Shown in pieces: positions 1 to 64,000 of a stretch of DNA of 64,000 bases (within the stretch, counting starts at the first letter, position 1; the number at the start of each line of letters is the position of its first letter). Where the stretch lies: contig QAYY01000010.1 in assembly GCA_003054665.1 (NCBI GenBank), positions 124,001 to 188,000 on the forward strand. The letters run 5' to 3'. Under the pieces are notes generated by a model. The model was not told where the DNA came from. It made no database searches and saw only the letters and a list, made by a program, of their open reading frames with translations. Source of the DNA: Opitutaceae bacterium EW11 (GTDB lineage Bacteria; Verrucomicrobiota; Verrucomicrobiia; Opitutales; Opitutaceae). The translations under genes were made by a program, and so were the position numbers.

Positions 1-1
1 T

Positions 2-1222
2 TCGAGGATCGATCTGGTCGATGCGCTGCGAGGTTCGGCGCTTCTCGGAATCCTGCTCATCCACTCGGTCGAGCACTGGGATTTCATGCGAAACCCGGAC
101 CACTCGGCGCCCTGGCTTGCGACCCCCGACGCGTTCGTGCGAGACAGCGCGTTTTTCCTCTTCGGCGGCAAAGCCTATGGCATCTTCGCGCTGCTCTTCG
201 GCGTCAGCTTCTTCCTCATCCTCGACAGCTGGTCGCGCCGCGGCTTGAGGTTTGAAGGCCGGTTTCTCTGGCGGCTGTCGGTGCTCGCACTTTTTGGATA
301 CGTGCACGGGCTCGTCTACTGCGGCGACATCCTGCTCATCATCGCCGCGCTCGGCGTGCCGCTCGTCTTCCTCAACCGGCTCGGCACCCGCGCCCTGCTG
401 TGGATTTCCGCGCTGCTCATGCTCCAGATTCCGTCCGTCTACGAAACGGTGCACGTCCTCCTGCGGCCGGAATACCAGCCACCGCGGCCGCTTCACTGGG
501 ACCTGTACGGGCGGCTCTTCGGCGTCTACGCCGACGGCTCGCTGCTCGACGTCCTGCGCGTCAATCTTTGGACCGGCCAGGCGGCGAAGACGTGGTGGAC
601 GATCGAGACCGCACGGTGGCTGCAGATGATCGGACTTTTTGTGTGGGGCCTGCTGCTCGGACGGGAGGGCGTATTCGAAAATCCGATCCATGCCGTGCGG
701 CTCGCCAGACGCGCGCTGATCGCCGGCGTGGTGGGCTTCGCCGTGCTCTACCCGGTGAAGCTTCACCTCGGCGGCTGGGGACTGAGCGGGATGCGCCACC
801 ATGCGGTGGAGAACCTCGTGTCGTCCTACTGCAACCTGACCCAGCTGCTGGTCTGGGCGGGCGGCTTCACGCTGCTCTATCAATGGGGCAAGGCCCGGGG
901 CCTGCTCAGGCTCCTCGCGCCGTACGGCCGCATGAGCCTGAGCTGCTATGTGACCCAGGCCCTGATCGGCGTGCCGCTCTTCTACGGCTTCGGCCTCGCC
1001 CTTTTCCGTTTCTGCGGTCCGTTCTACAGCATCCTGATCGGCGGCCTGATCGGGGTTGTGCAGATCACGGCGGCCAATCTCTGGCTCAAACGCTTCAACT
1101 ACGGACCGCTGGAATGGCTCTGGCGGGCCCTGACGTTCATGGACTTCAACGTCCCGATGCGCCGGCGCGCCGCCCGGTCGAGGATGGCGGAGCAGGAACC
1201 GCAGCCCGTATCCACGACCTGA
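2..1222 (+). CDS. DUF418 family membrane protein, 5'-truncated
   Basis: The reading frame is open from base 2, so the gene starts before the window. The first visible residues, RIDLVDALRGSALLGILLIH, match the conserved N-terminal signature of DUF418/YeiB-like integral membrane proteins, so only a few residues are missing. Several hydrophobic membrane segments follow, and the C-terminal half carries the DUF418 pattern (PYGRMSLSCYVTQALIG, then FNYGPLEWLWRALTF near the end). An internal ATG at 86 would remove the signature helix and is rejected as the start. The biochemical role of the family is not established; a transport function has been proposed. It lies 64 bp upstream of a KdpD-like kinase but has no clear link to it. 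Confidence 0.85.
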   Translation, partial: SRIDLVDALRGSALLGILLIHSVEHWDFMRNPDHSAPWLATPDAFVRDSAFFLFGGKAYGIFALLFGVSFFLILDSWSRRGLRFEGRFLWRLSVLALFGYVHGLVYCGDILLIIAALGVPLVFLNRLGTRALLWISALLMLQIPSVYETVHVLLRPEYQPPRPLHWDLYGRLFGVYADGSLLDVLRVNLWTGQAAKTWWTIETARWLQMIGLFVWGLLLGREGVFENPIHAVRLARRALIAGVVGFAVLYPVKLHLGGWGLSGMRHHAVENLVSSYCNLTQLLVWAGGFTLLYQWGKARGLLRLLAPYGRMSLSCYVTQALIGVPLFYGFGLALFRFCGPFYSILIGGLIGVVQITAANLWLKRFNYGPLEWLWRALTFMDFNVPMRRRAARSRMAEQEPQPVSTT

Positions 1223-1286
1223 CGCCGGCCGGGCGGGCGCGAATTCTCCGAGCGGAGCGCAAGATTGCGGCCCCGAGCGGAGCCGA

Positions 1287-2858
1287 TTGACTGGGGTCGC
1301 GCCGGCACGGCGCGCCATGAGCCCGTCCCCCGAAATCGAATCCCCGTCCGCCGAGGAGCCGCCGAGGCCGCTCCCCGGACCCGAGCGTTCGAATCCGTTT
1401 ACCGAATACGGGTTGGTTCTCGGGGTCGTCGCATTCATCACCGTCGCGGGCTGGTTCGTCCCGGCCAGCCACTATCCCCTCGGCTTCGTCTACCTGCTGG
1501 CGGTCGTCGGGCTCAGCATCCGCGTCGGCAAGGGCCCGGTGTTCTTCGCCGCGGTGGCCAGCGCCCTCGCCTGGAATTTCGTTTTCATGCCGCCGCGGCT
1601 GGCGTTTTCCGCGCTCCAGATCGACACCGCGATCATGCTCGCGACGTACTTTCTGGTCGCGCTCATCGCCGGCCAGCTGACGGCGCGGCTTCGCGCCCAG
1701 GAACGTTTCGAGCGCCTTCGCGAGCAGCGAGCCCGGACCCTGCTGCAGCTGAGCCGGGCCCTCGACTCCGCGGGCGGCGAGGACGACGCCGCCCATGCGG
1801 CCCTGCTCCAGGCGAGCCGGGCCTTCCCCGGCGACGCCGCGCTGTATCTGTTCGACGACGACGGGCGCCTCGGGGCGGCGCGGAACGGACGCCTCGCGCT
1901 CGAGCCCGCCGCCTGCCGCGCTCTGGAGGAGGCAAGGGCCTCGAGCTTCGCCGCGACGGCGGCGATCCACGGCACCGCGCTGCTTGTCATCGAACCGATT
2001 CCGGGAGAGCCCCCGATCGGCGTGCTCGCCATCCAGCGTCCGGAACGAGGCAGGCAGCCGGTCGACCGCGCCCTCCTTCACAGCTTCGCCGCCGAGATCG
2101 CCGCGGCCTTGAACCGCCGGCGCGCCCGGGCGGCGAAGGAGCGCGAAAAGCTGCTGCTCGAGTCGGACCGGCTCCACCGCACGCTGCTCGACAGCGTCTC
2201 GCACGAGCTGAAAACGCCCCTTTCCGTCCTGCGCACCGCGGTGGAGAAACTCCAGCGCACCGACGACGCCCGGCGCCGCGGGGATCTTGTCTCCGAAATT
2301 CACACCGCCACCCAGCGGCTGCACCGCCTGGTGGGAAATCTTCTCAACCAGACGCGGCTCGAGGCGGGTGCGATCAAGCCCCAACTCGACTGGTGCGACG
2401 TGCGCGACGTGATCAGCGTCGCTCGCCGCGAACTGGCTGAGCCGCTCGCGCCGCATCCGCTTGCGCTGAAGATCCCCGAAGAGATGCCGCTGCTGTTCGC
2501 CGACGCGGGCCTGATGGAGCACGTCGTCGGAAACCTCCTGCTGAACGCCGCGGTGCATACTCCAGCCGGCACTCCGATCGAGCTGACTGCGGGGAAAACC
2601 GGCGACGGTCGCCGCGTCTACCTCCGGGTTTCGGACCGCGGCCCCGGCATTTCGCCGGAAGTCCAGCAGTCGCTGTTCGGGAAATTCCAGCGCGGCCGCG
2701 CCGCCGTATCGGGCGGACTGGGACTCGGTCTCTCGATCGTGCACGGCTTCATGCTGGCGCAGGGCGGCAGCGTGGAGGCCGGCAACGGGGACGACGGTGG
2801 CGCGGTTTTTACCGTTTACCTCCCCCATGCCTCGCCCGGTAGTCTGCCTCCCGAATGA
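1287..2858 (+). CDS. Short KdpD-like sensor histidine kinase (DUF4118-GAF-HisKA-HATPase)
   Basis: Inner-membrane sensor kinase. About residues 40-130 contain closely spaced hydrophobic segments resembling the DUF4118 four-helix sensor of KdpD. A weakly conserved GAF-like stretch follows (about 150-285), then the dimerisation/phosphotransfer domain with H-box SVSHELKTPLSVL (H306 by the TTG start) and a HATPase domain with N-box NLLLNAAVHTP, G1 SDRGPGISPE and G2 GGLGLGLSIV. It lacks the N-terminal KdpD and Usp domains of classical KdpD (about 890 residues), so it corresponds to the C-terminal half only. TTG 1287 has a GGAG four bases upstream; ATG 1317 is the alternative. It overlaps the next gene by 4 bp (ATGA), so the two are co-transcribed. 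The kdpFABC pump genes are not in the window, so potassium sensing is inferred only from similarity. Confidence 0.88.
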   Translation: MTGVAPARRAMSPSPEIESPSAEEPPRPLPGPERSNPFTEYGLVLGVVAFITVAGWFVPASHYPLGFVYLLAVVGLSIRVGKGPVFFAAVASALAWNFVFMPPRLAFSALQIDTAIMLATYFLVALIAGQLTARLRAQERFERLREQRARTLLQLSRALDSAGGEDDAAHAALLQASRAFPGDAALYLFDDDGRLGAARNGRLALEPAACRALEEARASSFAATAAIHGTALLVIEPIPGEPPIGVLAIQRPERGRQPVDRALLHSFAAEIAAALNRRRARAAKEREKLLLESDRLHRTLLDSVSHELKTPLSVLRTAVEKLQRTDDARRRGDLVSEIHTATQRLHRLVGNLLNQTRLEAGAIKPQLDWCDVRDVISVARRELAEPLAPHPLALKIPEEMPLLFADAGLMEHVVGNLLLNAAVHTPAGTPIELTAGKTGDGRRVYLRVSDRGPGISPEVQQSLFGKFQRGRAAVSGGLGLGLSIVHGFMLAQGGSVEAGNGDDGGAVFTVYLPHASPGSLPPE

Positions 2859-3553
2859 ACTCAGGGACCGTTTCCAGCGCAGACATCCTGATCATCGACG
2901 ACGAGGCGCAGATACGACGCCTGCTCGGCCTCACCCTGGGCGACGCCGGACACCGCGTTCGCGAAGCCTCCACCGGCGAGGAAGGACTCGCCCGGTTTTG
3001 GGAGAAGGAGCCCGACGTGCTCATCCTCGACCTCGGCCTTCCCGACATGTCCGGCCTCGACGTGTTGAAGAAGATCCGCGACCGCAGCGACGCCCCCGTG
3101 CTCGTGCTTTCGGTCTTCGGCCAGGAAGGCAGCAAGATTTCCGCGCTCGATTGCGGAGCCGACGACTACCTGACGAAGCCGTTCGGCGAAGGCGAACTCC
3201 TCGCTCGGCTCCGCGCGCTCCTGCGGCGCAAGAAGCCCGCGGCGGGCGGAAACACCGTGCGCATCGGCGCCGTGGCGGTGGACCTCGAGGGCCGCAGCGT
3301 CACACGCGACGGAAAACTCGTGAAACTCACGTCCACGGAGTTCGACCTCCTCGCGCTCCTGGTGGCCAACGCCGGGAAAGCGATGCTTCACCGCCAGATT
3401 CTGCGCGAGCTCTGGGGAGCAAAGGGCGAAGGCCAGACGCACTACCTCCGCACCTACATGATGCGGCTCCGTCGGAAAATCGAACTGGAGCCCGACTCGC
3501 CCAAACACCTGCTCACCGAGTCAGGCGTCGGTTATCGCCTGGTGATCGACTGA
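2855..3553 (+). CDS. KdpE-like OmpR/PhoB-family response regulator
   Basis: Cytoplasmic response regulator of 232 residues. The N-terminal receiver domain has the acidic pair in IIDDEAQIRRLLG, phospho-acceptor D59 in LILDLGLPDMSG, and the conserved lysine in DYLTKPFGEGELLAR. The C-terminal winged-helix domain shows LTSTEFDLLALLVANAGK and YLRTYMMRLRRKIE, ending in GVGYRLV as in KdpE. It overlaps the kinase gene by 4 bp and is its evident partner. In other bacteria this pair controls the high-affinity Kdp potassium ATPase; here the target operon is not visible, so the regulon is an inference. Confidence 0.9.
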   Translation: MNSGTVSSADILIIDDEAQIRRLLGLTLGDAGHRVREASTGEEGLARFWEKEPDVLILDLGLPDMSGLDVLKKIRDRSDAPVLVLSVFGQEGSKISALDCGADDYLTKPFGEGELLARLRALLRRKKPAAGGNTVRIGAVAVDLEGRSVTRDGKLVKLTSTEFDLLALLVANAGKAMLHRQILRELWGAKGEGQTHYLRTYMMRLRRKIELEPDSPKHLLTESGVGYRLVID

Positions 3554-3637
3554 GCGGCGCCGGCCCGGCGTGCTCCCGAAGCAGACGTTTTCGGGTGCTG
3601 CGGCGCCTGCCAGCGGAGTGCTGTCCGCGGGCCGGAT

Positions 3638-3656
3638 GCCGGTGAGCTTCACCGGC
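3638..3656. terminator. GC-rich hairpin between convergent genes
   Basis: An 8-bp perfect stem (GCCGGTGA / TCACCGGC) with a 3-base loop lies between the converging response regulator and oxaloacetate decarboxylase beta genes. No T-run follows on either strand, so it is at best a weak or Rho-assisted terminator. Confidence 0.3.
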
Positions 3657-3678
3657 CGGCAGCGTGGCGGACCTGCGA

Positions 3679-4809
3679 TCAGCGGGCTCCGAGCAGCGCG
3701 AGCAGAATGCCGCCGGAAATCGCGGTGCCGAAGACCCCTGCGAGATTCGGACCCATGGCATGAAAGATCAGGTAGTTCCTCGGGTTCGCCTTGTGCGCCA
3801 CGATATGGGAAACGCGCGCGGCGATCGGAACCGAGGCGATGCCCGCCGAGCCGATCAGCGGATTGATCTTCTGCTTGAGGAAGAGATTCATCGTCTTGGC
3901 CGTCAGGACACCCGAGCCGGTGCCGAAAACAAAGGCGATCAAGCCGAGGCCGACGATCTCCAGCGTCTTCACGGTGAGGAAGGAATCGGCCGTCATCGTC
4001 GAGCCGATCGCGGTCGTGAGGACCAGCGTGATGATGTTCAGAAGCGTGCCTCCGGCGGTCTCCGCCAGACGTCCGACGAGGAGCACTTCGCGGAGAAGGT
4101 TGCCGAGCATCAGGCAGGTGACGAGCGGTGCCACCGGCGGGAAAAAGAGATTCACCAGCGCGGCGATCACGATCGGGAAGAGGATCTTCTCCAGACGACT
4201 GACGGGGCGCAGCTGAGCCATGCCCATCTCGCGCTCGGCCTGCGTCGTGAGCAGCCGCATGACCGGCGGCTGAATCAGCGGCATCAACGCCATGTACGAA
4301 TACGCGGCGACGGAAACCTGCGGGAGCAGATGCGGCGCCAGTTTCATCGTGACGAAAATCGCCATCGGTCCGTCCGCCCCGCCGATGATTCCGATCGCTC
4401 CGGACTCGCCGAGGCCAAAGCCGATCAGCTTCGCCAGAATCAGCGCGACAAAAATGCCGAGATGCGCTCCCGCCCCCAGAATCACCAGCTTCGGATTCGC
4501 AATCATCGGCCCGAAATCCGTCATCGCCCCCACCCCGAGGAAAATCAAAGGCGGCACGATGAGGAGCGCCACGCCCTGATACGCATAATGAAAGAGGCCG
4601 CCCGGCATGACCAAGTCCGAGCCAGGGACGTTGACCACCACACACGCGAAGCCGATGCCGATGAGCAGAAACGGCTCGTACTTCTTCACGATCGCCAAAA
4701 AGACCATCGTGATCCCCACGGCGATCATGATCAGGTTGCCCCACCAGAAGTGGGCCAAGCCGGTTTGCCCCATCAGGGCCTTAAAGAGGGAGAGCAGTTG
4801 GTCGAACAT
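3679..4809 (-). CDS. oadB: Na+-translocating decarboxylase, beta subunit (OadB/GcdB family)
   Basis: Integral membrane protein of 376 residues, the usual size for the beta subunit of sodium-pumping biotin-dependent decarboxylases (oxaloacetate, methylmalonyl-CoA or glutaconyl-CoA). Diagnostic family motifs are GVGAMTDFGPMIANPKL, GESGAIGIIGGADGP with the essential aspartate of the GGADGP loop, and a C-terminal HAMGPNLAGVFGTAISGG. Around nine to eleven hydrophobic segments are visible. Family members couple carboxybiotin decarboxylation to export of sodium. A 54-residue gamma-like gene lies 47 bp upstream on the same strand. No alpha (carboxyltransferase) or biotin-carrier gene is present in the window, so the acyl substrate cannot be assigned. 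Confidence 0.9.
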   Translation of the reverse strand: MFDQLLSLFKALMGQTGLAHFWWGNLIMIAVGITMVFLAIVKKYEPFLLIGIGFACVVVNVPGSDLVMPGGLFHYAYQGVALLIVPPLIFLGVGAMTDFGPMIANPKLVILGAGAHLGIFVALILAKLIGFGLGESGAIGIIGGADGPMAIFVTMKLAPHLLPQVSVAAYSYMALMPLIQPPVMRLLTTQAEREMGMAQLRPVSRLEKILFPIVIAALVNLFFPPVAPLVTCLMLGNLLREVLLVGRLAETAGGTLLNIITLVLTTAIGSTMTADSFLTVKTLEIVGLGLIAFVFGTGSGVLTAKTMNLFLKQKINPLIGSAGIASVPIAARVSHIVAHKANPRNYLIFHAMGPNLAGVFGTAISGGILLALLGAR

Positions 4810-4856
4810 GGCAGCGCGCAGTTAAAAGTGACAGAAACACCCCGAACCGATCCGGC

Positions 4857-5021
4857 TCAGTGGCCCTGTTTCAGCTTCGCCTCGTCGACCTTCCACTTCC
4901 GATTCACCAACGGAAGCAAGGTGAGCACCACGCCGATTCCCGAGATGATTACGAAGCTCAGGATGAAATCGATGATGCTGATGAGAACGGCTCCTTGGAC
5001 AGTGTCAGGAATTGAGACCAT
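4857..5021 (-). CDS. Small OadG-like gamma subunit of Na+-translocating decarboxylase
   Basis: A 54-residue ORF starting MVSIPDTVQGAVLIS and ending WKVDEAKLKQGH. It has one long hydrophobic segment (about residues 11-40) followed by a basic, charged tail, the layout of OadG-type gamma subunits that anchor and assemble the decarboxylase. It is shorter than typical OadG (about 80 residues) and lacks an obvious C-terminal zinc-binding tail. It sits 47 bp upstream of oadB on the same strand, which is the main support for the call. A G-rich stretch before the ATG could serve as ribosome binding site. Assignment is by context and topology rather than strong sequence similarity. Confidence 0.65.
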   Translation of the reverse strand: MVSIPDTVQGAVLISIIDFILSFVIISGIGVVLTLLPLVNRKWKVDEAKLKQGH

Positions 5022-6099
5022 GGCAGCCCCCTGATGCGCCCCCCCTCCCGCGCTGTCGAAAGGAAAGCCTGTTTATATTTTATATATACGATATGCAGTG
5101 TTCAGAATAAGCTTATCTGCTCATCCAGCGGCGTCACCACAGACGTCCTGGACCCATCAGAACCAAACAATATCGTCGTAACGTTCTTTTATCGAAGTCA
5201 TTATGTAGCCAAGAAGATCTACTTCAAGACCACAGAAGCCTTCGACTCGCACTTGTTATCCGATATTATCTAGAACTTAAACAACAGGTCGTCTTCTCGC
5301 TCACTCTGGTAAACCGCGACTCCCGTGAACGAGTTTCAAGGCCGGCCAAACAACCGGCGGGAGCCGATTCTGAAGGGCATTTCAACTGACGCCGTCCGCG
5401 TCTCCGGCATGCCTTCGCGCTCCGGCTCCGGAGCTGCCGCTGCAAAACCCCACTCCACTCCGACTCCGTGCGGTGCTCCCTTCCCGAGGCGCGGCGGCCT
5501 TCACCGCCTCGAGTGTCTTGGCGGAGACGCGAATCCGGAATCCGAATACATCGGTCGACGCCTTCCGTTTGTCGCCGATCTCGCGCCACCGGCATCCGTA
5601 GTTTTACCAGGGTACAAACATCGCAGACGGCGGATTCTCTCTGTAATCGCAGCCGGATCGGTGACGCTCCGCCGCTTCCCGCCTACAACTCGACTCCGCC
5701 CGTTCGGGGGTAACGTTCGCCGGCTCGCTGAAACGCACCGCGCCGACGTTCAACAAGCCCTCCCAAAACGGTTTTCCCGTACATCCGCCGCGGTATCCCG
5801 ACGATCGGTCTGCGAAACACGCGCGATAGCAGGGGATTGCCGGAAGCACTCCGGTTCAGCTCAGTTTCGACGACATTCGATAGCGTCCTCGCGGACGCTT
5901 CCGCGAGTGCCCTCGTGCAAGGTTTTTTCACTGAACTTGGCCCCGAACGTCGGGCCGAAACCGGCCTGGCTCGCCCTCCACCAATCGACCTGAGCACCAT
6001 CGGTTTGGAACGGCATTTGTCGCTCATTGCGCCGCCTTCACCGGTCGGCTAAAACGCTTCAGCGCTCTTGGAACCGGCCGATGTTCCAGCCGCTTCCTT
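5022..6099. other. 1.1-kb stretch without a convincing gene; AT-rich patch then scrambled frames
   Basis: Bases about 5065-5290 are visibly AT-rich against very GC-rich surroundings and contain the putative oad promoter. A short plus frame (5034-5273) has no recognisable family. From about 5300 to 6060 all frames are arginine-rich and unlike known proteins. On the minus strand a stretch around 5500-5600 reads plausibly as protein (FGFRIRVSAKTLEAVKAAA) but is bounded by stops, so it may be a decayed gene. No RNA gene or transposase was recognised. Confidence 0.5.
5072..5107 (-). promoter_or_regulatory. Candidate promoter of the oadG-oadB operon
   Basis: On the minus strand TTCTGA (5102-5107) is separated by 17 bp from TATAAA (5079-5084), with a second TATAAA at 5072-5077. 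It lies about 55 bp upstream of the gamma-subunit start in the AT-rich patch. The -10 is good and the -35 is weak. Confidence 0.4.
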
Positions 6100-9000
6100 T
6101 TGACGACGAATTCACATCTCCCCTGGAAAAATCGGCACACGCTACTGCGGCGGGGCCGCACAACGTTTGACTCGTGGCAATGGTTGCCGCTGTCGGTTCT
6201 GCTACTCGGCGTGGCGCTCGGCGGATGGGTTTTTCGTTCGCTGGAGGCTGAAGCAGATGAGTCGGACAAGCTTCGTTTCGACGGAATGATTCGAGGCGTC
6301 GAAGCCGGCTTGGATAAACAGATGGCGGGCTACATCCACGCTCTCGACGGCGGCGTGGCGCTGCAGGACGCGTTGCCTTATGTCTCGCGTCCCACCTGGC
6401 GGACCTTTGCGGCCACGCTGGATTTGCCAAACCGCTACCCCGGTATCCGTGGGATCGGTGTGATCTACCGGGTGCGCCCGGAGGAAAGGTCCGAGTTTCT
6501 CAGCCGAATCCGGGAAGACGGCGCCCCAGCCTTCGTGATCAAGGACGTCAGCGGCGCGGACGAACCGGCGACCGATACCGGGCTGGAATCATACGTGATC
6601 ACGTACATCGAACCGGAGGAGAGGAATCTTCCCGCCGTGGGCCTCGACGTCGGTTCCGAGCCGAATCGCCGATCCGCCGCCGAAACGTCCCGCGACGAAG
6701 CCGGGCCGGTCATGACGCGCCGCATCACTCTCGTTCAGGACGGACAGCAAAGGCCGGGCTTCCTTCTCTACACGCCCTTCTACACGGACGGCCACACTCC
6801 CGCTACAGTGCAGGAACGCCAAAGACAGATCCGCGGCTGGGTCTATGCGCCGTTCGTCACGGAAGAGTTCGTGCAGCAGGGCCTTCACGCCGAGACGCTG
6901 AACGAAATCGACATGGCGATGTTCGACGGCGAGTCCATGCAGCAGCAGAACCTCATCTTTTCGACCGACCGCCAGCCATATCCGTCCGCCCAATACGAAA
7001 AGACCACGCAGCTGAAGCTCGCCGGCCAGGTCTTCACCTTCGGCTGGAACCGCCGCGCGACGTTCGCCAAGGCGGATCGCTCCGCGGCCGTCTGGGCGGG
7101 CGGCTTCTCTCTCGGGATGGCACTCCTGCTCGCCGCGCTCGTCTCGAATCTCCAATCCAAGGGGCGGCAGGCAAGGAAGCTGATCGATCTGCAGAGCGCC
7201 GAACTCACCCAGCAGAAGTTCGCGCTCGACCAGCACGCGATCGTCGCGGTGACCAACGTGGACGGAAGAATCACCTACGCCAACGACATGTTCTGCGCCA
7301 TCAGCGGTTATTCCCGCGAGGAGCTGATCGGGCAGAATCACCGCGTTCTCCGCTCGGGTCTGCATCTGCGGGAGCACTACGACGAGATGTATCGCACGAT
7401 CACGAGCGGCAAGGTCTGGCGCGGAGAGTTCTGCAACCGAGCCAAGGACGGCAAGCTCTACTGGGTGGCGTCGACCATCGTGCCGTTCGTCGACCAGCAG
7501 GGCAGGCCGACAAGATACATCGCGATTCAGGCCGACATCACCGCGCGGAAAGTCGCTGAGCAGAAACTGCGGGATTCCCAGAACCGCCTCTCGTCGATTT
7601 TCGGCGCGATCAACGAAGGCATCCTTCTCTTCGACGCCAGCATGCGGCCGATCGAGTGCAACGCCGCGGCGGAGCGCCTTCTCGGGCTGACCCGGCAGCA
7701 ACTCGAGCGTTCGGAGCCCCCGGCCGGCTGGCAGCTGCGCGCCGAAGACGGCCAGATCGTCGAACTCAGCGAAAGCTCCGTCGAAAAGTGCTTCCACACC
7801 GGAAAAGCCCTTCACGGCCTGAGCGTGCAGATCGAAAAGCCCGACGGGTCCGTCACCTGGCTGTCCGTCAACTGCGAGCCGATCATCGACAGCACCGGCC
7901 TCGTCCAGGCCGTCGTCTGCAGCCTTTACGACACCACGGAGCGCCGCCTGGCGGAGACGGCGTTGCGCGAGGCGGCCCAACGGCTGGCCCTCGCCGCGGA
8001 GGCGGCGGACCTGGGCGTGTGGGACTGGGACATCAAGAGCGGCGGCATCGTGTGGGATCCTCGCATGTTCCGCATCTACGGCATGCCTCTGCGCGCCGAC
8101 GGCCGGGTCACGTATTCGGACTGGGCTGCCCGGGTCCACCCCGACGATCTTCCCGCGCAGGAAAAAGCGCTCTGGGAAACTGTCGACGCGCGCGGGCAGG
8201 GTCAGAGGTTCTTCCGGATCGTGCGCCAATCCGACGGCTCCGTACGCCACATCCAGGCCCAGGAACTCGTGCTCACCGATCGCACCGGCAAGGCCGTCCG
8301 CGTCATCGGTATCAACCGCGACATTACCGCCAGCGTGCTCGAGGCCGAGAAACGGTGCGAACTCGAATCCAGCCTGGAGAAGGCGCGCGACGAGGCGCTG
8401 ACGGCCTCGCGCCTGAAGTCCGAGTTCCTCGCCACGATGAGCCACGAGATCCGGACTCCGATGAACGGCGTCATCGGCATGGCCCACCTGCTCCTGCAGT
8501 CTCCGCTCGACAAAAAGCAGCAGGACATGGCCCAGGTCCTGGTCCACAGCGCCGACGGCCTGCTCACGATCATCAACGACATCCTGGATTTCTCGAAGAT
8601 CGAGGCGGGCAAGCTCCGGATCGATCCGATCGACTTCAACCTGCAGGAAACGATCGAGGAGACGGTTGCGTTGCTCGCTCCGACGGCACGCCGGAAGGGG
8701 CTCACGTTCACCGCCGAGATCGCCTCCGCCCTCTCCACCCACCTTCACGGCGACAGCGGCCGCATCCAGCAGATCCTGACGAACCTGATCGGCAACGCGG
8801 TCAAGTTCACCGAGCACGGGGAGGTCCGCGTCGTCGCCGCCGCCACCCAGTCGGACGAGAAGATGCTCCAATTCCGTATCACGGTATCTGATACCGGGGT
8901 GGGAATCCCCGACGAGGCCCGGGAGCGGCTCTTCCAGCCGTTCGTCCAGGGCGACGCCAGCACGACCCGCCGCTTCGGCGGCACCGGCCTCGGTCTCGCC

Positions 9001-9987
9001 ATCAGCAAGCAGCTCATCTCGCTCATGCACGGCGAACTCGGTTTCCAGTCCGCCGAAGGTCTCGGCTCGAGTTTCTGGTTCGAACTCACGCTTCCCCGAA
9101 GCGCCACCTCGGTCCTGCAATCCACCGCGCCGCGGGGCCGCGCCCGGCCCCCGAAAAAACCGCAGGCACGCTCGAGCCACTCGGAGAACTGCGGCTCCAA
9201 CGGGTCGAAGGGCCTTCGTCTGCTCGTCGCCGAAGACAACGAGACGAACCAGATCGTCGCCCGCAGCATCCTCGAACAGCTCGGGTACTCCCTTGTCGTC
9301 GCGAACAACGGCCGCGAGGTCCTCGAGCAGCTCATCGGCCAGCACTTCGACGCGGTGCTGATGGATTGCCAGATGCCCGTGCTCGACGGCTACGAGACGA
9401 CGGAGCGGATCCGCAACGGCGAGGTGCCGGGCATCAGTCCGGAGATCCCGATCATCGCCGTCACCGCGTACGCGATGCCCGCCGACCGCGCCCGCGCCCT
9501 CGAGGCCGGCATGGACGACTACGTCTCCAAGCCGCTCAGCGTGAATTCCCTGCAGGCGGCCTTCGTCCGCTGCGGCCTGATCTTCCCGCAGGAGGAAATG
9601 GCCGCCGCGGGTTCCCGCGCCGCCGAACCGGCCGGCTCGGCCGTTTTCGATCCCACCCAGCGCGAGAAGCTGCTCCAGATCCCCACCCCGGACGGAACGT
9701 CGGTCTGGGACCGGGCGCTCAGCATCTTTCTCTCCGAAATGCCCGCGCGCATGGAAACGCTCCGGCAGTATGTCGACGCGCAGTATCCCGAGAGAGCCGC
9801 CGTCCTCGCGCACACCATCGCAGGCAGCGCCGCCAGCCTCGGTGCGCCCGAACTCCGGGCCGCCGCGCTCTCCCTGGAGCTGGCCGCGAAGGCAAAGGAG
9901 TCCGCACGCATGCCCGAGCTGCTTTCCGCCCTCTCCACCGCCTGGATCAGACTCGAGACGCAACTCCGCCCCACCAGCTTCCCATGA
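6100..9987 (+). CDS. CHASE-PAS(x3) hybrid sensor histidine kinase with REC and HPt domains
   Basis: Large membrane-bound hybrid kinase, 1295 residues. A first transmembrane segment (about 25-45) precedes a periplasmic CHASE domain (about 75-260, with YPGIRGIGVIYRV). A second segment (about 327-350) leads to three PAS domains (about 370-490, 495-615 and 625-745, the first and third followed by PAC-type ends). HisKA has FLATMSHEIRTPMNG with H782, and HATPase has NLIGNAVKFTEHG, DTGVGIPDE and GGTGLGLAIS. The receiver domain carries D1089 in LMDCQMPVLDG. The C-terminal HPt has H1238 in AHTIAGSAASLG. The layout implies an intramolecular His-Asp-His relay to a separate regulator, most simply the next gene, which overlaps by 4 bp. 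The start is TTG; no in-frame ATG lies before the first membrane helix. The ligand is unknown. Confidence 0.93.
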   Translation: MTTNSHLPWKNRHTLLRRGRTTFDSWQWLPLSVLLLGVALGGWVFRSLEAEADESDKLRFDGMIRGVEAGLDKQMAGYIHALDGGVALQDALPYVSRPTWRTFAATLDLPNRYPGIRGIGVIYRVRPEERSEFLSRIREDGAPAFVIKDVSGADEPATDTGLESYVITYIEPEERNLPAVGLDVGSEPNRRSAAETSRDEAGPVMTRRITLVQDGQQRPGFLLYTPFYTDGHTPATVQERQRQIRGWVYAPFVTEEFVQQGLHAETLNEIDMAMFDGESMQQQNLIFSTDRQPYPSAQYEKTTQLKLAGQVFTFGWNRRATFAKADRSAAVWAGGFSLGMALLLAALVSNLQSKGRQARKLIDLQSAELTQQKFALDQHAIVAVTNVDGRITYANDMFCAISGYSREELIGQNHRVLRSGLHLREHYDEMYRTITSGKVWRGEFCNRAKDGKLYWVASTIVPFVDQQGRPTRYIAIQADITARKVAEQKLRDSQNRLSSIFGAINEGILLFDASMRPIECNAAAERLLGLTRQQLERSEPPAGWQLRAEDGQIVELSESSVEKCFHTGKALHGLSVQIEKPDGSVTWLSVNCEPIIDSTGLVQAVVCSLYDTTERRLAETALREAAQRLALAAEAADLGVWDWDIKSGGIVWDPRMFRIYGMPLRADGRVTYSDWAARVHPDDLPAQEKALWETVDARGQGQRFFRIVRQSDGSVRHIQAQELVLTDRTGKAVRVIGINRDITASVLEAEKRCELESSLEKARDEALTASRLKSEFLATMSHEIRTPMNGVIGMAHLLLQSPLDKKQQDMAQVLVHSADGLLTIINDILDFSKIEAGKLRIDPIDFNLQETIEETVALLAPTARRKGLTFTAEIASALSTHLHGDSGRIQQILTNLIGNAVKFTEHGEVRVVAAATQSDEKMLQFRITVSDTGVGIPDEARERLFQPFVQGDASTTRRFGGTGLGLAISKQLISLMHGELGFQSAEGLGSSFWFELTLPRSATSVLQSTAPRGRARPPKKPQARSSHSENCGSNGSKGLRLLVAEDNETNQIVARSILEQLGYSLVVANNGREVLEQLIGQHFDAVLMDCQMPVLDGYETTERIRNGEVPGISPEIPIIAVTAYAMPADRARALEAGMDDYVSKPLSVNSLQAAFVRCGLIFPQEEMAAAGSRAAEPAGSAVFDPTQREKLLQIPTPDGTSVWDRALSIFLSEMPARMETLRQYVDAQYPERAAVLAHTIAGSAASLGAPELRAAALSLELAAKAKESARMPELLSALSTAWIRLETQLRPTSFP

Positions 9988-10619
9988 AAAAGGTCCTCGC
10001 AGTCGAAGACGATCCCGTCGCCCTCACCGTGCTCGAAAACTCGATCCGTTCGCTCGGCTACGACGTGGTGTCGGCGCGCGACGGCGAGGCCGGGTGGACG
10101 CTTCAGCGCGAGCGGGCTTCCCGGATCGTCGTTTCCGACTGGACGATGCCGCGGCTCAACGGCCTCGACCTCTGCCGCCGCATCCGGTCGCACCCCGGCG
10201 ACTACGTCTATTTCATCCTCCTCACGAACGTGCAGGCGACGAACGAAAACCGGGACCGGGCGATGGAGGCCGGAGTGGACGACTTTCTCTCCAAGCCGAT
10301 CGATCTCCAGGACCTCGGAACGCGGCTGCGCGTCGCGACCCGCATCCTCCAGTACACCACGCGTATTGAAAAACTGGAGTCGCTGATCCCGATCTGCAGC
10401 TACTGCAAGAACGTCCGCAACGACCAGAGCTACTGGCAGCGCATCGAGAGCTACCTCGCGGAAAAGACCGGCGCCGATTGCAGCCACTCGATCTGCCCCG
10501 ACTGCTACGAGAAATTCATCGTGCCGCAGCTGAAGGCATTCGGGATCGATCCCGCGGGGATTTCCTCGGCTCCGAAAGCCGTCCGCGTCCCACCGCCCGG
10601 AACAGCCGAGCCGCGATAA
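9984..10619 (+). CDS. Response regulator with C-terminal four-cysteine (zinc-ribbon-like) module
   Basis: 211 residues, overlapping the hybrid kinase by 4 bp. The receiver domain (1-120) has the acidic pair VEDDP, phospho-acceptor D52 in VVSDWTMPRLNG and the lysine in DFLSKPIDL. There is no DNA-binding or enzymatic output. A coiled linker (about 120-134) leads to a module with C138-x2-C141 (PICSYCKNVRND), the YWQRIESYL helix, and C171-x2-C174 (SICPDCYEKF). The same module occurs at the C-termini of many uncharacterised PAS/REC proteins; metal binding is inferred from cysteine spacing. It probably receives phosphate from the kinase's HPt. Its last about 100 bp overlap the 3' end of the opposite-strand glycosyltransferase gene. 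Confidence 0.88.
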   Translation: MKKVLAVEDDPVALTVLENSIRSLGYDVVSARDGEAGWTLQRERASRIVVSDWTMPRLNGLDLCRRIRSHPGDYVYFILLTNVQATNENRDRAMEAGVDDFLSKPIDLQDLGTRLRVATRILQYTTRIEKLESLIPICSYCKNVRNDQSYWQRIESYLAEKTGADCSHSICPDCYEKFIVPQLKAFGIDPAGISSAPKAVRVPPPGTAEPR

Positions 10620-11625
10620 GCCGTCCCAGGCTGGCGCGCAGCCGGGGGCAGGCGAAGGGCGCCCGGGCAAGCGTTCGCGCTACCAGGAAACCGCGCCGGA
10701 GAAACGAACTCCGCGCGGAGCGGCTCACGAAATAGAAAAGCTGCCGCCAAACGATCCCCGCCGCCTCGGCCGAATGGCGGCCGAGTTCCCGCTCCAGCGC
10801 CGACGCCGCCGCTCGCCGATCGGACCAGGTGCCGAAGCGCAGCGCGAATAGCCAGTCGGTCATGGTCTCCGCCAGTCGGATACGAGCCTCCGCCAGGACC
10901 GCGTCCTCGGGATGCGACGCCGCGCGGAGAGGGATGGCGTCCGCCGACGCGGCGAGAAAGCGGCGGATATAGCCGAACGCATCCGCCGAGCGCAGAACCG
11001 TGCTGTAGGAGGTCCGGTGCTGGCGATAGCCGATGGTCGCGGAGCGCAGAACCCGCAGGGGAGCCTGGGCGGAGAGTCTCAGCCAGGCGTGGTGATCGGC
11101 GATGCCGGCGAAGCGGGTTTCCCAGCCGCCGCAGGCCAGCAGCGCTTCGCGGCGGATCAGCACCTGCGACGGCGTGGACAGCGCCACGCAGGGAAACATC
11201 GTCCAGGGATCGAACTCGTCCGACTCGGCGAGCGGCGCGCCGAAGCGAAGCTCCTTGTCGTCGAAGAACAGGATCGCTCCGCCGGCCGCGGCCCGGCAGC
11301 GCGGGTCGGACTGAAGGGCGGCCTGCAGCAGCTCGAGGTGCGCGGGATGCCAGACGTCGTCCTGGTCCAGAAGGGCGACGTACGGACTGGCGGCGATGGA
11401 GAGTCCGAAGGCGCGGGCGGCGTTGGCGCCCTTTTTCGGAGAGGCCAGGAGCCGGACGCCGGGAAAGGAACGCACGATCTCCGGAGAGCGGTCCGTGCTG
11501 CCGTCGTCGATCACGAGCACCTCCGCCGGCGGCGCGATCTGTTCGGCCACGCTGCGCAGCGTCTTGTCGATCCAGGCCGCTCCGTTGTAGAGCGGCATCA
11601 CCACCGTCGTGCGGGCGCCGTTCAT
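10516..11625 (-). CDS. Family 2 glycosyltransferase (GT-A fold)
   Basis: Cytoplasmic glycosyltransferase, 369 residues. The N-terminal GT2 signature is clear: TTVVMPLYNGAAWIDKTL, VLVIDDGSTDRSPEIV and the nucleotide/metal-binding DxD-type region ALLDQDDVWHPAHL, with a downstream GIADHHAWLRLS containing the likely catalytic acid region. The arginine-rich C-terminal part is not conserved. The final about 35 residues are encoded antisense to the response regulator, so the natural stop may have been lost; this is inference. The ATG at 11625 overlaps the dehydrogenase stop by 4 bp, making it the last gene of a three-gene operon. Acceptor and donor are unknown; a role in surface glycan or glycolipid synthesis is plausible. 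Confidence 0.85.
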   Translation of the reverse strand: MNGARTTVVMPLYNGAAWIDKTLRSVAEQIAPPAEVLVIDDGSTDRSPEIVRSFPGVRLLASPKKGANAARAFGLSIAASPYVALLDQDDVWHPAHLELLQAALQSDPRCRAAAGGAILFFDDKELRFGAPLAESDEFDPWTMFPCVALSTPSQVLIRREALLACGGWETRFAGIADHHAWLRLSAQAPLRVLRSATIGYRQHRTSYSTVLRSADAFGYIRRFLAASADAIPLRAASHPEDAVLAEARIRLAETMTDWLFALRFGTWSDRRAAASALERELGRHSAEAAGIVWRQLFYFVSRSARSSFLRRGFLVARTLARAPFACPRLRASLGRLIAARLFRAVGRGRLSEPRKSPRDRSRMPSAAAR

Positions 11626-12572
11626 GCGAAGGCGGCGCAGTCCACCGGATTCTTCAGCGGGTCGCCGTGGAGATAACGGGCGACCTGCTCCTCGGCGAAA
11701 CGCTCCATGTCGGCCGGGCGTTCCGAATAATGCGCCGCGACGTGCGGCGTGAGCAGGAGCCGTGGGGTTGCCCAGAGCGGGTCGGCGGCGCTCTCGGGCA
11801 GCGGCTCCACGACGTCGAGCGCGGCCCCGCCGAGCCTGCCCTCGCGCAACGCGGCGCAAAGGTCCGCGGTGACAACCGAGCTGCCCCGGCCCACGTTCAC
11901 CAGCAGCGCCGTCGGCTTGAGCCGCGCGAGAAACGCCGCGTTTACCAGGCCGACACTTTCGGCGTTGGCCGGCATCGCGAGGAAACACCAATCGATTTCC
12001 GGCAGCAGCACCGCGGACTCCGCCACGGGCCGGAGCGACGCGGGCGGGAACGCGCCGGGAGGAAGACAGCCGAAACGGTTCACCGCATGCACCGCGATTC
12101 CGTCCCGCCGCAGCAGGTGCGCGATCTCCTGCCCGATCGCTCCAAAGCCGAAAACCGCCGCAGTCTTCGGTCGGGGCAGCCAGGGCAGCGCCGTGATCCA
12201 GCGCCCGAGCTTTTGATTCTCGATCGCCTGTGGGACGGCACGGGTGAGCGCCCAGGCCAGCGAGTGCGCGTGGCGCGCGATCATCGGCGCGGTGAACGTA
12301 ACCCGGGTGAGCAGAATGCCGCGACGGGCGAGTTCGCGGCAGGGCAGCCGATCGACTCCACCCGCCGTCGTCTGAACCCAGCGCAACCGGCTCGCTCCCG
12401 GCAGGCATTGGCGCAGGTAGCGATGGCCGAGAAACATCTCCGCAGTGCGTCCGGCCTCGATGGCATGGTCCTCGTCGAGCGCGGTCACGGGATCCGCGCC
12501 GAGGGCTCGAAGGGCGGCGAGGTGACGTTCCGACGGCTCGAACAAGCCGTACATGAGCAACACGCGGCGCAT
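11622..12572 (-). CDS. D-isomer-specific 2-hydroxyacid dehydrogenase
   Basis: NAD(P)-dependent dehydrogenase of the D-2-hydroxyacid family, 316 residues. The Rossmann nucleotide loop reads AAVFGFGAIGQEIAHLL. Catalytic positions are visible: Arg in LLVNVGRGSSVV, Glu in ALDVVEPLPESAADPLW and His in LLTPHVAAHYSERP. The family interconverts 2-oxo acids and D-2-hydroxyacids (for example glyoxylate/hydroxypyruvate or phosphoglycerate). The chosen ATG (12572) begins MRRVLLMYGLF; a longer frame to 12650 runs into the aldolase gene and has an unnatural arginine-rich leader. It lies 13 bp after the aldolase gene and overlaps the glycosyltransferase gene. Substrate is unknown. Confidence 0.85.
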   Translation of the reverse strand: MRRVLLMYGLFEPSERHLAALRALGADPVTALDEDHAIEAGRTAEMFLGHRYLRQCLPGASRLRWVQTTAGGVDRLPCRELARRGILLTRVTFTAPMIARHAHSLAWALTRAVPQAIENQKLGRWITALPWLPRPKTAAVFGFGAIGQEIAHLLRRDGIAVHAVNRFGCLPPGAFPPASLRPVAESAVLLPEIDWCFLAMPANAESVGLVNAAFLARLKPTALLVNVGRGSSVVTADLCAALREGRLGGAALDVVEPLPESAADPLWATPRLLLTPHVAAHYSERPADMERFAEEQVARYLHGDPLKNPVDCAAFA

Positions 12573-12585
12573 GGCGGGGGGCGCC

Positions 12586-13434
12586 TCAGCGCGCGGACAC
12601 CGTCGAGTGCGCCGTCTCGGCCGAGGCTCGAAGCCTCCGCAGGGTTTCAAGGAAAACGGCGTGGTCGGAGGCGACCGCCGAGAGCGAGCGAAGCTGCGCG
12701 GCCCGCCAGGCTGCGCGCACCGCGTCGAGTTCGGCCGCGACGTCGCGCCCCACGATTTCGCGCCGGAAGGTTCGGCGCAGGAAACTCAGTCCGCAGTTCA
12801 ACCGAGCCATCTCGAGCAGGAGCGCGCTGAAGCGCAGCGGATATCCGCCGCCGATGATCGTCACGCCGCCGAAACCCACCTGCCGTCCGGCGAGCGACTC
12901 GCAGATCGACTCCACCGTGCCGTCCAGCAACGGCTCCCAAAGCCAGTGCGCCCCGCGGGAAATCATCAGGTCGTTCAATCCGATGAAGGCATAATCCCAA
13001 CCGATCGAACGCAGATCGGCCACCCGGTCCACCAGCGCCTGAGTTTCGATCTGGATGAGCGTCTCCGCGCGGCCGCGCACACGGCTGACAAAGCGCTCCA
13101 CCTCGGCGGCCGTCGTCGCCATCGGCAGCATCAGGATCCGCGCTCCGGCATCGAGCGCGACCTCCAATTCCGTCAGCGCGCGATCGCCGCCGTTTACGCG
13201 GACCGTGATCGGCATCGATACCGACGGCGCGAGCCGCCGCAGATCGTCGACCGTATCCAGATTGATCTCGGTATCGTGCGCCGCCTGCCGATCGTGTTTT
13301 CCCTGCTCCTCCCAGTCGATGATCGCGCTGGAAACGCCCGCCCGCTCAGCCGCCACCGCGGTCGCCGGGTCTTTGGTGAAAAGGAACAGTCGAAGCGGGA
13401 CGGCGTTCACCGGGCACCACGAGGACACGAGCAC
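12586..13434 (-). CDS. HpcH/HpaI aldolase / citrate lyase beta-like protein
   Basis: TIM-barrel C-C lyase of the HpcH/HpaI/CitE superfamily, about 282 residues. Visible family features are an early SAIIDWEE stretch, PITVRVNGGDRALTELE (substrate-binding Arg), GARILMLPMATTAAEVERF, LIQIETQALVDRV with the metal-ligand glutamate, and DYAFIGLNDLMISRG with the second acidic ligand. Enzymes of this family cleave or form pyruvate- or acetyl-CoA-derived hydroxyacids with a divalent metal. It is the first gene of the minus-strand operon with the hydroxyacid dehydrogenase and glycosyltransferase. Starts are ambiguous: GTG at 13434, or GTG at 13410 just before the first strand VPLRLFLF. The exact substrate cannot be told from sequence. 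Confidence 0.78.
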   Translation of the reverse strand: MLVSSWCPVNAVPLRLFLFTKDPATAVAAERAGVSSAIIDWEEQGKHDRQAAHDTEINLDTVDDLRRLAPSVSMPITVRVNGGDRALTELEVALDAGARILMLPMATTAAEVERFVSRVRGRAETLIQIETQALVDRVADLRSIGWDYAFIGLNDLMISRGAHWLWEPLLDGTVESICESLAGRQVGFGGVTIIGGGYPLRFSALLLEMARLNCGLSFLRRTFRREIVGRDVAAELDAVRAAWRAAQLRSLSAVASDHAVFLETLRRLRASAETAHSTVSAR

Positions 13435-13550
13435 GCAGCCGTTCGCAATCGCCCGGGGACGAACGGTGGAAGGTATTCGAAACGCTTCACAGCCGGACGG
13501 CTCGCTCCGGGCGTTTCTACCGGAGCGTTATGCGCCCCGGGCGGGACGCG

Positions 13551-14174
13551 CTATTTCAGGTAACGCACCACGGCTTCCGTGCGCGACCGCACGTGAAGTT
13601 TGTCGTAGATGTGCTTGAGGTGGCTGTTCACCGTCTCGACCCCGATGGTGAGCCGGTCGGCGATCTCCTTCGACTGGCAGCCCGCGACGAGCAGCTCCAT
13701 GATTTCTTCCTCGCGCTTGGTGAGCTTTTCGCGCGCGGTTTCGGCCTCGGGGGACTTCCGGAACGTCTGGATCACCCGGCGCGCGACTTCGCCGGTCATC
13801 GGCACGCCGCCTTCCTTGATCTCGCGAATCGCACGCACCAGCCCGTCGGGCGTGGCCCGCTTTAGCAGGTACCCGCTCGCGCCCGCCTCGAGCGCCTTGC
13901 AGATCTGCTCGGTGTCCTCGTAGACGGTGAACATCAGGATCTGGGTGGTCGGCAGCTGCCGTTTCAGGCGGGCCGTGCCCTCGATTCCGGAGCCGTCCGG
14001 AAGCTCGATGTCCATCACGATCACGTCCGGCGCGAGGGGCGGGATTTTCTGCAGCGCCGTCTTCAGATTCCGGCAGGTGCAGACGCAGCTCAGTCCCGGA
14101 TCTTCGGATACGATCTGCTCGAGCTCCTCGCAGATCCCGGAGTTGTCTTCGACGATGGCGACGGTGATGGCCAT
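13551..14174 (-). CDS. NarL/LuxR-family response regulator
   Basis: Cytoplasmic transcriptional regulator, 207 residues. The receiver domain has the acidic pair in VAIVEDNSG, phospho-acceptor D55 in VIVMDIELPDGSG and the lysine in GYLLKRATPDGLV. The C-terminal LuxR-type HTH (about 146-203) has LTKREEEIMELLVAGCQSKEIA and VETVNSHLKHIYDKL. The ATG at 14174 gives a normal receiver N-terminus; upstream in-frame sequence is inside the kinase gene. It starts 7 bp after the stop of the propeller kinase gene, so the two form an operon. It may act on the divergent receptor gene at 17405, which is inference from position. Confidence 0.9.
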   Translation of the reverse strand: MAITVAIVEDNSGICEELEQIVSEDPGLSCVCTCRNLKTALQKIPPLAPDVIVMDIELPDGSGIEGTARLKRQLPTTQILMFTVYEDTEQICKALEAGASGYLLKRATPDGLVRAIREIKEGGVPMTGEVARRVIQTFRKSPEAETAREKLTKREEEIMELLVAGCQSKEIADRLTIGVETVNSHLKHIYDKLHVRSRTEAVVRYLK

Positions 14175-14181
14175 GGCTGGA

Positions 14182-17100
14182 TTATTTCTGGGAAAGGGAC
14201 GACGGACGGGGCGACAGCGGCACGCGCATCGACACGGTGGTGCCTTTTCCCGGCTCACTGGCGACGGTCGTCAGACCGCCGACGGTTTCGCCCCGCGTCC
14301 GCATGTTGGAAAGCCCGTTCCGCTCCGCGTGCTCCTTGGCCGCCGGATCGAAGCCGATCCCGTCGTCCGCCACGCGCAGCAAGAACTCCTCGTCCGTCAG
14401 ACGCATCGAGAGGGTGACGTTGCTGGCCTTCGAATGTTTGAGGGCGTTGTTCAGCGCCTCCTTCAACACCGCCAGCACCTCGTGCTGCTCGTCCGGGCCG
14501 AGCGGCCGGGCGGTCACGGACTCCACGCCCTCCACCGTGCAGCGGATCGGAGTATCCTTGAAAAACCGGCGCGCGAACTGCGCCGCGAAGGACGCGAGGC
14601 GGTCCCAGGAGTTGTTCTGCGGGCTGATCGTCCAAACGATGCTCTCGAGGTCGCCCGCGAGGCTGCGCGTGCGCCAGGCGAGTTGGGAGAGCGGCGCGGA
14701 CAACTCGGCTCCCGCATGGCGTTTCACGCGCTCGGCGAGCAACCCGATCTGCGTCAGGCTGCCGCCCAGTTCGTCGTGGAGGTTGCGGGCGATGCGCGCG
14801 CGCTCGCGCTCGAGGGCGTGCTCCCGCTCGAGTACTTCCAGTCGGCGCCGGATCTTGCGCACCGCGATGGTGCGCGCGACCCAGGCAACCAGCGCCGCGA
14901 CGAGAAGGATCGCGGCGGCGACAAACCAGTACGTCTGCCACCACGCGGCCGCGACGACGACCGCGAGCGTGGCGCCGGTCTCGTTCCACACTCCCGCCTG
15001 GTTCGCGGCGATCACCCGGAGCCGATAGCTGCCGGGCGGCAGACCGGTGTAGGTGATGGCGCGTTCGCCGTCGGCATCGACCCAGTCGAGGTCGTAACCT
15101 TCGAGCCGGTGCCGCACGTGAATCTGCTCGGGCGCGGAGTAGTTCAGGACGGCGCACCGGAACGAGATGCGGCGCGTTTGAGGAGCGACGCGAAGAGAGT
15201 CTCCCACCAGCGGCTCGACGCGCCCGTCGAGCGTGGCCGATTCGAAAAACACCGGCGGCGGCGAACCTCCTGGAACGTACACCTGCGGATCGATGCCCAC
15301 CACGCCGCGGTGGGTCGTGAACCAAAGGCGGCCGTCCCTGCCCTTCCAGCTGCGCGGCTGGCCGACGGCGAGGCCGGTCGCGCCGCGCAATCCGTCGTCC
15401 GCGCCGAAGAGTGTGGGAAGAACCTTCGCCGCGCGCCGGTTCGCGACGTCGAGCAGGGCCTCCTCGCTCACTTCGAAAAAGCCACGGCGGCTGGCGAACC
15501 AGACCCGGCCGTTGTCGTCGGCCTGTTGCTCGGCGATGAGGTCGTCGGGCAGTCCATCCGCCGTCGAAAGCCGGACGAGCCGGTCGCGATCCTTCATCAT
15601 CAAACCCACGGCCGTGCCGATCCAGACGCGGTCCTGCGCATCGATGCGCATCGAGAGGATCGGGCCCGCGGTCCAGTCTTGCGGCGAGATGCGCTCCGTC
15701 AGCCGGCCGTTCGCGTATTCCCAGACGTGCACCTCCGCCTCCGCGGACTTCATCTGGTTCGCCGCAATCCAGATTCCGCCCCGGCTGTCCTCCGCGACCG
15801 CGTTGTACCGAGTCGAGATCGCCCCCACGAGCGGCGAAACCGGTTGATAGACTCCATCGCGGAAGAATCCGAGTCCCTCGCCCGACACGACCCACAGGTC
15901 GCCCGCCCGGCTGGCAAAAAGGATCTGCACCGAGGTCAGCGAAGGTTCCGCCGGCCGAGTCTCTTCCGGGTGACCGAGGGGAAAACGAAACAGTCCATAG
16001 TCGGCCGCGGCCCAGATGAAACCGTGCCGGTCCGGCGCGACGCGCGTCGCGTAACGGTCGACCCGGGTGTTTGTCACCACCTTTTCGCTACGCCCGTCCC
16101 GGCAGCGGACCAGGCCGCCGCTCCGGTTGGCGACCCAGAGCGTGCCGGAATCGTCCTCGCAGACCGAACTGCTCATCGTCTCCGTCAAGCCCGAGGCGCT
16201 GTCGAGCTGCGTGTACGTCTGCGGCCGAAACCGCGCGAGGCCGTCGGTCGTCGATCCTGCCCAGATGTTGCCCTCGCGATCCTCGACGATGGACAGGACC
16301 GTGCGCGGCTCGAAGTCGAGCGAGGTGACCTTGCCGCCCGAATACAGAAAAATCCCGTGGCGCCGGGATCCTATCCAGAGATTCCCCTGGCGGTCCTCGA
16401 AGAGCGTGTCCGCGCCGCTCCGCCGGGCCGGCCACTCGGGGTCGCGGCACATCACGGTGAACCGGCCGTTTTCCCATTTGAGAAGCCGGTCCGTGCACGA
16501 GAGCCACACGCCGCCCGAACGGGCCGGCGCGACCACGGCGCCGGAGACTCCGCCCTCGGGAACGGGCTGCGAGGCGACGGGCTTTCCGCGATCGAACACG
16601 CGGAGGTACTCTCCCGCGGCGATCCAGGTGCGGCCCGCGCCGTCGCTGGCGAACGAAACCCGGTTGCCGCGACGCACGAATCCCTCGGCGCTGCCGAAGC
16701 GTTGCACCGCACCCTTGTCCCAGCGGGTCAGCTCGGCGGGCGCGGACGAAACCCAGATCGCGCCGCTCGGTTCGACGAAGAGCTCGAGCAGCGTCTGCTC
16801 GCTGAAGGCCGACGTGATCGGATGCTGCGAAACGACGCCGTCGCGCACGCTCCAAACGCCGCCGCTCGCCGGGATGAAGAGCAATGCGCCGTCCGGCGCG
16901 AGCGTCAGATCGCGGACGTTTCCCACGGAAGCGGCAGGCCGGTTCGGCACCGCGAAACGCTGAAAGCTCACGCTGTCGAACCGCACCAGTCCGTCCGCCG
17001 TCGCGAGCCACAGGTACCCTCGTGCATCCTGCACCACGCGGTTGACGATGTTGTGCGGCAGGCCCTGCTCGACCATCCAATGGCGCGTCACGTATTCGGG

Positions 17101-17202
17101 TCCGTCGGCCGACTGCGCGCGACCGGCAGGCGAGGCGGAAAATAAACAGAGAGCGAGAGCCAACACACTCTCCGCGAGTGGGGAAACGCGGGGCCGATTC
17201 AA
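14182..17202 (-). CDS. Two-component-regulator-propeller sensor kinase (Reg_prop, Y_Y_Y, HisKA_3)
   Basis: Membrane sensor kinase of about 1006 residues. A signal peptide ending near AGRAQSADG is followed by many Reg_prop blades, each with D/Q-x-x-G-x-(I/L)-W-(V/L/A)-A/G-T/S patterns (for example ARGYLWLATADGL, RQGNLWIGSRRHG), forming two seven-bladed propellers. A Y_Y_Y domain (GLPPGSYRLRVIAANQAG) precedes one membrane segment, then HisKA_3 with ARIARNLHDELGGSL (H809) and a HATPase domain (EALNNALKHSKASN, VADDGIGFDPAA). Such half-hybrid sensors typically detect imported oligosaccharides in the periplasm. TTG 17202 is chosen because it supplies a basic N-region for the signal peptide; GTG 17166 is the alternative. 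It is divergent from the receptor at 17405, suggesting it controls that receptor. Confidence 0.9.
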   Translation of the reverse strand: MNRPRVSPLAESVLALALCLFSASPAGRAQSADGPEYVTRHWMVEQGLPHNIVNRVVQDARGYLWLATADGLVRFDSVSFQRFAVPNRPAASVGNVRDLTLAPDGALLFIPASGGVWSVRDGVVSQHPITSAFSEQTLLELFVEPSGAIWVSSAPAELTRWDKGAVQRFGSAEGFVRRGNRVSFASDGAGRTWIAAGEYLRVFDRGKPVASQPVPEGGVSGAVVAPARSGGVWLSCTDRLLKWENGRFTVMCRDPEWPARRSGADTLFEDRQGNLWIGSRRHGIFLYSGGKVTSLDFEPRTVLSIVEDREGNIWAGSTTDGLARFRPQTYTQLDSASGLTETMSSSVCEDDSGTLWVANRSGGLVRCRDGRSEKVVTNTRVDRYATRVAPDRHGFIWAAADYGLFRFPLGHPEETRPAEPSLTSVQILFASRAGDLWVVSGEGLGFFRDGVYQPVSPLVGAISTRYNAVAEDSRGGIWIAANQMKSAEAEVHVWEYANGRLTERISPQDWTAGPILSMRIDAQDRVWIGTAVGLMMKDRDRLVRLSTADGLPDDLIAEQQADDNGRVWFASRRGFFEVSEEALLDVANRRAAKVLPTLFGADDGLRGATGLAVGQPRSWKGRDGRLWFTTHRGVVGIDPQVYVPGGSPPPVFFESATLDGRVEPLVGDSLRVAPQTRRISFRCAVLNYSAPEQIHVRHRLEGYDLDWVDADGERAITYTGLPPGSYRLRVIAANQAGVWNETGATLAVVVAAAWWQTYWFVAAAILLVAALVAWVARTIAVRKIRRRLEVLEREHALERERARIARNLHDELGGSLTQIGLLAERVKRHAGAELSAPLSQLAWRTRSLAGDLESIVWTISPQNNSWDRLASFAAQFARRFFKDTPIRCTVEGVESVTARPLGPDEQHEVLAVLKEALNNALKHSKASNVTLSMRLTDEEFLLRVADDGIGFDPAAKEHAERNGLSNMRTRGETVGGLTTVASEPGKGTTVSMRVPLSPRPSSLSQK

Positions 17203-17404
17203 GCGGAGCGAGTGAAAATCAAACTGTCCGATTCGCAATCCGCCAAAACTACCCAGAAATGGGGATAAGCGCGATCCGATCTTTCCGCTACCATCCTTCT
17301 GCTCGATCCCGCGGTCCACCCCCACCCACCCCCTCCGACCGCGGGCCTGTAGTATCCACCTCGTCAGACGACGGCATTGCCGTGCCGTCGTTCCTAACCC
17401 CGTC

Positions 17405-20400
17405 ATGAAATCGAACCGTACTCCGTTCCGACTCCGTAAGGCCTGGGGACTGCCTCTGTGCCTCGCCAGTATTCTCGCCTGCGCCCAGGCCCAGCAGGCG
17501 CCCGCAGCAGCGAAGGCCGCGGGCCCCAATCCCGACAACGCGCAGGGCAAAGCACAGAAACAAGAAGCCAAAGATATCGAGTCGCCAGAGACGACTCGCT
17601 CCATTTCCGGAGGAGACGAGGCAATCGTGCTTTCCCCCTTCGTCGTCGATTCGTCGTCGGACAAGGGGTATTACTCCGCGAATACGCTCTCGGGCACGCG
17701 CCTGAACACGAAGATCGAGGATCTCGGTTCCTCGATCACCGTCGTGAACAAGCAGCAGATGGAAGACTTCGCGCTCCTAGACATGAACGACGTCTTCCTC
17801 TACGAATCCAACACCGAGGGCATCGGGAACTACACGTCGTACAGCATCGACCGAAACGGCAACGTCTCCGAGAACGTCTCGACCGATCCGCAGAACGCGA
17901 ACCGCGTCCGCGGCATCGGTTCGCCCAACCGGGCGCGCAACAATTTTCGCATCAGCGGGCGCATGCCGATCGACCCGATCACGACCGACTCGCTGGAAAT
18001 CAGCCGCGGTCCGAATTCGACCATCTACGGCCTCGGCAATCCGGCCGGCACCGTGAACTCGATCGCCGCCACCGGAAACGTCTCCCGCGACTTCACCAGC
18101 GTGCAGTTTCGCGCTGACAGTGTCGGCGGCACTCGTGGTTCGATCGACGTCAACCGGGCTCTGATCAAGGACAAGTTGGCGATCCGGGCCAGCGGTGTGT
18201 ATCAAGACGACCAATTCACGCGGAAGCCATCATTCAGCCGCACGAAGCGCTACTCAGCGATGATCCAGTACCGACCCACGAAGTGGACCTCCATCCGCGC
18301 CATGTGGGAACAGTACAACAACAAGGCCCGCCGCCCCAACGCCATCCTCCCCCGCGACGGCGTGAGCTACTGGGTCGAATCCGGCAGCCCGACGTGGGAT
18401 CCCGTGACCGCCACCGTGCACCGCGGCGGCGCCAGCACGGTTGTCCCGTACAACTCAAACCAGGGCCGGGAGACCACCGCGCTCGGCCCCGGCCTCAGTT
18501 CCGGCGGATCCGGCATCTACGCCCGCGGAAATCTCTTCGTCGATCAGGACGGCGTCGGCCTGTGGATGATGGGACGCGCGTCGGCCGGGACCGACCCGAC
18601 CGCCCAGGCGACCAACAACCGCTTTGTCCAGTCCTCCGAGCTTCCGCGCGCAAACTTCGGCCCGCTTGCGCAAACCGACCTGAGCGTCACCGACTCAAAC
18701 CTCTACGACTGGCGCCGCATCAACATCGCCGCGCCCAACTGGAGCAAAGACAAGGTCGACATGTTCATGGTCGAGCTGGAGCAGATGCTCGTGAACAGCC
18801 AGCACCACATGCTGGCCGCCCAGGCCGGCTGGATGCGGGAGGATGCCCAGCGCTACACCCGCACCAACCTCGGTCAGGGTTCGAGCAGCTTCCTCCGCGT
18901 CGACGTCAACGAGCGCCTGCTCGACGGCACGCCGAATCCGTACTTCCTCCGCCCCTACATCGAGACCGCCGAACCGACCGCCTACGACCAGCCGCTGCTG
19001 AGCGATTCCTACCGCGGTCAGCTCGCCTACCAGCTGACGCTCTCCAAGGACAAGGGCTGGTGGCGCTGGTTTGGCGACCACACCGTCGGGGCGTACATGG
19101 AATACCGCGACGTCGTCCAGGCCAACTACCGCTTCCGCGATGCGATCATCTCCAACCACGCCTGGCTCGCGGCCGGAACCAACCGCGCCAACGGCCAGGC
19201 CGCCGCGCGTGGTGTTTACCGCTACTACCTCGGCGACGCCAACGGCTACAACATCGACTACGCGCCGATCTCCTGGTCGTATCCAAACGGAACCTACACG
19301 TTCTCCTACTACGACAGCGCCGCAAAGCAGCTGAGGACGGAGCAGGCCACCTTGGGCGAGGCCTACTTCGACGCCGCCAATCCGCAGCGGAGCGAGAATG
19401 TGCTCAAGTCGCGCGGGCTGGTGATGCAGAATCACCTGCTCGACGAGCGCATCATCACCACCTTCGGCTGGCGCAAGGACGCGAGCTCCAACCGCTACGC
19501 CCACAACACCGAGGTGAGCGCGGACGGAATCACGATGAATCCGGCATCAGACGACACCTGGCCCAATGACTGGTTCACCAACCGCGGCACCACCACGACG
19601 CAGCAGTATGTCGTGAATCCGCTGCACGGGATCCCCGTCCTCGACCGTACGGCCAAGGCCGGCGGCGTCGCCGGTTTCTTTGCCGACGTCGCCCGCAAGC
19701 TCCGTCTCACCTACACCAAGGCCGACACGTTCCTGCCCGCCCCGATCGAGCAGTCTCTGCTCGCGGAGCAGCTGCCGGACCCGAGCGGCAAGACGGAGGA
19801 GTACGGCATTCGCCTGTCCATCTTGGACAACAAGCTCGTCTTTAACTATAACCACTACAAGACGCTCGAGCTAAACTCTCGCACCGGCGACGCCGGCATC
19901 ATTGCCACCCGCGCCGGCCGCATCGACTTCCGCTACGCCGGCAGCAACGACTCGTTCAACCTCCAGCGAGTGCTCACTGAGAACATTCGCCATGAATCGG
20001 CCTGGGCCAACGCGTCGGACACGGACATCGCGACCGAGATCGCGAAACGCATGGGCATCGAGTCGGACACCCTCGCCCGCATGAATGCTTTTCCGGTCAA
20101 GGAAACGTCGAGCAAGGAGGGCAGTGGCAACGAATTCGAGTTGAACTACAATCCGACCAACTACTTCACCCTGAAGATTGCGGCTGCGGAGCAGGAGGCA
20201 ATTGAAAGGGACGTCTCTCCCAACATCCAGAAGTACATCGATGCCCGCCTGCCCGTCTGGCAAAGCATCAAGATCACGACGATCGACGGCACGGTGCTGG
20301 ACTGGTTCACCAACCGCTGGGGCAGCGGCGGCGTGCCGCGTGACTTCCTTCTGAGCGCAGTGCAGGCGCCGTACAAGTTGCTCCGCGCGAACGAAGGCAA

Positions 20401-20800
20401 GTCCCAGACGCAGGTCCGCAAGTGGCGCTTCAACGCCTCGTCTTCACTGCGCCTGAGCGCCTTCTCGGATCGCACGTGGATGAAGAACACCGCCCTCATC
20501 GCCGCCGTGCGTTGGGAGGACAAGGGTTCGATCGGCTATTATGCCTACGCGGACGACCCGACGGCCTATGATCCGAACCGCCCGATCTACGACAAGGCCC
20601 ACACCTACGTCGATCTGGGCGCGAGCTACACGATGAAGATCCTCAAGGGCAAGGTCCGCATGCGCCTCCAGGCCAACCTGCGGAACGCCTTCGAAAGTGG
20701 ACATCTCCAGCCGATCGGCGCCTTGCCGGACGGCACGATCCACACCTACCGCCTCGTCGATCCCCGTCTGCTCATCGTCACGACGACGTTCGATTTCTGA
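17405..20800 (+). CDS. Large TonB-dependent outer-membrane receptor
   Basis: Outer-membrane receptor, 1131 residues. A signal peptide (basic MKSNRTPFRLRK, hydrophobic core, cleavage near ACAQAQQ) precedes EAIVLSPFVVDSSSDKGYY, a recurring entry motif probably serving as TonB box. The plug domain follows (NTKIEDLGSSITVVNKQQMED, then ISRGPNSTIYGLGNPAGTVN), and then a long beta-barrel ending in the aromatic-terminated strand LIVTTTFDF expected for Bam-dependent insertion. This is the same subtype as the minus-strand receptor at 56000-59626. Divergent transcription from a propeller kinase suggests the substrate is an oligosaccharide, but specificity cannot be read from sequence. A strong terminator follows. 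Confidence 0.92.
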   Translation: MKSNRTPFRLRKAWGLPLCLASILACAQAQQAPAAAKAAGPNPDNAQGKAQKQEAKDIESPETTRSISGGDEAIVLSPFVVDSSSDKGYYSANTLSGTRLNTKIEDLGSSITVVNKQQMEDFALLDMNDVFLYESNTEGIGNYTSYSIDRNGNVSENVSTDPQNANRVRGIGSPNRARNNFRISGRMPIDPITTDSLEISRGPNSTIYGLGNPAGTVNSIAATGNVSRDFTSVQFRADSVGGTRGSIDVNRALIKDKLAIRASGVYQDDQFTRKPSFSRTKRYSAMIQYRPTKWTSIRAMWEQYNNKARRPNAILPRDGVSYWVESGSPTWDPVTATVHRGGASTVVPYNSNQGRETTALGPGLSSGGSGIYARGNLFVDQDGVGLWMMGRASAGTDPTAQATNNRFVQSSELPRANFGPLAQTDLSVTDSNLYDWRRINIAAPNWSKDKVDMFMVELEQMLVNSQHHMLAAQAGWMREDAQRYTRTNLGQGSSSFLRVDVNERLLDGTPNPYFLRPYIETAEPTAYDQPLLSDSYRGQLAYQLTLSKDKGWWRWFGDHTVGAYMEYRDVVQANYRFRDAIISNHAWLAAGTNRANGQAAARGVYRYYLGDANGYNIDYAPISWSYPNGTYTFSYYDSAAKQLRTEQATLGEAYFDAANPQRSENVLKSRGLVMQNHLLDERIITTFGWRKDASSNRYAHNTEVSADGITMNPASDDTWPNDWFTNRGTTTTQQYVVNPLHGIPVLDRTAKAGGVAGFFADVARKLRLTYTKADTFLPAPIEQSLLAEQLPDPSGKTEEYGIRLSILDNKLVFNYNHYKTLELNSRTGDAGIIATRAGRIDFRYAGSNDSFNLQRVLTENIRHESAWANASDTDIATEIAKRMGIESDTLARMNAFPVKETSSKEGSGNEFELNYNPTNYFTLKIAAAEQEAIERDVSPNIQKYIDARLPVWQSIKITTIDGTVLDWFTNRWGSGGVPRDFLLSAVQAPYKLLRANEGKSQTQVRKWRFNASSSLRLSAFSDRTWMKNTALIAAVRWEDKGSIGYYAYADDPTAYDPNRPIYDKAHTYVDLGASYTMKILKGKVRMRLQANLRNAFESGHLQPIGALPDGTIHTYRLVDPRLLIVTTTFDF

Positions 20801-20888
20801 GTTGTCGATCTTGGCGCCGATTCCGGATGGGTCTGGGGCCGGCGCCTCTGGGGGTTGACGACTCGGCGCGAAGCTCCGCTTCGCTGTC

Positions 20889-20926
20889 GCGCGCTCGAGA
20901 ACAGTCTCGGGCGCGCCTTTTTTTTT
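20889..20926 (+). terminator. Rho-independent terminator after the TonB receptor
   Basis: A 12-bp stem (GCGCGCTCGAGA / TCTCGGGCGCGC, one G-T pair) with loop ACAG is followed by CTTTTTTTTT. It ends the receptor transcript 89 bp past its stop codon. Confidence 0.85.
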
Positions 20927-20930
20927 GGCC

Positions 20931-20958
20931 TTGGGAAAGGCGAGCGGCCCATTACTGT
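20931..20958 (+). promoter_or_regulatory. Candidate promoter with CATTACTGT element before the sigma gene
   Basis: TTGGGA (20931-20936), 16 bp, then TACTGT (20953-20958) inside the 9-mer CATTACTGT, which also lies upstream of two other units here. It starts a few bases after a terminator and about 184 bp before the sigma-factor start, as expected for a promoter. Confidence 0.45.
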
Positions 20959-21141
20959 CACGCAACCTTCCCCTGGAAACGGCGGACTTTCTGCCTACCG
21001 GTGAGGTCACACCCCTCTGGTCCGACACCCTCCCACCGGCCGCCCCAACGCCAGCTTGCGGCCCACCCGGCGCCGGATCTTCTCTTCAGTCCCACCCACA
21101 GGAACCCCGCGAGCGACCGCCTTGCACCGTCTCGGCACGCC

Positions 21142-21699
21142 ATGAGCCAGATCACCCAAGTCCTCGAAGCCGTCGGACAAGGCCAGGCCCGACTTTCGGA
21201 GGATCTCCTGCCCCTGGTCTACGACGACTTGCGCCGCCAGGCCGTCGCGCAGATGTCCCGAGAGTCCGCCGCCCAGACGCTTCAACCGACGGCGTTGCTT
21301 CACGAGGCGTGGCTTCGAATCGCCGGGGGCGAAGAGCGCCGCTGGCAGAATCGCGCCCACTTCTACGGCGCAGCCGCCGAAGCGATGCGCCGAATCCTGA
21401 TCGAGAGCGCCCGGCGCAAGTCGCGGTTGAAGCGCGGAAGCAATCCCGTGCGGATCGACATCGACGAGATCGAGCTGGCCGCCGCTTCCCCAGACGAAAA
21501 AATCCTCCTCATCGAAGAGGCGCTGGAAGAATTGCAGGCGCAGGACCCCGAGCGGGCCCGCGTCGTGGTGCTGAAGTTTTTCGGCGGTCGCACGAATCAG
21601 GAAGTCGCCCAGGCCCTCAACGTCACCGAGCGCACCGTCGAGCGGCATTGGGCCTTCGCGAAAGCGTGGCTGTACCAGACGATCCGAGGGCAGCGGTAG
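21142..21699 (+). CDS. ECF-like RNA polymerase sigma factor (TIGR02999 type)
   Basis: 185 residues. Region 2 has LPLVYDDLRRQAVAQM and QTLQPTALLHEAWLRI, the hallmark of the ECF-like group found in Planctomycetes, Acidobacteria and Verrucomicrobia. HFYGAAAEAMRRILIESARRK marks the linker to region 4, where FFGGRTNQEVAQALNVTERTVERHW forms the HTH binding the -35 element. No anti-sigma gene is adjacent. Instead a membrane Ser/Thr kinase follows after 129 bp, the usual partner for this group, so activity may be controlled by phosphorylation; that is inference. The ATG at 21142 gives a standard-length protein; the open frame upstream is arginine/proline-rich and non-homologous. Confidence 0.9.
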   Translation: MSQITQVLEAVGQGQARLSEDLLPLVYDDLRRQAVAQMSRESAAQTLQPTALLHEAWLRIAGGEERRWQNRAHFYGAAAEAMRRILIESARRKSRLKRGSNPVRIDIDEIELAAASPDEKILLIEEALEELQAQDPERARVVVLKFFGGRTNQEVAQALNVTERTVERHWAFAKAWLYQTIRGQR

Positions 21700-21828
21700 A
21701 TCAGGCTCAGCCATCCGTGGCACCGGTCCCGCTGGCTCTCACCCGGAGCGCTCGCCGCCGCACAACAAATCGTCGCCGACCGCCGAATATTCCGCTGAGC
21801 TGTCGGCTTTACGCGGCCCAGCGCGCAT

Positions 21829-24060
21829 GTGAAGGATGTGGTGCGAATGAGAGCCAACGCGAAAGGTGAAGCCGAGCTGTTCGACGCCGCTTCGCAACTC
21901 TCCAACCCCGACGAGCGCCGCGCCTTCCTGGATCGCGCCTGCGCCGGGGACGCCTCGCTCCGCAAACGGATCGAGGGGCTGCTCTCCGCGCAGGACGAGG
22001 CCGAACGTTTTTTTTCCGAGACTCGCGCCGCGCTCAGCTTCCCCGACACCCCCGCGCTTACGGTCGACCCAGCCGCCGCAGCCGGTCCGGGCAAGGACCG
22101 CTTCTCCGGCGAAGAGCCCGTCGGCACGCGCATCGGTCGCTACCGTCTCACCCAAAAACTCGGCGAGGGCGGCTGCGGCATCGTCTACCAGGCTGAGCAG
22201 GAAACGCCCGTCCGCCGGAACGTCGCCCTCAAGATCATCAAGCTCGGCATGGAAACGAAGAGCGTGATCGCGCGGTTCGAAGCCGAGCGGCAGGCCCTCG
22301 CGATGATGGACCACCCCCACATCGCCCGGGTGTTCGACGCCGGCGCGACCGACCGCGGTTCGCCCTATTTCGTGATGGAGCTGGTTCGCGGCGTGAAGAT
22401 CACCGACTACTGCAACCAGCACGGGCTCGGCATCGGCGAGCGCCTCGATCTCTTCATCCAGGTCTGCCACGCCATCCAGCACGCGCACCAGAAGGGCATC
22501 ATTCACGGCGACATCAAACCGTCGAACATCCTGGTTTCGCTTCAGGACGGCGCGGCGCTGCCGAAGGTGATCGATTTCGGCATCTCGAAGGCGACCGAGG
22601 CGCGGTTGACCGACAAGGCCCTTTTCACCGCCTATGCCCAGCTCATCGGTACGCCGGCCTACATGAGCCCCGAGCAGGCGGAGATGAGTAGCCGCGATAT
22701 CGATACGCGAAGCGACATCTACAGCCTGGGCGTAGTCCTCTACGAGCTGCTCGCCGGCAGCACGCCGTTCGACGGCAAGAAGCTGCTCGAGGCAGGAATC
22801 GACGAACTGCGCCAGACCCTCCGCGAAAAAGAACCGCCGAGGCCGTCGGCCCGCCTCACGAGCCTGCCCGCGCCCGATCTCGCGGCCATCGCACGCCAGC
22901 GCCGGTGCGATCCTCCGCACCTGATCGGCGTGCTGCAGGGCGATCTCGACTGGATCGTGATGAAGGCTCTGGAAAAGGACCGTGCGCGCCGGTACGAAAC
23001 CTCCAACGGCTTCGCGATGGACGTGCAGCGGCACCTGAACAACGAACCGGTCGTCGCGCGTCCGCCGAGCCGCGTCTACCGGCTGCGAAAACTGGTGCGG
23101 CGGAATCGCGTGGTTTTCGCCGCGGGCGGCGCGGTGGCCGCCGCACTCGTCGCCGGCACCTGGACCTCCACCTGGCTTTTCCTCCGCGAACGCGAAGCCC
23201 GGCAGCGCGCCGTGGCCGCCGAACAGCAACAGGCGCGCCTCCGCAACGAAGCCGAACAACGCCAGAAGATCACGCAAGCGGCGCTGCTCGTCACGCAGGA
23301 GCGCTTTGCCGACGCCGACGCCCTGCTCCAGTCCGTCGCGCTCGGCAGCCCGACGGTCGAGGGCGCCGCGGTTTTCCGCGCCGTCGGGGAATGGCATGCG
23401 TTTCACGGTCGCTGGATGGAGGCGGCAGACCGCCTCGGAACGCTTCTGGAGATCGACCAGCTGGACGGCACCGATTCCTCGACCCTCGATTACCTGCGCT
23501 GCGGTCCGGCCCTGATCCAGAGCGGAAAAGTCGGCGCGTACCGGAGCTTTTCGGAACGGGCGGTCACCCGGTACGCGAACGGCCCCTGCCCGTACGCCGA
23601 CCGGATCCTGAAAATCGTGCTCCTTCGCCCGGCCGAATCGGCGCTTCTCGACGCGCTTTCCCCCGTGGCCGACGCCACGGCCGCATCGCTCGCTCAGGCC
23701 GAAGCGGCCGGCGACGGTTTTCAGGCGGGATGGCGCGCCGTATCGCTGGCGCTCTGGGAGTACCGGCGGGGGCACTACAAGGAGGCGATCTCCTGGGCGG
23801 ACCGCTGTATCGCTTGCGCGGATTCCAACGCGCCCCGCACGGCGACCGCGCGGATCGCGCTGGCCCTGGCCCAGCAGCGCCTCGGTGCGCGGGGTCAGGC
23901 CGAGCGCGAGCTGTCCGCCGCCCGCGAACTGCTCGAAAGCAAACCCGACGTGCTTCACAGCCTCGGCAATCCAATCCAGGGATTCTGGTTCGACTGGGCG
24001 TTTGCCCAGATTCTTTTCCGTGAAGCGGCGGGGGCGCCGCCGGCCGCTGCTCGCGAGTAA
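21829..24060 (+). CDS. Membrane Ser/Thr protein kinase (PknB-like) with atypical HGD catalytic loop
   Basis: 743 residues. A short N-terminal extension (SNPDERRAFLDRACAGDASLR) is typical of kinases paired with TIGR02999 sigma factors. The kinase domain (about 100-410) shows glycine loop LGEGGCGIVY, VALKIIKLG with K135, catalytic loop IIHGDIKPSNIL (H226-G227-D228; arginine of HRD replaced by glycine), DFG at 249-251 (KVIDFGISKA), and GTPAYMSPEQAEM in the activation segment. One membrane segment (about 428-450) is followed by a helical, TPR-like C-terminal region of about 290 residues, here probably extracytoplasmic. Metal and phosphate-anchoring residues are retained, so activity is likely, but the HGD loop removes activation-loop coupling through arginine. 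GTG 21829 or ATG 21847 may be the start. Confidence 0.9.
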   Translation: MKDVVRMRANAKGEAELFDAASQLSNPDERRAFLDRACAGDASLRKRIEGLLSAQDEAERFFSETRAALSFPDTPALTVDPAAAAGPGKDRFSGEEPVGTRIGRYRLTQKLGEGGCGIVYQAEQETPVRRNVALKIIKLGMETKSVIARFEAERQALAMMDHPHIARVFDAGATDRGSPYFVMELVRGVKITDYCNQHGLGIGERLDLFIQVCHAIQHAHQKGIIHGDIKPSNILVSLQDGAALPKVIDFGISKATEARLTDKALFTAYAQLIGTPAYMSPEQAEMSSRDIDTRSDIYSLGVVLYELLAGSTPFDGKKLLEAGIDELRQTLREKEPPRPSARLTSLPAPDLAAIARQRRCDPPHLIGVLQGDLDWIVMKALEKDRARRYETSNGFAMDVQRHLNNEPVVARPPSRVYRLRKLVRRNRVVFAAGGAVAAALVAGTWTSTWLFLREREARQRAVAAEQQQARLRNEAEQRQKITQAALLVTQERFADADALLQSVALGSPTVEGAAVFRAVGEWHAFHGRWMEAADRLGTLLEIDQLDGTDSSTLDYLRCGPALIQSGKVGAYRSFSERAVTRYANGPCPYADRILKIVLLRPAESALLDALSPVADATAASLAQAEAAGDGFQAGWRAVSLALWEYRRGHYKEAISWADRCIACADSNAPRTATARIALALAQQRLGARGQAERELSAARELLESKPDVLHSLGNPIQGFWFDWAFAQILFREAAGAPPAAARE

Positions 24061-24188
24061 GAAAGCGAGCCTCCCCAAGGCCGGCTCGGGCCGGAGGGTA
24101 GATTTTTTCGATGCGCCTTGTCGGGTTTTGCCGGGAGATGGCGCATGGAGAGTCAGGACTCAGTGTCCCCCTAACCCTAACAACCACT

Positions 24189-26978
24189 ATGATATCGTCC
24201 CCCAAGAGCGATTCAGGTCTGCCCCCGTCGCCGCAGGAGCCAGCGGCGTGTCCGCGCAAGTTGGCCTCGCTGTGTTCCGCCTCCGCCCTCGCCCTCGCGC
24301 TCGGCGCCTCCGGAGCGCTGGCGCAAACCTCCCAGCCCGCCCAGCCGGGATCCGAAAACAAGGAAGACGAAACGATCGTCATGAGCGAGATGGTCGTGAG
24401 CGGCATGCGCGCCTCGTTGCTGAGCGCGCTGGAGATCAAATCCGAGTCGCCGCTCTTCGTTGACTCGATCGTCGCCCAGGACATCGGCAAGTTTCCCGAC
24501 AACACCGTGGCCGACGCGCTTCAACGCGTGGCCGGAATCCAGGTCTCCCGGAGCGCCGGCGAGGCCAACACCATCGTCATCCGCGGCCTGCCCAATCTCG
24601 AAACGACGGTCAACGGCTACGAGGTCTTCACCGGCACCGGCCGCGGCGTCGCCCTCCAGGACATCCCCGCCGAAATGGTTGCGGGCGTCGACGTCTACAA
24701 GACCGTCGGTCCGGACAAGATCGAAGGCGGCGTCGCCGGCCTGATCGACATCCGCCTGCGCCGGCCGCTCGATTTCAAGGAAGGGTTCACCGGCGGCTTG
24801 AACCTTCGCGGGCTCTACGCCGATCAGCGTGACAAATACAGCTACAGCGGCAGCGCGCTCGCCAGCAACCACTGGAAAAACGACCTCGGCGACTTCGGCC
24901 TCCTGGTCGACGTCTCGTATGCCCGGCGGTATTACATGGACCAGGTGGTGGACAACTACATCCACGCCGGCAACAACGGCGAAACCTACGACATCGCCAC
25001 CGATTCGTCCGGCACCAAGGGTTTCTTCGCCGATAACCTCGGCTGGCAGATCATCCCCGGCGACCGCACCCGCACCGGCGTTTCGCTCGGCCTGCAGTGG
25101 CGCACCAAGTCGGGCCTCGAGCTCTACTCCGACAATCTCTTCACCGGCTACACCAACGATCACTCGGTGAACTTCTTCATCGGCATCCCGAGCTGGGGTC
25201 CGACGTCCATCACCGACGTGGAGCTGTATCCGGCGGGCTACGACGGCTACGTCAACGACGGCAACAAGGACGGCACGCCCGACCGGTTCGTCCGCAGCCT
25301 CAACGCGCATAACTCGGTCACGCTCACGAGCACGCAGGCCTTCCACGACACCACCCGCACCTACCAGGGCGCCTTCGGGGCGAAGTGGAATCTCGACCGC
25401 CTCAAGCTCAACGGCGAGTTCAGCTACAGCGTCAGCACCTACAACACCCGCGGCGTCATCCTCGACACCGGCGTGATCACGCCGAGCCTGTCGGTAACGT
25501 ACAACGACAACGACGCCCCGACGGTGAAACACACGGGAGTCGATTACGCGGACGTGAAGAACTTCTTCCTCACGCAGTTCTACGACCAGTGGTCGCGCGC
25601 CCACAGCGACTTCTACGCCGGCAAGCTCGACGGCACCTACTCGCTCGACACGCCGTTCTTCAAATCGCTCCAGATGGGCGTCCGCGCCTCCGAGCGCAAG
25701 GTGAACTACCACTCGGACTTCACCGGAGGCACCTTCGTCTGGAACGCCGCCGCCGCGTCCAGCATTCCCGGCCTCGGCAAGGTCACCGACGCGGGCAACT
25801 TCCTCTCCGCCGACCAATTCAGCATCCAGCGCTTCTGGGCTCCCGACGCCAGCTGGCTGCTTCAGGAAGCCAACGCCGACAAGCTCCGCACGATCTTCGG
25901 CCGGCAGACGGGCATGCCCGCCTCGGAACCGGGTAATACGTTCATCGATACGGAAAAGACCTACGCCGCCTACGCGATGGTCGACTACCACTTCGATCTC
26001 GGAGGCCTGCCTCTCGACGGCGTTGTCGGCGGCCGCTTCGTCCGCACCCGCCAGGATCTGAACGGCTACCAGCATCCGTTCTACTTCGATCCGGTCACGG
26101 GCACGACCGCCCAGGGTCCGGGCTACGAGAAGACGACAAACGCCAAGTCGCGCAACGACTTCCTCCCGACGGTCAACGGCCGCCTGAAGCTCGCCGACGA
26201 CCTGTTCCTCCGCGGGTCGGTGACGAAGACCGTCACGCGTCCGAACTTCGGTGACCTCAATCCGGCCCTCTCGCTCACCGCCTCGACCAAAACCGTCCCG
26301 GGTTCCGGCTCCGGCGGCAATCCGGACCTGGATCCGATCAAGTCGACCAACTACGATCTGTCGCTCGAGTATTACTTCTCGAAGTCCTCGCTCGCGTCGG
26401 TCCAGGGCTTCTATCGGTCGCTCGACGGCTACGTGCAGCGCTACGCGTCATACGAAACCGTGAGCGGCGCCCAGTACCTGGTGAACCGCCCGCGCAACAC
26501 GAACAACGGCTACCTGCAGGGCGTCGAGGTCGGCTACCAGCAGTTCTTCGATTTCCTGCCCGACGCCTTCAAGGGCTTCGGCATCCAGACGAACTACACG
26601 ATGATCGAGGGCGAGAGCGAAAACCCGATCACGAATCTCAAGCAGAACATCGCCCAGGTATCCAAGCATAACTACAACGTCGTGCTGATGTACGAGCGGG
26701 CCAAGTTCTCGACACGCCTGGCGTACAACTGGCGCGGCAAGTACATCGAGAGCTTCGGCCAGGGCGGCGTGCAGCCGAGCACGGTGTGGGTCCAGTCCCG
26801 CGGTCAGCTCGACTTTTCCGCGAGCTACAACGTGACGAAGAATCTCACCGTGTCGCTGGACGCGACGAACCTCACGGGCAGCAAGTATCACGACAACTTC
26901 GGCGACATCCCGATGTTCAGCCGCGACGTCCGCAACTACGACACGACGTACGAGCTGGGCCTTCGCTACCGCTTCTGA
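24189..26978 (+). CDS. TonB-dependent receptor (TIGR01782-like, oligosaccharide type)
   Basis: 929 residues. A signal peptide (to about ALAQTSQ) is followed by a TonB-box-like region IVMSEMVVSGMRASLLSAL. The plug signature QDIGKFPDNTVADALQRV and the stretch TIVIRGLPNLETTVNGYEV are characteristic of the TonB-Xanthomonas-Caulobacter receptor group, many of which import plant oligosaccharides. The barrel ends with TYELGLRYRF, a standard C-terminal outer-membrane signal. ATG 24189 is chosen because the upstream in-frame extension to 24111 lacks signal-peptide character. It precedes GH51 and GH43 arabinan enzymes on the same strand, so arabino-oligosaccharides are the most likely cargo (inference). 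Confidence 0.92.
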   Translation: MISSPKSDSGLPPSPQEPAACPRKLASLCSASALALALGASGALAQTSQPAQPGSENKEDETIVMSEMVVSGMRASLLSALEIKSESPLFVDSIVAQDIGKFPDNTVADALQRVAGIQVSRSAGEANTIVIRGLPNLETTVNGYEVFTGTGRGVALQDIPAEMVAGVDVYKTVGPDKIEGGVAGLIDIRLRRPLDFKEGFTGGLNLRGLYADQRDKYSYSGSALASNHWKNDLGDFGLLVDVSYARRYYMDQVVDNYIHAGNNGETYDIATDSSGTKGFFADNLGWQIIPGDRTRTGVSLGLQWRTKSGLELYSDNLFTGYTNDHSVNFFIGIPSWGPTSITDVELYPAGYDGYVNDGNKDGTPDRFVRSLNAHNSVTLTSTQAFHDTTRTYQGAFGAKWNLDRLKLNGEFSYSVSTYNTRGVILDTGVITPSLSVTYNDNDAPTVKHTGVDYADVKNFFLTQFYDQWSRAHSDFYAGKLDGTYSLDTPFFKSLQMGVRASERKVNYHSDFTGGTFVWNAAAASSIPGLGKVTDAGNFLSADQFSIQRFWAPDASWLLQEANADKLRTIFGRQTGMPASEPGNTFIDTEKTYAAYAMVDYHFDLGGLPLDGVVGGRFVRTRQDLNGYQHPFYFDPVTGTTAQGPGYEKTTNAKSRNDFLPTVNGRLKLADDLFLRGSVTKTVTRPNFGDLNPALSLTASTKTVPGSGSGGNPDLDPIKSTNYDLSLEYYFSKSSLASVQGFYRSLDGYVQRYASYETVSGAQYLVNRPRNTNNGYLQGVEVGYQQFFDFLPDAFKGFGIQTNYTMIEGESENPITNLKQNIAQVSKHNYNVVLMYERAKFSTRLAYNWRGKYIESFGQGGVQPSTVWVQSRGQLDFSASYNVTKNLTVSLDATNLTGSKYHDNFGDIPMFSRDVRNYDTTYELGLRYRF

Positions 26979-27001
26979 TCGAACAGGGCGGGCATTACTG
27001 T
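26973..27001 (+). promoter_or_regulatory. Candidate promoter with CATTACTGT element before GH51
   Basis: TTCTGA (26973-26978, overlapping the receptor stop codon), a 17-bp spacer, then TACTGT (26996-27001) within CATTACTGT. Transcription would begin inside the following hairpin, so either the hairpin is a leader structure or the promoter call is wrong. Confidence 0.35.
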
Positions 27002-27031
27002 AAACGGGGTCGGTCCTTGCCGGCCCCGTTT
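27002..27031 (+). terminator. Strong hairpin after the TonB receptor
   Basis: A 12-bp stem (AAACGGGGTCGG / CCGGCCCCGTTT) with a short loop, 23 bp past the receptor stop. The trailing bases are TCTCCTCT rather than a T-run, so termination may be partial, allowing read-through into the GH51 gene. Confidence 0.6.
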
Positions 27032-27075
27032 CTCCTCTGAAATCTGACTTCGGCCCCCTGCGTTCCTCCCTACCG

Positions 27076-29034
27076 ATGAAAACCCAACGCTTCGTCGCTG
27101 CTTCCGCCCTTTTCGGCGCTACCCTCCTCTCCCTCCCCGCCGCCACGGTCACGATCTCCGCCGACAAGCCGGGCGCCCAGGTGAACCCCGCGATGTGGGG
27201 TCTCTTTTTCGAGGACATCAACTTCGGCGCGGACGGCGGCTTGTACGCCGAGCTGGTGAAAAACCGCTCCTTTGAATTTCCCCAGTCCCTCATGGGCTGG
27301 AGCGTCCCCGGCGATCGCGCCGGCACAACCCGCGCCGCCGTGGAGACCGACGCCTCGGCCAGCGTCGGCGGCAGGCACTTTCTCCGCCTCGAAGCCGCCG
27401 GCTCAACCGCCGCGATCGAGAATGAAGGCTTCCGCGGCATCGGCGTCGTCGCAGGCGACACCTACGATTTCTCCGTTTCGATTCGCACCTCGTCGCCGGT
27501 CGCGCTCCGCGTGGAGCTCGTCGCGCCGTCGGGCGCCGTCATCGGCACGGCCCGGCTGGCTCAGCTGCCGAAGCAGTGGGCGAAACAGACCGCCAGCCTG
27601 GTAGGCACGCTCACCGAACCGCGCGCCCACCTGCGCTTGACGCTCGAAGGCCAGGGCAGCGCGGACCTCGATCACGTCTCCCTTTTCCCGCGGAAAACCT
27701 GGAAACATCGGCCCGGCGGCTTGCGCGCCGACATGGTCCAGGCGCTGGACGACTTTGGCCCGGGTTTTCTCCGCTTTCCCGGAGGTTGCATCGTCGAGGG
27801 CGCCAAACTCGATCTCCGTTACGAGTGGAAGAAGACGCTCGGCCCGGTGGACGACCGCCCCCTGCTCCTCAACCGCTGGAACGTCGAGTTCAAGCACCGC
27901 CCGACGCCCGACTATTTCCAGTCGTTCGGCCTCGGCTTCTTCGAGTATTTCCAGCTCTGCGAGGACATCGGCGCGGAGCCGTTGCCGATCCTGAATTGCG
28001 GCATGGCCTGCCAGTTCAACAGCGGCGAACTGGCTCCGCTCGACAAGCTCGAGCCGTACATCCAGGACGCGCTCGACCTGATCGAGTTCGCCAACGGTCC
28101 CGTCACGAGCACCTGGGGCGCCAAACGCGCCGCGCTCGGGCACCCCGCGCCGTTCGACATGAAGCTGCTCGGCGTGGGCAACGAACAATGGGGCCCGCAG
28201 TACATCGAGCGGTTCGCGCGCTTCGCCGAGGTCCTCAAGGCCAAGCATCCCGAAATCGCCCTCGTCGGCGCCTCCGGACCCTCGCCCGACGACGAGCGTT
28301 TCAAATTCCTCTGGCCGAAGCTCCGTGAGCTGAGAGCCGACATCGTCGACGAGCACTGCTACGCGAAGCCGGAGTGGTTCCTCGACAATGCCCACCGCTA
28401 CGACACCTACGACCGCAACGGTCCCAAGGTATTCATGGGCGAATACGCCGCCCAAAGCCAGGCGACCGCCACGCCGGACAACCGAAACACGTGGCTCTGC
28501 GCGCTCTCCGAGGCGGCCTATATGACCGGCATGGAACGCAACGCCGACGTGGTCCGCATGGCCTCGTACGCGCCGTTGTTCTCCAATGTCGACGCGTGGC
28601 AGTGGACGCCCGACCTCATCTGGGTCGACAACCTTCGCGTCCTGAAGACCACCAATTACCACGTGCAGCGGCTGTTCGCCCGCAACCGCGGCGACCGGGT
28701 CCTTCCAGTGAAGCTCGGCGATCTCACCCCCGACGAGGAAAAGCGCCTGTATGCGAGTTCCACCTACGACGAGGGTTCCGGCGAGGTGATCGTCAAGCTG
28801 GTTAACGCCACGGGCAAAAAGTCGACCGCGACCGTGGACCTCTCCGGCGTCCGCCAGATCTATCCCGGAACGATCACGGTCATGCAGTCGAACAATCCCG
28901 ATGCCGCGAATACGTTCGACGCGCCCAACAGCGTCGTTCCGCAAACGCTGAGTTTCTCTCCCGCGTCGCAGAAGTTCGACGTCACGCTGCCCGCGGATTC
29001 GTTCACCGTCCTGCGCCTCGGCGTTTCCCGGTAA
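27076..29034 (+). CDS. Secreted GH51 alpha-L-arabinofuranosidase with N-terminal CBM-like domain
   Basis: 652 residues. A signal peptide (MKTQRFVAASALFGATLLSL, cleavage near PAATV) is followed by the GH51 start PAMWGLFFEDINFGADGG. An inserted carbohydrate-binding (CBM4/9-like) jelly-roll (about 70-205) comes next, and then the catalytic barrel with FLRFPGGCIVEG. The acid/base glutamate is E370 in LLGVGNEQWG and the nucleophile is E456 in VFMGEYAAQSQ, both expected for retaining GH51 enzymes. A beta-sandwich C-terminus ends in FTVLRLGV. It removes L-arabinofuranosyl side chains from arabinan or arabinoxylan in the periplasm or outside the cell. It sits between the receptor and a GH43 arabinanase, giving a coherent arabinan-use cluster. 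Confidence 0.93.
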   Translation: MKTQRFVAASALFGATLLSLPAATVTISADKPGAQVNPAMWGLFFEDINFGADGGLYAELVKNRSFEFPQSLMGWSVPGDRAGTTRAAVETDASASVGGRHFLRLEAAGSTAAIENEGFRGIGVVAGDTYDFSVSIRTSSPVALRVELVAPSGAVIGTARLAQLPKQWAKQTASLVGTLTEPRAHLRLTLEGQGSADLDHVSLFPRKTWKHRPGGLRADMVQALDDFGPGFLRFPGGCIVEGAKLDLRYEWKKTLGPVDDRPLLLNRWNVEFKHRPTPDYFQSFGLGFFEYFQLCEDIGAEPLPILNCGMACQFNSGELAPLDKLEPYIQDALDLIEFANGPVTSTWGAKRAALGHPAPFDMKLLGVGNEQWGPQYIERFARFAEVLKAKHPEIALVGASGPSPDDERFKFLWPKLRELRADIVDEHCYAKPEWFLDNAHRYDTYDRNGPKVFMGEYAAQSQATATPDNRNTWLCALSEAAYMTGMERNADVVRMASYAPLFSNVDAWQWTPDLIWVDNLRVLKTTNYHVQRLFARNRGDRVLPVKLGDLTPDEEKRLYASSTYDEGSGEVIVKLVNATGKKSTATVDLSGVRQIYPGTITVMQSNNPDAANTFDAPNSVVPQTLSFSPASQKFDVTLPADSFTVLRLGVSR

Positions 29035-29172
29035 CGCCGGCTCGGATTCCTGGGCGCCGACCTTCGGCGGCCCCATGCCGGCGGCGCCGCCGGGCACCGC
29101 GCAGGACCGGCCTTGCTTTCGTGTTGCCCTAAACGCAGAGCGGCCGCCGCCGGCGGCGCTCTGCCCGCACCT

Positions 29173-31239
29173 ATGTTTTCCGCCCGAATGCTCCTCGCCG
29201 CGGCACTCCTCGTGCCGTCCTTTCCCCGTCTCAACGCCGCCGAGTGGTCACTCTCCGGTTCGCTCGGAGCGCACGATCCCACGGTGCTCAACGACAACGG
29301 CACGTGGTGGTGCTTTACCACGGGAGCCGGTCTGCCGGCAAAAAGGTCGGGCGACGGCCTCGCTTGGACCGAAGCGGGATCTCTCTTCGCATCCGAACTC
29401 TCCTGGTGGCGTACCTGGGCGCCCAACATGGGTCAGCGGGACATCTGGGCGCCCGACCTGCACGTCTTCGGCGGTCGAATCTGGTGTTACTACAGCGTCT
29501 CGGAGTTCGGGAAAAACAACTCCGCCATCGGCCTGAAATCCTGCACCAGCGTCGCCGCCGGCGACTGGCGCGACGACGGCTTTGTCATCGGCTCGAAGGC
29601 CGGGACCGACGCCTATAACGCCATCGACCCGAACCTCACCGTCGATGCCGACGGCCAGCCCTGGCTCACCTTCGGCTCGTGGTTCTCCGGCATTCAGCTC
29701 GTCCAGCTCGATCCCGCGACGATGAAGCCGGTCGGGAACGTCACGAACATCGCCAAACGTTCCAACGGCATCGAGGGCGCGAACGTCGTGTATCGAAGCG
29801 GGTATTACTACCTGTTCGTTTCGATTGATGTCTGCTGCCAGGGCGTGAACAGCACGTACAAAATCGCCTACGGACGTTCCCGCTCGATCTCGGGCCCGTA
29901 CGTCGACAAGGACGGCGCCCCCCTGCTCACCGGAGGCGGCACGGTTCTGGAGGCCGGCGAGACCCGGTGGAAGGGCCCCGGCGGCCAGGACGTGTTCAAA
30001 AACGGAAACGCCTGGGCCATCGCCCGCCACGCCTACGATGCCAACGCCAACGGAGCTCCCACACTCCGCATCGCCGATCTTTATTGGGACGCCAACGGCT
30101 GGCCCACGCTGACCGATCCCGGGCCGGCCGCGGGCGCACCGACGATCAGCATCGCCCCGGTGAGCCAGACGATCGCTCCCGGCGGACAAGTCACCTTCAG
30201 TGTCACGGCATCCGGCGAGAACCTCACCTATGTTTGGCAGAGGAACGGGACTCCGATCGCTGCGGGAGCGGGGCCGACCCTGACGCTCAACAACCTCCAG
30301 GCGTCGGACAGCGGCAACTACACCGTCACGATCAGCAACGATGCCGGCCAGGTCACCAGTTCCGCCGCCGTTCTCCTGGTCGACACGCCCACGCCCGGCC
30401 ACATTTGGAATCTCTCGATCCGCGCGGTGGGAGGGCTGGACGGCGATAACACCCTGATCCCGGGTTTCATCATCGGCGGTACCGGCAAGAAAAGCGTCCT
30501 GATCCGGGCCGACGGACCGACTCTAGCCAAAGCCCCTTTCAACGTCGCCGGCGTGCTCGACGATCCCAAACTGGTCCTGCACCAGGGTTCGCCGGCGCTC
30601 GACTCGAACGACACCTGGACCGACTCGCTGCGGGCGGACGCCATCCGTGCCTTGGGCGGGGATAAACTGGGCGGCGTCGCGCTGGATCCGAAGGAGCCGG
30701 TGCTGTTGGAAGATCTCTCGGCCGGCGACTACACCGTGCACATGACCTCGTCGGTCGCGGGAAAGACCGGTGTCGTGCTTGTGGAGTTGTACGACAAAGA
30801 CACCGCCGCGCCCGGGACGCCGGAATTCGAGGCCGGCGCGAGACTGACCAACGTTTCCGCCCGCGCCCAGGTCGGGACGGACGCGAACGTGCTGATCGTC
30901 GGCTTCATCATCAACGGAAACGTTCCGAAACGCGTGCTCATCCGCGGAACCGGACCGACGCTCGCTCAGCCGCCCTTCAACGTCGCGGGCACAATTGCCG
31001 ATCCCGTGCTCACCCTGCGGGATGCCTCGAATACGATCGTGGCTCAGAACGACAGCTGGACCCTCGCCGCCAACGCAGCCGACATCCGCGCCGCGGGCTG
31101 GGATAAACTCGGTGGCGTGGCAGTGGACCCGAAAGACGCGGTTCTGATGGTCACCTTGATTCCCGGCTCCTACACCGCGGTTCTGAACGGCGTGAACAAC
31201 ACCACCGGCATCGTCTTGATCGAGGTGTACGAGTTGTAA
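29173..31239 (+). CDS. Secreted GH43 arabinan endo-1,5-alpha-L-arabinosidase with Ig and tandem C-terminal repeats
   Basis: 688 residues from ATG 29173, which gives a good signal peptide (MFSARMLLAAALLV, cleavage near LNAAE). The five-bladed GH43 domain (about 25-315) has the three catalytic acids in HDPTVL (D35), AIDPNLTV (D152) and GIEGANVV (E201), plus the arabinanase-like WAPDLHVFGGRIWCYYSVS. An Ig-like domain follows (about 320-410, APVSQTIAPGGQVTF ... DSGNYTVTISN). Two copies of a roughly 130-residue module then fill the C-terminus, each with GFII-x-G-x-x-K-(S/R)-VLIR, GPTLA-x-x-PFNVAG, W-x2-(S/N)-LxAxAxxIRA and LGGVA(L/V)DPK(E/D). The repeats resemble modules at the ends of other Verrucomicrobia exoproteins and may be for adhesion or surface sorting. 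Confidence 0.9.
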   Translation: MFSARMLLAAALLVPSFPRLNAAEWSLSGSLGAHDPTVLNDNGTWWCFTTGAGLPAKRSGDGLAWTEAGSLFASELSWWRTWAPNMGQRDIWAPDLHVFGGRIWCYYSVSEFGKNNSAIGLKSCTSVAAGDWRDDGFVIGSKAGTDAYNAIDPNLTVDADGQPWLTFGSWFSGIQLVQLDPATMKPVGNVTNIAKRSNGIEGANVVYRSGYYYLFVSIDVCCQGVNSTYKIAYGRSRSISGPYVDKDGAPLLTGGGTVLEAGETRWKGPGGQDVFKNGNAWAIARHAYDANANGAPTLRIADLYWDANGWPTLTDPGPAAGAPTISIAPVSQTIAPGGQVTFSVTASGENLTYVWQRNGTPIAAGAGPTLTLNNLQASDSGNYTVTISNDAGQVTSSAAVLLVDTPTPGHIWNLSIRAVGGLDGDNTLIPGFIIGGTGKKSVLIRADGPTLAKAPFNVAGVLDDPKLVLHQGSPALDSNDTWTDSLRADAIRALGGDKLGGVALDPKEPVLLEDLSAGDYTVHMTSSVAGKTGVVLVELYDKDTAAPGTPEFEAGARLTNVSARAQVGTDANVLIVGFIINGNVPKRVLIRGTGPTLAQPPFNVAGTIADPVLTLRDASNTIVAQNDSWTLAANAADIRAAGWDKLGGVAVDPKDAVLMVTLIPGSYTAVLNGVNNTTGIVLIEVYEL

Positions 31240-31787
31240 CCGCCGCGCGGTTACACGGCCTTCGCACGAATTCGGGTTTGAGCTCAGGCATCCCGCCTGC
31301 GGGTGGGCCGGCGCGTCCCTGCGACGACACTTTGCCGCCGCCCGCGTCCGACACTCATCCTTCATTTCGCGTGGTCGCCGCTTCCCTTCGCGGACGCCGG
31401 CGCGAGGCGACCTTTCCGATCGCAGAACGGGACACGGTCGAACCGGTCCGTCTCGACCCACGCTTCGGCGGAACCCTCACCGTCGTGGCGCGACGCGCCT
31501 TTCCGAGGCCAGAACCGCTCACCCCGAAGTTTTAGCGGTTTGCCCCAAATGGATTCTGCCAAACGGGCGAACATAGTAACTAATCGGCGCAATCGTGACG
31601 CATAAGTTCACCTTCTCACCCCAAGAAGTAGGGCTTCAGCAAACGGTGGGACCTTCCCCCTGATGCGCCTGCCCCTCCCGCTCGTTCTGACCAGCGGCCC
31701 GCTCGTCGTTGCGGTGGCACCACTGTTCTCAGCCCCTTCCGATTTCTGCCCGCCCGATACGGGCTTCCGCTGCGCCAAAGACCAGCC
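31240..31787. other. 548-bp intergenic region with repeat element, no gene seen
   Basis: It contains a 33-bp repeat core (31300-31332) and the string CCCCCTGATGCGCC (about 31656-31669) that also occurs just upstream of oadG. Short overlapping frames are arginine/proline-rich and resemble nothing known. The promoter of the downstream gene should lie here, but no clear hexamer pair was found. Confidence 0.5.
31300..31332 (+). repeat. 33-bp interspersed repeat core, copy A
   Basis: This core matches the reverse complement of 33170-33202 with 3 differences in 33 bases and is preceded by a small palindrome (GCATCCCGCCTGCGGG region). Together the two copies bracket the gene at 31788-33050 as inverted repeats. 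Confidence 0.75.
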
Positions 31788-33050
31788 ATGGATCTGACTA
31801 CCCCGTCACCCCAACCCTTTCTTCGGTCCGCCCAGAGCCTTGCCGAGGACTTGGAATCCGAAATCTACGCCACGCCCGAATCTGAGGCCAGGAGCTCCTG
31901 GACCCATCGGGGATGCCGCGTCGAGGTACGAGCCTCGGAGCGCGACTCGTTCGCGGAGTTTCATGTCACCGGACTGGTGGAGTGCGCCGGTTCCGCCGCT
32001 GAGCTCGCGGAGATCGTGCTGGAGGAGGTCGCGTCCGTTCTCGCTTCCCGACGAATCCAGCCGATCCAGGAAAAACTCTACGGTCTGACCGCAATTCGAG
32101 GCGAGGTGATGAAGCGGCGTGAGACGGCCTACCGGCGCCGGCGCCTCGACCCGTCTGTCCCCACCACCTGGATTCAGGGTCTCCCTCTACTCGGCTGCGA
32201 TTTTGTCGGTATTCAAATCTGGGGAGTGGCGCCGTACGGCGGGGAAACCTGCGTCACCACAGTTGAAAACCCATCGACCGGTGCGGGCCGTCTCTGGAAA
32301 GGCCGCGGTTTCCGCATGCTGCACTTGCCCTGCGTGCGAGGCATTCAGCACGACGGAAAGCTTGCCGCCGGCCCTGCGAGCCAGGCCGATTGGATGTTCA
32401 CGAACGCCGAACAAGGTCTCGCCGCGCACGGATTCTCGTACTCCCAAGTGGTGCGCACGTGGATCTATGTCGACCGGTTGCTCGACTGGTATGGCGACCT
32501 GAATTGCGTCCGCACCGCTCACTACCGCCGTCTTGGATTCGGCACTACCGGCGGTCCTGCGTTTCCCGCCAGCACGGGGATCCAAGGCCGCTTCGAGGAG
32601 GAGGAATGCCTCGTGGACGTGCTCGCTCTGGAGACGGACGGTCGCCACGCCACGGCGGCTCCGGTGACGCGGAGCCCGCGTCAGGATCAGTCCTTCAACT
32701 ATGGCTCGGCTTTCTCGCGCGGAATGACGCTTGATGTCGAGGGCCGGCGCACCATCCACATTTCGGGCACCGCCAGCATCAACACCGCCGGCGACAGCAC
32801 ACACCTCGGCGACGCCGAGATGCAGAGTCTCGAGACACTGATGAGCATTGCCGCCATCCTCCAGGAGCAGGGAGGAACGCTGGAGAACATCACCTCCGCC
32901 ACGCTCTTCTGCAAAACGCGCGAAGCCTGGGAGGCTTGGCGGCGCGTGAGCCAGCTCCTGCGCCTGCCGGCGTTTCCGAAGGTCTGCGTCCTGGCCGACG
33001 TCTGCCGCGACAACCTCCTCGTCGAGATGGAAGCGGTCGCGGTCATCTAG
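31788..33050 (+). CDS. Chorismatase-like, two-domain RidA-superfamily protein
   Basis: 420 residues, no signal peptide. The C-terminal half has a RidA/YjgF-type fold signature: HISGTASIN, LETLMSIAAILQEQGGTLENI and the terminal ADVCRDNLLVEMEA with the conserved arginine and two glutamates. The middle resembles the N-terminal domain of the chorismatase family (FkbO/Hyg5/XanB2), including VVRTWIYVDRLLDWYGDLN, AHYRRLGF and PAFPASTGIQGR. Chorismatases hydrolyse chorismate to dihydroxy- or hydroxybenzoates; members of this wider group are often annotated only as endoribonuclease L-PSP. A role in making an aromatic precursor is therefore possible but unproven. The gene stands alone, is flanked by inverted 33-bp repeats, and lies about 3.4 kb from chorismate synthase. 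Confidence 0.7.
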   Translation: MDLTTPSPQPFLRSAQSLAEDLESEIYATPESEARSSWTHRGCRVEVRASERDSFAEFHVTGLVECAGSAAELAEIVLEEVASVLASRRIQPIQEKLYGLTAIRGEVMKRRETAYRRRRLDPSVPTTWIQGLPLLGCDFVGIQIWGVAPYGGETCVTTVENPSTGAGRLWKGRGFRMLHLPCVRGIQHDGKLAAGPASQADWMFTNAEQGLAAHGFSYSQVVRTWIYVDRLLDWYGDLNCVRTAHYRRLGFGTTGGPAFPASTGIQGRFEEEECLVDVLALETDGRHATAAPVTRSPRQDQSFNYGSAFSRGMTLDVEGRRTIHISGTASINTAGDSTHLGDAEMQSLETLMSIAAILQEQGGTLENITSATLFCKTREAWEAWRRVSQLLRLPAFPKVCVLADVCRDNLLVEMEAVAVI

Positions 33051-33169
33051 GAACGATTCGCGGGGCGCCTGCATGACGAGAAGGCTCAGAGCCTCGCGCC
33101 AGGCGCACTGAAGGTGGTCCGGCGGTCGGCGCGAGACGGAAGAGCTGGGTTCTTGCCCAGGCAAAGGTG

Positions 33170-33202
33170 AAGTGTCGTCGCAAGGACGTGCCGCCCCACC
33201 CG
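33170..33202 (-). repeat. 33-bp interspersed repeat core, copy B (inverted)
   Basis: Reverse complement of copy A at 31300-31332 with 3 mismatches in 33 bases, followed on the minus strand by the same GACGACACTT end. No transposase and no obvious target duplication was seen. Confidence 0.75.
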
Positions 33203-33256
33203 CCTGCGCGCCGCTGTATTCGCATCCTTGCGACAACCGAGTCCGCCTCCGGGCAC

Positions 33257-33288
33257 AAAAAAGCACAGAGGCTTGCGACCTCTGTGCT
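33257..33288 (-). terminator. Rho-independent terminator of the PEP-CTERM gene
   Basis: On the minus strand a perfect 10-bp stem (AGCACAGAGG / CCTCTGTGCT) with a 7-base loop is followed by TTTTTT, 20 bp past the stop codon. Confidence 0.88.
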
Positions 33289-33307
33289 GAAACCTACTCG
33301 ACCCAAA

Positions 33308-33994
33308 TTACGCCTTGCGGCGGAAGCGGCGGAAGGCGACCAGCCCCACGGCCAGAGCAGCACCGATCAGGCCGTACGTCGACGGCTCCGGGACCGCGCT
33401 CACCATGCTGTCGGCGAGCATCACGCCGTTGATCGCAAAGTCACCGGGCACACCATTCGACGCCGCGGTGAGCTCGATGGAAAACTTGTCGACGTTCACC
33501 GAGGTGCTGGCGAAGCCCAGGAAAAGCGCGCTGCCGTCACCATTGGAGCTGCTGAACCCTGATCCCGTCACGCTGCCGAGCAGCCCGCCGATCGAATCGA
33601 AGGCGGATATCCGTGCGGTATAGCTGCCGAAGTAATTTGCCTGAATATTCAGGCCTGCTCCTCCAATCAGACCGTCGGGATCGATCGTCAGGACGCCGTT
33701 CTCGCCACCGTTCCAGAGGAGCGTCTCTCCCGGCAGAAAACAGCCGAACCAACTGCTGCCCTGAGTCCGGACCTCGAACGCTCCGGAACCCGTGTGCGAA
33801 ACGTTGGTGTTCAGTCCTCCGGTGGAGAGAATGTCGAAGTTCGCACCAGGAGAACCGGGAGTCGCCGTCCACTGAATGGTGTCGGTGACATTCAAGGTCA
33901 GCGGGTCGGAAACCGCGGTAATCTGTGCCGTCGCTGGCAACGTAAGCAGCGACACGAGAGCCGCCGCGGCCAGAAGCTGGAGTTTGTTTTTCAT
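33308..33994 (-). CDS. PEP-CTERM-sorted secreted protein
   Basis: 228 residues. The signal peptide MKNKLQLLAAAALVSLL is cleaved near PATAQI. The mature part is a beta-rich, Ser/Gly/Thr-rich domain (about 25-195) of unknown family. The C-terminus is a textbook PEP-CTERM sorting signal: SAVPEPSTYGLIG, a hydrophobic helix, and the basic tail RRFRRKA. In PEP-CTERM systems this tail is processed by an exosortase (EpsH/XrtA family) and the protein is moved to the cell surface or exopolysaccharide. No exosortase gene is in the window. ATG 33994 is chosen because the upstream extension lacks signal-peptide character. It is monocistronic with its own terminator. Confidence 0.88.
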   Translation of the reverse strand: MKNKLQLLAAAALVSLLTLPATAQITAVSDPLTLNVTDTIQWTATPGSPGANFDILSTGGLNTNVSHTGSGAFEVRTQGSSWFGCFLPGETLLWNGGENGVLTIDPDGLIGGAGLNIQANYFGSYTARISAFDSIGGLLGSVTGSGFSSSNGDGSALFLGFASTSVNVDKFSIELTAASNGVPGDFAINGVMLADSMVSAVPEPSTYGLIGAALAVGLVAFRRFRRKA

Positions 33995-34311
33995 GGAGTT
34001 AACAGGAAGGGCAGCAGGAGCATACTCGTTACTGCACACCATTGGCATAGTGGGTCGTCCGCCTCACACGTAGGTGCAACCACTACAGAACGGCGGCTCA
34101 GGAGGTCCCTCGCCCGTTCACGGTCGCCGGGTGACTTCCGGCTTTTCCCGAGCCGCGCGCCCCGTACATCCGTTCGGAAATCGCCTCCGGCTCGCGACAG
34201 GAACAAGGCCATCGACGAGCCGTCGAGCGCGGCGTGCTTTTTTATCAATTCGTCGTTACCCGCGCCTCACCCCTGGCGCCCCGTCCCCGTCGGGTCAGCG
34301 AAGCGAAAATC
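33995..34311. other. 317-bp intergenic region, nothing clear
   Basis: This leader region of the PEP-CTERM gene (minus) and the small plus-strand ORF is locally less GC-rich near 34005-34060, as expected for a promoter, but no confident -35/-10 pair was found. Confidence 0.4.
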
Positions 34312-34575
34312 ATGCTTCGCGTGGACATCGACATCGAACGTTCCACCGATGACGCAGTGGCTTTCCTGGAAGAGGGAGGTTGGTCGATCAGAAGCGTCCG
34401 TCGCGCGCAGCTCGTGGAGACAGCGGCTGAGTTGGGGGAAGACGCGACCCTGCAGCACCTCCACAACGACGCCGCCGAGCACGGACTCGCCTGCGCGATC
34501 ACGTCGCTTCGTGGACGGAGTGTCCCACAACCGGTAGAGGAAGACGTGCCCGCGACGGGCACTTTCGGCTGGTAG
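34312..34575 (+). CDS. Small hypothetical protein (87 aa)
   Basis: MLRVDIDIERSTDDAVAFL begins an acidic, soluble 87-residue protein with alpha/beta character and no signal peptide or membrane segment. Composition is ordinary for a protein (balanced D/E/R/V/A), unlike the arginine/proline-rich shadow frames nearby, and a purine-rich GAAGCGAAAAT precedes the ATG. No family is recognised. Weak resemblance to small regulatory or DUF proteins of the ferredoxin-like fold is only an impression. It lies between the PEP-CTERM gene and the KDPG aldolase gene with no clear functional tie. Confidence 0.45.
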   Translation: MLRVDIDIERSTDDAVAFLEEGGWSIRSVRRAQLVETAAELGEDATLQHLHNDAAEHGLACAITSLRGRSVPQPVEEDVPATGTFGW

Positions 34576-34748
34576 CAGGCTCGGCGGAACCGTCTCGACG
34601 CGTCGAGCGCGCCGGCCCGAGATGTGCCGGCGGGATCGGAACGATCGGCCCGCTCGGCGATGAGCGCCTCGAAGGCGTACGGTCCTCCCACTGTAAACTG
34701 CAAAATAGGTTTTCAGCCCGGCGGGGTGCCTCTAGACAGGCCTCCCCT

Positions 34749-35387
34749 ATGAAAAAAGACGCCGTCCTCTCCAAGATTAAGACCGAGAAGGTGGTCGCGC
34801 TGATTCGAGCCGACAGCCCCGATGGTTTGCTCGACTGCGCTCGCGCGCTCGCCGCCGGAGGCCTGACCAGCATTGAGCTGACGATGACTACGCCGGGCGC
34901 GATCCGGATGCTCGAGAAGGCCACGGCAGAACTGCCGGACTTCATCTTCGGCCTTGGCACCGTTTTGGACGCGGAGACGGCCCGGGCCGGCATTCTCGCG
35001 GGAGCGAAATTCATCGTCACTCCGGCGCTCCGCCCCGACGTGATCACCCTTTGCCGCCGCTACAGCATTCCGGTATTCAGCGGCGCGCTCACGCCGACCG
35101 AAGTCGTCAACGCCTGGGAAGCGGGCGCCGACGCGGTGAAGATCTTCCCCGCGGAATTCTTCGGCCCGGCCTATATCAAATCGATCAAGGCACCGCTCCC
35201 TCACATCGACCTCGTCCCGACGGGCGGCGTGAACGAGAACAACGTGGGCGACTTCCTCAAAGCCGGCGCCACCGCCACCGCCGCAGGCAGCTCGCTGGTG
35301 GACTCGAAGGCGTTCAAGGAGAAGAACTGGGCCGCCATCACCGCCAAAGCGAAAGCGTTTGCCGCCGCCGCTGCTGCGGTGAAGTGA
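34749..35387 (+). CDS. eda: 2-keto-3-deoxy-6-phosphogluconate (KDPG) aldolase
   Basis: Class I aldolase, 212 residues, the normal size. It cleaves KDPG (and often 4-hydroxy-2-oxoglutarate) to pyruvate and glyceraldehyde 3-phosphate in the Entner-Doudoroff and uronate pathways. The catalytic residues are in place: E43 in TSIELTMTTPG, GLGTVLDAE, FIVTPALRPDV and Schiff-base K131 in ADAVKIFPAEFFGP, with VPTGGVNENNVGDFL near the phosphate site. The family loop usually written PGxxTPTE is FSGALTPTE here, a small deviation. The C-terminus ends in an alanine/lysine-rich tail. It is monocistronic and followed by a strong terminator. It fits disposal of uronic acids from plant polymers. Confidence 0.93.
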   Translation: MKKDAVLSKIKTEKVVALIRADSPDGLLDCARALAAGGLTSIELTMTTPGAIRMLEKATAELPDFIFGLGTVLDAETARAGILAGAKFIVTPALRPDVITLCRRYSIPVFSGALTPTEVVNAWEAGADAVKIFPAEFFGPAYIKSIKAPLPHIDLVPTGGVNENNVGDFLKAGATATAAGSSLVDSKAFKEKNWAAITAKAKAFAAAAAAVK

Positions 35388-35415
35388 GCCGTTGCGGCTG
35401 TCGCTGCCGCGCGGC

Positions 35416-35437
35416 GAGAAGTTGGTAACTGGTGACT
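35416..35437 (+). repeat. AGTTGGTAA-type intergenic repeat, copy 1
   Basis: A short TTGG-rich string just after the eda stop codon, related to copies at 35537-35569 (inverted) and 42849-42877. Divergent, hence moderate confidence. Confidence 0.45.
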
Positions 35438-35451
35438 AGATACATCCCCCT

Positions 35452-35484
35452 GGGACGGCTCCGTGGAGTCCGTCCCTTTTTTTT
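35452..35484 (+). terminator. Rho-independent terminator of eda
   Basis: The stem GGGACGG / CCGTCCC, extended internally by CTCC / GGAG, is followed by eight T residues, 65 bp past the eda stop codon. Confidence 0.9.
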
Positions 35485-35536
35485 CGTCCTCCGTTGGCGC
35501 CCCGCCCCATCGCGCCACTCGCGAAGGACATTCCGG

Positions 35537-35569
35537 ACCAACTTCCAATTCCCAACTACCAACTACTCC
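35537..35569 (-). repeat. AGTTGG intergenic repeat, copy 2 (inverted)
   Basis: Read on the minus strand it is a run of GTAGTTGG, GGGAATTGG and AAGTTGG units, closely matching 42849-42877. It directly abuts the palindrome at 35568-35585. Confidence 0.65.
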
Positions 35570-35585
35570 GGCGCGTAAGCGCCGG
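35568..35585. repeat. CCGGCGC-GTAA-GCGCCGG palindrome
   Basis: A perfect 7-bp inverted repeat with a 4-base loop, 5 bp after the stop codon of the minus-strand gene at 35591. It may act as a terminator hairpin for that gene; no T-run follows. Confidence 0.6.
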
Positions 35586-35590
35586 CCCTA

Positions 35591-36394
35591 CTACTCCGCA
35601 GGGGTCGGCTGCGTCTGCGGCGGCAGTTGCCCCAGGACTTTCCGGATATCGGGGATCTCCTTCACACGCCGGCCGCCCGCCCGACGCTCGAGATAGGGAT
35701 CCATCTCGGCGACGACCTCGATCTCTTCATTCGTCTCGCGGCCTTCCTCATCCTCGCTGCCCTCCTCGAGATCCTCCTCGTCGAGGATTTCCCAGTCCGG
35801 CTCGTCGAACAGATGCGACATCCGTCGCGCCTGCGGTTCGAGCAGCAGCGGCGGGTTTTTGACTCGGCCCTCCTTCACGAACTCAAAAAGGCAGGGATAG
35901 AACTGGTCTTTGAAACGCGCCTGAAAGTCGGAGAGCCATTTGTTCGCCACTCCCTCGCGCCGGGCCAGGAGCACGACGTCCGAAAAGTGAATACAGGCCT
36001 CGTACCACGGCACGAGTTCCTTGTGCTGCTCGGCCGCCTGGCAGTTGACAATGGTGATAACGCGAGCCAGTTCGCCTCCGCTGCGCTCGAGCCACGCCTT
36101 GAAGGATTCGATCTGATCGACGGGGTTCACCCAACCGTCCGTAAGCAGGAAGACATGTGTCGCGTCGCCGATGGCATCGAGCGGAATCTGCATTTCACCT
36201 TGCGACCACGTCCAGCGCACGAGCCGCCACGGCGGATTCTCACGGTCGAAGGGCAGCTCGGTGGAACTCAGGAGCACCACGGCACGCTCGTCCTCCGCGA
36301 GACCGCCGTCGATCAAATCGGCAAGAATCGGCCTGCGGCCTGAACCTGAGGCACCGAGGACGACGTAAATCAGGGGAGGCTCGTTCTGGCTCAT
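35591..36394 (-). CDS. Hypothetical protein with degenerate P-loop-like N-terminus
   Basis: 267 residues, cytoplasmic. The first strand and loop, IYVVLGASGSGRRPILADL, look like a Walker A motif in which the lysine is replaced (GASGSGRR), and FLLTDGWVNPVDQIE with ARVITIVNCQAAEQ resembles later strands of a G3E/CobW-like GTPase fold. The C-terminal region is strongly acidic (DEEDLEEGSEDEEG). No family is recognised with confidence, and nucleotide binding is doubtful without the lysine. ATG 36394 starts MSQNEPPLIYVV; the open extension to 36493 has no protein character. It lies 40 bp downstream of chorismate synthase on the same strand and may be co-transcribed with it. Confidence 0.75.
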   Translation of the reverse strand: MSQNEPPLIYVVLGASGSGRRPILADLIDGGLAEDERAVVLLSSTELPFDRENPPWRLVRWTWSQGEMQIPLDAIGDATHVFLLTDGWVNPVDQIESFKAWLERSGGELARVITIVNCQAAEQHKELVPWYEACIHFSDVVLLARREGVANKWLSDFQARFKDQFYPCLFEFVKEGRVKNPPLLLEPQARRMSHLFDEPDWEILDEEDLEEGSEDEEGRETNEEIEVVAEMDPYLERRAGGRRVKEIPDIRKVLGQLPPQTQPTPAE

Positions 36395-36434
36395 GCCGGT
36401 ACGGTACCGTAGATAGATGGTTTTCGCAGGCCCC

Positions 36435-37541
36435 TCAGAAACTGAAGGTACCGCACTGAGCCTTCTGCCGCATCCAGTGATCGACCAGAACAAGCGCGGC
36501 CATCGCTTCGACGATCGGCACGGCGCGCGGGAGGACGCAGGGATCGTGGCGGCCCCGCCCCATCAGCTCCGTTTCGTGGCCCTCCAGGTCGATCGTTTTC
36601 TGCGGCTGCAGGATCGTAGCCGTCGGCTTGAACGCGACTCGGAAAACAATCTCCTCGCCGTTGCTGATCCCGCCCTGCACGCCGCCGGAGCGGTTCGTTA
36701 CAGTGTGGATACGCCCGCCGGCGGTTTCGATCGGATCGTTGTGCTGCGATCCTTTGAGCAGCGTGCCGGAAAACCCGCTGCCGATCTCGAAGCCCTTCGT
36801 CGCCGGAAGCGAAAGCATCGCCTTGCCCAAGTCCGCCTCGAGGCGGTCGAAAACGGGATCGCCGAGGCCGGCCGGCACGCCGCGCACGCGACACTCGATG
36901 ACGCCGCCCACGGAATCGCCTTCCGAACGCACCGCTTTGATTCGCTCGATCATCCGGGCCGCCGTATCCGGGTGCGGACACCGTACGGCATTCGCCTCCA
37001 CCTCGGTCAACGAGGGAAAGGCCTGCAGGGCTTCCGCCGGCACCGCGACGTCCTGCACGCGAATCACGAATGCACGGATTTCGACCGGCCGCGCCGGATC
37101 GGCCAGGGCCAGGATTTTTTTCGCGACCGCTCCGGCCGCGACACGGGCAATCGTCTCGCGGGCAGAACTGCGGCCGCCGCCGCGGTAATCTCGGATCCCA
37201 TACTTCGCCTGGTAACTGAAGTCCGCGTGGGAAGGACGAAACTTGTCCTTCATCTCCGCATACGCGCCAGGGCGCTGATCGAGGTTGCGAACCAGCATGG
37301 CGAGCGGCGTGCCGGTCGTCCGCCCCTCAAAAATCCCGGAGAGAATCTCGACTTTGTCCTCCTCCTTGCGCGGCGTGACGATGTCGCTCTGGCCCGGACG
37401 GCGCCGATCCAGCTCGACCTGGATTTCTTCCGCGGTGAGCGGCAGCCGGGGCGGACAACCGTCGACAGTGACGCCCACTCCCGCCCCGTGGCTTTCGCCC
37501 CAGGTCGAGATCGCGAAAAGTTTTCCGAAGCTGCTGCCCAT
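36435..37541 (-). CDS. aroC: Chorismate synthase
   Basis: 368 residues, full length. It converts 5-enolpyruvylshikimate 3-phosphate to chorismate with reduced FMN, the last shikimate-pathway step. All three family signatures are present: the N-terminal [17 protein letters not shown], the central [29 protein letters not shown] (positions about 105-135) with the FMN/phosphate-binding residues, and the C-terminal [21 protein letters not shown] 37541 gives [19 protein letters not shown], the canonical start. It is divergent from the secretin gene and upstream of the unknown P-loop-like protein. Confidence 0.97.
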
Positions 37542-37715
37542 TGTGTTGCGGAGGTTTGGTCCCCCGCTACGTCCCGGCAAGTGTCAAATCCGGCAACTAT
37601 CCCGAGTTTGGAGCGTCTAGCGAAGGCGCGTCCAATATCACCGTTTACAACTTAGGATCGATCGCCTCTCATGCCTTTTCGGGAATTTGTACCTTCTGGT
37701 AATCAACCTCGCTTC

Positions 37716-39803
37716 ATGACCCCGCGTTCCTTTCGACGGTGGATTGTCGCTGGCTTTTTCGGCGCCTGCGTCTCCCTTTTTGCTCAACCGACTCCGAGCC
37801 CCGCTCCCGCCGTCCCGGTGACGGCGCCTACCATCGCGCCCAAAGACGATGAGATGGTCCAGAAGGTCGATCTGCGGGACGCGCCCATCGACCTCGTGCT
37901 CGGTCTGCTGGAAAGCTGGACCGGCCGCACCATCCTCCGTCCGCAGCAGCTGCCCACTCCCACGTTTACGATCAATCTCGGCAAGCCGCTGCCAAAATCG
38001 GAGGCGGTTCTCGCCCTCGAGACGCTGCTCAACCTGAACGGCATCGGCGTGATTCCGGTGGGCGACCGTTACCTGAAGATCGTCGATCTGCCGCGCGTGC
38101 GCATGGAGGCACCTCAGCTGATCGAGGGCTCCACGCTAGATCTGCCGCCCAGCGGACAGGTGGCCACGAAACTCTTTCAACTGGAGTTTCAGCGGGTGAC
38201 CGAATTCCTGCCGCAGATCAACATGCTGCTCAACGGCAACATTGGCGGCTATGTCGTATTCGAAAAGAGCAACGCCGCGCTGATCACCGACTCCATTTCC
38301 ACGCTCCAGCGCATCGAGCTTCTGATCAAGAAACTCGATCAACCGCTCACGACGGGGCTCACACCGCGCTTTTATTCAATCCGGTTCGCCAAGGCCAGCG
38401 ACCTGGTGAGCAAGATAAACAGCATCGTCCAAGGGCCGTTGCAGAATCAGCTCGGCGCCGCGACCAAGTATTCGGCCGACGATCGGACGAACCAGATCGT
38501 GCTCCTCGCCGACCCGCGGCAGTATCCGTTCTTTGACGACCTGATCGACAAGCTGGACGTCAAAGCCGACCCGAACACGCGCAACGAGGTCATCTACCTC
38601 AAGCACGCGGCCGCCAAGGACGTCGCGACGCTGCTCTCGAACCTGATTTCGAATCAGACCAAGGCCACGCAGTCCGGCACCTCCACCTCGGTACGCTCGG
38701 CGCAGTTCGCGCCGAATATGCCGAACGCGACTCCGCCCGGAGTCCAGCCGGCGCCGATCCTCCCCGGAACGGTCGGAGATCTCAACGTGCCGACGAACGA
38801 ATTCAGCGGGCTCGTCAGCGTTCAGCCCGACGAGCGCAGCAACGCCGTCGTCGTTTCCGGAACAGTGGACGACATCCGCCTGATCCAGGAACTGGTGGAG
38901 AAAATCGACGTGCTCCTCGCCCAGGTTCGCATCGAGGTGGTGATCGCCGAGGTTTCGCTGTCCGATTCCGACTCCACGGGAATCAGCGCGCTCGGGCTCA
39001 AGCTGGACGGAAACAAGCTGGTGGGCTTCTCCCTCGGGGCTGGCAACGCCGGTGTCTCCGTCTCGGGAGCGAGCGACACGGGCACCGCCTCGGGCTTGGC
39101 GACGATCGCACATCCCGGCTGGGACTTGTCGGGCTTGGTCTCGCTTTCGACCACGCCGCGGAAGAACAACTCCCACATCCTTTCGAACCCGATCATCACC
39201 ACAACGCACAACAAAGAGGCGACCGTCTTTGTTGGCGAAACCCGACCGGTGATCTCGAGCTATCTTCCGGATACCAGCGGTTCTACCGCCGTAGGCACCG
39301 GATACCGGACGAGCATCAACCAGCAGGAGATCGGTATCCGGCTGAAGGTGAAGCCGCTGATTGGTTCGGACAACTCTGTCCAGTTGGAGATTGACCAGGA
39401 AGTAAACGATGTGGGCCCCAACGTTACGATCGATGGGAATCCACAGCCAATCGTCCTGAAGCGGACCACCAGCTCGTTCATCAGTGTCAAGAGCGGCGAG
39501 ATCATCGTGCTCGGCGGACTGCAGCGGAAAAAGAAAACGCGTGAGACGAACCGGCTCGGCCCCATCCCTTTCATCGGCGATCTGCTTGGCGCGCGCAGTC
39601 ATTCCAACGACAGGCAAGAGCTCATCTTCTTCCTTCGCCCGACGGTTCTGACGAATTCCCAGGCCGATAATTCGGGGGCGTTCTCCCGACTGGAAACAAT
39701 GCCGAACAAGGGCGACGTGAACGAGGCGCTCGGCATCGCGCCTCCCGCCAAGGAAGAAAAGCACGAGGACCGGCCTGAGCTTATGCGGCCTCGCAAGCAC
39801 TGA
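37716..39803 (+). CDS. Secretin, GspD/PilQ family
   Basis: About 695 residues from ATG 37716, which gives a clean signal peptide (TPRSFRRWIVAGFFGACV, cleavage after LFAQ); ATG 37671 is a possible upstream start. N-terminal N0/N1-type domains (VDLRDAPIDLVLGLLESW, FEKSNAALITDSISTLQRI) precede repeated secretin N-domains (NQIVLLADPRQYPFFDDLI, NAVVVSGTVDDIRLIQELV). The C-terminal secretin domain has NNSHILSNPIITTTHNKEA, VGETRPVISSY, GIRLKVKPLIG and LGPIPFIGDLLG. Members form the outer-membrane gate of type II secretion or type IV pili. The gene is followed after 11 bp by a PulE-type ATPase and then a GspF-type protein, in one operon. No pilotin or pseudopilin gene is adjacent. Confidence 0.93.
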   Translation: MTPRSFRRWIVAGFFGACVSLFAQPTPSPAPAVPVTAPTIAPKDDEMVQKVDLRDAPIDLVLGLLESWTGRTILRPQQLPTPTFTINLGKPLPKSEAVLALETLLNLNGIGVIPVGDRYLKIVDLPRVRMEAPQLIEGSTLDLPPSGQVATKLFQLEFQRVTEFLPQINMLLNGNIGGYVVFEKSNAALITDSISTLQRIELLIKKLDQPLTTGLTPRFYSIRFAKASDLVSKINSIVQGPLQNQLGAATKYSADDRTNQIVLLADPRQYPFFDDLIDKLDVKADPNTRNEVIYLKHAAAKDVATLLSNLISNQTKATQSGTSTSVRSAQFAPNMPNATPPGVQPAPILPGTVGDLNVPTNEFSGLVSVQPDERSNAVVVSGTVDDIRLIQELVEKIDVLLAQVRIEVVIAEVSLSDSDSTGISALGLKLDGNKLVGFSLGAGNAGVSVSGASDTGTASGLATIAHPGWDLSGLVSLSTTPRKNNSHILSNPIITTTHNKEATVFVGETRPVISSYLPDTSGSTAVGTGYRTSINQQEIGIRLKVKPLIGSDNSVQLEIDQEVNDVGPNVTIDGNPQPIVLKRTTSSFISVKSGEIIVLGGLQRKKKTRETNRLGPIPFIGDLLGARSHSNDRQELIFFLRPTVLTNSQADNSGAFSRLETMPNKGDVNEALGIAPPAKEEKHEDRPELMRPRKH

Positions 39804-39814
39804 GCGCCATCGCC

Positions 39815-41551
39815 ATGTCGGATACCGCTACGATTCCCACGCTGCCGCCGTCCCTCGCGGAACGCCTCTCCGAGGAGCAGCGTCAGGCCGTCGTCGAAGC
39901 GTCGCGCGGCCAGCGGCTGAAAACGCTTTCGATCCAGCTCAAGATTTCGGAGGCAGAGACGCTCACCGCCATGGCCATTGCCAGCGGTCTCGACGTCGCC
40001 AGCAATCTCGAGGCCGACAGCGCCGCCCTCAGCGTACTCCCGGCCCGTTTGGTCCACGACTACCAGATCGTGCCGATTCTCCTCCGGCCAGGAACGCGCT
40101 CTCCCCTTCCAGAGAGTACGGCGGCAGCCACGCCGACCACCCCGCTCCACCTCGCCACGGCCTGGCCGCCGGACAACGTGATGGTGGATTGGATACGCAC
40201 GTTTACGGCCCGGCCGCTCGTGTGGCACCTCGGCGTCCCGGAAAAAATCCATCAACTCATCCTGCAGCATTTCGGCGTCGGTTCGGGCAGTCTCGAGGAT
40301 TCCGACGAGGGTTACGTCGCGCCGGAGGCCGCGGAGCAGGCGGAGGCCGAGATCGATGAGGAGGCGGCCGTCGTTCGCTTCGTCACCGACGTCATCACGC
40401 AGGCCGTGGCCGACGAGGCGACGGACATCCATTTCGAGCCCCAGGAGGGCCAGCTGAGAATCCGATATCGAGTGGACGGCATCCTCGTTCAGGTCCCGGT
40501 CCCGGAAAACCTGCTCCGCTTCCAGGACGCGATCATCTCGCGCCTGAAGATCATGGCGAAGCTCAACATCTCGGAGAGACGTCTCCCGCAGGACGGCCGC
40601 ATCAACTTCCGGGCCAACGGCACGATCCTCGACATCCGCGTCTCGACCATTCCAACGATCTACGCCGAGTCCGTCTCGCTCCGCCTCCTCAACCAGAAGA
40701 AGGAGGCCTACAGCATGGAGCGCCTCGGCATGAGCGACGAGGAGCAGAACGAGATCAACCACGTCCTCAACTTCCCGCACGGCATCATCCTGGTCACCGG
40801 CCCGACCGGCTCCGGCAAGTCGACCTCGCTGAACGCCTTCCTGCGCAAGATCAACTCGCCCGAGCTGCGCATCGTCACGATCGAGGACCCGATCGAATAC
40901 GAGGTCCCCGGCGTGAACCAAATGCAGGTTCGACCCGAGATCGGCCTGAAGTTTTCCGACGCGCTCCGCCACGTGCTCCGCCAGGATCCCGACGTCATCA
41001 TGGTCGGTGAGATCCGCGACCTGGATACGGCGGAGATCGCCATCCGCGCCTCGCTGACCGGCCACTTGGTATTCTCGACGCTGCACACCAACGACGCACC
41101 CGGTGCAATCACCCGGTTGATCGACATGGGCATCGAACCGTTCCTCGTCGCATCCGCCATCGAGATTGTGATCGCCCAGCGCCTCGTCCGCCGCCTCTGC
41201 CCCGAGTGCGCGCGGGCCGAACCGGTGAACAAGCTGAAGCTCCGCGACACGCTCGCCATTCTCGGTCTGGATCCGGGGGAAGCCGATCACGTGCATTCAC
41301 TGAAATCCCCCGCCGGATGCGATCGCTGTCGTGGAACCGGCTACCGCGGACGAATCGGCATTTTCGAAATCCTCAAACCGAACGACGAACTGCACGAGCT
41401 CATCCTGAAACGGGAGAGCACCCGCACGCTCGCCCAATGCGCCCGGCGGCACGGCATGCGCACCCTCCAGCAGTCGGGCTGGGAAAAAGTCGTGGCTGGG
41501 TACACGACGCTCGACGAAGTGCTGCGCGTCATCACGGTGACGGAGAAATAG
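39815..41551 (+). CDS. Type II secretion / type IV pilus assembly ATPase (GspE/PilB family)
   Basis: 578 residues, cytoplasmic hexameric motor. An N-terminal MshEN-like region (about 20-130) is followed by the N2 domain (EATDIHFEPQEGQLRIRYR) and the C-terminal ATPase with Walker A GPTGSGKSTSL (K335), Asp box RIVTIEDPIEYEVPG, Walker B RQDPDVIMVGEIRD and His box LTGHLVFSTLHTNDA. The tetracysteine zinc loop is visible (LCPECAR ... GCDRCRGTGYRGR). It powers assembly of pseudopili or pili through the GspF platform. It is 11 bp from the secretin and 8 bp from the platform gene. Type II secretion versus type IV pilus cannot be separated from these three genes alone; no PilT-like retraction ATPase is present here. 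Confidence 0.94.
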   Translation: MSDTATIPTLPPSLAERLSEEQRQAVVEASRGQRLKTLSIQLKISEAETLTAMAIASGLDVASNLEADSAALSVLPARLVHDYQIVPILLRPGTRSPLPESTAAATPTTPLHLATAWPPDNVMVDWIRTFTARPLVWHLGVPEKIHQLILQHFGVGSGSLEDSDEGYVAPEAAEQAEAEIDEEAAVVRFVTDVITQAVADEATDIHFEPQEGQLRIRYRVDGILVQVPVPENLLRFQDAIISRLKIMAKLNISERRLPQDGRINFRANGTILDIRVSTIPTIYAESVSLRLLNQKKEAYSMERLGMSDEEQNEINHVLNFPHGIILVTGPTGSGKSTSLNAFLRKINSPELRIVTIEDPIEYEVPGVNQMQVRPEIGLKFSDALRHVLRQDPDVIMVGEIRDLDTAEIAIRASLTGHLVFSTLHTNDAPGAITRLIDMGIEPFLVASAIEIVIAQRLVRRLCPECARAEPVNKLKLRDTLAILGLDPGEADHVHSLKSPAGCDRCRGTGYRGRIGIFEILKPNDELHELILKRESTRTLAQCARRHGMRTLQQSGWEKVVAGYTTLDEVLRVITVTEK

Positions 41552-41559
41552 CGCGGCCC

Positions 41560-42825
41560 ATGCCCCGGTTTTCCTACACCGCCCGCGATCGCGCGGGCCA
41601 GTCCGTCGCTTCAACGATCGATGCTCCCTCCCGAAAGGATGCATTGAGGCTCCTGTCCGCACGTGGGCTGCAGCCGGTGCAGGTCGAGGAAACCGCGTCC
41701 GGAAAACCTTCCGGCGCCAGACAGCCGAAACCGGAAAACAAACCGTTCTTCTCGACCGAACCGTCGCAGCCGAAGCGAGCCTCGGCGAAGCTCACGCGAA
41801 AAGAGCGCCTGCCCTTCCTTCAGACGCTGTCCGATTTGATCACGAGCGGCCTGTCCGCCGGCGAGGCGGTGCGTCTCCTTTCCGTCCGCATCCAGGAGCC
41901 TGCCCTTCGCTCGCTCTGCAGCGCGCTCTGGGAACGCCTCAGTGAAGGTGCGCCCTTGTCGCGGGCCATGGGCGATTTTCCGGAGGTTTTTGACCCGTCG
42001 ACGGTGAATCTCATCCAGGCAGGCGAGGCGACGGGCAGCCTGAAGGAGGTGCTCGGCCGGCTGATCAGCCATCTGACCGAGCAACGCGAGCTTCGGCGCG
42101 AGCTCACCGCCGCCCTCGCCTATCCGGTGTTCATGGTGTTCGTGGCCGCAGGCGTGATTCTCTTCTTTCTCTTCTTCCTCCTGCCACGGCTTCAGGCGCT
42201 CCTCCACTCGCTCGGCGGAAAGCTCCCGGTCTCGACCCAGATTCTCGTCGGATTGTCCAACTTCGCCCTTCACTACGGGGTGTTCGTCGGCGGCGGGCTG
42301 GTGTTCGGCGCGATTGCCTTCTGGCGCTGGCGGAAGACCAACGTCGGTCGCGAAGCCACGGACCGCTGGGCCTTGAAGCTGCCGCTGGTCGGTCCCTTCG
42401 TCGTCAGCCGCACCATTCTCGTCTTCAGCCAGACCCTCTCCGTGCTCTTGGAGAACGGAATCACCGCCGCCGAAGCGCTTCGGATGACGGAGCGGCAGAT
42501 CGCAAACGTGATTCACCGTCGGGCTTTCAACGAAGCCACGGCGCGCGTCCTTGAGGGCGAAGCACTTTCGACCTCCCTCCAGCGCACCAACTGCTTCCCG
42601 GCGCTGGTGCTGGACCAACTCGCGGTCGGTGAAAACACGGGCAACGTGGTCCCCAGCTTGAAGAAGATCGGCGACGTCTACCAGAAGGCGGTTACGAACC
42701 AACTCTCCGTCTTCACCCGTGTGCTCGCCAGCGCCGTCCTTCTGGGCGTGTTCGCCTTCGTCGGCTTCATCGCCTTCGCCATCATCAGCGCGGTGTTCCA
42801 GCTGAGCGCCTCGTTCAAGATGTAA
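41560..42825 (+). CDS. Inner-membrane platform protein (GspF/PilC family)
   Basis: 421 residues. MPRFSYTARDRAGQSVAST and DALRLLSARGLQPVQVEE form the usual start, followed by a basic linker (about 55-85). Two T2SSF domains come next: first LPFLQTLSDLITSGLSAGEAV ... LIQAGEATGSLKEVL, and second FSQTLSVLLENGITAAEAL ... QLAVGENTGNVVPSL. Three membrane segments are visible (about 190-215, 240-260, 390-415). The protein connects the GspE motor to pseudopilin assembly. The ATG at 41560 lies 8 bp after the ATPase stop; the open frame upstream (to 41206) is a shadow of the ATPase gene. Confidence 0.93.
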   Translation: MPRFSYTARDRAGQSVASTIDAPSRKDALRLLSARGLQPVQVEETASGKPSGARQPKPENKPFFSTEPSQPKRASAKLTRKERLPFLQTLSDLITSGLSAGEAVRLLSVRIQEPALRSLCSALWERLSEGAPLSRAMGDFPEVFDPSTVNLIQAGEATGSLKEVLGRLISHLTEQRELRRELTAALAYPVFMVFVAAGVILFFLFFLLPRLQALLHSLGGKLPVSTQILVGLSNFALHYGVFVGGGLVFGAIAFWRWRKTNVGREATDRWALKLPLVGPFVVSRTILVFSQTLSVLLENGITAAEALRMTERQIANVIHRRAFNEATARVLEGEALSTSLQRTNCFPALVLDQLAVGENTGNVVPSLKKIGDVYQKAVTNQLSVFTRVLASAVLLGVFAFVGFIAFAIISAVFQLSASFKM

Positions 42826-42848
42826 GCCGCGCCGCGGAGCCGACGCGG

Positions 42849-42877
42849 TTAGTTGGAATTCGTAATTGGTAGTTGGA
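42849..42877 (+). repeat. AGTTGG intergenic repeat, copy 3
   Basis: TTAGTTGGAATTCGTAATTG continuing with GTAGTTGG, located 24 bp after the gspF-like stop. It matches the minus strand of 35537-35569 over most of its length. Confidence 0.65.
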
Positions 42878-42961
42878 CGCAGGCCCCCTCCGGACCGCAG
42901 GGCCGCCGTTTCGGGGCGCCGGCACCCGCACCGATGGAGGCCGGCAGCCGGCTCTCCCGAC

Positions 42962-42990
42962 AAAAAGAGCCCGGCATCGCTGCCGTGCTC
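42962..42990 (-). terminator. Rho-independent terminator of the GH130 gene
   Basis: On the minus strand GAGCACGGCA / TGCCGGGCTC (one wobble pair) with loop GCGA is followed by TTTTT, 33 bp past the GH130 stop. Confidence 0.85.
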
Positions 42991-43022
42991 GTAGTGGAAA
43001 GATCCTTACGCCGGGGCAAATC

Positions 43023-44021
43023 TCAGGCGTTATCCTCGGTGTCCTGGGTGTCCTTGATGTGCTGCAGCAGAGTGTCGACGGTGGTGAAGCCCAGGCCGAC
43101 CACGGTATCCGCCGCGCCATAATAGATGGCCATCCGGCCGGTCTTGGCGTCGGCCAGCGCGGCGCAGGGGAACACCACGTTCGGCACGTCGCCCACCATC
43201 TCGTAGGGCTCCGACGGCGTCAGCACGTAGGCCTTGGCGTTGGCCTTCACCTTCCAGGGTTGCTCGAGGTCGAGCAGGGCGACGCCGGCGCGGTAGACGT
43301 AGCCGGTGCATGTATTCACCACGCCATGATACAGCATCAGCCAGCCCTCGGAGGTCTCGATCGGCATCGGTCCCGGGCCGATCTTCAGCCAGTCCCAGCC
43401 GGTGTTGCCGCGGAGGACGTGGCGGTGGCGGCCCCAGAATTCGAGGTCCGGGCTCTGGCTTAGGTAAATCTCGCCGAAGGGCGTGTGCGCGTTGTCGCTG
43501 GGGCGGCTCAACATCAGGTAGTAGCCGTTGACCTTGCGCGGGAAGAGCACGCCGTTGCGATTGAAGGGCAGGAAGGCGTTCTCCATCAGGTGGAACTCCT
43601 TGAAGTCCGTCGTCCAGGCCATGCCGATGGTCGCACCGTGGTAGTTGTTGCACCACGTCACGTAATACTTGTCGTCGATCTTGACCACGCGCGGATCGTA
43701 GCCGCCGCGAGTGAAAATCTCCTTATCGCCACCGACGAACTGAAGGGGATTCGTCTCGAAATCCCACTTCAAGCCGTCCGGGCTGCGCCCAACATAGAGA
43801 CGGTGGCGCATGCAGACGTTGTCGCAGCGGAAGACGCCGATGAAGCCGCCCTCCCACGGGACAACCGCGCTGTTGAACACGGAGTTCGCCTTGTGGATCG
43901 CGTACCGGCCGATCACCGGATTGGCGGTATAGCGCCAGATGACATCGGAGCAGCCTTGCGGCTTCTCCTGCCAGGGCAGATTGGGAATTTCGGGACCGAC
44001 GATTCTGACTTTTCCGGGCAT
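43023..44021 (-). CDS. GH130 phosphorylase, probably beta-1,4-mannooligosaccharide type
   Basis: 332 residues, no signal peptide, so cytoplasmic. The five-bladed GH130 fold is indicated by KANSVFNSAVVPWEGGF, HRLYVGRSPDGLKWDF, the catalytic aspartate D109 in RGGYDPRVVKIDDKYYV, phosphate-contact arginine region LMLSRPSDNAHTPFG, and LMLYHGVVNTCTGYVYR with the conserved histidine/tyrosine. GH130 enzymes use inorganic phosphate to split beta-mannosides, releasing alpha-mannose 1-phosphate. The sequence looks closer to the mannooligosaccharide (GH130_2) group than to the mannosylglucose group, but the substrate is an inference. It is divergent from the GH94 operon and has its own terminator. Confidence 0.9.
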   Translation of the reverse strand: MPGKVRIVGPEIPNLPWQEKPQGCSDVIWRYTANPVIGRYAIHKANSVFNSAVVPWEGGFIGVFRCDNVCMRHRLYVGRSPDGLKWDFETNPLQFVGGDKEIFTRGGYDPRVVKIDDKYYVTWCNNYHGATIGMAWTTDFKEFHLMENAFLPFNRNGVLFPRKVNGYYLMLSRPSDNAHTPFGEIYLSQSPDLEFWGRHRHVLRGNTGWDWLKIGPGPMPIETSEGWLMLYHGVVNTCTGYVYRAGVALLDLEQPWKVKANAKAYVLTPSEPYEMVGDVPNVVFPCAALADAKTGRMAIYYGAADTVVGLGFTTVDTLLQHIKDTQDTEDNA

Positions 44022-44120
44022 GTGAGGAAGGGGCCTGGTTTCGCAGACGACCGCAACCGAGGCGGAGGGGCGATCCTGCCCGTTGCAGCCCCCGGCTCAC
44101 AAATCGGCCTGCGCTCTTTC

Positions 44121-44149
44121 GTTATAGGCATGGCGAACAGCCTGACCAA
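44121..44149 (-). promoter_or_regulatory. Candidate promoter of the GH130 gene
   Basis: On the minus strand TTGGTC (44144-44149) is separated by 17 bp from TATAAC (44121-44126), about 100 bp upstream of the GH130 start. The remaining divergent 44022-44324 interval holds no gene. Confidence 0.5.
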
Positions 44150-44324
44150 GTGCGTTTTGCTCTAACGAACGAGTCCTCACCTCATTGAGCGCGGACAAGC
44201 CGGTCCACAACGTGTCCGCTTGCAGCCGAGAGAACAGTCCTCCCTCCCGCGGCCTGGGCACACCCCGTATCCGCTGGACCATTCACAGGCCGTCGCCACA
44301 GGCGCGGCCGCCTGAGATTCCGTC

Positions 44325-45266
44325 GTGTTTTCCTGGCTCCTTATCCCGCGCGCCGTGGCTCGACTCCCGTTGGGTGTCCTCGGCCTCCTTTTCTCCATGG
44401 TCGTTTCCGTATCCAGGGCTGACGACACCGCTCGTTGGCAATCCGTGCAGTGGCAGGGCGAAGCAGCCTGGGCCAGCACCGCCGGTTCCGTGCGGGCCGT
44501 CGTCTCCGAGGCCCGCTCCCGCCTGATCTATCTCGGCGCCGCGGACGGTTCGCTGAATCTGCTCAACGCCCCCAGCCCGCAACCCGCTGCGGGCCAGAAT
44601 CAGGGCGGTCACCGATTCTGGCTCGGTCCCCAATACCGGTGGGTCTGGCCTCCGCTCAAGGAGTGGGAGTTCTCGCCTGCGGCGAAAGTCACGGTCCGCC
44701 CGGACGGCGTCCTCGTGCTCGAGCAGGCGCACCACGATCCCGCCTATCCGGCGCTCACGCGTGAATACGCCTGGGACAGCAGGCGCCTGCGCTGCACGGT
44801 CCGCTGGCGCTCGAACGGTCTTCCGGTCTTCGGCCTGCATGTCATTCCCGTCAACGCGCCCGTCCAAATCACCGCCCGCCTTCTGAAATGGGAAGAGGTA
44901 CCGCAGGGCCTGGTGGCGGCCCGGATGGTCGACGTCCCCGCGCCGCTTCAACTGCCGGACCCGGCCATTACGCTCTCAGGCGACACCGCCACGATCCGCT
45001 CGGGCATCAAACGCCTGAAACTGGGATTCGTCCCGCAGGTGCTCCAGATCGACCGCGCCCAGGGTTGGAAACTCGCCGTCGCCCCCGGGACGTACGAAGG
45101 CGTGGCGGTCGGATCGGCCGACCAGGGTTACGTCAGCCAAGTCTGGGTCGGCGACGCCAACGACGAGCTCGCCGAACTGGAACAGCTCTCGCCTTACCTG
45201 ATTGGCGACAGCTCCGGCCGGTGCTCGAGCAGCATCGAAGTCGAAGCCATCCCGCCGAGCCGCTAG
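44325..45266 (+). CDS. Secreted protein, DUF4380-like (mutarotase-like fold), unknown function
   Basis: 313 residues from GTG 44325 (ATG 44398 is an in-frame alternative that loses most of the signal peptide). The N-terminal hydrophobic segment (LPLGVLGLLFSMVVSVS) with cleavage near SRADD suggests export. The mature part is beta-rich: RLIYLGAADGSLNLLNA, GGHRFWLGPQYRWVWPP, ITARLLKWEEVP, and the C-terminal ELAELEQLSPYL ... SIEVEAI pattern that is reminiscent of DUF4380 or aldose-epimerase-like domains. The role is unknown; a carbohydrate-binding or epimerase-like function is a guess from fold and location. It lies just upstream of the first GH94 gene on the same strand. Confidence 0.72.
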   Translation: MFSWLLIPRAVARLPLGVLGLLFSMVVSVSRADDTARWQSVQWQGEAAWASTAGSVRAVVSEARSRLIYLGAADGSLNLLNAPSPQPAAGQNQGGHRFWLGPQYRWVWPPLKEWEFSPAAKVTVRPDGVLVLEQAHHDPAYPALTREYAWDSRRLRCTVRWRSNGLPVFGLHVIPVNAPVQITARLLKWEEVPQGLVAARMVDVPAPLQLPDPAITLSGDTATIRSGIKRLKLGFVPQVLQIDRAQGWKLAVAPGTYEGVAVGSADQGYVSQVWVGDANDELAELEQLSPYLIGDSSGRCSSSIEVEAIPPSR

Positions 45267-45402
45267 CCGCGCTGCCCGACCGCGAGGATGCGCCGGAACA
45301 AAGCATCTCAATTCGTCCGGCGCCGCCTCTAACGAGTCGGGTGCTTTTCCTATTTTCAATCCCCCCCACCTTCCCAAGTCTCCGCCAACCCCCATCCCTC
45401 CC

Positions 45403-47853
45403 ATGCCTACCTACGGTCATTTCGACGACAAACGCCGCGAATACGTGATCACGCGCCCGGACACTCCGTTGCCCTGGCTCAATTACCTCGGACAGGACGA
45501 GTACTTCGGTATGGTTACCCAGACCTCCGGCGGCTACTCCTTCTGGAAAGACGCCAAGCTGCGCCGGCTCACGCGCTATCGGTACAACAACAACCCGATG
45601 GATAACGACGGCCGCTTCCTCTACGTGAAACAGGGGAAGTCGATCTGGAATCCCGGATGGAAGCCGACGCGTGCGAAACTCGACGCCTTCGAGTGCCGCC
45701 ACGGCCTCGGATACACTCAGATCACCGGCCGCAAGGACGGTGTCGAGGTCAGCCAGTTGATGTTCGTTCCCCCGGGCGAAAATCTGGAGGTGTGGAAGAT
45801 TTCGGTGCGCAACAAGACCCGCACGACCCAGAAGCTGTCGCTCTTCTCCTACGTCGAGTTCTGCTTCTTCGAAGCGCTGAACGACATGACGAATTACCAG
45901 CGCACCTACTCGATCGGCGAAGTGGAGATCGAGGGCAGTGCGATTTATCATAAAACTGAATACCGCGAGCGCCGGAACCACTACACGCTCTTCGGCTGCA
46001 CGCGGAAGGTCGACGCGTACGATACGTCCCGCGATGCGTTCGTCGGGGTGCACAACAGCCTGGGCGACCCGAAAGCGGTGCTCGCCGGCAAATGCACCAA
46101 CAGCCACGCCTACGGCTGGAATCCGATCGGGGCGCAGCAGATCAACCTCACCCTCAAGCCCGGCGCGGAGGAGACGTTCGCGTTTGTCCTCGCCTACGTC
46201 GAGCAGGGCGATCTGCCCAAGTTCGACGCGCCGTTCGTCCTCAACAAGACCAAGGGCCGGGAAATCCTCGCCCGCTACTCCGATATGGCGACGGTCGACG
46301 CCGCCTTCGGTGCGGTGAAGCAGCGCTGGGAGGACCTGCTCTCCGTTTACCAGGCGACCAAGGTTCCTTCGGAGCCGCTCGCCCGCATGGTCAACACCTG
46401 GAACCAGGCCCAGTGCATGGCGACCTTCAACCTCTCCCGTTCGACGTCCGGTTACGAAACCGGCATCGGCCGCGGCATGGGTTACCGCGACTCCAACCAG
46501 GACATCCTCGGCTTCGTCCACCTGCTGCCGGACCGCGCCCGCCAGCGCATTCTCGATATCGCGGCCACGCAGTTGTCCGACGGCACCTGTTATCACCAGT
46601 ACCAGCCGCTAACCAAAAAGGGCAACGCCGAGATCGGCGGCGGTTTCAACGACGACCCGCTCTGGCTCATCCTCTCGACCTGCGCCTACATCCGTGAAAC
46701 GGGCGACGCCACCATTCTCGACGAGCAGATCGGCTACGCCGACGTCGCGGGATCCAAGGACACGCTCCTGCACCACCTCGAGACGTCGATGGCCTACACC
46801 CGCCGCAACCGCGGGCCGCACGGGCTGCCGCTGATCGGGCGTGCCGACTGGAACGACTGCCTCAACCTCAACTGCTTCTCCGACCAGCCCAACGAGTCCT
46901 TCCAGACCACGGCCAACAAGGCCAAGGGCGACGTCGCCGAGTCGGTCATGATCGCCGGCCTCTTCCTCTATGCCGCCCGCGACTTGTCCGCCCTCTACCG
47001 CTACCTCCAGCGCGAGCCGGACGCCCAGCGGATGGATGGCTTCCATGCGGAGATGCTGGAAGTCGTCGAGAGCCAGGCCTGGGACGGCGCGTGGTACACC
47101 CGCGCCTTCGACAACTTCAGCAATCCCGTCGGCTCCAAGAGCTGCAAGGAAGGCAAGATCTACATCGAGAGCCAGGCTTGGTGCGTGCTCGGCGGCGCCG
47201 GCCAGACCAACGGCCGCGCGAAGAAGGCCCTCCAGGCGGTCGACAAGTACCTCTACCGCCCCGGCCTCGGCTGCGCCCTCCAGTACCCCGCCTACTCCGA
47301 CTACCATCTCGAGCTCGGCGAGGTCTCGAGCTATCCCCCGGGCTACAAGGAAAACGCCGGCGTCTTCTCCCACAACAACACCTGGATCCACATCGGCTGG
47401 ACCATGCTGGGCGAAGGCGACAAGGCCCTGGACTACTACCTGAGCATCTGCCCTGCGGCCAAGCCGGACCACGACGTGTATCGCTCGGAGCCCTACGTCT
47501 ACGCGCAGATGACCGCCAGCCACCTCTCGCCCACCCCCGGTGAGGCGAAGAACTCCTGGCTGACGGGCACAGCCGCCTGGTCGTTCGTCGTCGCCAGCCA
47601 GTACATCCTTGGCGTTCAGCCCGACTTCACCGGACTTCGGATCGATCCCTGCGTGCCGAAGGCCTGGAAGGGCTTCACCGTCACCCGCAAGTATCGCGGC
47701 GTCACCTACACGATCGAGGTCAAGAACCCCAAGGGCAAATCCAAGGGTGTGAAGAGCCTCGTCGTCGACGGCGTGAAGGTCGCCGGCAACGTCATTCCCG
47801 TTCCCGCCGACGGCACCACCGCGGTGAAGGTGGAGGTGACGCTCGGCGCCTGA
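45403..47853 (+). CDS. GH94 cellobiose phosphorylase
   Basis: 816 residues, cytoplasmic. It catalyses cellobiose + phosphate to alpha-glucose 1-phosphate + glucose. The sequence follows characterised clostridial cellobiose phosphorylases through its length: YGHFDDKRREYVITRPDTP, SGGYSFWKDAKLRRLTRYRY, HKTEYRERRNHYTLFG, GIGRGMGYRDSNQDILGF, CYHQYQPLTKKGNAEIG and LPLIGRADWNDCLNLN with the general acid D485. The phosphate-site C-terminal part reads NSWLTGTAAWSF and IDPCVPKAWKGF. ATG 45403 gives MPTYGHFDD, the usual start; upstream in-frame sequence is not homologous. It is 31 bp upstream of a second GH94 gene and clearly in one operon with it. Confidence 0.93.
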   Translation: MPTYGHFDDKRREYVITRPDTPLPWLNYLGQDEYFGMVTQTSGGYSFWKDAKLRRLTRYRYNNNPMDNDGRFLYVKQGKSIWNPGWKPTRAKLDAFECRHGLGYTQITGRKDGVEVSQLMFVPPGENLEVWKISVRNKTRTTQKLSLFSYVEFCFFEALNDMTNYQRTYSIGEVEIEGSAIYHKTEYRERRNHYTLFGCTRKVDAYDTSRDAFVGVHNSLGDPKAVLAGKCTNSHAYGWNPIGAQQINLTLKPGAEETFAFVLAYVEQGDLPKFDAPFVLNKTKGREILARYSDMATVDAAFGAVKQRWEDLLSVYQATKVPSEPLARMVNTWNQAQCMATFNLSRSTSGYETGIGRGMGYRDSNQDILGFVHLLPDRARQRILDIAATQLSDGTCYHQYQPLTKKGNAEIGGGFNDDPLWLILSTCAYIRETGDATILDEQIGYADVAGSKDTLLHHLETSMAYTRRNRGPHGLPLIGRADWNDCLNLNCFSDQPNESFQTTANKAKGDVAESVMIAGLFLYAARDLSALYRYLQREPDAQRMDGFHAEMLEVVESQAWDGAWYTRAFDNFSNPVGSKSCKEGKIYIESQAWCVLGGAGQTNGRAKKALQAVDKYLYRPGLGCALQYPAYSDYHLELGEVSSYPPGYKENAGVFSHNNTWIHIGWTMLGEGDKALDYYLSICPAAKPDHDVYRSEPYVYAQMTASHLSPTPGEAKNSWLTGTAAWSFVVASQYILGVQPDFTGLRIDPCVPKAWKGFTVTRKYRGVTYTIEVKNPKGKSKGVKSLVVDGVKVAGNVIPVPADGTTAVKVEVTLGA

Positions 47854-47884
47854 GTTCAGGTCCAGCTCAACAACCCAAGCTTCC

Positions 47885-50275
47885 ATGCAATACGGTCATT
47901 TCGACAACGACGCCAAAGAGTACGTCATCACGCGTCCGGACACCCCCCGTCCGTGGAGCAATTATCTCGGCACGACCGAGTACGGCGCGATCATCACGAA
48001 TCACGCCGGCGGCTACAGCTTCTACAAGACGGCGATGAACGGGCGCTTCCTCCGCGCTCGCACGAACTCGGTGCCGCTCGACCAGCCGGGCCGGTATTTC
48101 TACCTGCGCGACCGCGAGTCGGGCGACTACTGGTCCTCCTCCTGGCAGCCGGTGGGCAAGCCGCTCGACAAATACAAGAGCACCTGCCGCCACGGCACCG
48201 CGTACACCATCATCACCTCCCGCTATTCGGCGATCGAAACCGAGAGCACGTATTTCGTGCCGCTCGGCCAGACCTTCGAATACTGGCGCCTGAAGGTGAC
48301 GAACAAGAGCAAGAAGCCGCGCCAGCTCTCCGTCTTCACCTTTTGTGAATACGCGAACTGCTGGAACATGCCGAACGACCTGTTCAACCTCCAGTACTCG
48401 CAGTTCATCATCAAGGCGGAGATGGACAATGGGGTGCTCGGCATGGCGTCGCACCCGTACTACAAGTTCGACCCGAACAACTTCCTCTGCGGCGCCGGCC
48501 GCACCTGGCTCGCCCTCACGGGCGCGCCGATCGCCGGCTACGAGACCGTCCGCGAGCGTTTCCTCGGCGGCGTCTACAACACCTACAAGAACCCGAAGGT
48601 CGTCGAGGAGGGCAAGTGCTCCAACTTCCTCGCCGAGGGCGAGAATGGCTGCGGCACGCTCCAGGCCGACCTCGACCTCGCCCCGGGCGAGACCCGCGAG
48701 CTCATCGTCATGCTCGGTATGGGCCAGCCGAATACGCACGGTCATCGCACCGTCGCCGAGTTCGGCACTCCCGAACGCTGCACGGCTGAGTTCGAGAAAC
48801 TCAAGGCGCACTGGCACGGCCTGCTCAGCGGCGTCAAGGTCGAGACTCCCGACGCGGAGTTCGACTCCATGGCGAACGTCTGGGGCGGCTACAACGCGCT
48901 CATCACCTACATGTGGTCGCGCCACGCCTCGATGATCTACAACGGCGAGCGCGACGGCCTCGGCTATCGCGACACCGTGCAGGATTTCCTGGGCGCCACG
49001 CCGCTGCTCAAGGACGGCATCCGCCAGCGGCTCGAGCTCATGCTCACCGGCCAGGTCTCCAACGGCGGCGCCATGCCCGTCGTGCAGCCGTTCAACCACA
49101 CGCCCGGCAAGATGCCGCCGCCCAAGCCCGAGGAGTACCGCTCCGACGACTGCCAGTGGTTCTTCAACGCCATCCCGAACTACGTCGCGGAAACCGGCGA
49201 GATCGACTTCTACAAGAAGGTCCTTCCCTACGCGGACAAGGGTGAAGCGACGGTGCTCGGCCACCTCCGCCGCGCCCTCGAGTTCAACCTCGAGCGCTCC
49301 GGCGCCAACGGCCTGCCCTGCGGCCTGGCCGCCGACTGGAACGACTGCGTGAAGATGGGCTACAACGGCGAGTCCGTCATGGTCGCCTTCCAGCTCCGGT
49401 ATGGACTTGAGACCTACGCCGGCATCGCCGACAAGCTCGGCCTGCCGGACGAGGCCGCCTGGGCCCGGGCCGAGCTGACGAAGCTCGACGCCAACATCCA
49501 GAAAGCGGCCTGGGACGGCGAATGGTTCCTCTGGGCCATCGGCGACGACGGCCACCGCTACGGCGGGAAGACCGAGAAGGAAGGCCGAATCTACATCAAT
49601 ACCCAGGTCTGGGCGGTGATGTCCGGAGCGGCCAAGCCGGAACAGAGCCGAAGCGCGATGGACGCGTTGAAGCGCGACCTCGCGACGCCGTACGGCATCA
49701 TGCTGAGCTACCCGCCGTTCACCGAGACGCCAAACACCGTCATGGTGGGTGTCATCTTCAATCACGGCATCAAGGAAAACGCCGGCATCTTCTGCCACAC
49801 GCAGAGCTGGGCCGTCATCGCCGAATGCCTTCTGGGCAACGGCGACCAGGCGTACGAATACTACCGCGCCTTCATGCCGGCCGCGTACAACACGCACGCG
49901 GAGGTCCGCGAGATCGAGCCCTACGTCCACTGCCAAACGACCTACGCCAGCGTGAACCGCAACGCCGGCAAATCGCGCACGGCCTGGTTGTCCGGCACCG
50001 CGTCGTGGAGCCATCATACCGCGCTCCAGTGGATCCTCGGCGTCCGCCCCGAACTCGAGGGCCTGCGCATCGACCCGTGCATCCCGAAGGCTTGGCCCGG
50101 CTTCAAGATGACCCGCGTCTTCCGCGGCAAAACCGTGAAGATCGAGGTCAAGAACCCGAACAAGGTCTCCCGCGGCGTGACGTCGCTCACGCTGAACGGA
50201 AAGAAGATCGAGGGGAACCTGGTTCCCGTCGATCAACTGACCGACGGCGCCAAGGTCGTCGCCGTCCTCGGCTGA
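47885..50275 (+). CDS. GH94 phosphorylase, paralogue with different specificity (chitobiose- or cellobiose-like)
   Basis: 796 residues, cytoplasmic. Same architecture as the upstream gene: YGHFDNDAKEYVITRPDTP, NHAGGYSFYKTAMNGRF, GRYFYLRDRESGDYWSSSW, ERDGLGYRDTVQDFLG, and GLAADWNDCVKMG with general acid D487, then AWLSGTASWSHHTALQWIL. The acceptor-site regions differ: the YRERRNH block of cellobiose phosphorylases is missing, QPFNHTPGKMPPPKPEEYR replaces QYQPLTKKGN, and DCVKMG replaces DCLNLN. The N-terminal third resembles N,N'-diacetylchitobiose phosphorylase from Vibrio. Because a BadF-type kinase resembling glucosamine/GlcNAc kinases follows, chitobiose is a reasonable candidate, but other beta-glucosides cannot be excluded. 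Confidence 0.88.
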   Translation: MQYGHFDNDAKEYVITRPDTPRPWSNYLGTTEYGAIITNHAGGYSFYKTAMNGRFLRARTNSVPLDQPGRYFYLRDRESGDYWSSSWQPVGKPLDKYKSTCRHGTAYTIITSRYSAIETESTYFVPLGQTFEYWRLKVTNKSKKPRQLSVFTFCEYANCWNMPNDLFNLQYSQFIIKAEMDNGVLGMASHPYYKFDPNNFLCGAGRTWLALTGAPIAGYETVRERFLGGVYNTYKNPKVVEEGKCSNFLAEGENGCGTLQADLDLAPGETRELIVMLGMGQPNTHGHRTVAEFGTPERCTAEFEKLKAHWHGLLSGVKVETPDAEFDSMANVWGGYNALITYMWSRHASMIYNGERDGLGYRDTVQDFLGATPLLKDGIRQRLELMLTGQVSNGGAMPVVQPFNHTPGKMPPPKPEEYRSDDCQWFFNAIPNYVAETGEIDFYKKVLPYADKGEATVLGHLRRALEFNLERSGANGLPCGLAADWNDCVKMGYNGESVMVAFQLRYGLETYAGIADKLGLPDEAAWARAELTKLDANIQKAAWDGEWFLWAIGDDGHRYGGKTEKEGRIYINTQVWAVMSGAAKPEQSRSAMDALKRDLATPYGIMLSYPPFTETPNTVMVGVIFNHGIKENAGIFCHTQSWAVIAECLLGNGDQAYEYYRAFMPAAYNTHAEVREIEPYVHCQTTYASVNRNAGKSRTAWLSGTASWSHHTALQWILGVRPELEGLRIDPCIPKAWPGFKMTRVFRGKTVKIEVKNPNKVSRGVTSLTLNGKKIEGNLVPVDQLTDGAKVVAVLG

Positions 50276-50283
50276 TTCAGAAG

Positions 50284-50310
50284 GGGCGGGCCTTCGGGGC
50301 CGCCCTTTTT
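50284..50310 (+). terminator. Terminator after the second GH94 gene
   Basis: GGGCGGGCC / GGGCCGCCC (one mismatch) with a TTCG loop and TTTTT. It lies only 26 bp before the sugar-kinase start, so it would separate or attenuate expression of the kinase. Confidence 0.75.
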
Positions 50311-50335
50311 CTTCGCCAGCGAGGGAGGCAGCAGC

Positions 50336-51370
50336 ATGAACCCCCCCGGCACGGAAACGCCCGCATTCTACGCCGGAATCGACGGCGGAGGCTCAAGCAC
50401 GCGCGTTCTCATCGCGTCGGAAGATGGTTCCGTTGCCGGTCAGGGGCATGCCGGACCGTGCAACCCCAACAGTGTGGGAATCCAAGCGGCGGCCGGCGCC
50501 GTTGCCGAAGCCTTCGCTGCAGCGTGGAATGCCACCGGCTTCAGCCACACCGCGGGGCGCTCGGCACACCCCGGCGCGAACCGGATCGCCGCCGCATTTT
50601 TCGGCATCGCGGGTTTCACCGCCTTTCCGCATCGGGCGGAGCTGCAACATCAGCTGGGCTCCCTGCCCTGGCTCGCCGGCGCACGGGTCGAGGTCGACAA
50701 CGATCTCCGGATCGCCTGGGCCGGAGCGCTGGGCGGAAATCCCGGCGTGGTCGTGATCGCCGGCACGGGTTCCGCAGCGTATGGAAGAACCCATGACGGA
50801 CGCTCCGACCGCTGCGGAGGCGGTGGGCCCTTGCTGGACGACGGTGGAAGCGGCGCCTGGCTGGCAGCGCAGGCACTTCGGGCCGCCCTGCGCGAGAGCG
50901 ACGGACGCGGCCCCACCACCGCCTTGACGGCCGCCGCTCTTTCATTCTTTCACGCCGAGACCGTGCTGGAGATCGCCGGACGCGTCGCCTCGGGCGCGAT
51001 CGACCGCGCCGCCCTTGCGCGCTTCGCCGCGACCGTCCTCAACCAAGCCGAAGCCGGGGACACCGAGGCGCAACGGATCGCCCAGGCCGGAGCAGAGCAA
51101 CTGGCCGAGCTGGCGGATGCCGTTCGCCGCAAACTTCTCCCGGAAGGACCGCTCGCCGTCTCGCTAACTGGCGGACTCTCGTCCGTTTCCTCGTACACGA
51201 AGCGTTTTCAGCAGGCCGCAGGCAATCGCATGCCCGGCGCCAAGTTTCTTCCCGCCCGTTATTCGCCGCTCGCAGGAGCCATCGCCCTCGCCGCGCACCT
51301 CGGAGGAGCGCGGCATCCCCGCGCCCTGATCGACGCTGCCGACCGACTGGCGCCGCTGGGTACCGGCTGA
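50336..51370 (+). CDS. BadF/BadG-family sugar kinase (N-acetylglucosamine/glucosamine kinase-like)
   Basis: 344 residues, cytoplasmic ASKHA-fold kinase. The phosphate-1 motif is FYAGIDGGGSSTRVLIAS, the second conserved acidic loop ARVEVDNDLRIAWAGAL, and the adenosine/phosphate-2 motif VVVIAGTGSAAYGRT. GGGGPLLDDGGSGAWLAAQAL is the diagnostic GDEGSG-like block of N-acetylglucosamine and glucosamine kinases, here written DDGGSG. VSLTGGLSSVSSYTKRF and YSPLAGAIALAAHL close the domain. Members phosphorylate GlcNAc, glucosamine or related free sugars with ATP. Placement after two GH94 genes suggests it captures the free monosaccharide left by phosphorolysis. Substrate is inferred. Confidence 0.85.
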   Translation: MNPPGTETPAFYAGIDGGGSSTRVLIASEDGSVAGQGHAGPCNPNSVGIQAAAGAVAEAFAAAWNATGFSHTAGRSAHPGANRIAAAFFGIAGFTAFPHRAELQHQLGSLPWLAGARVEVDNDLRIAWAGALGGNPGVVVIAGTGSAAYGRTHDGRSDRCGGGGPLLDDGGSGAWLAAQALRAALRESDGRGPTTALTAAALSFFHAETVLEIAGRVASGAIDRAALARFAATVLNQAEAGDTEAQRIAQAGAEQLAELADAVRRKLLPEGPLAVSLTGGLSSVSSYTKRFQQAAGNRMPGAKFLPARYSPLAGAIALAAHLGGARHPRALIDAADRLAPLGTG

Positions 51371-51418
51371 ACGCGCCCGCGCCCCGTTTCCCGTTCACTT
51401 CCAACCATCCCCCTGCTC

Positions 51419-52663
51419 ATGAAAACCAAGAAGACCGCTGCCAAGGCCAAGTCCCTGCCGAGAAAGGCACAACCCGCGAACGCCGCAACGAAGGCGTTCG
51501 ACACCCGGGTGAAAGCCGTTCGCGCCGCGCACGAGAAGTTTCTCAAGCGGAAGAATCCGGTGAATCCCGAATGGGATAACGGCGTCTTCGAACGCTTCCA
51601 GTATCCGGTGGTGACCGCGCGCCACACGCCGCTCGAGTGGCGCTACGACTTCAACCCGAAGACGAATCCGTTTTTCATGGAGCGTCTCGGCATCAATGCC
51701 GCGCTGAATCCCGGAGCGTTCTACTGGAACGGCAAGGTGCACCTCGTCGTCCGCACCGAGGGCTACGACCGAAAGAGCTTCTTCGCCATCGCGGAGAGCG
51801 CCAACGGCGTCGACAACTTCCGGTTCTGGGACGAGCCCTGCGACATTCCGGAGATCAAGCCGGAGACGAACCTGTACGACATGCGCATCACCTTCCACGA
51901 GGACGGCTGGATCTACGGCGTCTTTTGCGCGGAAGCGAAGGACCCGAACGCGGCCCCCGGCGATCTTTCGTCCGCCGTGGCGCAGGCCGGCATGGTGCGC
52001 ACAAAGGACTTCAAGAAGTGGGAACGCCTCCCAAATCTGAAGACGCCCGCCTCGCAACAGCGCAACGTCGTGCTGCACCCCGAGTATGTGGATGGCAAAT
52101 ACGCGTTCTACACCCGCCCGATGGACGGCTTCATCGACGTGGGTTCGGGCGGCGGCATCGGCTGGACGCTCTGTGACGACATCACCACCGGCGTCACCGG
52201 ACCGGAGAAGATCATCGAGTCGCGTCTGTACCACACGATCAAGGAGGTGAAGAACGGCCAGGGGCCCATTCCGATCAAGACCCCCCAAGGCTGGCTGCAT
52301 CTGGCGCACGGCGTCCGCAACTGCGCCGCCGGCCTGCGCTACGTGCTCTACCTGTTCATGACCTCGCTCGAGGATCCGTCGAAGGTGATCGCCCAGCCCG
52401 GTGGCTACTTCCTCGCGCCGTACGGCGACGAGGGCTTCGGCGACGTGTCGAACGTCACCTTCAGCAACGGCTGGGTCCGCCTGCCGGACAACTCCGTGAT
52501 CATTTACTACGGCGGCTCCGATACCCGCTGTTACGCCGCTCGCTCGTCCGTGGCGAAGCTCGTCGACTGGTGCCTGAACACGCCCCCCGACGGCCTCAAC
52601 ACGCGCGGCTCCGTCGACCAGCGCCTCGCCCTCATCCGCGCGAACAAAGCGCTGCTGGGCTGA
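51419..52663 (+). CDS. GH130 phosphorylase, 4-O-beta-D-mannosyl-D-glucose phosphorylase type (GH130_1)
   Basis: 414 residues, cytoplasmic. It has a lysine/alanine-rich N-terminus (1-25) and then the GH130_1 pattern: PEWDNGVFERFQYPVVTARH, FFMERLGINAALNPGAFY, the catalytic aspartate D154 in TNLYDMRITFHEDGW, and MDGFIDVGSGGGIGWTLCDD. HGVRNCAAGLRYVLY and SVIIYYGGSDTRCYAA follow, and the helical end DWCLNTPPDGLNT matches mannosylglucose phosphorylases. Those enzymes convert 4-O-beta-mannosyl-glucose to alpha-mannose 1-phosphate and glucose in mannan and glucomannan use. The cellobiose 2-epimerase and mannanase that often accompany it are not in the window. A strong terminator follows. Confidence 0.92.
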   Translation: MKTKKTAAKAKSLPRKAQPANAATKAFDTRVKAVRAAHEKFLKRKNPVNPEWDNGVFERFQYPVVTARHTPLEWRYDFNPKTNPFFMERLGINAALNPGAFYWNGKVHLVVRTEGYDRKSFFAIAESANGVDNFRFWDEPCDIPEIKPETNLYDMRITFHEDGWIYGVFCAEAKDPNAAPGDLSSAVAQAGMVRTKDFKKWERLPNLKTPASQQRNVVLHPEYVDGKYAFYTRPMDGFIDVGSGGGIGWTLCDDITTGVTGPEKIIESRLYHTIKEVKNGQGPIPIKTPQGWLHLAHGVRNCAAGLRYVLYLFMTSLEDPSKVIAQPGGYFLAPYGDEGFGDVSNVTFSNGWVRLPDNSVIIYYGGSDTRCYAARSSVAKLVDWCLNTPPDGLNTRGSVDQRLALIRANKALLG

Positions 52664-53048
52664 ACGCTCGCCGGTGTAGTTCCGAACATATGAAAAGCCG
52701 GGACGCAGGTCCCGGCTTTTGTATTTCGGATGTCGGAATGGACTGCCGACTCTAGCCACTGTGAACGCACCACGCGCACCGCTGAAGTACTAGTCTCGCC
52801 AGAACCATCATCGGGCCCGGATGGTCCTGCGCAAAAGACCTGTCTGCAACCTCGAGGCCAATCGAGTATAGGAACCACAGCAGGCGTCTGTATAACTCTC
52901 CATCGCACCCACCGCCTCTCGTCGGACAGTTCGATCAGATTGCTCGTGAAGACGCCGCGTCTATCGTGCCTACGTCGGTTCGCGGTCCCATGGCGGAGGC
53001 TTTTGGGCCGCGAAATCACCCCAAAATCAACTGCAGGACTATTCAGTC
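52664..53048. other. 385-bp intergenic region with terminator, no gene seen
   Basis: Apart from the terminator at 52693-52720 there is no recognisable gene. Base composition becomes more balanced than upstream, continuing into the small gene at 53049. No confident promoter pair was found. Confidence 0.4.
52693..52720 (+). terminator. Rho-independent terminator of the phosphorolysis operon
   Basis: A perfect 11-bp stem (AAAAGCCGGGA / TCCCGGCTTTT) with loop CGCAGG ends in a T-run, 30 bp past the GH130 stop. The A and T flanks make it usable from either strand. Confidence 0.9.
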
Positions 53049-53438
53049 ATGAATAAGCTGTTCCGCGCCCTGATTGCGCTCGTTTCATTCGGTCTGTGCA
53101 CGTCGCTCTTCGCGGCCTCTCGCACTTGGGATCTCGGCTCACTCGAAAGCTCCAGAACCATCACCATCGAGATGTTTGTTGGCAGTGATTACACTTACGA
53201 ACTGATCAACAACTCTACCAACCAGACGGTGGCAGTCCTGTACACTCTGTGTTCGTTCGACTACAGCACGGAAGATCGGTACTATCAGGACTACTACAGC
53301 GGGTCCTCCGGTAGCCCATACCTGCGATGCAGCTGGGGCTCCTGGTCGCTGGAGAACCTCCCTGCAGGTGACTATTCGATCCGCGTCTCCGACGCCATGG
53401 TTCCACAAGACTACTACTCGCTGAGCAGCATATATTGA
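53049..53438 (+). CDS. Small secreted protein, tyrosine/serine-rich, unknown function
   Basis: 129 residues. A clear signal peptide (MNKLFRALIALVSFGLC, cleavage near LFAAS) precedes a mature domain of about 105 residues that is rich in Tyr and Ser and contains two cysteines (YTLCSFDY and YLRCSWGSW), which could form a disulfide. The pattern SWSLENLPAGDYSIRVSD resembles the last strands of small beta-sandwich or PKD/pre-peptidase-like domains. Codon use is less GC-rich than in neighbouring genes. Its own terminator lies 27 bp past the stop, so it is a stand-alone transcript. No family is recognised. Confidence 0.75.
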   Translation: MNKLFRALIALVSFGLCTSLFAASRTWDLGSLESSRTITIEMFVGSDYTYELINNSTNQTVAVLYTLCSFDYSTEDRYYQDYYSGSSGSPYLRCSWGSWSLENLPAGDYSIRVSDAMVPQDYYSLSSIY

Positions 53439-53464
53439 TGGATTGAAGACCAAATCCGGTACGA

Positions 53465-53492
53465 GGCCACGATGAGAATCGTGGCCTTTTTT
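53465..53492 (+). terminator. Rho-independent terminator of the small secreted protein
   Basis: A perfect 9-bp stem (GGCCACGAT / ATCGTGGCC) with loop GAGA and TTTTTT. Confidence 0.9.
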
Positions 53493-53558
53493 GTCCGCCG
53501 CTACGGTCGCTGAAGTGATCGCCGGGCCATTCCCCCATCGTCGGGGGTGCTGGCAAGA

Positions 53559-55616
53559 CTATCGTGCGCTCGAGCGAAGTGCCTCATGAGCGAGCGATAG
53601 ATTCGCACGGACACGGGCGTCGTCAGGGCGAAGCTTGAGCGACTCCTCGTACTGCTTCACTGCGCGATCTGCCTCTCCTTGGAGCAGATAAACGTTCCCC
53701 AAATTGGCCCGAATGTCGGGATCGTTCGGAGCGATTTCAACGGCAGCCTCGAGACGACGAGCCGCCTCTCCGTATCGGCCCATCTGGGCAAGAACGAGGC
53801 CCAACGTGGAGAGCGCATCACCTCGGTGCGGGTCAAACCTCAGAGCGGTTTCCAGCCGGGACTTCGCCTCAGCGTGATTTCCGAGTTTCGCCTCGAGCTG
53901 CCCGAGCCGCACCTGCGCTTCCACTAGGTCCGGGCGCACGTTTACGACCTCGTTGAATTGCCGGACCGCGTCGGCATCGCGCCCAAGTTCCTGGAGCGCC
54001 ACTCCGAGGTTGAAACGCGCGTCGACTGCCTCCGGCTGAAGCTCAATAGCGGTCTGCAGTTCCGAGGCAGCTTCCTGCGTCCGACCTGCGCGCAAGAGGG
54101 CGACGCCAAGATTGAGCCGAGCATCTGCAAACCGAGGAGCCCTGCTAACCGCGTCGGTGAGTTGCTGGATTGCCTCTGCCAACCGACCTCGCTGGAGCAA
54201 AGCGACGCCCCAGTTGTAGTGCGCCAGAACGTATTCAGGATCCAACTCGACGGCGCGCGCATACTCCAGTTCTGCCGCATCCAGGTGCCCACGGATCTGC
54301 AGGAGTCGGGCGAGGTTGTTGTGTGCCCTCGCACTTCCGGGGTAGTCCGCGACATTCGCCTGCCAGAGGGAGAGTTCGTCACGGTAAACGGCATTCCGCG
54401 AGACGGTGAGCCAAGCGAACGCTCCTGCGACGAGCAGAAGAACCGGCAAAGCAGCGGGGCCGGCGAAACGTCTGACGGTCCCGACGAAGAGCGCCACGAT
54501 CGCCGCCAGTGGAAGGTACATCCGATGCTCCGCCATGGTTTGGGCCACGAGCGGAACCACGCTCGAACTGGGCGACAGGACGAGGAAGAACCAGGCGCCG
54601 AGGAACCCGATCACTGGCCGCTTCATCAGCGCCCAAACGGTGACCGCGAGTAGCGCAACGACCGCAATGGCCTGCCAGATCACCTCCGAAAGGGAGGCGG
54701 GCACGCCCGTGCCGTAGTCGAGCACGAGGGGGTGAGGCCAGATCGAGAGCTTCAGATAGAGAACGAGCGCCTCGCATTGTTTGAGCAGGTAAGACCACGC
54801 GGAGACGCCTGCGCCGAAACCGGCAGATACGCCTCGGGACCCGCCGAGGCCCGCGAGGAGGAAGACAAGAACGAGCCAGGTCGCCGCCAGAGCGAGATAG
54901 TACCGTCGCCGGAGTCGCCACGCGTCCCGAAACGATCCTGAGACAAACGTCCGGTCATAGAGCAGAACCAGGAGGGGCGCCGTGGCGACGATTTCTTTGC
55001 TCGCCAGCCCGAGCGCACAAGCCGCAACCGAGAATGCGAGCCATCCCTTCGAATCCGGCACAGGGTCCACCGCTCGGGCGAAACCATAGAGAGTCAGGAG
55101 ATAACATAGACTGGCCAATGATTCCGAACGCTGAGCTACACAGACGACCGTTTCAGTCGCAAGCGGATGCAGGGCCCAAAGAACGGTAATGGCGGGAGCC
55201 AGCCAGCTCGGCCCAAGCGTTTTATGTCCAGCAGCAGAGAGACGATTCGCCGCTCGACGCACGAGCGACATCAGAACCAGCGCGGCCAACACATGGATCG
55301 CTACGTTCACCGCGTGATAGCTCCACGGATTTGTGCCGCTGATGGCGTAGTTGACCGCGTACGACGCATTCAGAAGCGGGCGGCCTGTCGTGGTACTTCC
55401 ATCTGTCGGAGGCTGAAGAACGGCCCACGAGCCGAGCTTGCGGATAGAAGGGTTGTTCAGAACGGCGCCCGCATCGTCGAAAAGGAATGGGGCGGTCAGG
55501 CTGTTCGCGTACGCTAACGCGCTGAGCGCGGCGACAACGAACGCCCACATCCAAACCGTGCAATCAAGAGGTGGGCTCTTTGGGGCGGGAGCCGAGCGTG
55601 GCGGAAAAACGGGCAT
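53559..55616 (-). CDS. Polytopic membrane protein with C-terminal TPR array (TMTC/GT-C-like)
   Basis: 685 residues. The N-terminal two-thirds (about 20-430) carry some ten hydrophobic segments. The first loop has YANSLTAPFLFDDAGAVLNN, an Asp-Asp motif placed as in GT-C-type O-mannosyltransferases of the TMTC/PMT group, followed by GRPLLNASYAVNY and ALHPLATETVVCVAQRSE, also typical of that group. The C-terminal part (about 440-685) holds about seven tetratricopeptide repeats (for example AHNNLARLLQIRGHLDAAE, AHYNWGVALLQRGRLAEAI). Close homologues are common in Verrucomicrobia and are usually annotated only as TPR proteins. A protein glycosyltransferase role is possible but inferred. The gene is monocistronic. 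Confidence 0.85.
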   Translation of the reverse strand: MPVFPPRSAPAPKSPPLDCTVWMWAFVVAALSALAYANSLTAPFLFDDAGAVLNNPSIRKLGSWAVLQPPTDGSTTTGRPLLNASYAVNYAISGTNPWSYHAVNVAIHVLAALVLMSLVRRAANRLSAAGHKTLGPSWLAPAITVLWALHPLATETVVCVAQRSESLASLCYLLTLYGFARAVDPVPDSKGWLAFSVAACALGLASKEIVATAPLLVLLYDRTFVSGSFRDAWRLRRRYYLALAATWLVLVFLLAGLGGSRGVSAGFGAGVSAWSYLLKQCEALVLYLKLSIWPHPLVLDYGTGVPASLSEVIWQAIAVVALLAVTVWALMKRPVIGFLGAWFFLVLSPSSSVVPLVAQTMAEHRMYLPLAAIVALFVGTVRRFAGPAALPVLLLVAGAFAWLTVSRNAVYRDELSLWQANVADYPGSARAHNNLARLLQIRGHLDAAELEYARAVELDPEYVLAHYNWGVALLQRGRLAEAIQQLTDAVSRAPRFADARLNLGVALLRAGRTQEAASELQTAIELQPEAVDARFNLGVALQELGRDADAVRQFNEVVNVRPDLVEAQVRLGQLEAKLGNHAEAKSRLETALRFDPHRGDALSTLGLVLAQMGRYGEAARRLEAAVEIAPNDPDIRANLGNVYLLQGEADRAVKQYEESLKLRPDDARVRANLSLAHEALRSSAR

Positions 55617-55936
55617 CGGGGCGGGGGTCAGGCCTAACGATACCGCCAGTGTTCACTCTTTTGCGGTGGGATCGAGCGGTTTTGCGGAAGACGACCTCCG
55701 TTCTGCCGCAGTGGATACGGCGATCCCTTCTGCCGCCAACTCGCTCGCGGCTGAACCGGTACGTCTCCGCAATCACACCCGCCGCCTTTCTTGCGCAGAT
55801 CGCGAGCCTATCGCGTGGCGCCGCGCTTGCGCGCGAGACCGCACTCCCGACACCGCTGCTCGATGGCATCCCTCTCACGTGAATACGTCCGCGCACCCTT
55901 GTAATCCGGCACTTCTATCTCGCGCCACAAGACAGC
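55617..55936. other. 320-bp intergenic region, no gene seen
   Basis: Between the TPR gene start and the terminator of the TonB receptor. Frames on both strands are arginine-rich and unlike proteins. It presumably holds the TPR gene promoter. Confidence 0.4.
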
Positions 55937-55969
55937 AAAAAAAAGCTCCCTCCGTTTCCGGAGGGAGCT
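55937..55969 (-). terminator. Rho-independent terminator of the TonB receptor
   Basis: On the minus strand an 11-bp stem (AGCTCCCTCCG / CGGAGGGAGCT) with a short loop is followed by TTTTTTTT, 31 bp past the receptor stop. Confidence 0.92.
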
Positions 55970-55999
55970 CGAAGTTCTGTCTAGCTGTTCTCGGATCGA

Positions 56000-58900
56000 T
56001 TAGAACTCGAACGTCGAGGAGAGAACGAACTGACGGGAGTCGATGATACGATAGGCATACGGCAGACCGTCCCAATTGACGGCGATGGGCCGTAGGCCAC
56101 CGTTCTCGAACACGTCGTTGCAGTTCAGCTGGATCTTCCACTTCACGCGGTCGTTCCAGATCTTGCGTCCGTACGCGATCCAGAGATCGGTGTAGTAGTT
56201 GCCGTTGTCCAGGTAGACCGGCTTGGTCGGATCCGAAGCCGTGATGACTGTCGGGCGGGTCGGGTCAGCCGCTTTGCCGAGGTAACCCACGGCCGCTTTG
56301 GACTCATACCGCTCGCTGCCACCGACCGAGAAGCCCTTCGCCCAGCCGCGGCTGAACTGGTAATTCGAGATCAGGCTGGCGTGGTACTTGCGCTGATTGG
56401 CTGCCACGGCGCCTTCGAGCGCCTTGGCGATGCCGTACTGCGACTCGACGTTGTTGTTGAAGTAATTCTGAGTGTTCGTATTGCCGTCGGTGTTGTTCAC
56501 CTTGGCGGCAGAGCTGTAGCCATATGCGCTCCAGAAGTCCTTCAGTGAATACTCGGTGCCATTCGCATCGGTGAATTCCGTAGCCGGGAGGTTGCCCGGC
56601 GCTTTCGCGCTGGTCCAAACCGGCATACGAACGGCCTTCCATTCGTCGTACTGCGGAGCGATGTTGGTGTACGTCGTTTCCTGCTTGGAAGCAGTGACTT
56701 TGATCGTCCAGCTGTTCGTCGGATTGTACGTCAGCTGAAGTTCGAGACCCTTGGCCTTCGTGTCCTGAGTGCCACCGACAGAAACGCCGGCATAATAGTC
56801 GCGAGGCAGCCCCATGATCTGGTAGACGCGGTCGATTTGAGCGTCCGTCAGAGTGGTGCTGTTCCACTTCTTGTCGTTCAGGTAGTCCGCACCGTCTTGG
56901 ATGCGCACAATCGTCGCCGCCCAGTTGTACATGAGCGTGGTGTCGCCGTAGGCAAGACGGGTCAGAAGCGTGCCGGCGTCGCTGGTGCGAGCATTGGTCG
57001 CTTTCGTCTCAAACCAGTTGACACGGCCGACGAGCTTGTTGCCAAAGAGCTGGAAGCCGATGCCGATATCTTTGCCGTCGCCCTCGGGCTTCGGGAGCGA
57101 TTTGCCGAAGTAGTCCGTCTGGTAGTTGGCCGGCGGGTTGAAGTTGTCGGACTTGTTCACGTAGATCGTGAGTCCGTCGACAAACTCAGCCCAGGTGTTG
57201 CCATTCTCCACACCACTGCGGAGGAAGCGCATGCCTTTGAACGGACGAATCGCGGCGCCAATCGTTTTCGTGTCGCCCTTCATCTCGTCCCAGCGATCCC
57301 AGCGGTTCATGACCAAGCCGTAGTCGGCCTGACCGTCCGAGAAGACTTCGGTCGTCTTCAACGCGGCGCTCACGACGTTTCCGTCCTTATCCTTGATGAT
57401 ACCCGTCGTCGTCTTGCGCGCCTTGTAGTCGTCATGGCGCCAGCCGAGGGTCGTCACGATGCGCTCATCGAGGAAGTAGCTCTGAAGACCGGCGTTGAGG
57501 CTTTCGACCTCACGGCGAGTTTTGTAACTACCGTTGTCCGCAAAGATGATCGCGTTGGCGATCGAGGCAGTCTCCCACTTTCCGGTGTCGTAGTTGTACA
57601 CCGTGATGTTGTTCACCTGGGGATGCTCCCAGCCCTTGTTGCCCCAGAAGCCGGTCGATTGTGTGACGGTGGCCTGCGGGTCGCCCGGGCTGGCGAGGTA
57701 ATAATTACGCTGCATGTATCCGGAACCGTTGTTCCAGAGATTCCAGCCTGCGACAGCGGCATTGGGCATGTAGCGGAGACGAGCTTGGTCGTCGCCGGCG
57801 GCAATCCAATTCATGCGCCAGCGCTCGATGCGGGCGTCGACGTACTGCGCGGACCACATGCCGAGGAGACGATGTTTGCCCAGCCACTTCATCCAGTCGT
57901 TGCGGCGGGTGAAGTCGGCCTCGTACGCGAGCATGGCGCGATAATTGTCGCTCAGCTCCCAGTTCTTGAACGTATCGGGTGTATAATCCTGCACGTACGG
58001 CAGGCCGAAGTACTGGTTCACGTCGCCATTCGGCAACTTCAGGTTGGTGTCGATCGCGAGGGTCGAACCCGTCAGCTGCGAGATCGTATAGTTATCGATC
58101 GAGCTGACATCCTGACGCAGCCAACCGGCGCTGAAATGGAGATTCGGGAGAATCTCCTGCTCAACTTCGAAGTTGTAGTTCTGTGCCTTCGTGTAACCGA
58201 AGTTAGCCTGGTTCGTGTTGTACTTGGTCCAATCGTAGATCGCCTTGTTCGTCACCCCGGGGTATTGGTAGGTCCCGATGGTATAGGTCTTCCCGTCCAT
58301 CGTCATCGTCGGCGTGGGCAGGTTGGTCGAAGATGTCCAGCGACGATCATAGATCGCATAGCGAGGATCCTGAGCGACCCATCCCTCGGAGGCAGGCGTG
58401 ACTTTCTGAGCCGGATCGGTCCAAGCATCGACCACCAGCACCGGATTGCGCTGGAAGTAGTCAACCATCTGGCCGTTGTCGATGCGGAGCAGCGGACGGC
58501 TGACTTGATCCCAATTAATGCCAGCCACGTAGTTCGGCGACGTCGTCGAATTGAGCGCTGCGTCATTCGTCAGCTGCCCAGCGACGTAGCCGGGAGACTT
58601 GGAGTCGAAGACATACGGCCCCTTGACCACGCCGGTGTCCATAATGGTCACCGTACGGGAAATCGGATCGTAACCCGGGCGGCCTGACTGCAGCCACGGC
58701 GTGACAAAATCACGCGGGGTCAGAAAGTTCGGGCGGTTCGCATCGTTGCGGTAGTTCTCGAAACTCGCGCGGAGGGTCGTCTTCTGGAACGGACGATACG
58801 TGACCGCAGCATATTGACGACGGGTCAGGTCGTACGAGGGCTTCCGATCGAACTGCTGATTGTTATACAGGCCGGCCACATAGATGCCCAACTTGTCTTT

Positions 58901-59626
58901 GATCAGCGCACGATTCACGGCGAAGCTGCCGCGCATCGTTCCGTAGTTGTCCGTACGAAGGCCGATGGAATTCGTGTCCTTGACGGTGGAGGCGGTAGCC
59001 GTCGACTGATTCACGATGCCGGCGGGCGTGCCGAGACCGAAAAGCAGCGAGTTCGGGCCGCGGGAGATTTCAATCGACTGCGTGTTGTACGCATCGAACG
59101 GCACGCGGCGGCTGGCCGGGTAGTAATTGAGCGCGATGTCCGGCGCGGCGAGACCGCGGACGCGGTTCGACTGCGCGTTCATCGTCGCGTCACCGTTGTT
59201 GCCGAAGCTGTAGCCGGAGACCGTATCCTTGGCCGTGCCGCGGTCGACGATCAGAGGCGTGTAGGTGCTCGAACCTTCGGTGTTCGCCTCGTAGCGGAAC
59301 ACGTCGTTGATATCGAGGGAGGCGGTGTCCTCCATTTGCTGCTTCGTCACAACCGAGATGGAAGACGCAAGGTCGGCGAGGTTCGACTTGATGCGGCTGC
59401 CGGCCAGGGTGTTTTCGGCGTAGTAGCCCTTGTCCTTGGTCGAATCGACCTGGAACGGGCTCAGCACGATCAACTCTTCTTCGTTGGTCGTGTTCGCGCC
59501 GTTGTTGGCGGCGGTGTTACCTGTCTGCTGGTTTGCTTGCTGCGCAGACAACGGAAGCGCGAGCGCCAACACAGGGGCGTACCGCGCCAGGCGTTGCCAT
59601 GGCAGGGATGGGTGTTTTGAGGACAT
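56000..59626 (-). CDS. Very large TonB-dependent outer-membrane receptor
   Basis: About 1208 residues from ATG 59626, which starts MSSKHPSLPWQRLARYAPV, a basic signal peptide with cleavage near PLSAQQ; GTG 59635 is a possible alternative. An Asn/Thr-rich spacer leads to ELIVLSPFQVDSTKDKGYY, the same TonB-box-like entry motif as the receptor at 17405. The plug domain follows (NLADLASSISVVTKQQMED, ISRGPNSLLFGLGTPAGIVN), then a long barrel ending in QFVLSSTFEF. It is divergent from two LacI-type genes, which suggests sugar-responsive control. Codon use is somewhat less GC-rich than that of the other receptors. The substrate is unknown. Confidence 0.93.
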   Translation of the reverse strand: MSSKHPSLPWQRLARYAPVLALALPLSAQQANQQTGNTAANNGANTTNEEELIVLSPFQVDSTKDKGYYAENTLAGSRIKSNLADLASSISVVTKQQMEDTASLDINDVFRYEANTEGSSTYTPLIVDRGTAKDTVSGYSFGNNGDATMNAQSNRVRGLAAPDIALNYYPASRRVPFDAYNTQSIEISRGPNSLLFGLGTPAGIVNQSTATASTVKDTNSIGLRTDNYGTMRGSFAVNRALIKDKLGIYVAGLYNNQQFDRKPSYDLTRRQYAAVTYRPFQKTTLRASFENYRNDANRPNFLTPRDFVTPWLQSGRPGYDPISRTVTIMDTGVVKGPYVFDSKSPGYVAGQLTNDAALNSTTSPNYVAGINWDQVSRPLLRIDNGQMVDYFQRNPVLVVDAWTDPAQKVTPASEGWVAQDPRYAIYDRRWTSSTNLPTPTMTMDGKTYTIGTYQYPGVTNKAIYDWTKYNTNQANFGYTKAQNYNFEVEQEILPNLHFSAGWLRQDVSSIDNYTISQLTGSTLAIDTNLKLPNGDVNQYFGLPYVQDYTPDTFKNWELSDNYRAMLAYEADFTRRNDWMKWLGKHRLLGMWSAQYVDARIERWRMNWIAAGDDQARLRYMPNAAVAGWNLWNNGSGYMQRNYYLASPGDPQATVTQSTGFWGNKGWEHPQVNNITVYNYDTGKWETASIANAIIFADNGSYKTRREVESLNAGLQSYFLDERIVTTLGWRHDDYKARKTTTGIIKDKDGNVVSAALKTTEVFSDGQADYGLVMNRWDRWDEMKGDTKTIGAAIRPFKGMRFLRSGVENGNTWAEFVDGLTIYVNKSDNFNPPANYQTDYFGKSLPKPEGDGKDIGIGFQLFGNKLVGRVNWFETKATNARTSDAGTLLTRLAYGDTTLMYNWAATIVRIQDGADYLNDKKWNSTTLTDAQIDRVYQIMGLPRDYYAGVSVGGTQDTKAKGLELQLTYNPTNSWTIKVTASKQETTYTNIAPQYDEWKAVRMPVWTSAKAPGNLPATEFTDANGTEYSLKDFWSAYGYSSAAKVNNTDGNTNTQNYFNNNVESQYGIAKALEGAVAANQRKYHASLISNYQFSRGWAKGFSVGGSERYESKAAVGYLGKAADPTRPTVITASDPTKPVYLDNGNYYTDLWIAYGRKIWNDRVKWKIQLNCNDVFENGGLRPIAVNWDGLPYAYRIIDSRQFVLSSTFEF

Positions 59627-59729
59627 GTTAAGCACAGAGGACTTCGGCCCCGATCGTCTGGGGATATCGGGACCGCTTGGTGGTTGGGGGAACGGGTAGA
59701 TAGGACCCGGATCTATTTTCCCTTACATG

Positions 59730-59756
59730 CCAGCTTGGTGCGCTGCACAAAGCTGG
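59730..59756 (-). promoter_or_regulatory. Hairpin in the TonB receptor 5' leader
   Basis: The stem CCAGCTT / AAGCTGG encloses an inner GTGC / GCAC stem, and flanking TTTCCC / GGGAAA can extend it. It sits just downstream of the candidate -10, so it would be near the 5' end of the mRNA. Confidence 0.45.
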
Positions 59757-59765
59757 GGAAATCTG

Positions 59766-59795
59766 ACAGTAATGTTTTTGCACTTTCGGGTCCAA
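59766..59795 (-). promoter_or_regulatory. Candidate promoter with CATTACTGT element for the TonB receptor
   Basis: On the minus strand TTGGAC (59790-59795), an 18-bp spacer, then TACTGT (59766-59771) within CATTACTGT. It implies a leader of about 130 nt before the ATG at 59626. Confidence 0.45.
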
Positions 59796-60119
59796 GATGC
59801 ACGCCCAATTCGTTGAAGAATCCCGATATCGCCGGGACGGATCTTTCTCGGCTCCCGTAGTTAAAAGTTTGTTACACACGAGCGGCATCGAGGGTTTCGC
59901 AGGCCTAAATCCGCTGTATTGAGCCTCAACTACAGCAGAACGAAGCGGTCGGCAGGAAAGATCGAAAAGGTAAGGAAAACACCTCAGTGCCTTCCCTCGG
60001 CGTACAAACGTCATCCACTCTCGTGAGCCCGCTCTCAATCCGCCCCGAGTCCGTTTGCTTGACCGGAACGTACATCCATTCATTCGTTTGAGTAATCCCG
60101 GTTCCCCGATCCCCCGAGC

Positions 60120-61160
60120 GTGTATTCGAGCCCCACTATCAAAGACGTAGCCCGCGCCGCGGGAGTTCATTTCACCACCGTGTCGATGGCCCTCCGCGGG
60201 CATCCCAGCATTCCCGCCGCCACGAGGGACCGCATCGTGGCGGTCGCGGGCCGCATCGGGTACCGCCGCGACGAGGTGTTTTCGGCGTTGAGCAACCGGC
60301 GGTCGCGTGCGGTCGGCTCCCGCTACGTGCCTCGCATGGCCTATGTGGCCAATCGTTCCCCGGAAGAAGGTTTTTTCGACCGGCCCCACAATCGAATGCT
60401 GGTCGAGGGCGCGCGGAAACAAGCCGAGACACTCGGCTATCAATTCGAACTGCTCTTTGTGGACAAAGGGCATCACGATTCTGCCACGCTCTACCGCCAT
60501 CTGAAAAACGAGGGCATTTCGGGGCTCATTATCGGCGCATTCGAGCCAGCCCGTAGAACTTTCGAGCTGAATTGGAGCGAATTCTGCGTCGTCAAGGTGG
60601 ACTCGCGGCACATGCCGCCGCCCGTGACGTTTGTATCCACAGACCAAGTTGCCGGTGTGCGGGTGGCTTTTCAGCGCATGAAGGCGCTCGGGTACAAGCG
60701 GATAGGCCTCGCGATCGGCATCGAGGACGAAGAGAGCACGGACGACATGCACCTCTCCGGATTTCTCCTGGAACGATCGACGTCTCCAACTTCCGCCTCT
60801 GTGCCTCCGCTCCTATTTCCCCGAGGCGCCAACCAGACTGTGGCAGTGCCGCTCCTTCGGAAGTGGATTTCCGAATACGACGTCGACAGCGTGATCTGCA
60901 ACTGGACGAACATCCGACCGATGCTGGGCTCCGCAGGCTACCGCTGCCCCGAAGACATCGCGTGCGCCTGCCTCTGCCTCCGACGGCGCAATCGATCCGT
61001 GGCGGGCGTCGTCTCCAACATGGGACTCGTCGGAGAACGCGTCGCCGGGCTCCTGGCAACTCTGATGCGCACCGAAAGGCGCGGAATCCCCGAACTAGCC
61101 ACCGCCACCCTCGTAAACGGAATCTGGAATGACGGCGCAACCGCACCGCTCCGCAAATAA
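60120..61160 (+). CDS. LacI-family transcriptional regulator
   Basis: 346 residues from GTG 60120. The N-terminal HTH is canonical: TIKDVARAAGVHFTTVSMAL, with hinge RRDEVFSALSNRRS. The effector domain of the periplasmic-binding-protein fold follows (RMLVEGARKQAETLGYQF, GISGLIIGAFEPARRT, FVSTDQVAGVRVAFQRMKA), and the C-terminal part shows IISEYDVDS-like VISNW features (YDVDSVICNWTNIRP). Members bind operators and respond to sugars or sugar phosphates. It is divergent from the large TonB receptor at 56000-59626 and overlaps a second LacI gene by 32 bp, so the pair is co-expressed and probably controls that receptor (inference). Confidence 0.88.
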   Translation: MYSSPTIKDVARAAGVHFTTVSMALRGHPSIPAATRDRIVAVAGRIGYRRDEVFSALSNRRSRAVGSRYVPRMAYVANRSPEEGFFDRPHNRMLVEGARKQAETLGYQFELLFVDKGHHDSATLYRHLKNEGISGLIIGAFEPARRTFELNWSEFCVVKVDSRHMPPPVTFVSTDQVAGVRVAFQRMKALGYKRIGLAIGIEDEESTDDMHLSGFLLERSTSPTSASVPPLLFPRGANQTVAVPLLRKWISEYDVDSVICNWTNIRPMLGSAGYRCPEDIACACLCLRRRNRSVAGVVSNMGLVGERVAGLLATLMRTERRGIPELATATLVNGIWNDGATAPLRK

Positions 61161-62187
61161 GTCCGCGGCCAACCGCAAGCCGCCCACCATGCGCGATGTC
61201 GCAAAAGCGGCCGGCGGGGTTCACCCGTCCACCGTGTCGCTCGCGCTCCGGAACCACCCGGGGATCTCCGATGCGACAAGGAAGCGGGTGCGCGCGGCGG
61301 CCCGGAAGCTTGGATACCGACCCGATCCGCTCCTCGACGCCTTCAACACGCACCGGCTCGAGGTGCTGCCCCACAAGGCGCTTCCGTTGATCGCGTTTGT
61401 GGCGGACTTCGACTCTCGGGCGCTGCTGGAAAAATCGCCGGCACATCGGGCGATCTGGGCGGGCGCGCGACAGGCAGCCGAAACGCTCCATTGCCACATC
61501 GAGTTGTTCCTCCTCTCGAAAGAACAGCTCACGCCCGAGCGGCTTCACTCGATCCTGCGCGCCCGCGGAATCGCCAGCCTCGTCATCGGCGCCTGCCGTC
61601 CGGCCACGAACCGGCTCGCGTTTGACTGGAGCGACTACAGCGCCGTGATGATCGAAAGCAGCCACCTCGACGTGCCGCTCTATGCCGTTTGCTCAGACCA
61701 CCGGCAGGCCGCACGGCTCGCCTCACAGAAGCTGAGGAATCTCGGCTACGAGCGCGTTGGGCTCGCCGCCGCCAGTTCCGCCGACCTGGCGCGCGCCGGG
61801 TACCTGCTCGAGCAAAGCCGGATGCCGGGAGACGGCCCCAAGACGGTGCTGGACGCGCAACCAAGCACTTCGGGTTCCGACGTCGCCACGTGGATACGCG
61901 AGCATCGGCTGGACGCCGTGATCACCGATCAGCCCGACCTGCAGGCCAAGCTCGCCACTGCCGCCTTGCGCGTGCCGTCCGACGCAGCCGTAGCCCTGCT
62001 GGGCACCGACGGCGGAATGCCGCAGACAGCCGGCGTGGTGTTCGACCACGCGCGCATCGGAGCCCAAGCGGTCGAGCAGGTGGTCAGCCTCATGCGCACC
62101 AATCAGCGCGGGTTGCCCGCGACGGCTTCGTGCACCTACGTCCCGGCCTCCTGGCGAGATGGCGCCTCCGCGCCGGCCAAGGCATAA
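61129..62187 (+). CDS. Second LacI-family regulator with one-residue insertion in the HTH turn
   Basis: 352 residues; its start overlaps the preceding LacI gene by 32 bp in another frame. The HTH reads TMRDVAKAAGGVHPSTVSLAL: relative to its neighbour and to the family (KAAGV-x-x-x-TVS) there is one extra glycine in the turn between the first two helices. The hinge region YRPDPLLDAFNTHR and the effector domain (RAIWAGARQAAETLHCHIE, GIASLVIGACRPATNR, VCSDHRQAARLASQKL) are intact. The insertion could alter spacing of the recognition helix or be tolerated in the loop. It probably acts with the first LacI protein on the divergent receptor or on a shared regulon. Confidence 0.88.
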   Translation: MTAQPHRSANKSAANRKPPTMRDVAKAAGGVHPSTVSLALRNHPGISDATRKRVRAAARKLGYRPDPLLDAFNTHRLEVLPHKALPLIAFVADFDSRALLEKSPAHRAIWAGARQAAETLHCHIELFLLSKEQLTPERLHSILRARGIASLVIGACRPATNRLAFDWSDYSAVMIESSHLDVPLYAVCSDHRQAARLASQKLRNLGYERVGLAAASSADLARAGYLLEQSRMPGDGPKTVLDAQPSTSGSDVATWIREHRLDAVITDQPDLQAKLATAALRVPSDAAVALLGTDGGMPQTAGVVFDHARIGAQAVEQVVSLMRTNQRGLPATASCTYVPASWRDGASAPAKA

Positions 62188-62844
62188 CCGGTATCAAGCG
62201 GCAGTAGGCGTCGACTGCCGCTCAGAGCGCCGACGCACCCGTGAGGAAGACCGAAACCGTGGGGAAAACCGGCGGAGCTTCGCGCACGGCTCCTTCCTCT
62301 GCACAGCTTGGGCTCTAACGAATGAGATGAGACTGCGTTGTACGCGCCTCTGGCCTGCTGTCGTCTCAGCCCGACCCATCCGTCTGCGTTTCGCCGGAAC
62401 GCAGCCAGCCACAACCCCTCTCCTCTTTCGCGCCCCGTTACTGGCACGGCGCGGACTACACCAAGCTACGAGCCCTTAGCCCCGCCGGGATCGCACCGAT
62501 TCGTGCATGCATTGAGTCTGTTTGGGGGCATGATGTTGGTGGTGGTGATCCCGGCGGAGGCGACAGGCACCGTGGTTGGTCGGCTGAGCGAGCGCCCACG
62601 CCGCGCCCGTTTCGCGCCGCCTCGTTCATGCTGGCGATCGAACTCGCCGACCCGATCCACCGGTTCGGCTTCACTCCTGCTCAAGGAGAACTTCGGTATC
62701 CGCTGGGCATCGACGGACCTACTTTTGCCAGATGCCTGCAAAACCCTAGATTCATCAGGCGTTTACAGGAATGTGACTGCCTGGCCGAGCGATGGCAGTT
62801 AACAACGATCCATCCACTTCAACCAGAACCCGTTTTCCGCCATC
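62188..62844. other. 657-bp intergenic region, no gene recognised
   Basis: Short frames on both strands have no protein character. Around 62500-62560 a plus-strand stretch reads LFGGMMLVVVIPAEATGTVV but has no credible gene structure around it. It probably contains the promoter of the NHL-repeat gene; no confident hexamers were found. Confidence 0.4.
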
Positions 62845-64000
62845 ATGGCCTGTGCCGTTCTTCACCGCTTTCGAGCGCCCCACTTCCTCTTTCTCGCGCT
62901 TTTCTCATGTTGTGCCGCCGTTTCGGGAAACCTCTTCGGCCAGGAAGCAGCGTCCTGGTCCGTAAGCACCATCGCCGGTAGCGCCGGCCAGACCGGGACC
63001 GCCGACGCAAACGGCGCCGGCGCACGGTTCAATGGTCTTCGCGGGATCGCGGTTGATTCCGCGGGGCAGATTTTCGTGGCGGACACGTTCAACCACACGA
63101 TCCGAAAGGTGAATACGTCCGGCGACGTCACGACGTTCGCCGGTACTCCGGGCACCAGCGGCAGCGCCGACGGAACCGGCACGGCCGCGCAATTCGATTC
63201 CCCGGCGGGCCTGGCGATCGACGCCGCGGGCAATCTTTTCGTGGCCGACATGGTCAACCACACAATCCGCAAGATCACGCCGACGGGGGTCGTGACCACG
63301 CTCGCCGGCTCCGCCGGCAATCCGGGCAGCGACGACGGCACGGGCGCCTCGGCAAGATTCCAGAACCCGGTCGGCGTGGCCGTCGACGGAAGCGGGAACA
63401 TCTATGTGGCCGACAGCGGCAATTCCGTGATTCGCAAGGTAACCTCGGCCGGAACGGTTTCCACCCTCGCAGGCACCGCGGGCGAGACGGGGCCGACGGA
63501 CGGATCCGGCTCGCAAGCCCGTTTCTACAGCCCGTACGGCGTGGCCGTCGACGGCTCCGGCATCATCTACGTCGCCGACACCTTCAATCACACCATCCGC
63601 CAAATCTCCTCCTCCGGCGCGGTGACCACCTTGGCGGGTTCAGCCGGGCAAAGCGGCTTCGCGGACGCCACCGCCGGCAGCGCGCGTTTCTCCGGTCCGT
63701 CAGCCATCGCCGTGGACCTTTCGGGCAAGTTGTACGTGACCGAATCGGCCAACCACACGGTGCGCACCATCTCGAACGGATCGGTGCTCACGATCGCGGG
63801 CGCAGCGGGCAGCGATGGGAGCATCAATGGCGACGGCACGACGGCCCGCTTCAACGGACCGCAGGGAGTCGCCGTGTCGGCTTCCGGATCCGTATTCGTC
63901 AGCGATACGCTGAATTCGACCGTGAGAAAGCTCACGCGCTCGAGCACACCCACGCCGCCGCCAACACCTACGCCTGGCGGTGACGAAAACAGCTCCCGCC
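62845..64000 (+). CDS. Secreted NHL-repeat (beta-propeller) protein, 3'-truncated by the window end
   Basis: Open from ATG 62845 to the last base, at least 385 residues. A signal peptide (MACAVLHRFRAPHFLFLALF, cleavage near NLFGQE) is followed by six tandem NHL-type repeats of about 56 residues. Each repeat carries the pattern STxAGxAGxxGxxDGxGxxARF, (x)GVAVDxSGxIYVADxxNHTIRKI, varying in detail; six would make a closed propeller. A proline/threonine linker (TPTPPPTPTPGG) begins at the end, indicating a further domain beyond the window. Such extracellular propellers mediate binding; they are abundant in Verrucomicrobia and Planctomycetes. Ligand and remaining domains are unknown. Confidence 0.9.
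   Translation, partial: MACAVLHRFRAPHFLFLALFSCCAAVSGNLFGQEAASWSVSTIAGSAGQTGTADANGAGARFNGLRGIAVDSAGQIFVADTFNHTIRKVNTSGDVTTFAGTPGTSGSADGTGTAAQFDSPAGLAIDAAGNLFVADMVNHTIRKITPTGVVTTLAGSAGNPGSDDGTGASARFQNPVGVAVDGSGNIYVADSGNSVIRKVTSAGTVSTLAGTAGETGPTDGSGSQARFYSPYGVAVDGSGIIYVADTFNHTIRQISSSGAVTTLAGSAGQSGFADATAGSARFSGPSAIAVDLSGKLYVTESANHTVRTISNGSVLTIAGAAGSDGSINGDGTTARFNGPQGVAVSASGSVFVSDTLNSTVRKLTRSSTPTPPPTPTPGGDENSSR

Follow-up and report, generated by a model that had tools for sequence, protein, structure and literature searches.

The question raised by this locus is whether the protein encoded at 31788-33050 of the window (the whole 64,000-nucleotide stretch of DNA from Opitutaceae bacterium EW11 analysed here) acts on chorismate, and what its product could serve. 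The original prediction had described it as an orphan chorismatase-like enzyme of the RidA fold, located near chorismate synthase. The features referred to in the text are the following:

31788..33050, plus strand: predicted chorismatase-fold protein of 420 aa, clade W (ORF from ATG to TAG; Pfam/NCBIfam; model and fold match; tree)
31890..32234, plus strand: first Rid-like domain, residues 35-149 (secondary structure of the model; the chorismatase match covers from residue 52)
32250..32636, plus strand: second Rid-like domain, residues 155-283, with Y235, R242 and G264 (model; single Rid chains match 154-285)
32649..33047, plus strand: third Rid-like domain, residues 288-420, with Y305, R311, G327, C406 and E413 (model; PF01042 at 318-420)
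33003..33026, plus strand: codons C406 to E413, aligned to C327 and the catalytic E334 of Hyg5 (alignment)
36435..37580, minus strand: chorismate synthase, context only (NF003793, 480 bits; opposite strand, genes between)

Gene and genomic setting

Nine orthologs share 43-65% identity with the window protein, and a chance reading frame could therefore be ruled out. Four of the five closest named relatives were MAGs of Verrucomicrobia, Opitutia or Opitutaceae, and the fifth belonged to Planctomycetia. The protein is probably cytosolic and soluble. The proximity to chorismate synthase held as a distance of 3.4 kb and not as an operon link, because the two genes lie on opposite strands with other genes between them; a shared operon was rejected on this ground. 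Directly upstream, at 24111-31239 on the plus strand, TonB receptor, arabinofuranosidase and GH43 genes follow each other in a row and likely form an arabinan-use locus.

Fold and family membership

Two stretches of the window protein scored above the Pfam cut-off for Ribonuc_L-PSP (53.4 bits vs 27.3), and no Pfam match was found for the first Rid-like domain. The TIGR04444 profile for FkbO/Hyg5 chorismatases matched with 38.3 bits (E 9e-10) and did not reach its curated cut-off of 325 bits, which was passed in none of the 288 genomes of the phylum, the genes of clade S (see below) included. The N-terminal domain PF21168 gave no match in the window protein up to an E-value of 10; it scored 65 bits in L039, the other chorismatase of this genome. 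When the window protein alone was searched against the PDB, Rid matches were weak (best E 0.009), FkbO appeared at 0.098, and the N-terminal 317 residues searched separately gave no match. This weak outcome was resolved by the family profile A2, which ranked the chorismatases best among solved structures (Hyg5 E 1.4e-21, FkbO 4.1e-18, best Rid 1.7e-11).

The AlphaFold2 model, built on a 28-sequence alignment (pLDDT 90, pTM 0.88), has three successive Rid-like domains in one chain. It superposed on Hyg5 (5ag3, Z 31.8; 5a3k, Z 31.5) and FkbO (4bps, Z 31.1) over about 300 residues with an rmsd of 2.7-2.8 A, while single Rid chains ranked after the chorismatases, with Z 18 and one domain covered. 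Foldseek alone also placed the chorismatases at the top, and a model of the clade A protein A3 (ten sequences, pLDDT 83.7) matched them first as well (Z 29.6). The window protein is thus predicted to have the chorismatase fold. Each of its domains resembles RidA/YjgF proteins (PF01042) in fold, with the Glu and the SG motif common to both, but RidA consists of a single domain of about 130 aa, whereas three such domains make up the 420 aa of the window protein.

Phylogenetic position

The first tree was computed from the two C-terminal domains (70 rows, 222 columns), is unrooted and has a bootstrap that is not yet settled. Hyg5 and FkbO grouped with 22 verrucomicrobial chorismatase-like rows in clade S (support 100/100). 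The window protein fell outside this clade of characterised enzymes and formed clade W with nine others (100/99). Clade T contained 23 rows (100/99), sharing 24-31% identity with the window protein, and clade A eight rows (100/100); the five F rows did not form a single clade. A second tree, made from the last domain only (125 columns) with seven single-domain Rid rows added, separated the 70 chorismatase-fold rows from the seven Rid rows with support of 100/98. A closer relation to plain RidA, which would have spoken against the predicted kinship, was thus not found. XanB2 itself is absent from the trees, and two sequences were left out of them: the L021 match, which contains a stop and looks as if translated in the wrong frame, and the L017 fragment. 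In these trees the window gene appears as a member of a separate sister clade of the chorismatases.

Active-site residues

According to the excerpts of PMC7170507 consulted, Glu-334 is the catalytic residue of Hyg5, the residues typical of Hyg5-type (CH-II) enzymes are Gly, Gly and Cys at positions 164, 231 and 318 of Nat-Hyg5, and such enzymes turn over with a kcat of 0.04-0.22 per second. In our alignment E334 corresponds to E413 of the window protein, and the CH-II residues correspond to G264, G327 and C406; the Nat-Hyg5 positions were carried over to Hyg5 by a shift of 9, which leaves the first Gly least certain. FkbO has Ala at the positions of G327 and C406.

We also compared the columns conserved in 90% or more of the clade S rows; in their first half, the numbering may be shifted by one position. 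The window protein keeps the Hyg5-aligned residues R128, W130, Y147, R154, A187, P199, Q201, Y207, F218, R220, S239, G240, T241, Q258, D325, C327, R328, L331, E334 and E336. Almost every row of clades W, T and A retains Y147, R154, Y207, R220, G240, C327, R328 and E334; the first four of these are residues that we take to be substrate contacts. By eye, the position of R242 also appeared to be an Arg in L016 and L020, two Rid proteins with a single domain. Lost in the window protein are N131, N137, G153, G175, E197, N198, Y205, P208, the G212-P216 loop and R297, the last being replaced by Lys in clade W. The GPRxP loop (P208 and G212-P216) is present in 23-24 of 24 clade S rows and missing in 10/10 W (as a gap), 23/23 T and 8/8 A rows, and N131, N137 and N198 are missing in all rows of the same three clades.

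The window protein therefore shares with chorismatases of the FkbO, Hyg5 and XanB2 type the fold and the catalytic Glu, and with Hyg5 the Gly, Gly, Cys set, but differs in its separate clade, in the absence of the loop and of PF21168, and in its TIGR04444 score. Clades T and A agree with it in the missing loop and the kept residues and differ in the mix of neighbouring modules.

Gene neighbourhoods of the relatives

We scanned 102 stretches, drawn from the loci of the relatives and from part of the places matched by TIGR04444 across the phylum. A family gene was present in 101 of them (W 11, T 47, A 25, S 13, F 5), L078 being the exception. Modules were counted as present from 100 bits, and antisense shadow frames among the clustered neighbour genes were ignored. 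A gene for a beta-propeller/MauG-like cytochrome (cl1) was found at six W, 14 T and seven A loci, and PSCyt2-DUF1501-PPC genes at 11 T and 14 A loci but at no W locus. Either module was thus present at 6/11 W, 25/47 T and 21/25 A loci, and neither at 5, 22 and 4, respectively; both were absent from all 18 control loci (S 13, F 5). The nearest cl1 genes were all on the strand of the family gene, and in clade T all 14 lay upstream within 300 bases. The PSCyt2-DUF1501-PPC genes were on the same strand in 14/14 A and 6/11 T loci, the remaining T cases being divergent.

At six clade W loci (L024, L026, L028, L062, L063 and L076) the gene order was cl1, cl9, two FGE-like genes and then the enzyme. 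The window locus has no cytochrome-type module beside the gene; its genome (G000, 6.4 Mb) contains a distant cl1 homolog (32%), and the cl9 beta-propeller protein had full-length matches only in G020 and G039 among 57 relatives. At L076 (7168-8375, G315) the cl1-cl9-FGE-FGE module is complete, and the window-type gene after it is spread over two overlapping frames, which indicates either a broken gene or a sequencing error.

Further haem- or iron-type genes were seen at single loci. Clade A loci such as L096 have an additional HZS-alpha/FGE protein, and L069 has imelysin and a cytochrome-GSDH protein. Beside L098 (G160, clade T) are genes for a di-haem oxidoreductase, imelysin, FecCD and a binding protein; L151 (G234, clade T) looks alike, by Pfam for the di-haem protein and by reading for the remainder. 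The neighbours of L098 and L151 suggest a link to iron. At the window locus, no such haem- or iron-type gene is present. UnbV/ASPIC proteins beside L025, L061 and L063 were considered as a link and set aside as uninformative: FG-GAP/UnbV_ASPIC proteins are heavily multiplied, with 26 matches in G000 and 16-20 in several Opitutaceae relatives. Two clade T genes, L104 and L112, lie near a shared protein family (cl59, about 1150-1170 aa), whose L104 copy has no Pfam match. L042, L046, L047 and L048 form a small chorismatase-fold set, in which the N-terminus of L046 reads like a putative FHA domain. Among titles and opening lines of abstracts in open-licence PMC, we found no paper linking chorismatase-like proteins with these modules.

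DAHP synthases beside the family genes

A direct search placed a DAHP synthase within 3 kb and on the same strand at seven of 83 W, T and A loci: L059, L024 and L028 (W, all three orthologs of the window gene), L106, L107 and L158 (T), and L103 (A). The other 76 loci had none nearby. All seven exceeded an NCBIfam cut-off, either for aroFGH (426-429 bits, cut-off 173) or for the B. subtilis type (312-365 bits, cut-off 268), and were far below the cut-offs for KDO8P synthase. At L024 the ATG of the DAHP synthase follows the stop of the family gene after about 16 bases, and at L103 it abuts the stop. All seven were near and none far (484,918 near vs 625,798 far bases), which gives p 0.003 with hits treated as independent; since L106, L107 and L158 share one family (f49), the independent events are about four. 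L025, L027 and L076, candidates from gene cluster 6, did not pass the direct search. No DAHP synthase was found near the S loci, and the F loci gave one weak match 7.2 kb off (L091). None adjoins the window gene, the three PF00793 genes of this genome being on other contigs.

The association with cytochrome modules and DAHP synthases is the strongest new fact of this study; it comes from the comparison of loci and is not seen at the window locus itself.

Proposed reaction and its main alternative

With a probability of about 0.5, we consider the window protein to be a chorismate-acting enzyme of the chorismatase sister clade, binding chorismate or a close relative. This best explanation draws on the modelled fold, kinship, conserved residues and the neighbourhoods of relatives, and the window gene itself stands without partners. 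The single chain of three Rid-like domains would bind the substrate, E413 would donate a proton to the enolpyruvyl methylene, the part played by Glu-334 in Hyg5, and pyruvate would be released together with a hydroxybenzoate or a dihydroxycyclohexadiene acid. G327 and C406 may favour the Hyg5-type route to 3-hydroxybenzoate. In relatives, the product might serve the exported cytochrome-type proteins encoded alongside, and a dedicated DAHP synthase might sometimes raise the chorismate supply. An excerpt of PMC3949708 states that the reaction of such enzymes is not accurately predictable from alignment alone, so that these acids are candidate products of the window enzyme.

The loss of the otherwise invariant GPRxP loop and of several Asn residues, together with the separate clade, could also mean that the chorismatase fold has been turned to another substrate, such as a different enol ether or an imine, produced by the exported oxidases of the relatives or required together with them, in a Rid-like role. 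The far commoner association with cytochrome or PSCyt2/DUF1501/PPC genes than with DAHP synthase is consistent with this. However, the catalytic residues are retained and DAHP synthases adjoin members of three clades, and we regard a different substrate as a possible but clearly less probable explanation than action on chorismate.

Distribution and the second chorismatase of the genome

TIGR04444 matches occurred in 121 of 288 genomes of the phylum, with bimodal scores, so that the gene is neither an orphan nor special to this lineage. The window-type branch of the chorismatase family is separate and widespread across the phylum. Nor is the window gene the only likely source of hydroxybenzoate in the organism: a second chorismatase (L039, C11:791941-792696) scored 180 bits with TIGR04444 and belongs to clade S. 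It shares with the window protein the genome, the fold family and the catalytic Glu and Cys, but carries the loop and PF21168, and aryl-polyene-type genes accompany its clade. A cluster with KS, MMPL, AMP-ligase and chorismatase genes (L086) has seven genes with counterparts in G000 (L183, 45-72% identity), six of them colinear; Pfam names four of the seven. L039 is on the other strand, about 9 kb past the AMP ligase of L183. The aryl polyene label is given by gene content only, judged against the genes listed for arcuflavin in an excerpt of PMC3949708.

A role of the window gene in providing hydroxybenzoate for an aromatic natural product, an aryl polyene for instance, would fit a genome with a cluster of this chorismatase-product-using kind, similar to the gene set in that excerpt. 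With a closer chorismatase near the cluster, however, the window gene need not feed the pigment. Among 57 relatives, G000 included, the stronger type (>140 bits) was present in 22, and the exporter (E <1e-60) in 24, among them all 22 with the stronger type. The window type occurred in six (G000, G003, G016, G020, G029 and G039), two of which (G003 and G020) have neither the stronger type nor the exporter. The closer chorismatase thus tracks the exporter, and we consider supply by the window gene unlikely. It is similarly improbable that the window gene is a relic, an ortholog detached from its operon that no longer has a specific role: the upstream module is missing at five of 11 clade W loci, the window included, and no sigma-70-like promoter was found at the gene, but the scan covers that promoter type only, the frame and catalytic residues are intact, and the four other module-less loci (L025, L027, L059 and L061) also have open frames.

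Implications

Returning to action on chorismate, we tentatively extend it to the Planctomycetes-Verrucomicrobia branch as a whole, where a cytosolic chorismatase-fold enzyme may make a small aromatic acid acting together with exported proteins linked to haem or iron, namely beta-propeller/MauG-like cytochromes, PSCyt2-DUF1501-PPC sets and imelysin/di-haem sets. Some operons would add a DAHP synthase of their own, and the window gene would be a stand-alone member. A redox shuttle, a cofactor precursor and an iron ligand are conceivable roles for this acid. A linked enzyme with a guessable and assayable substrate offers a direct handle on these modules and, if this extension is true, chorismate-using chemistry would reach beyond natural-product clusters.
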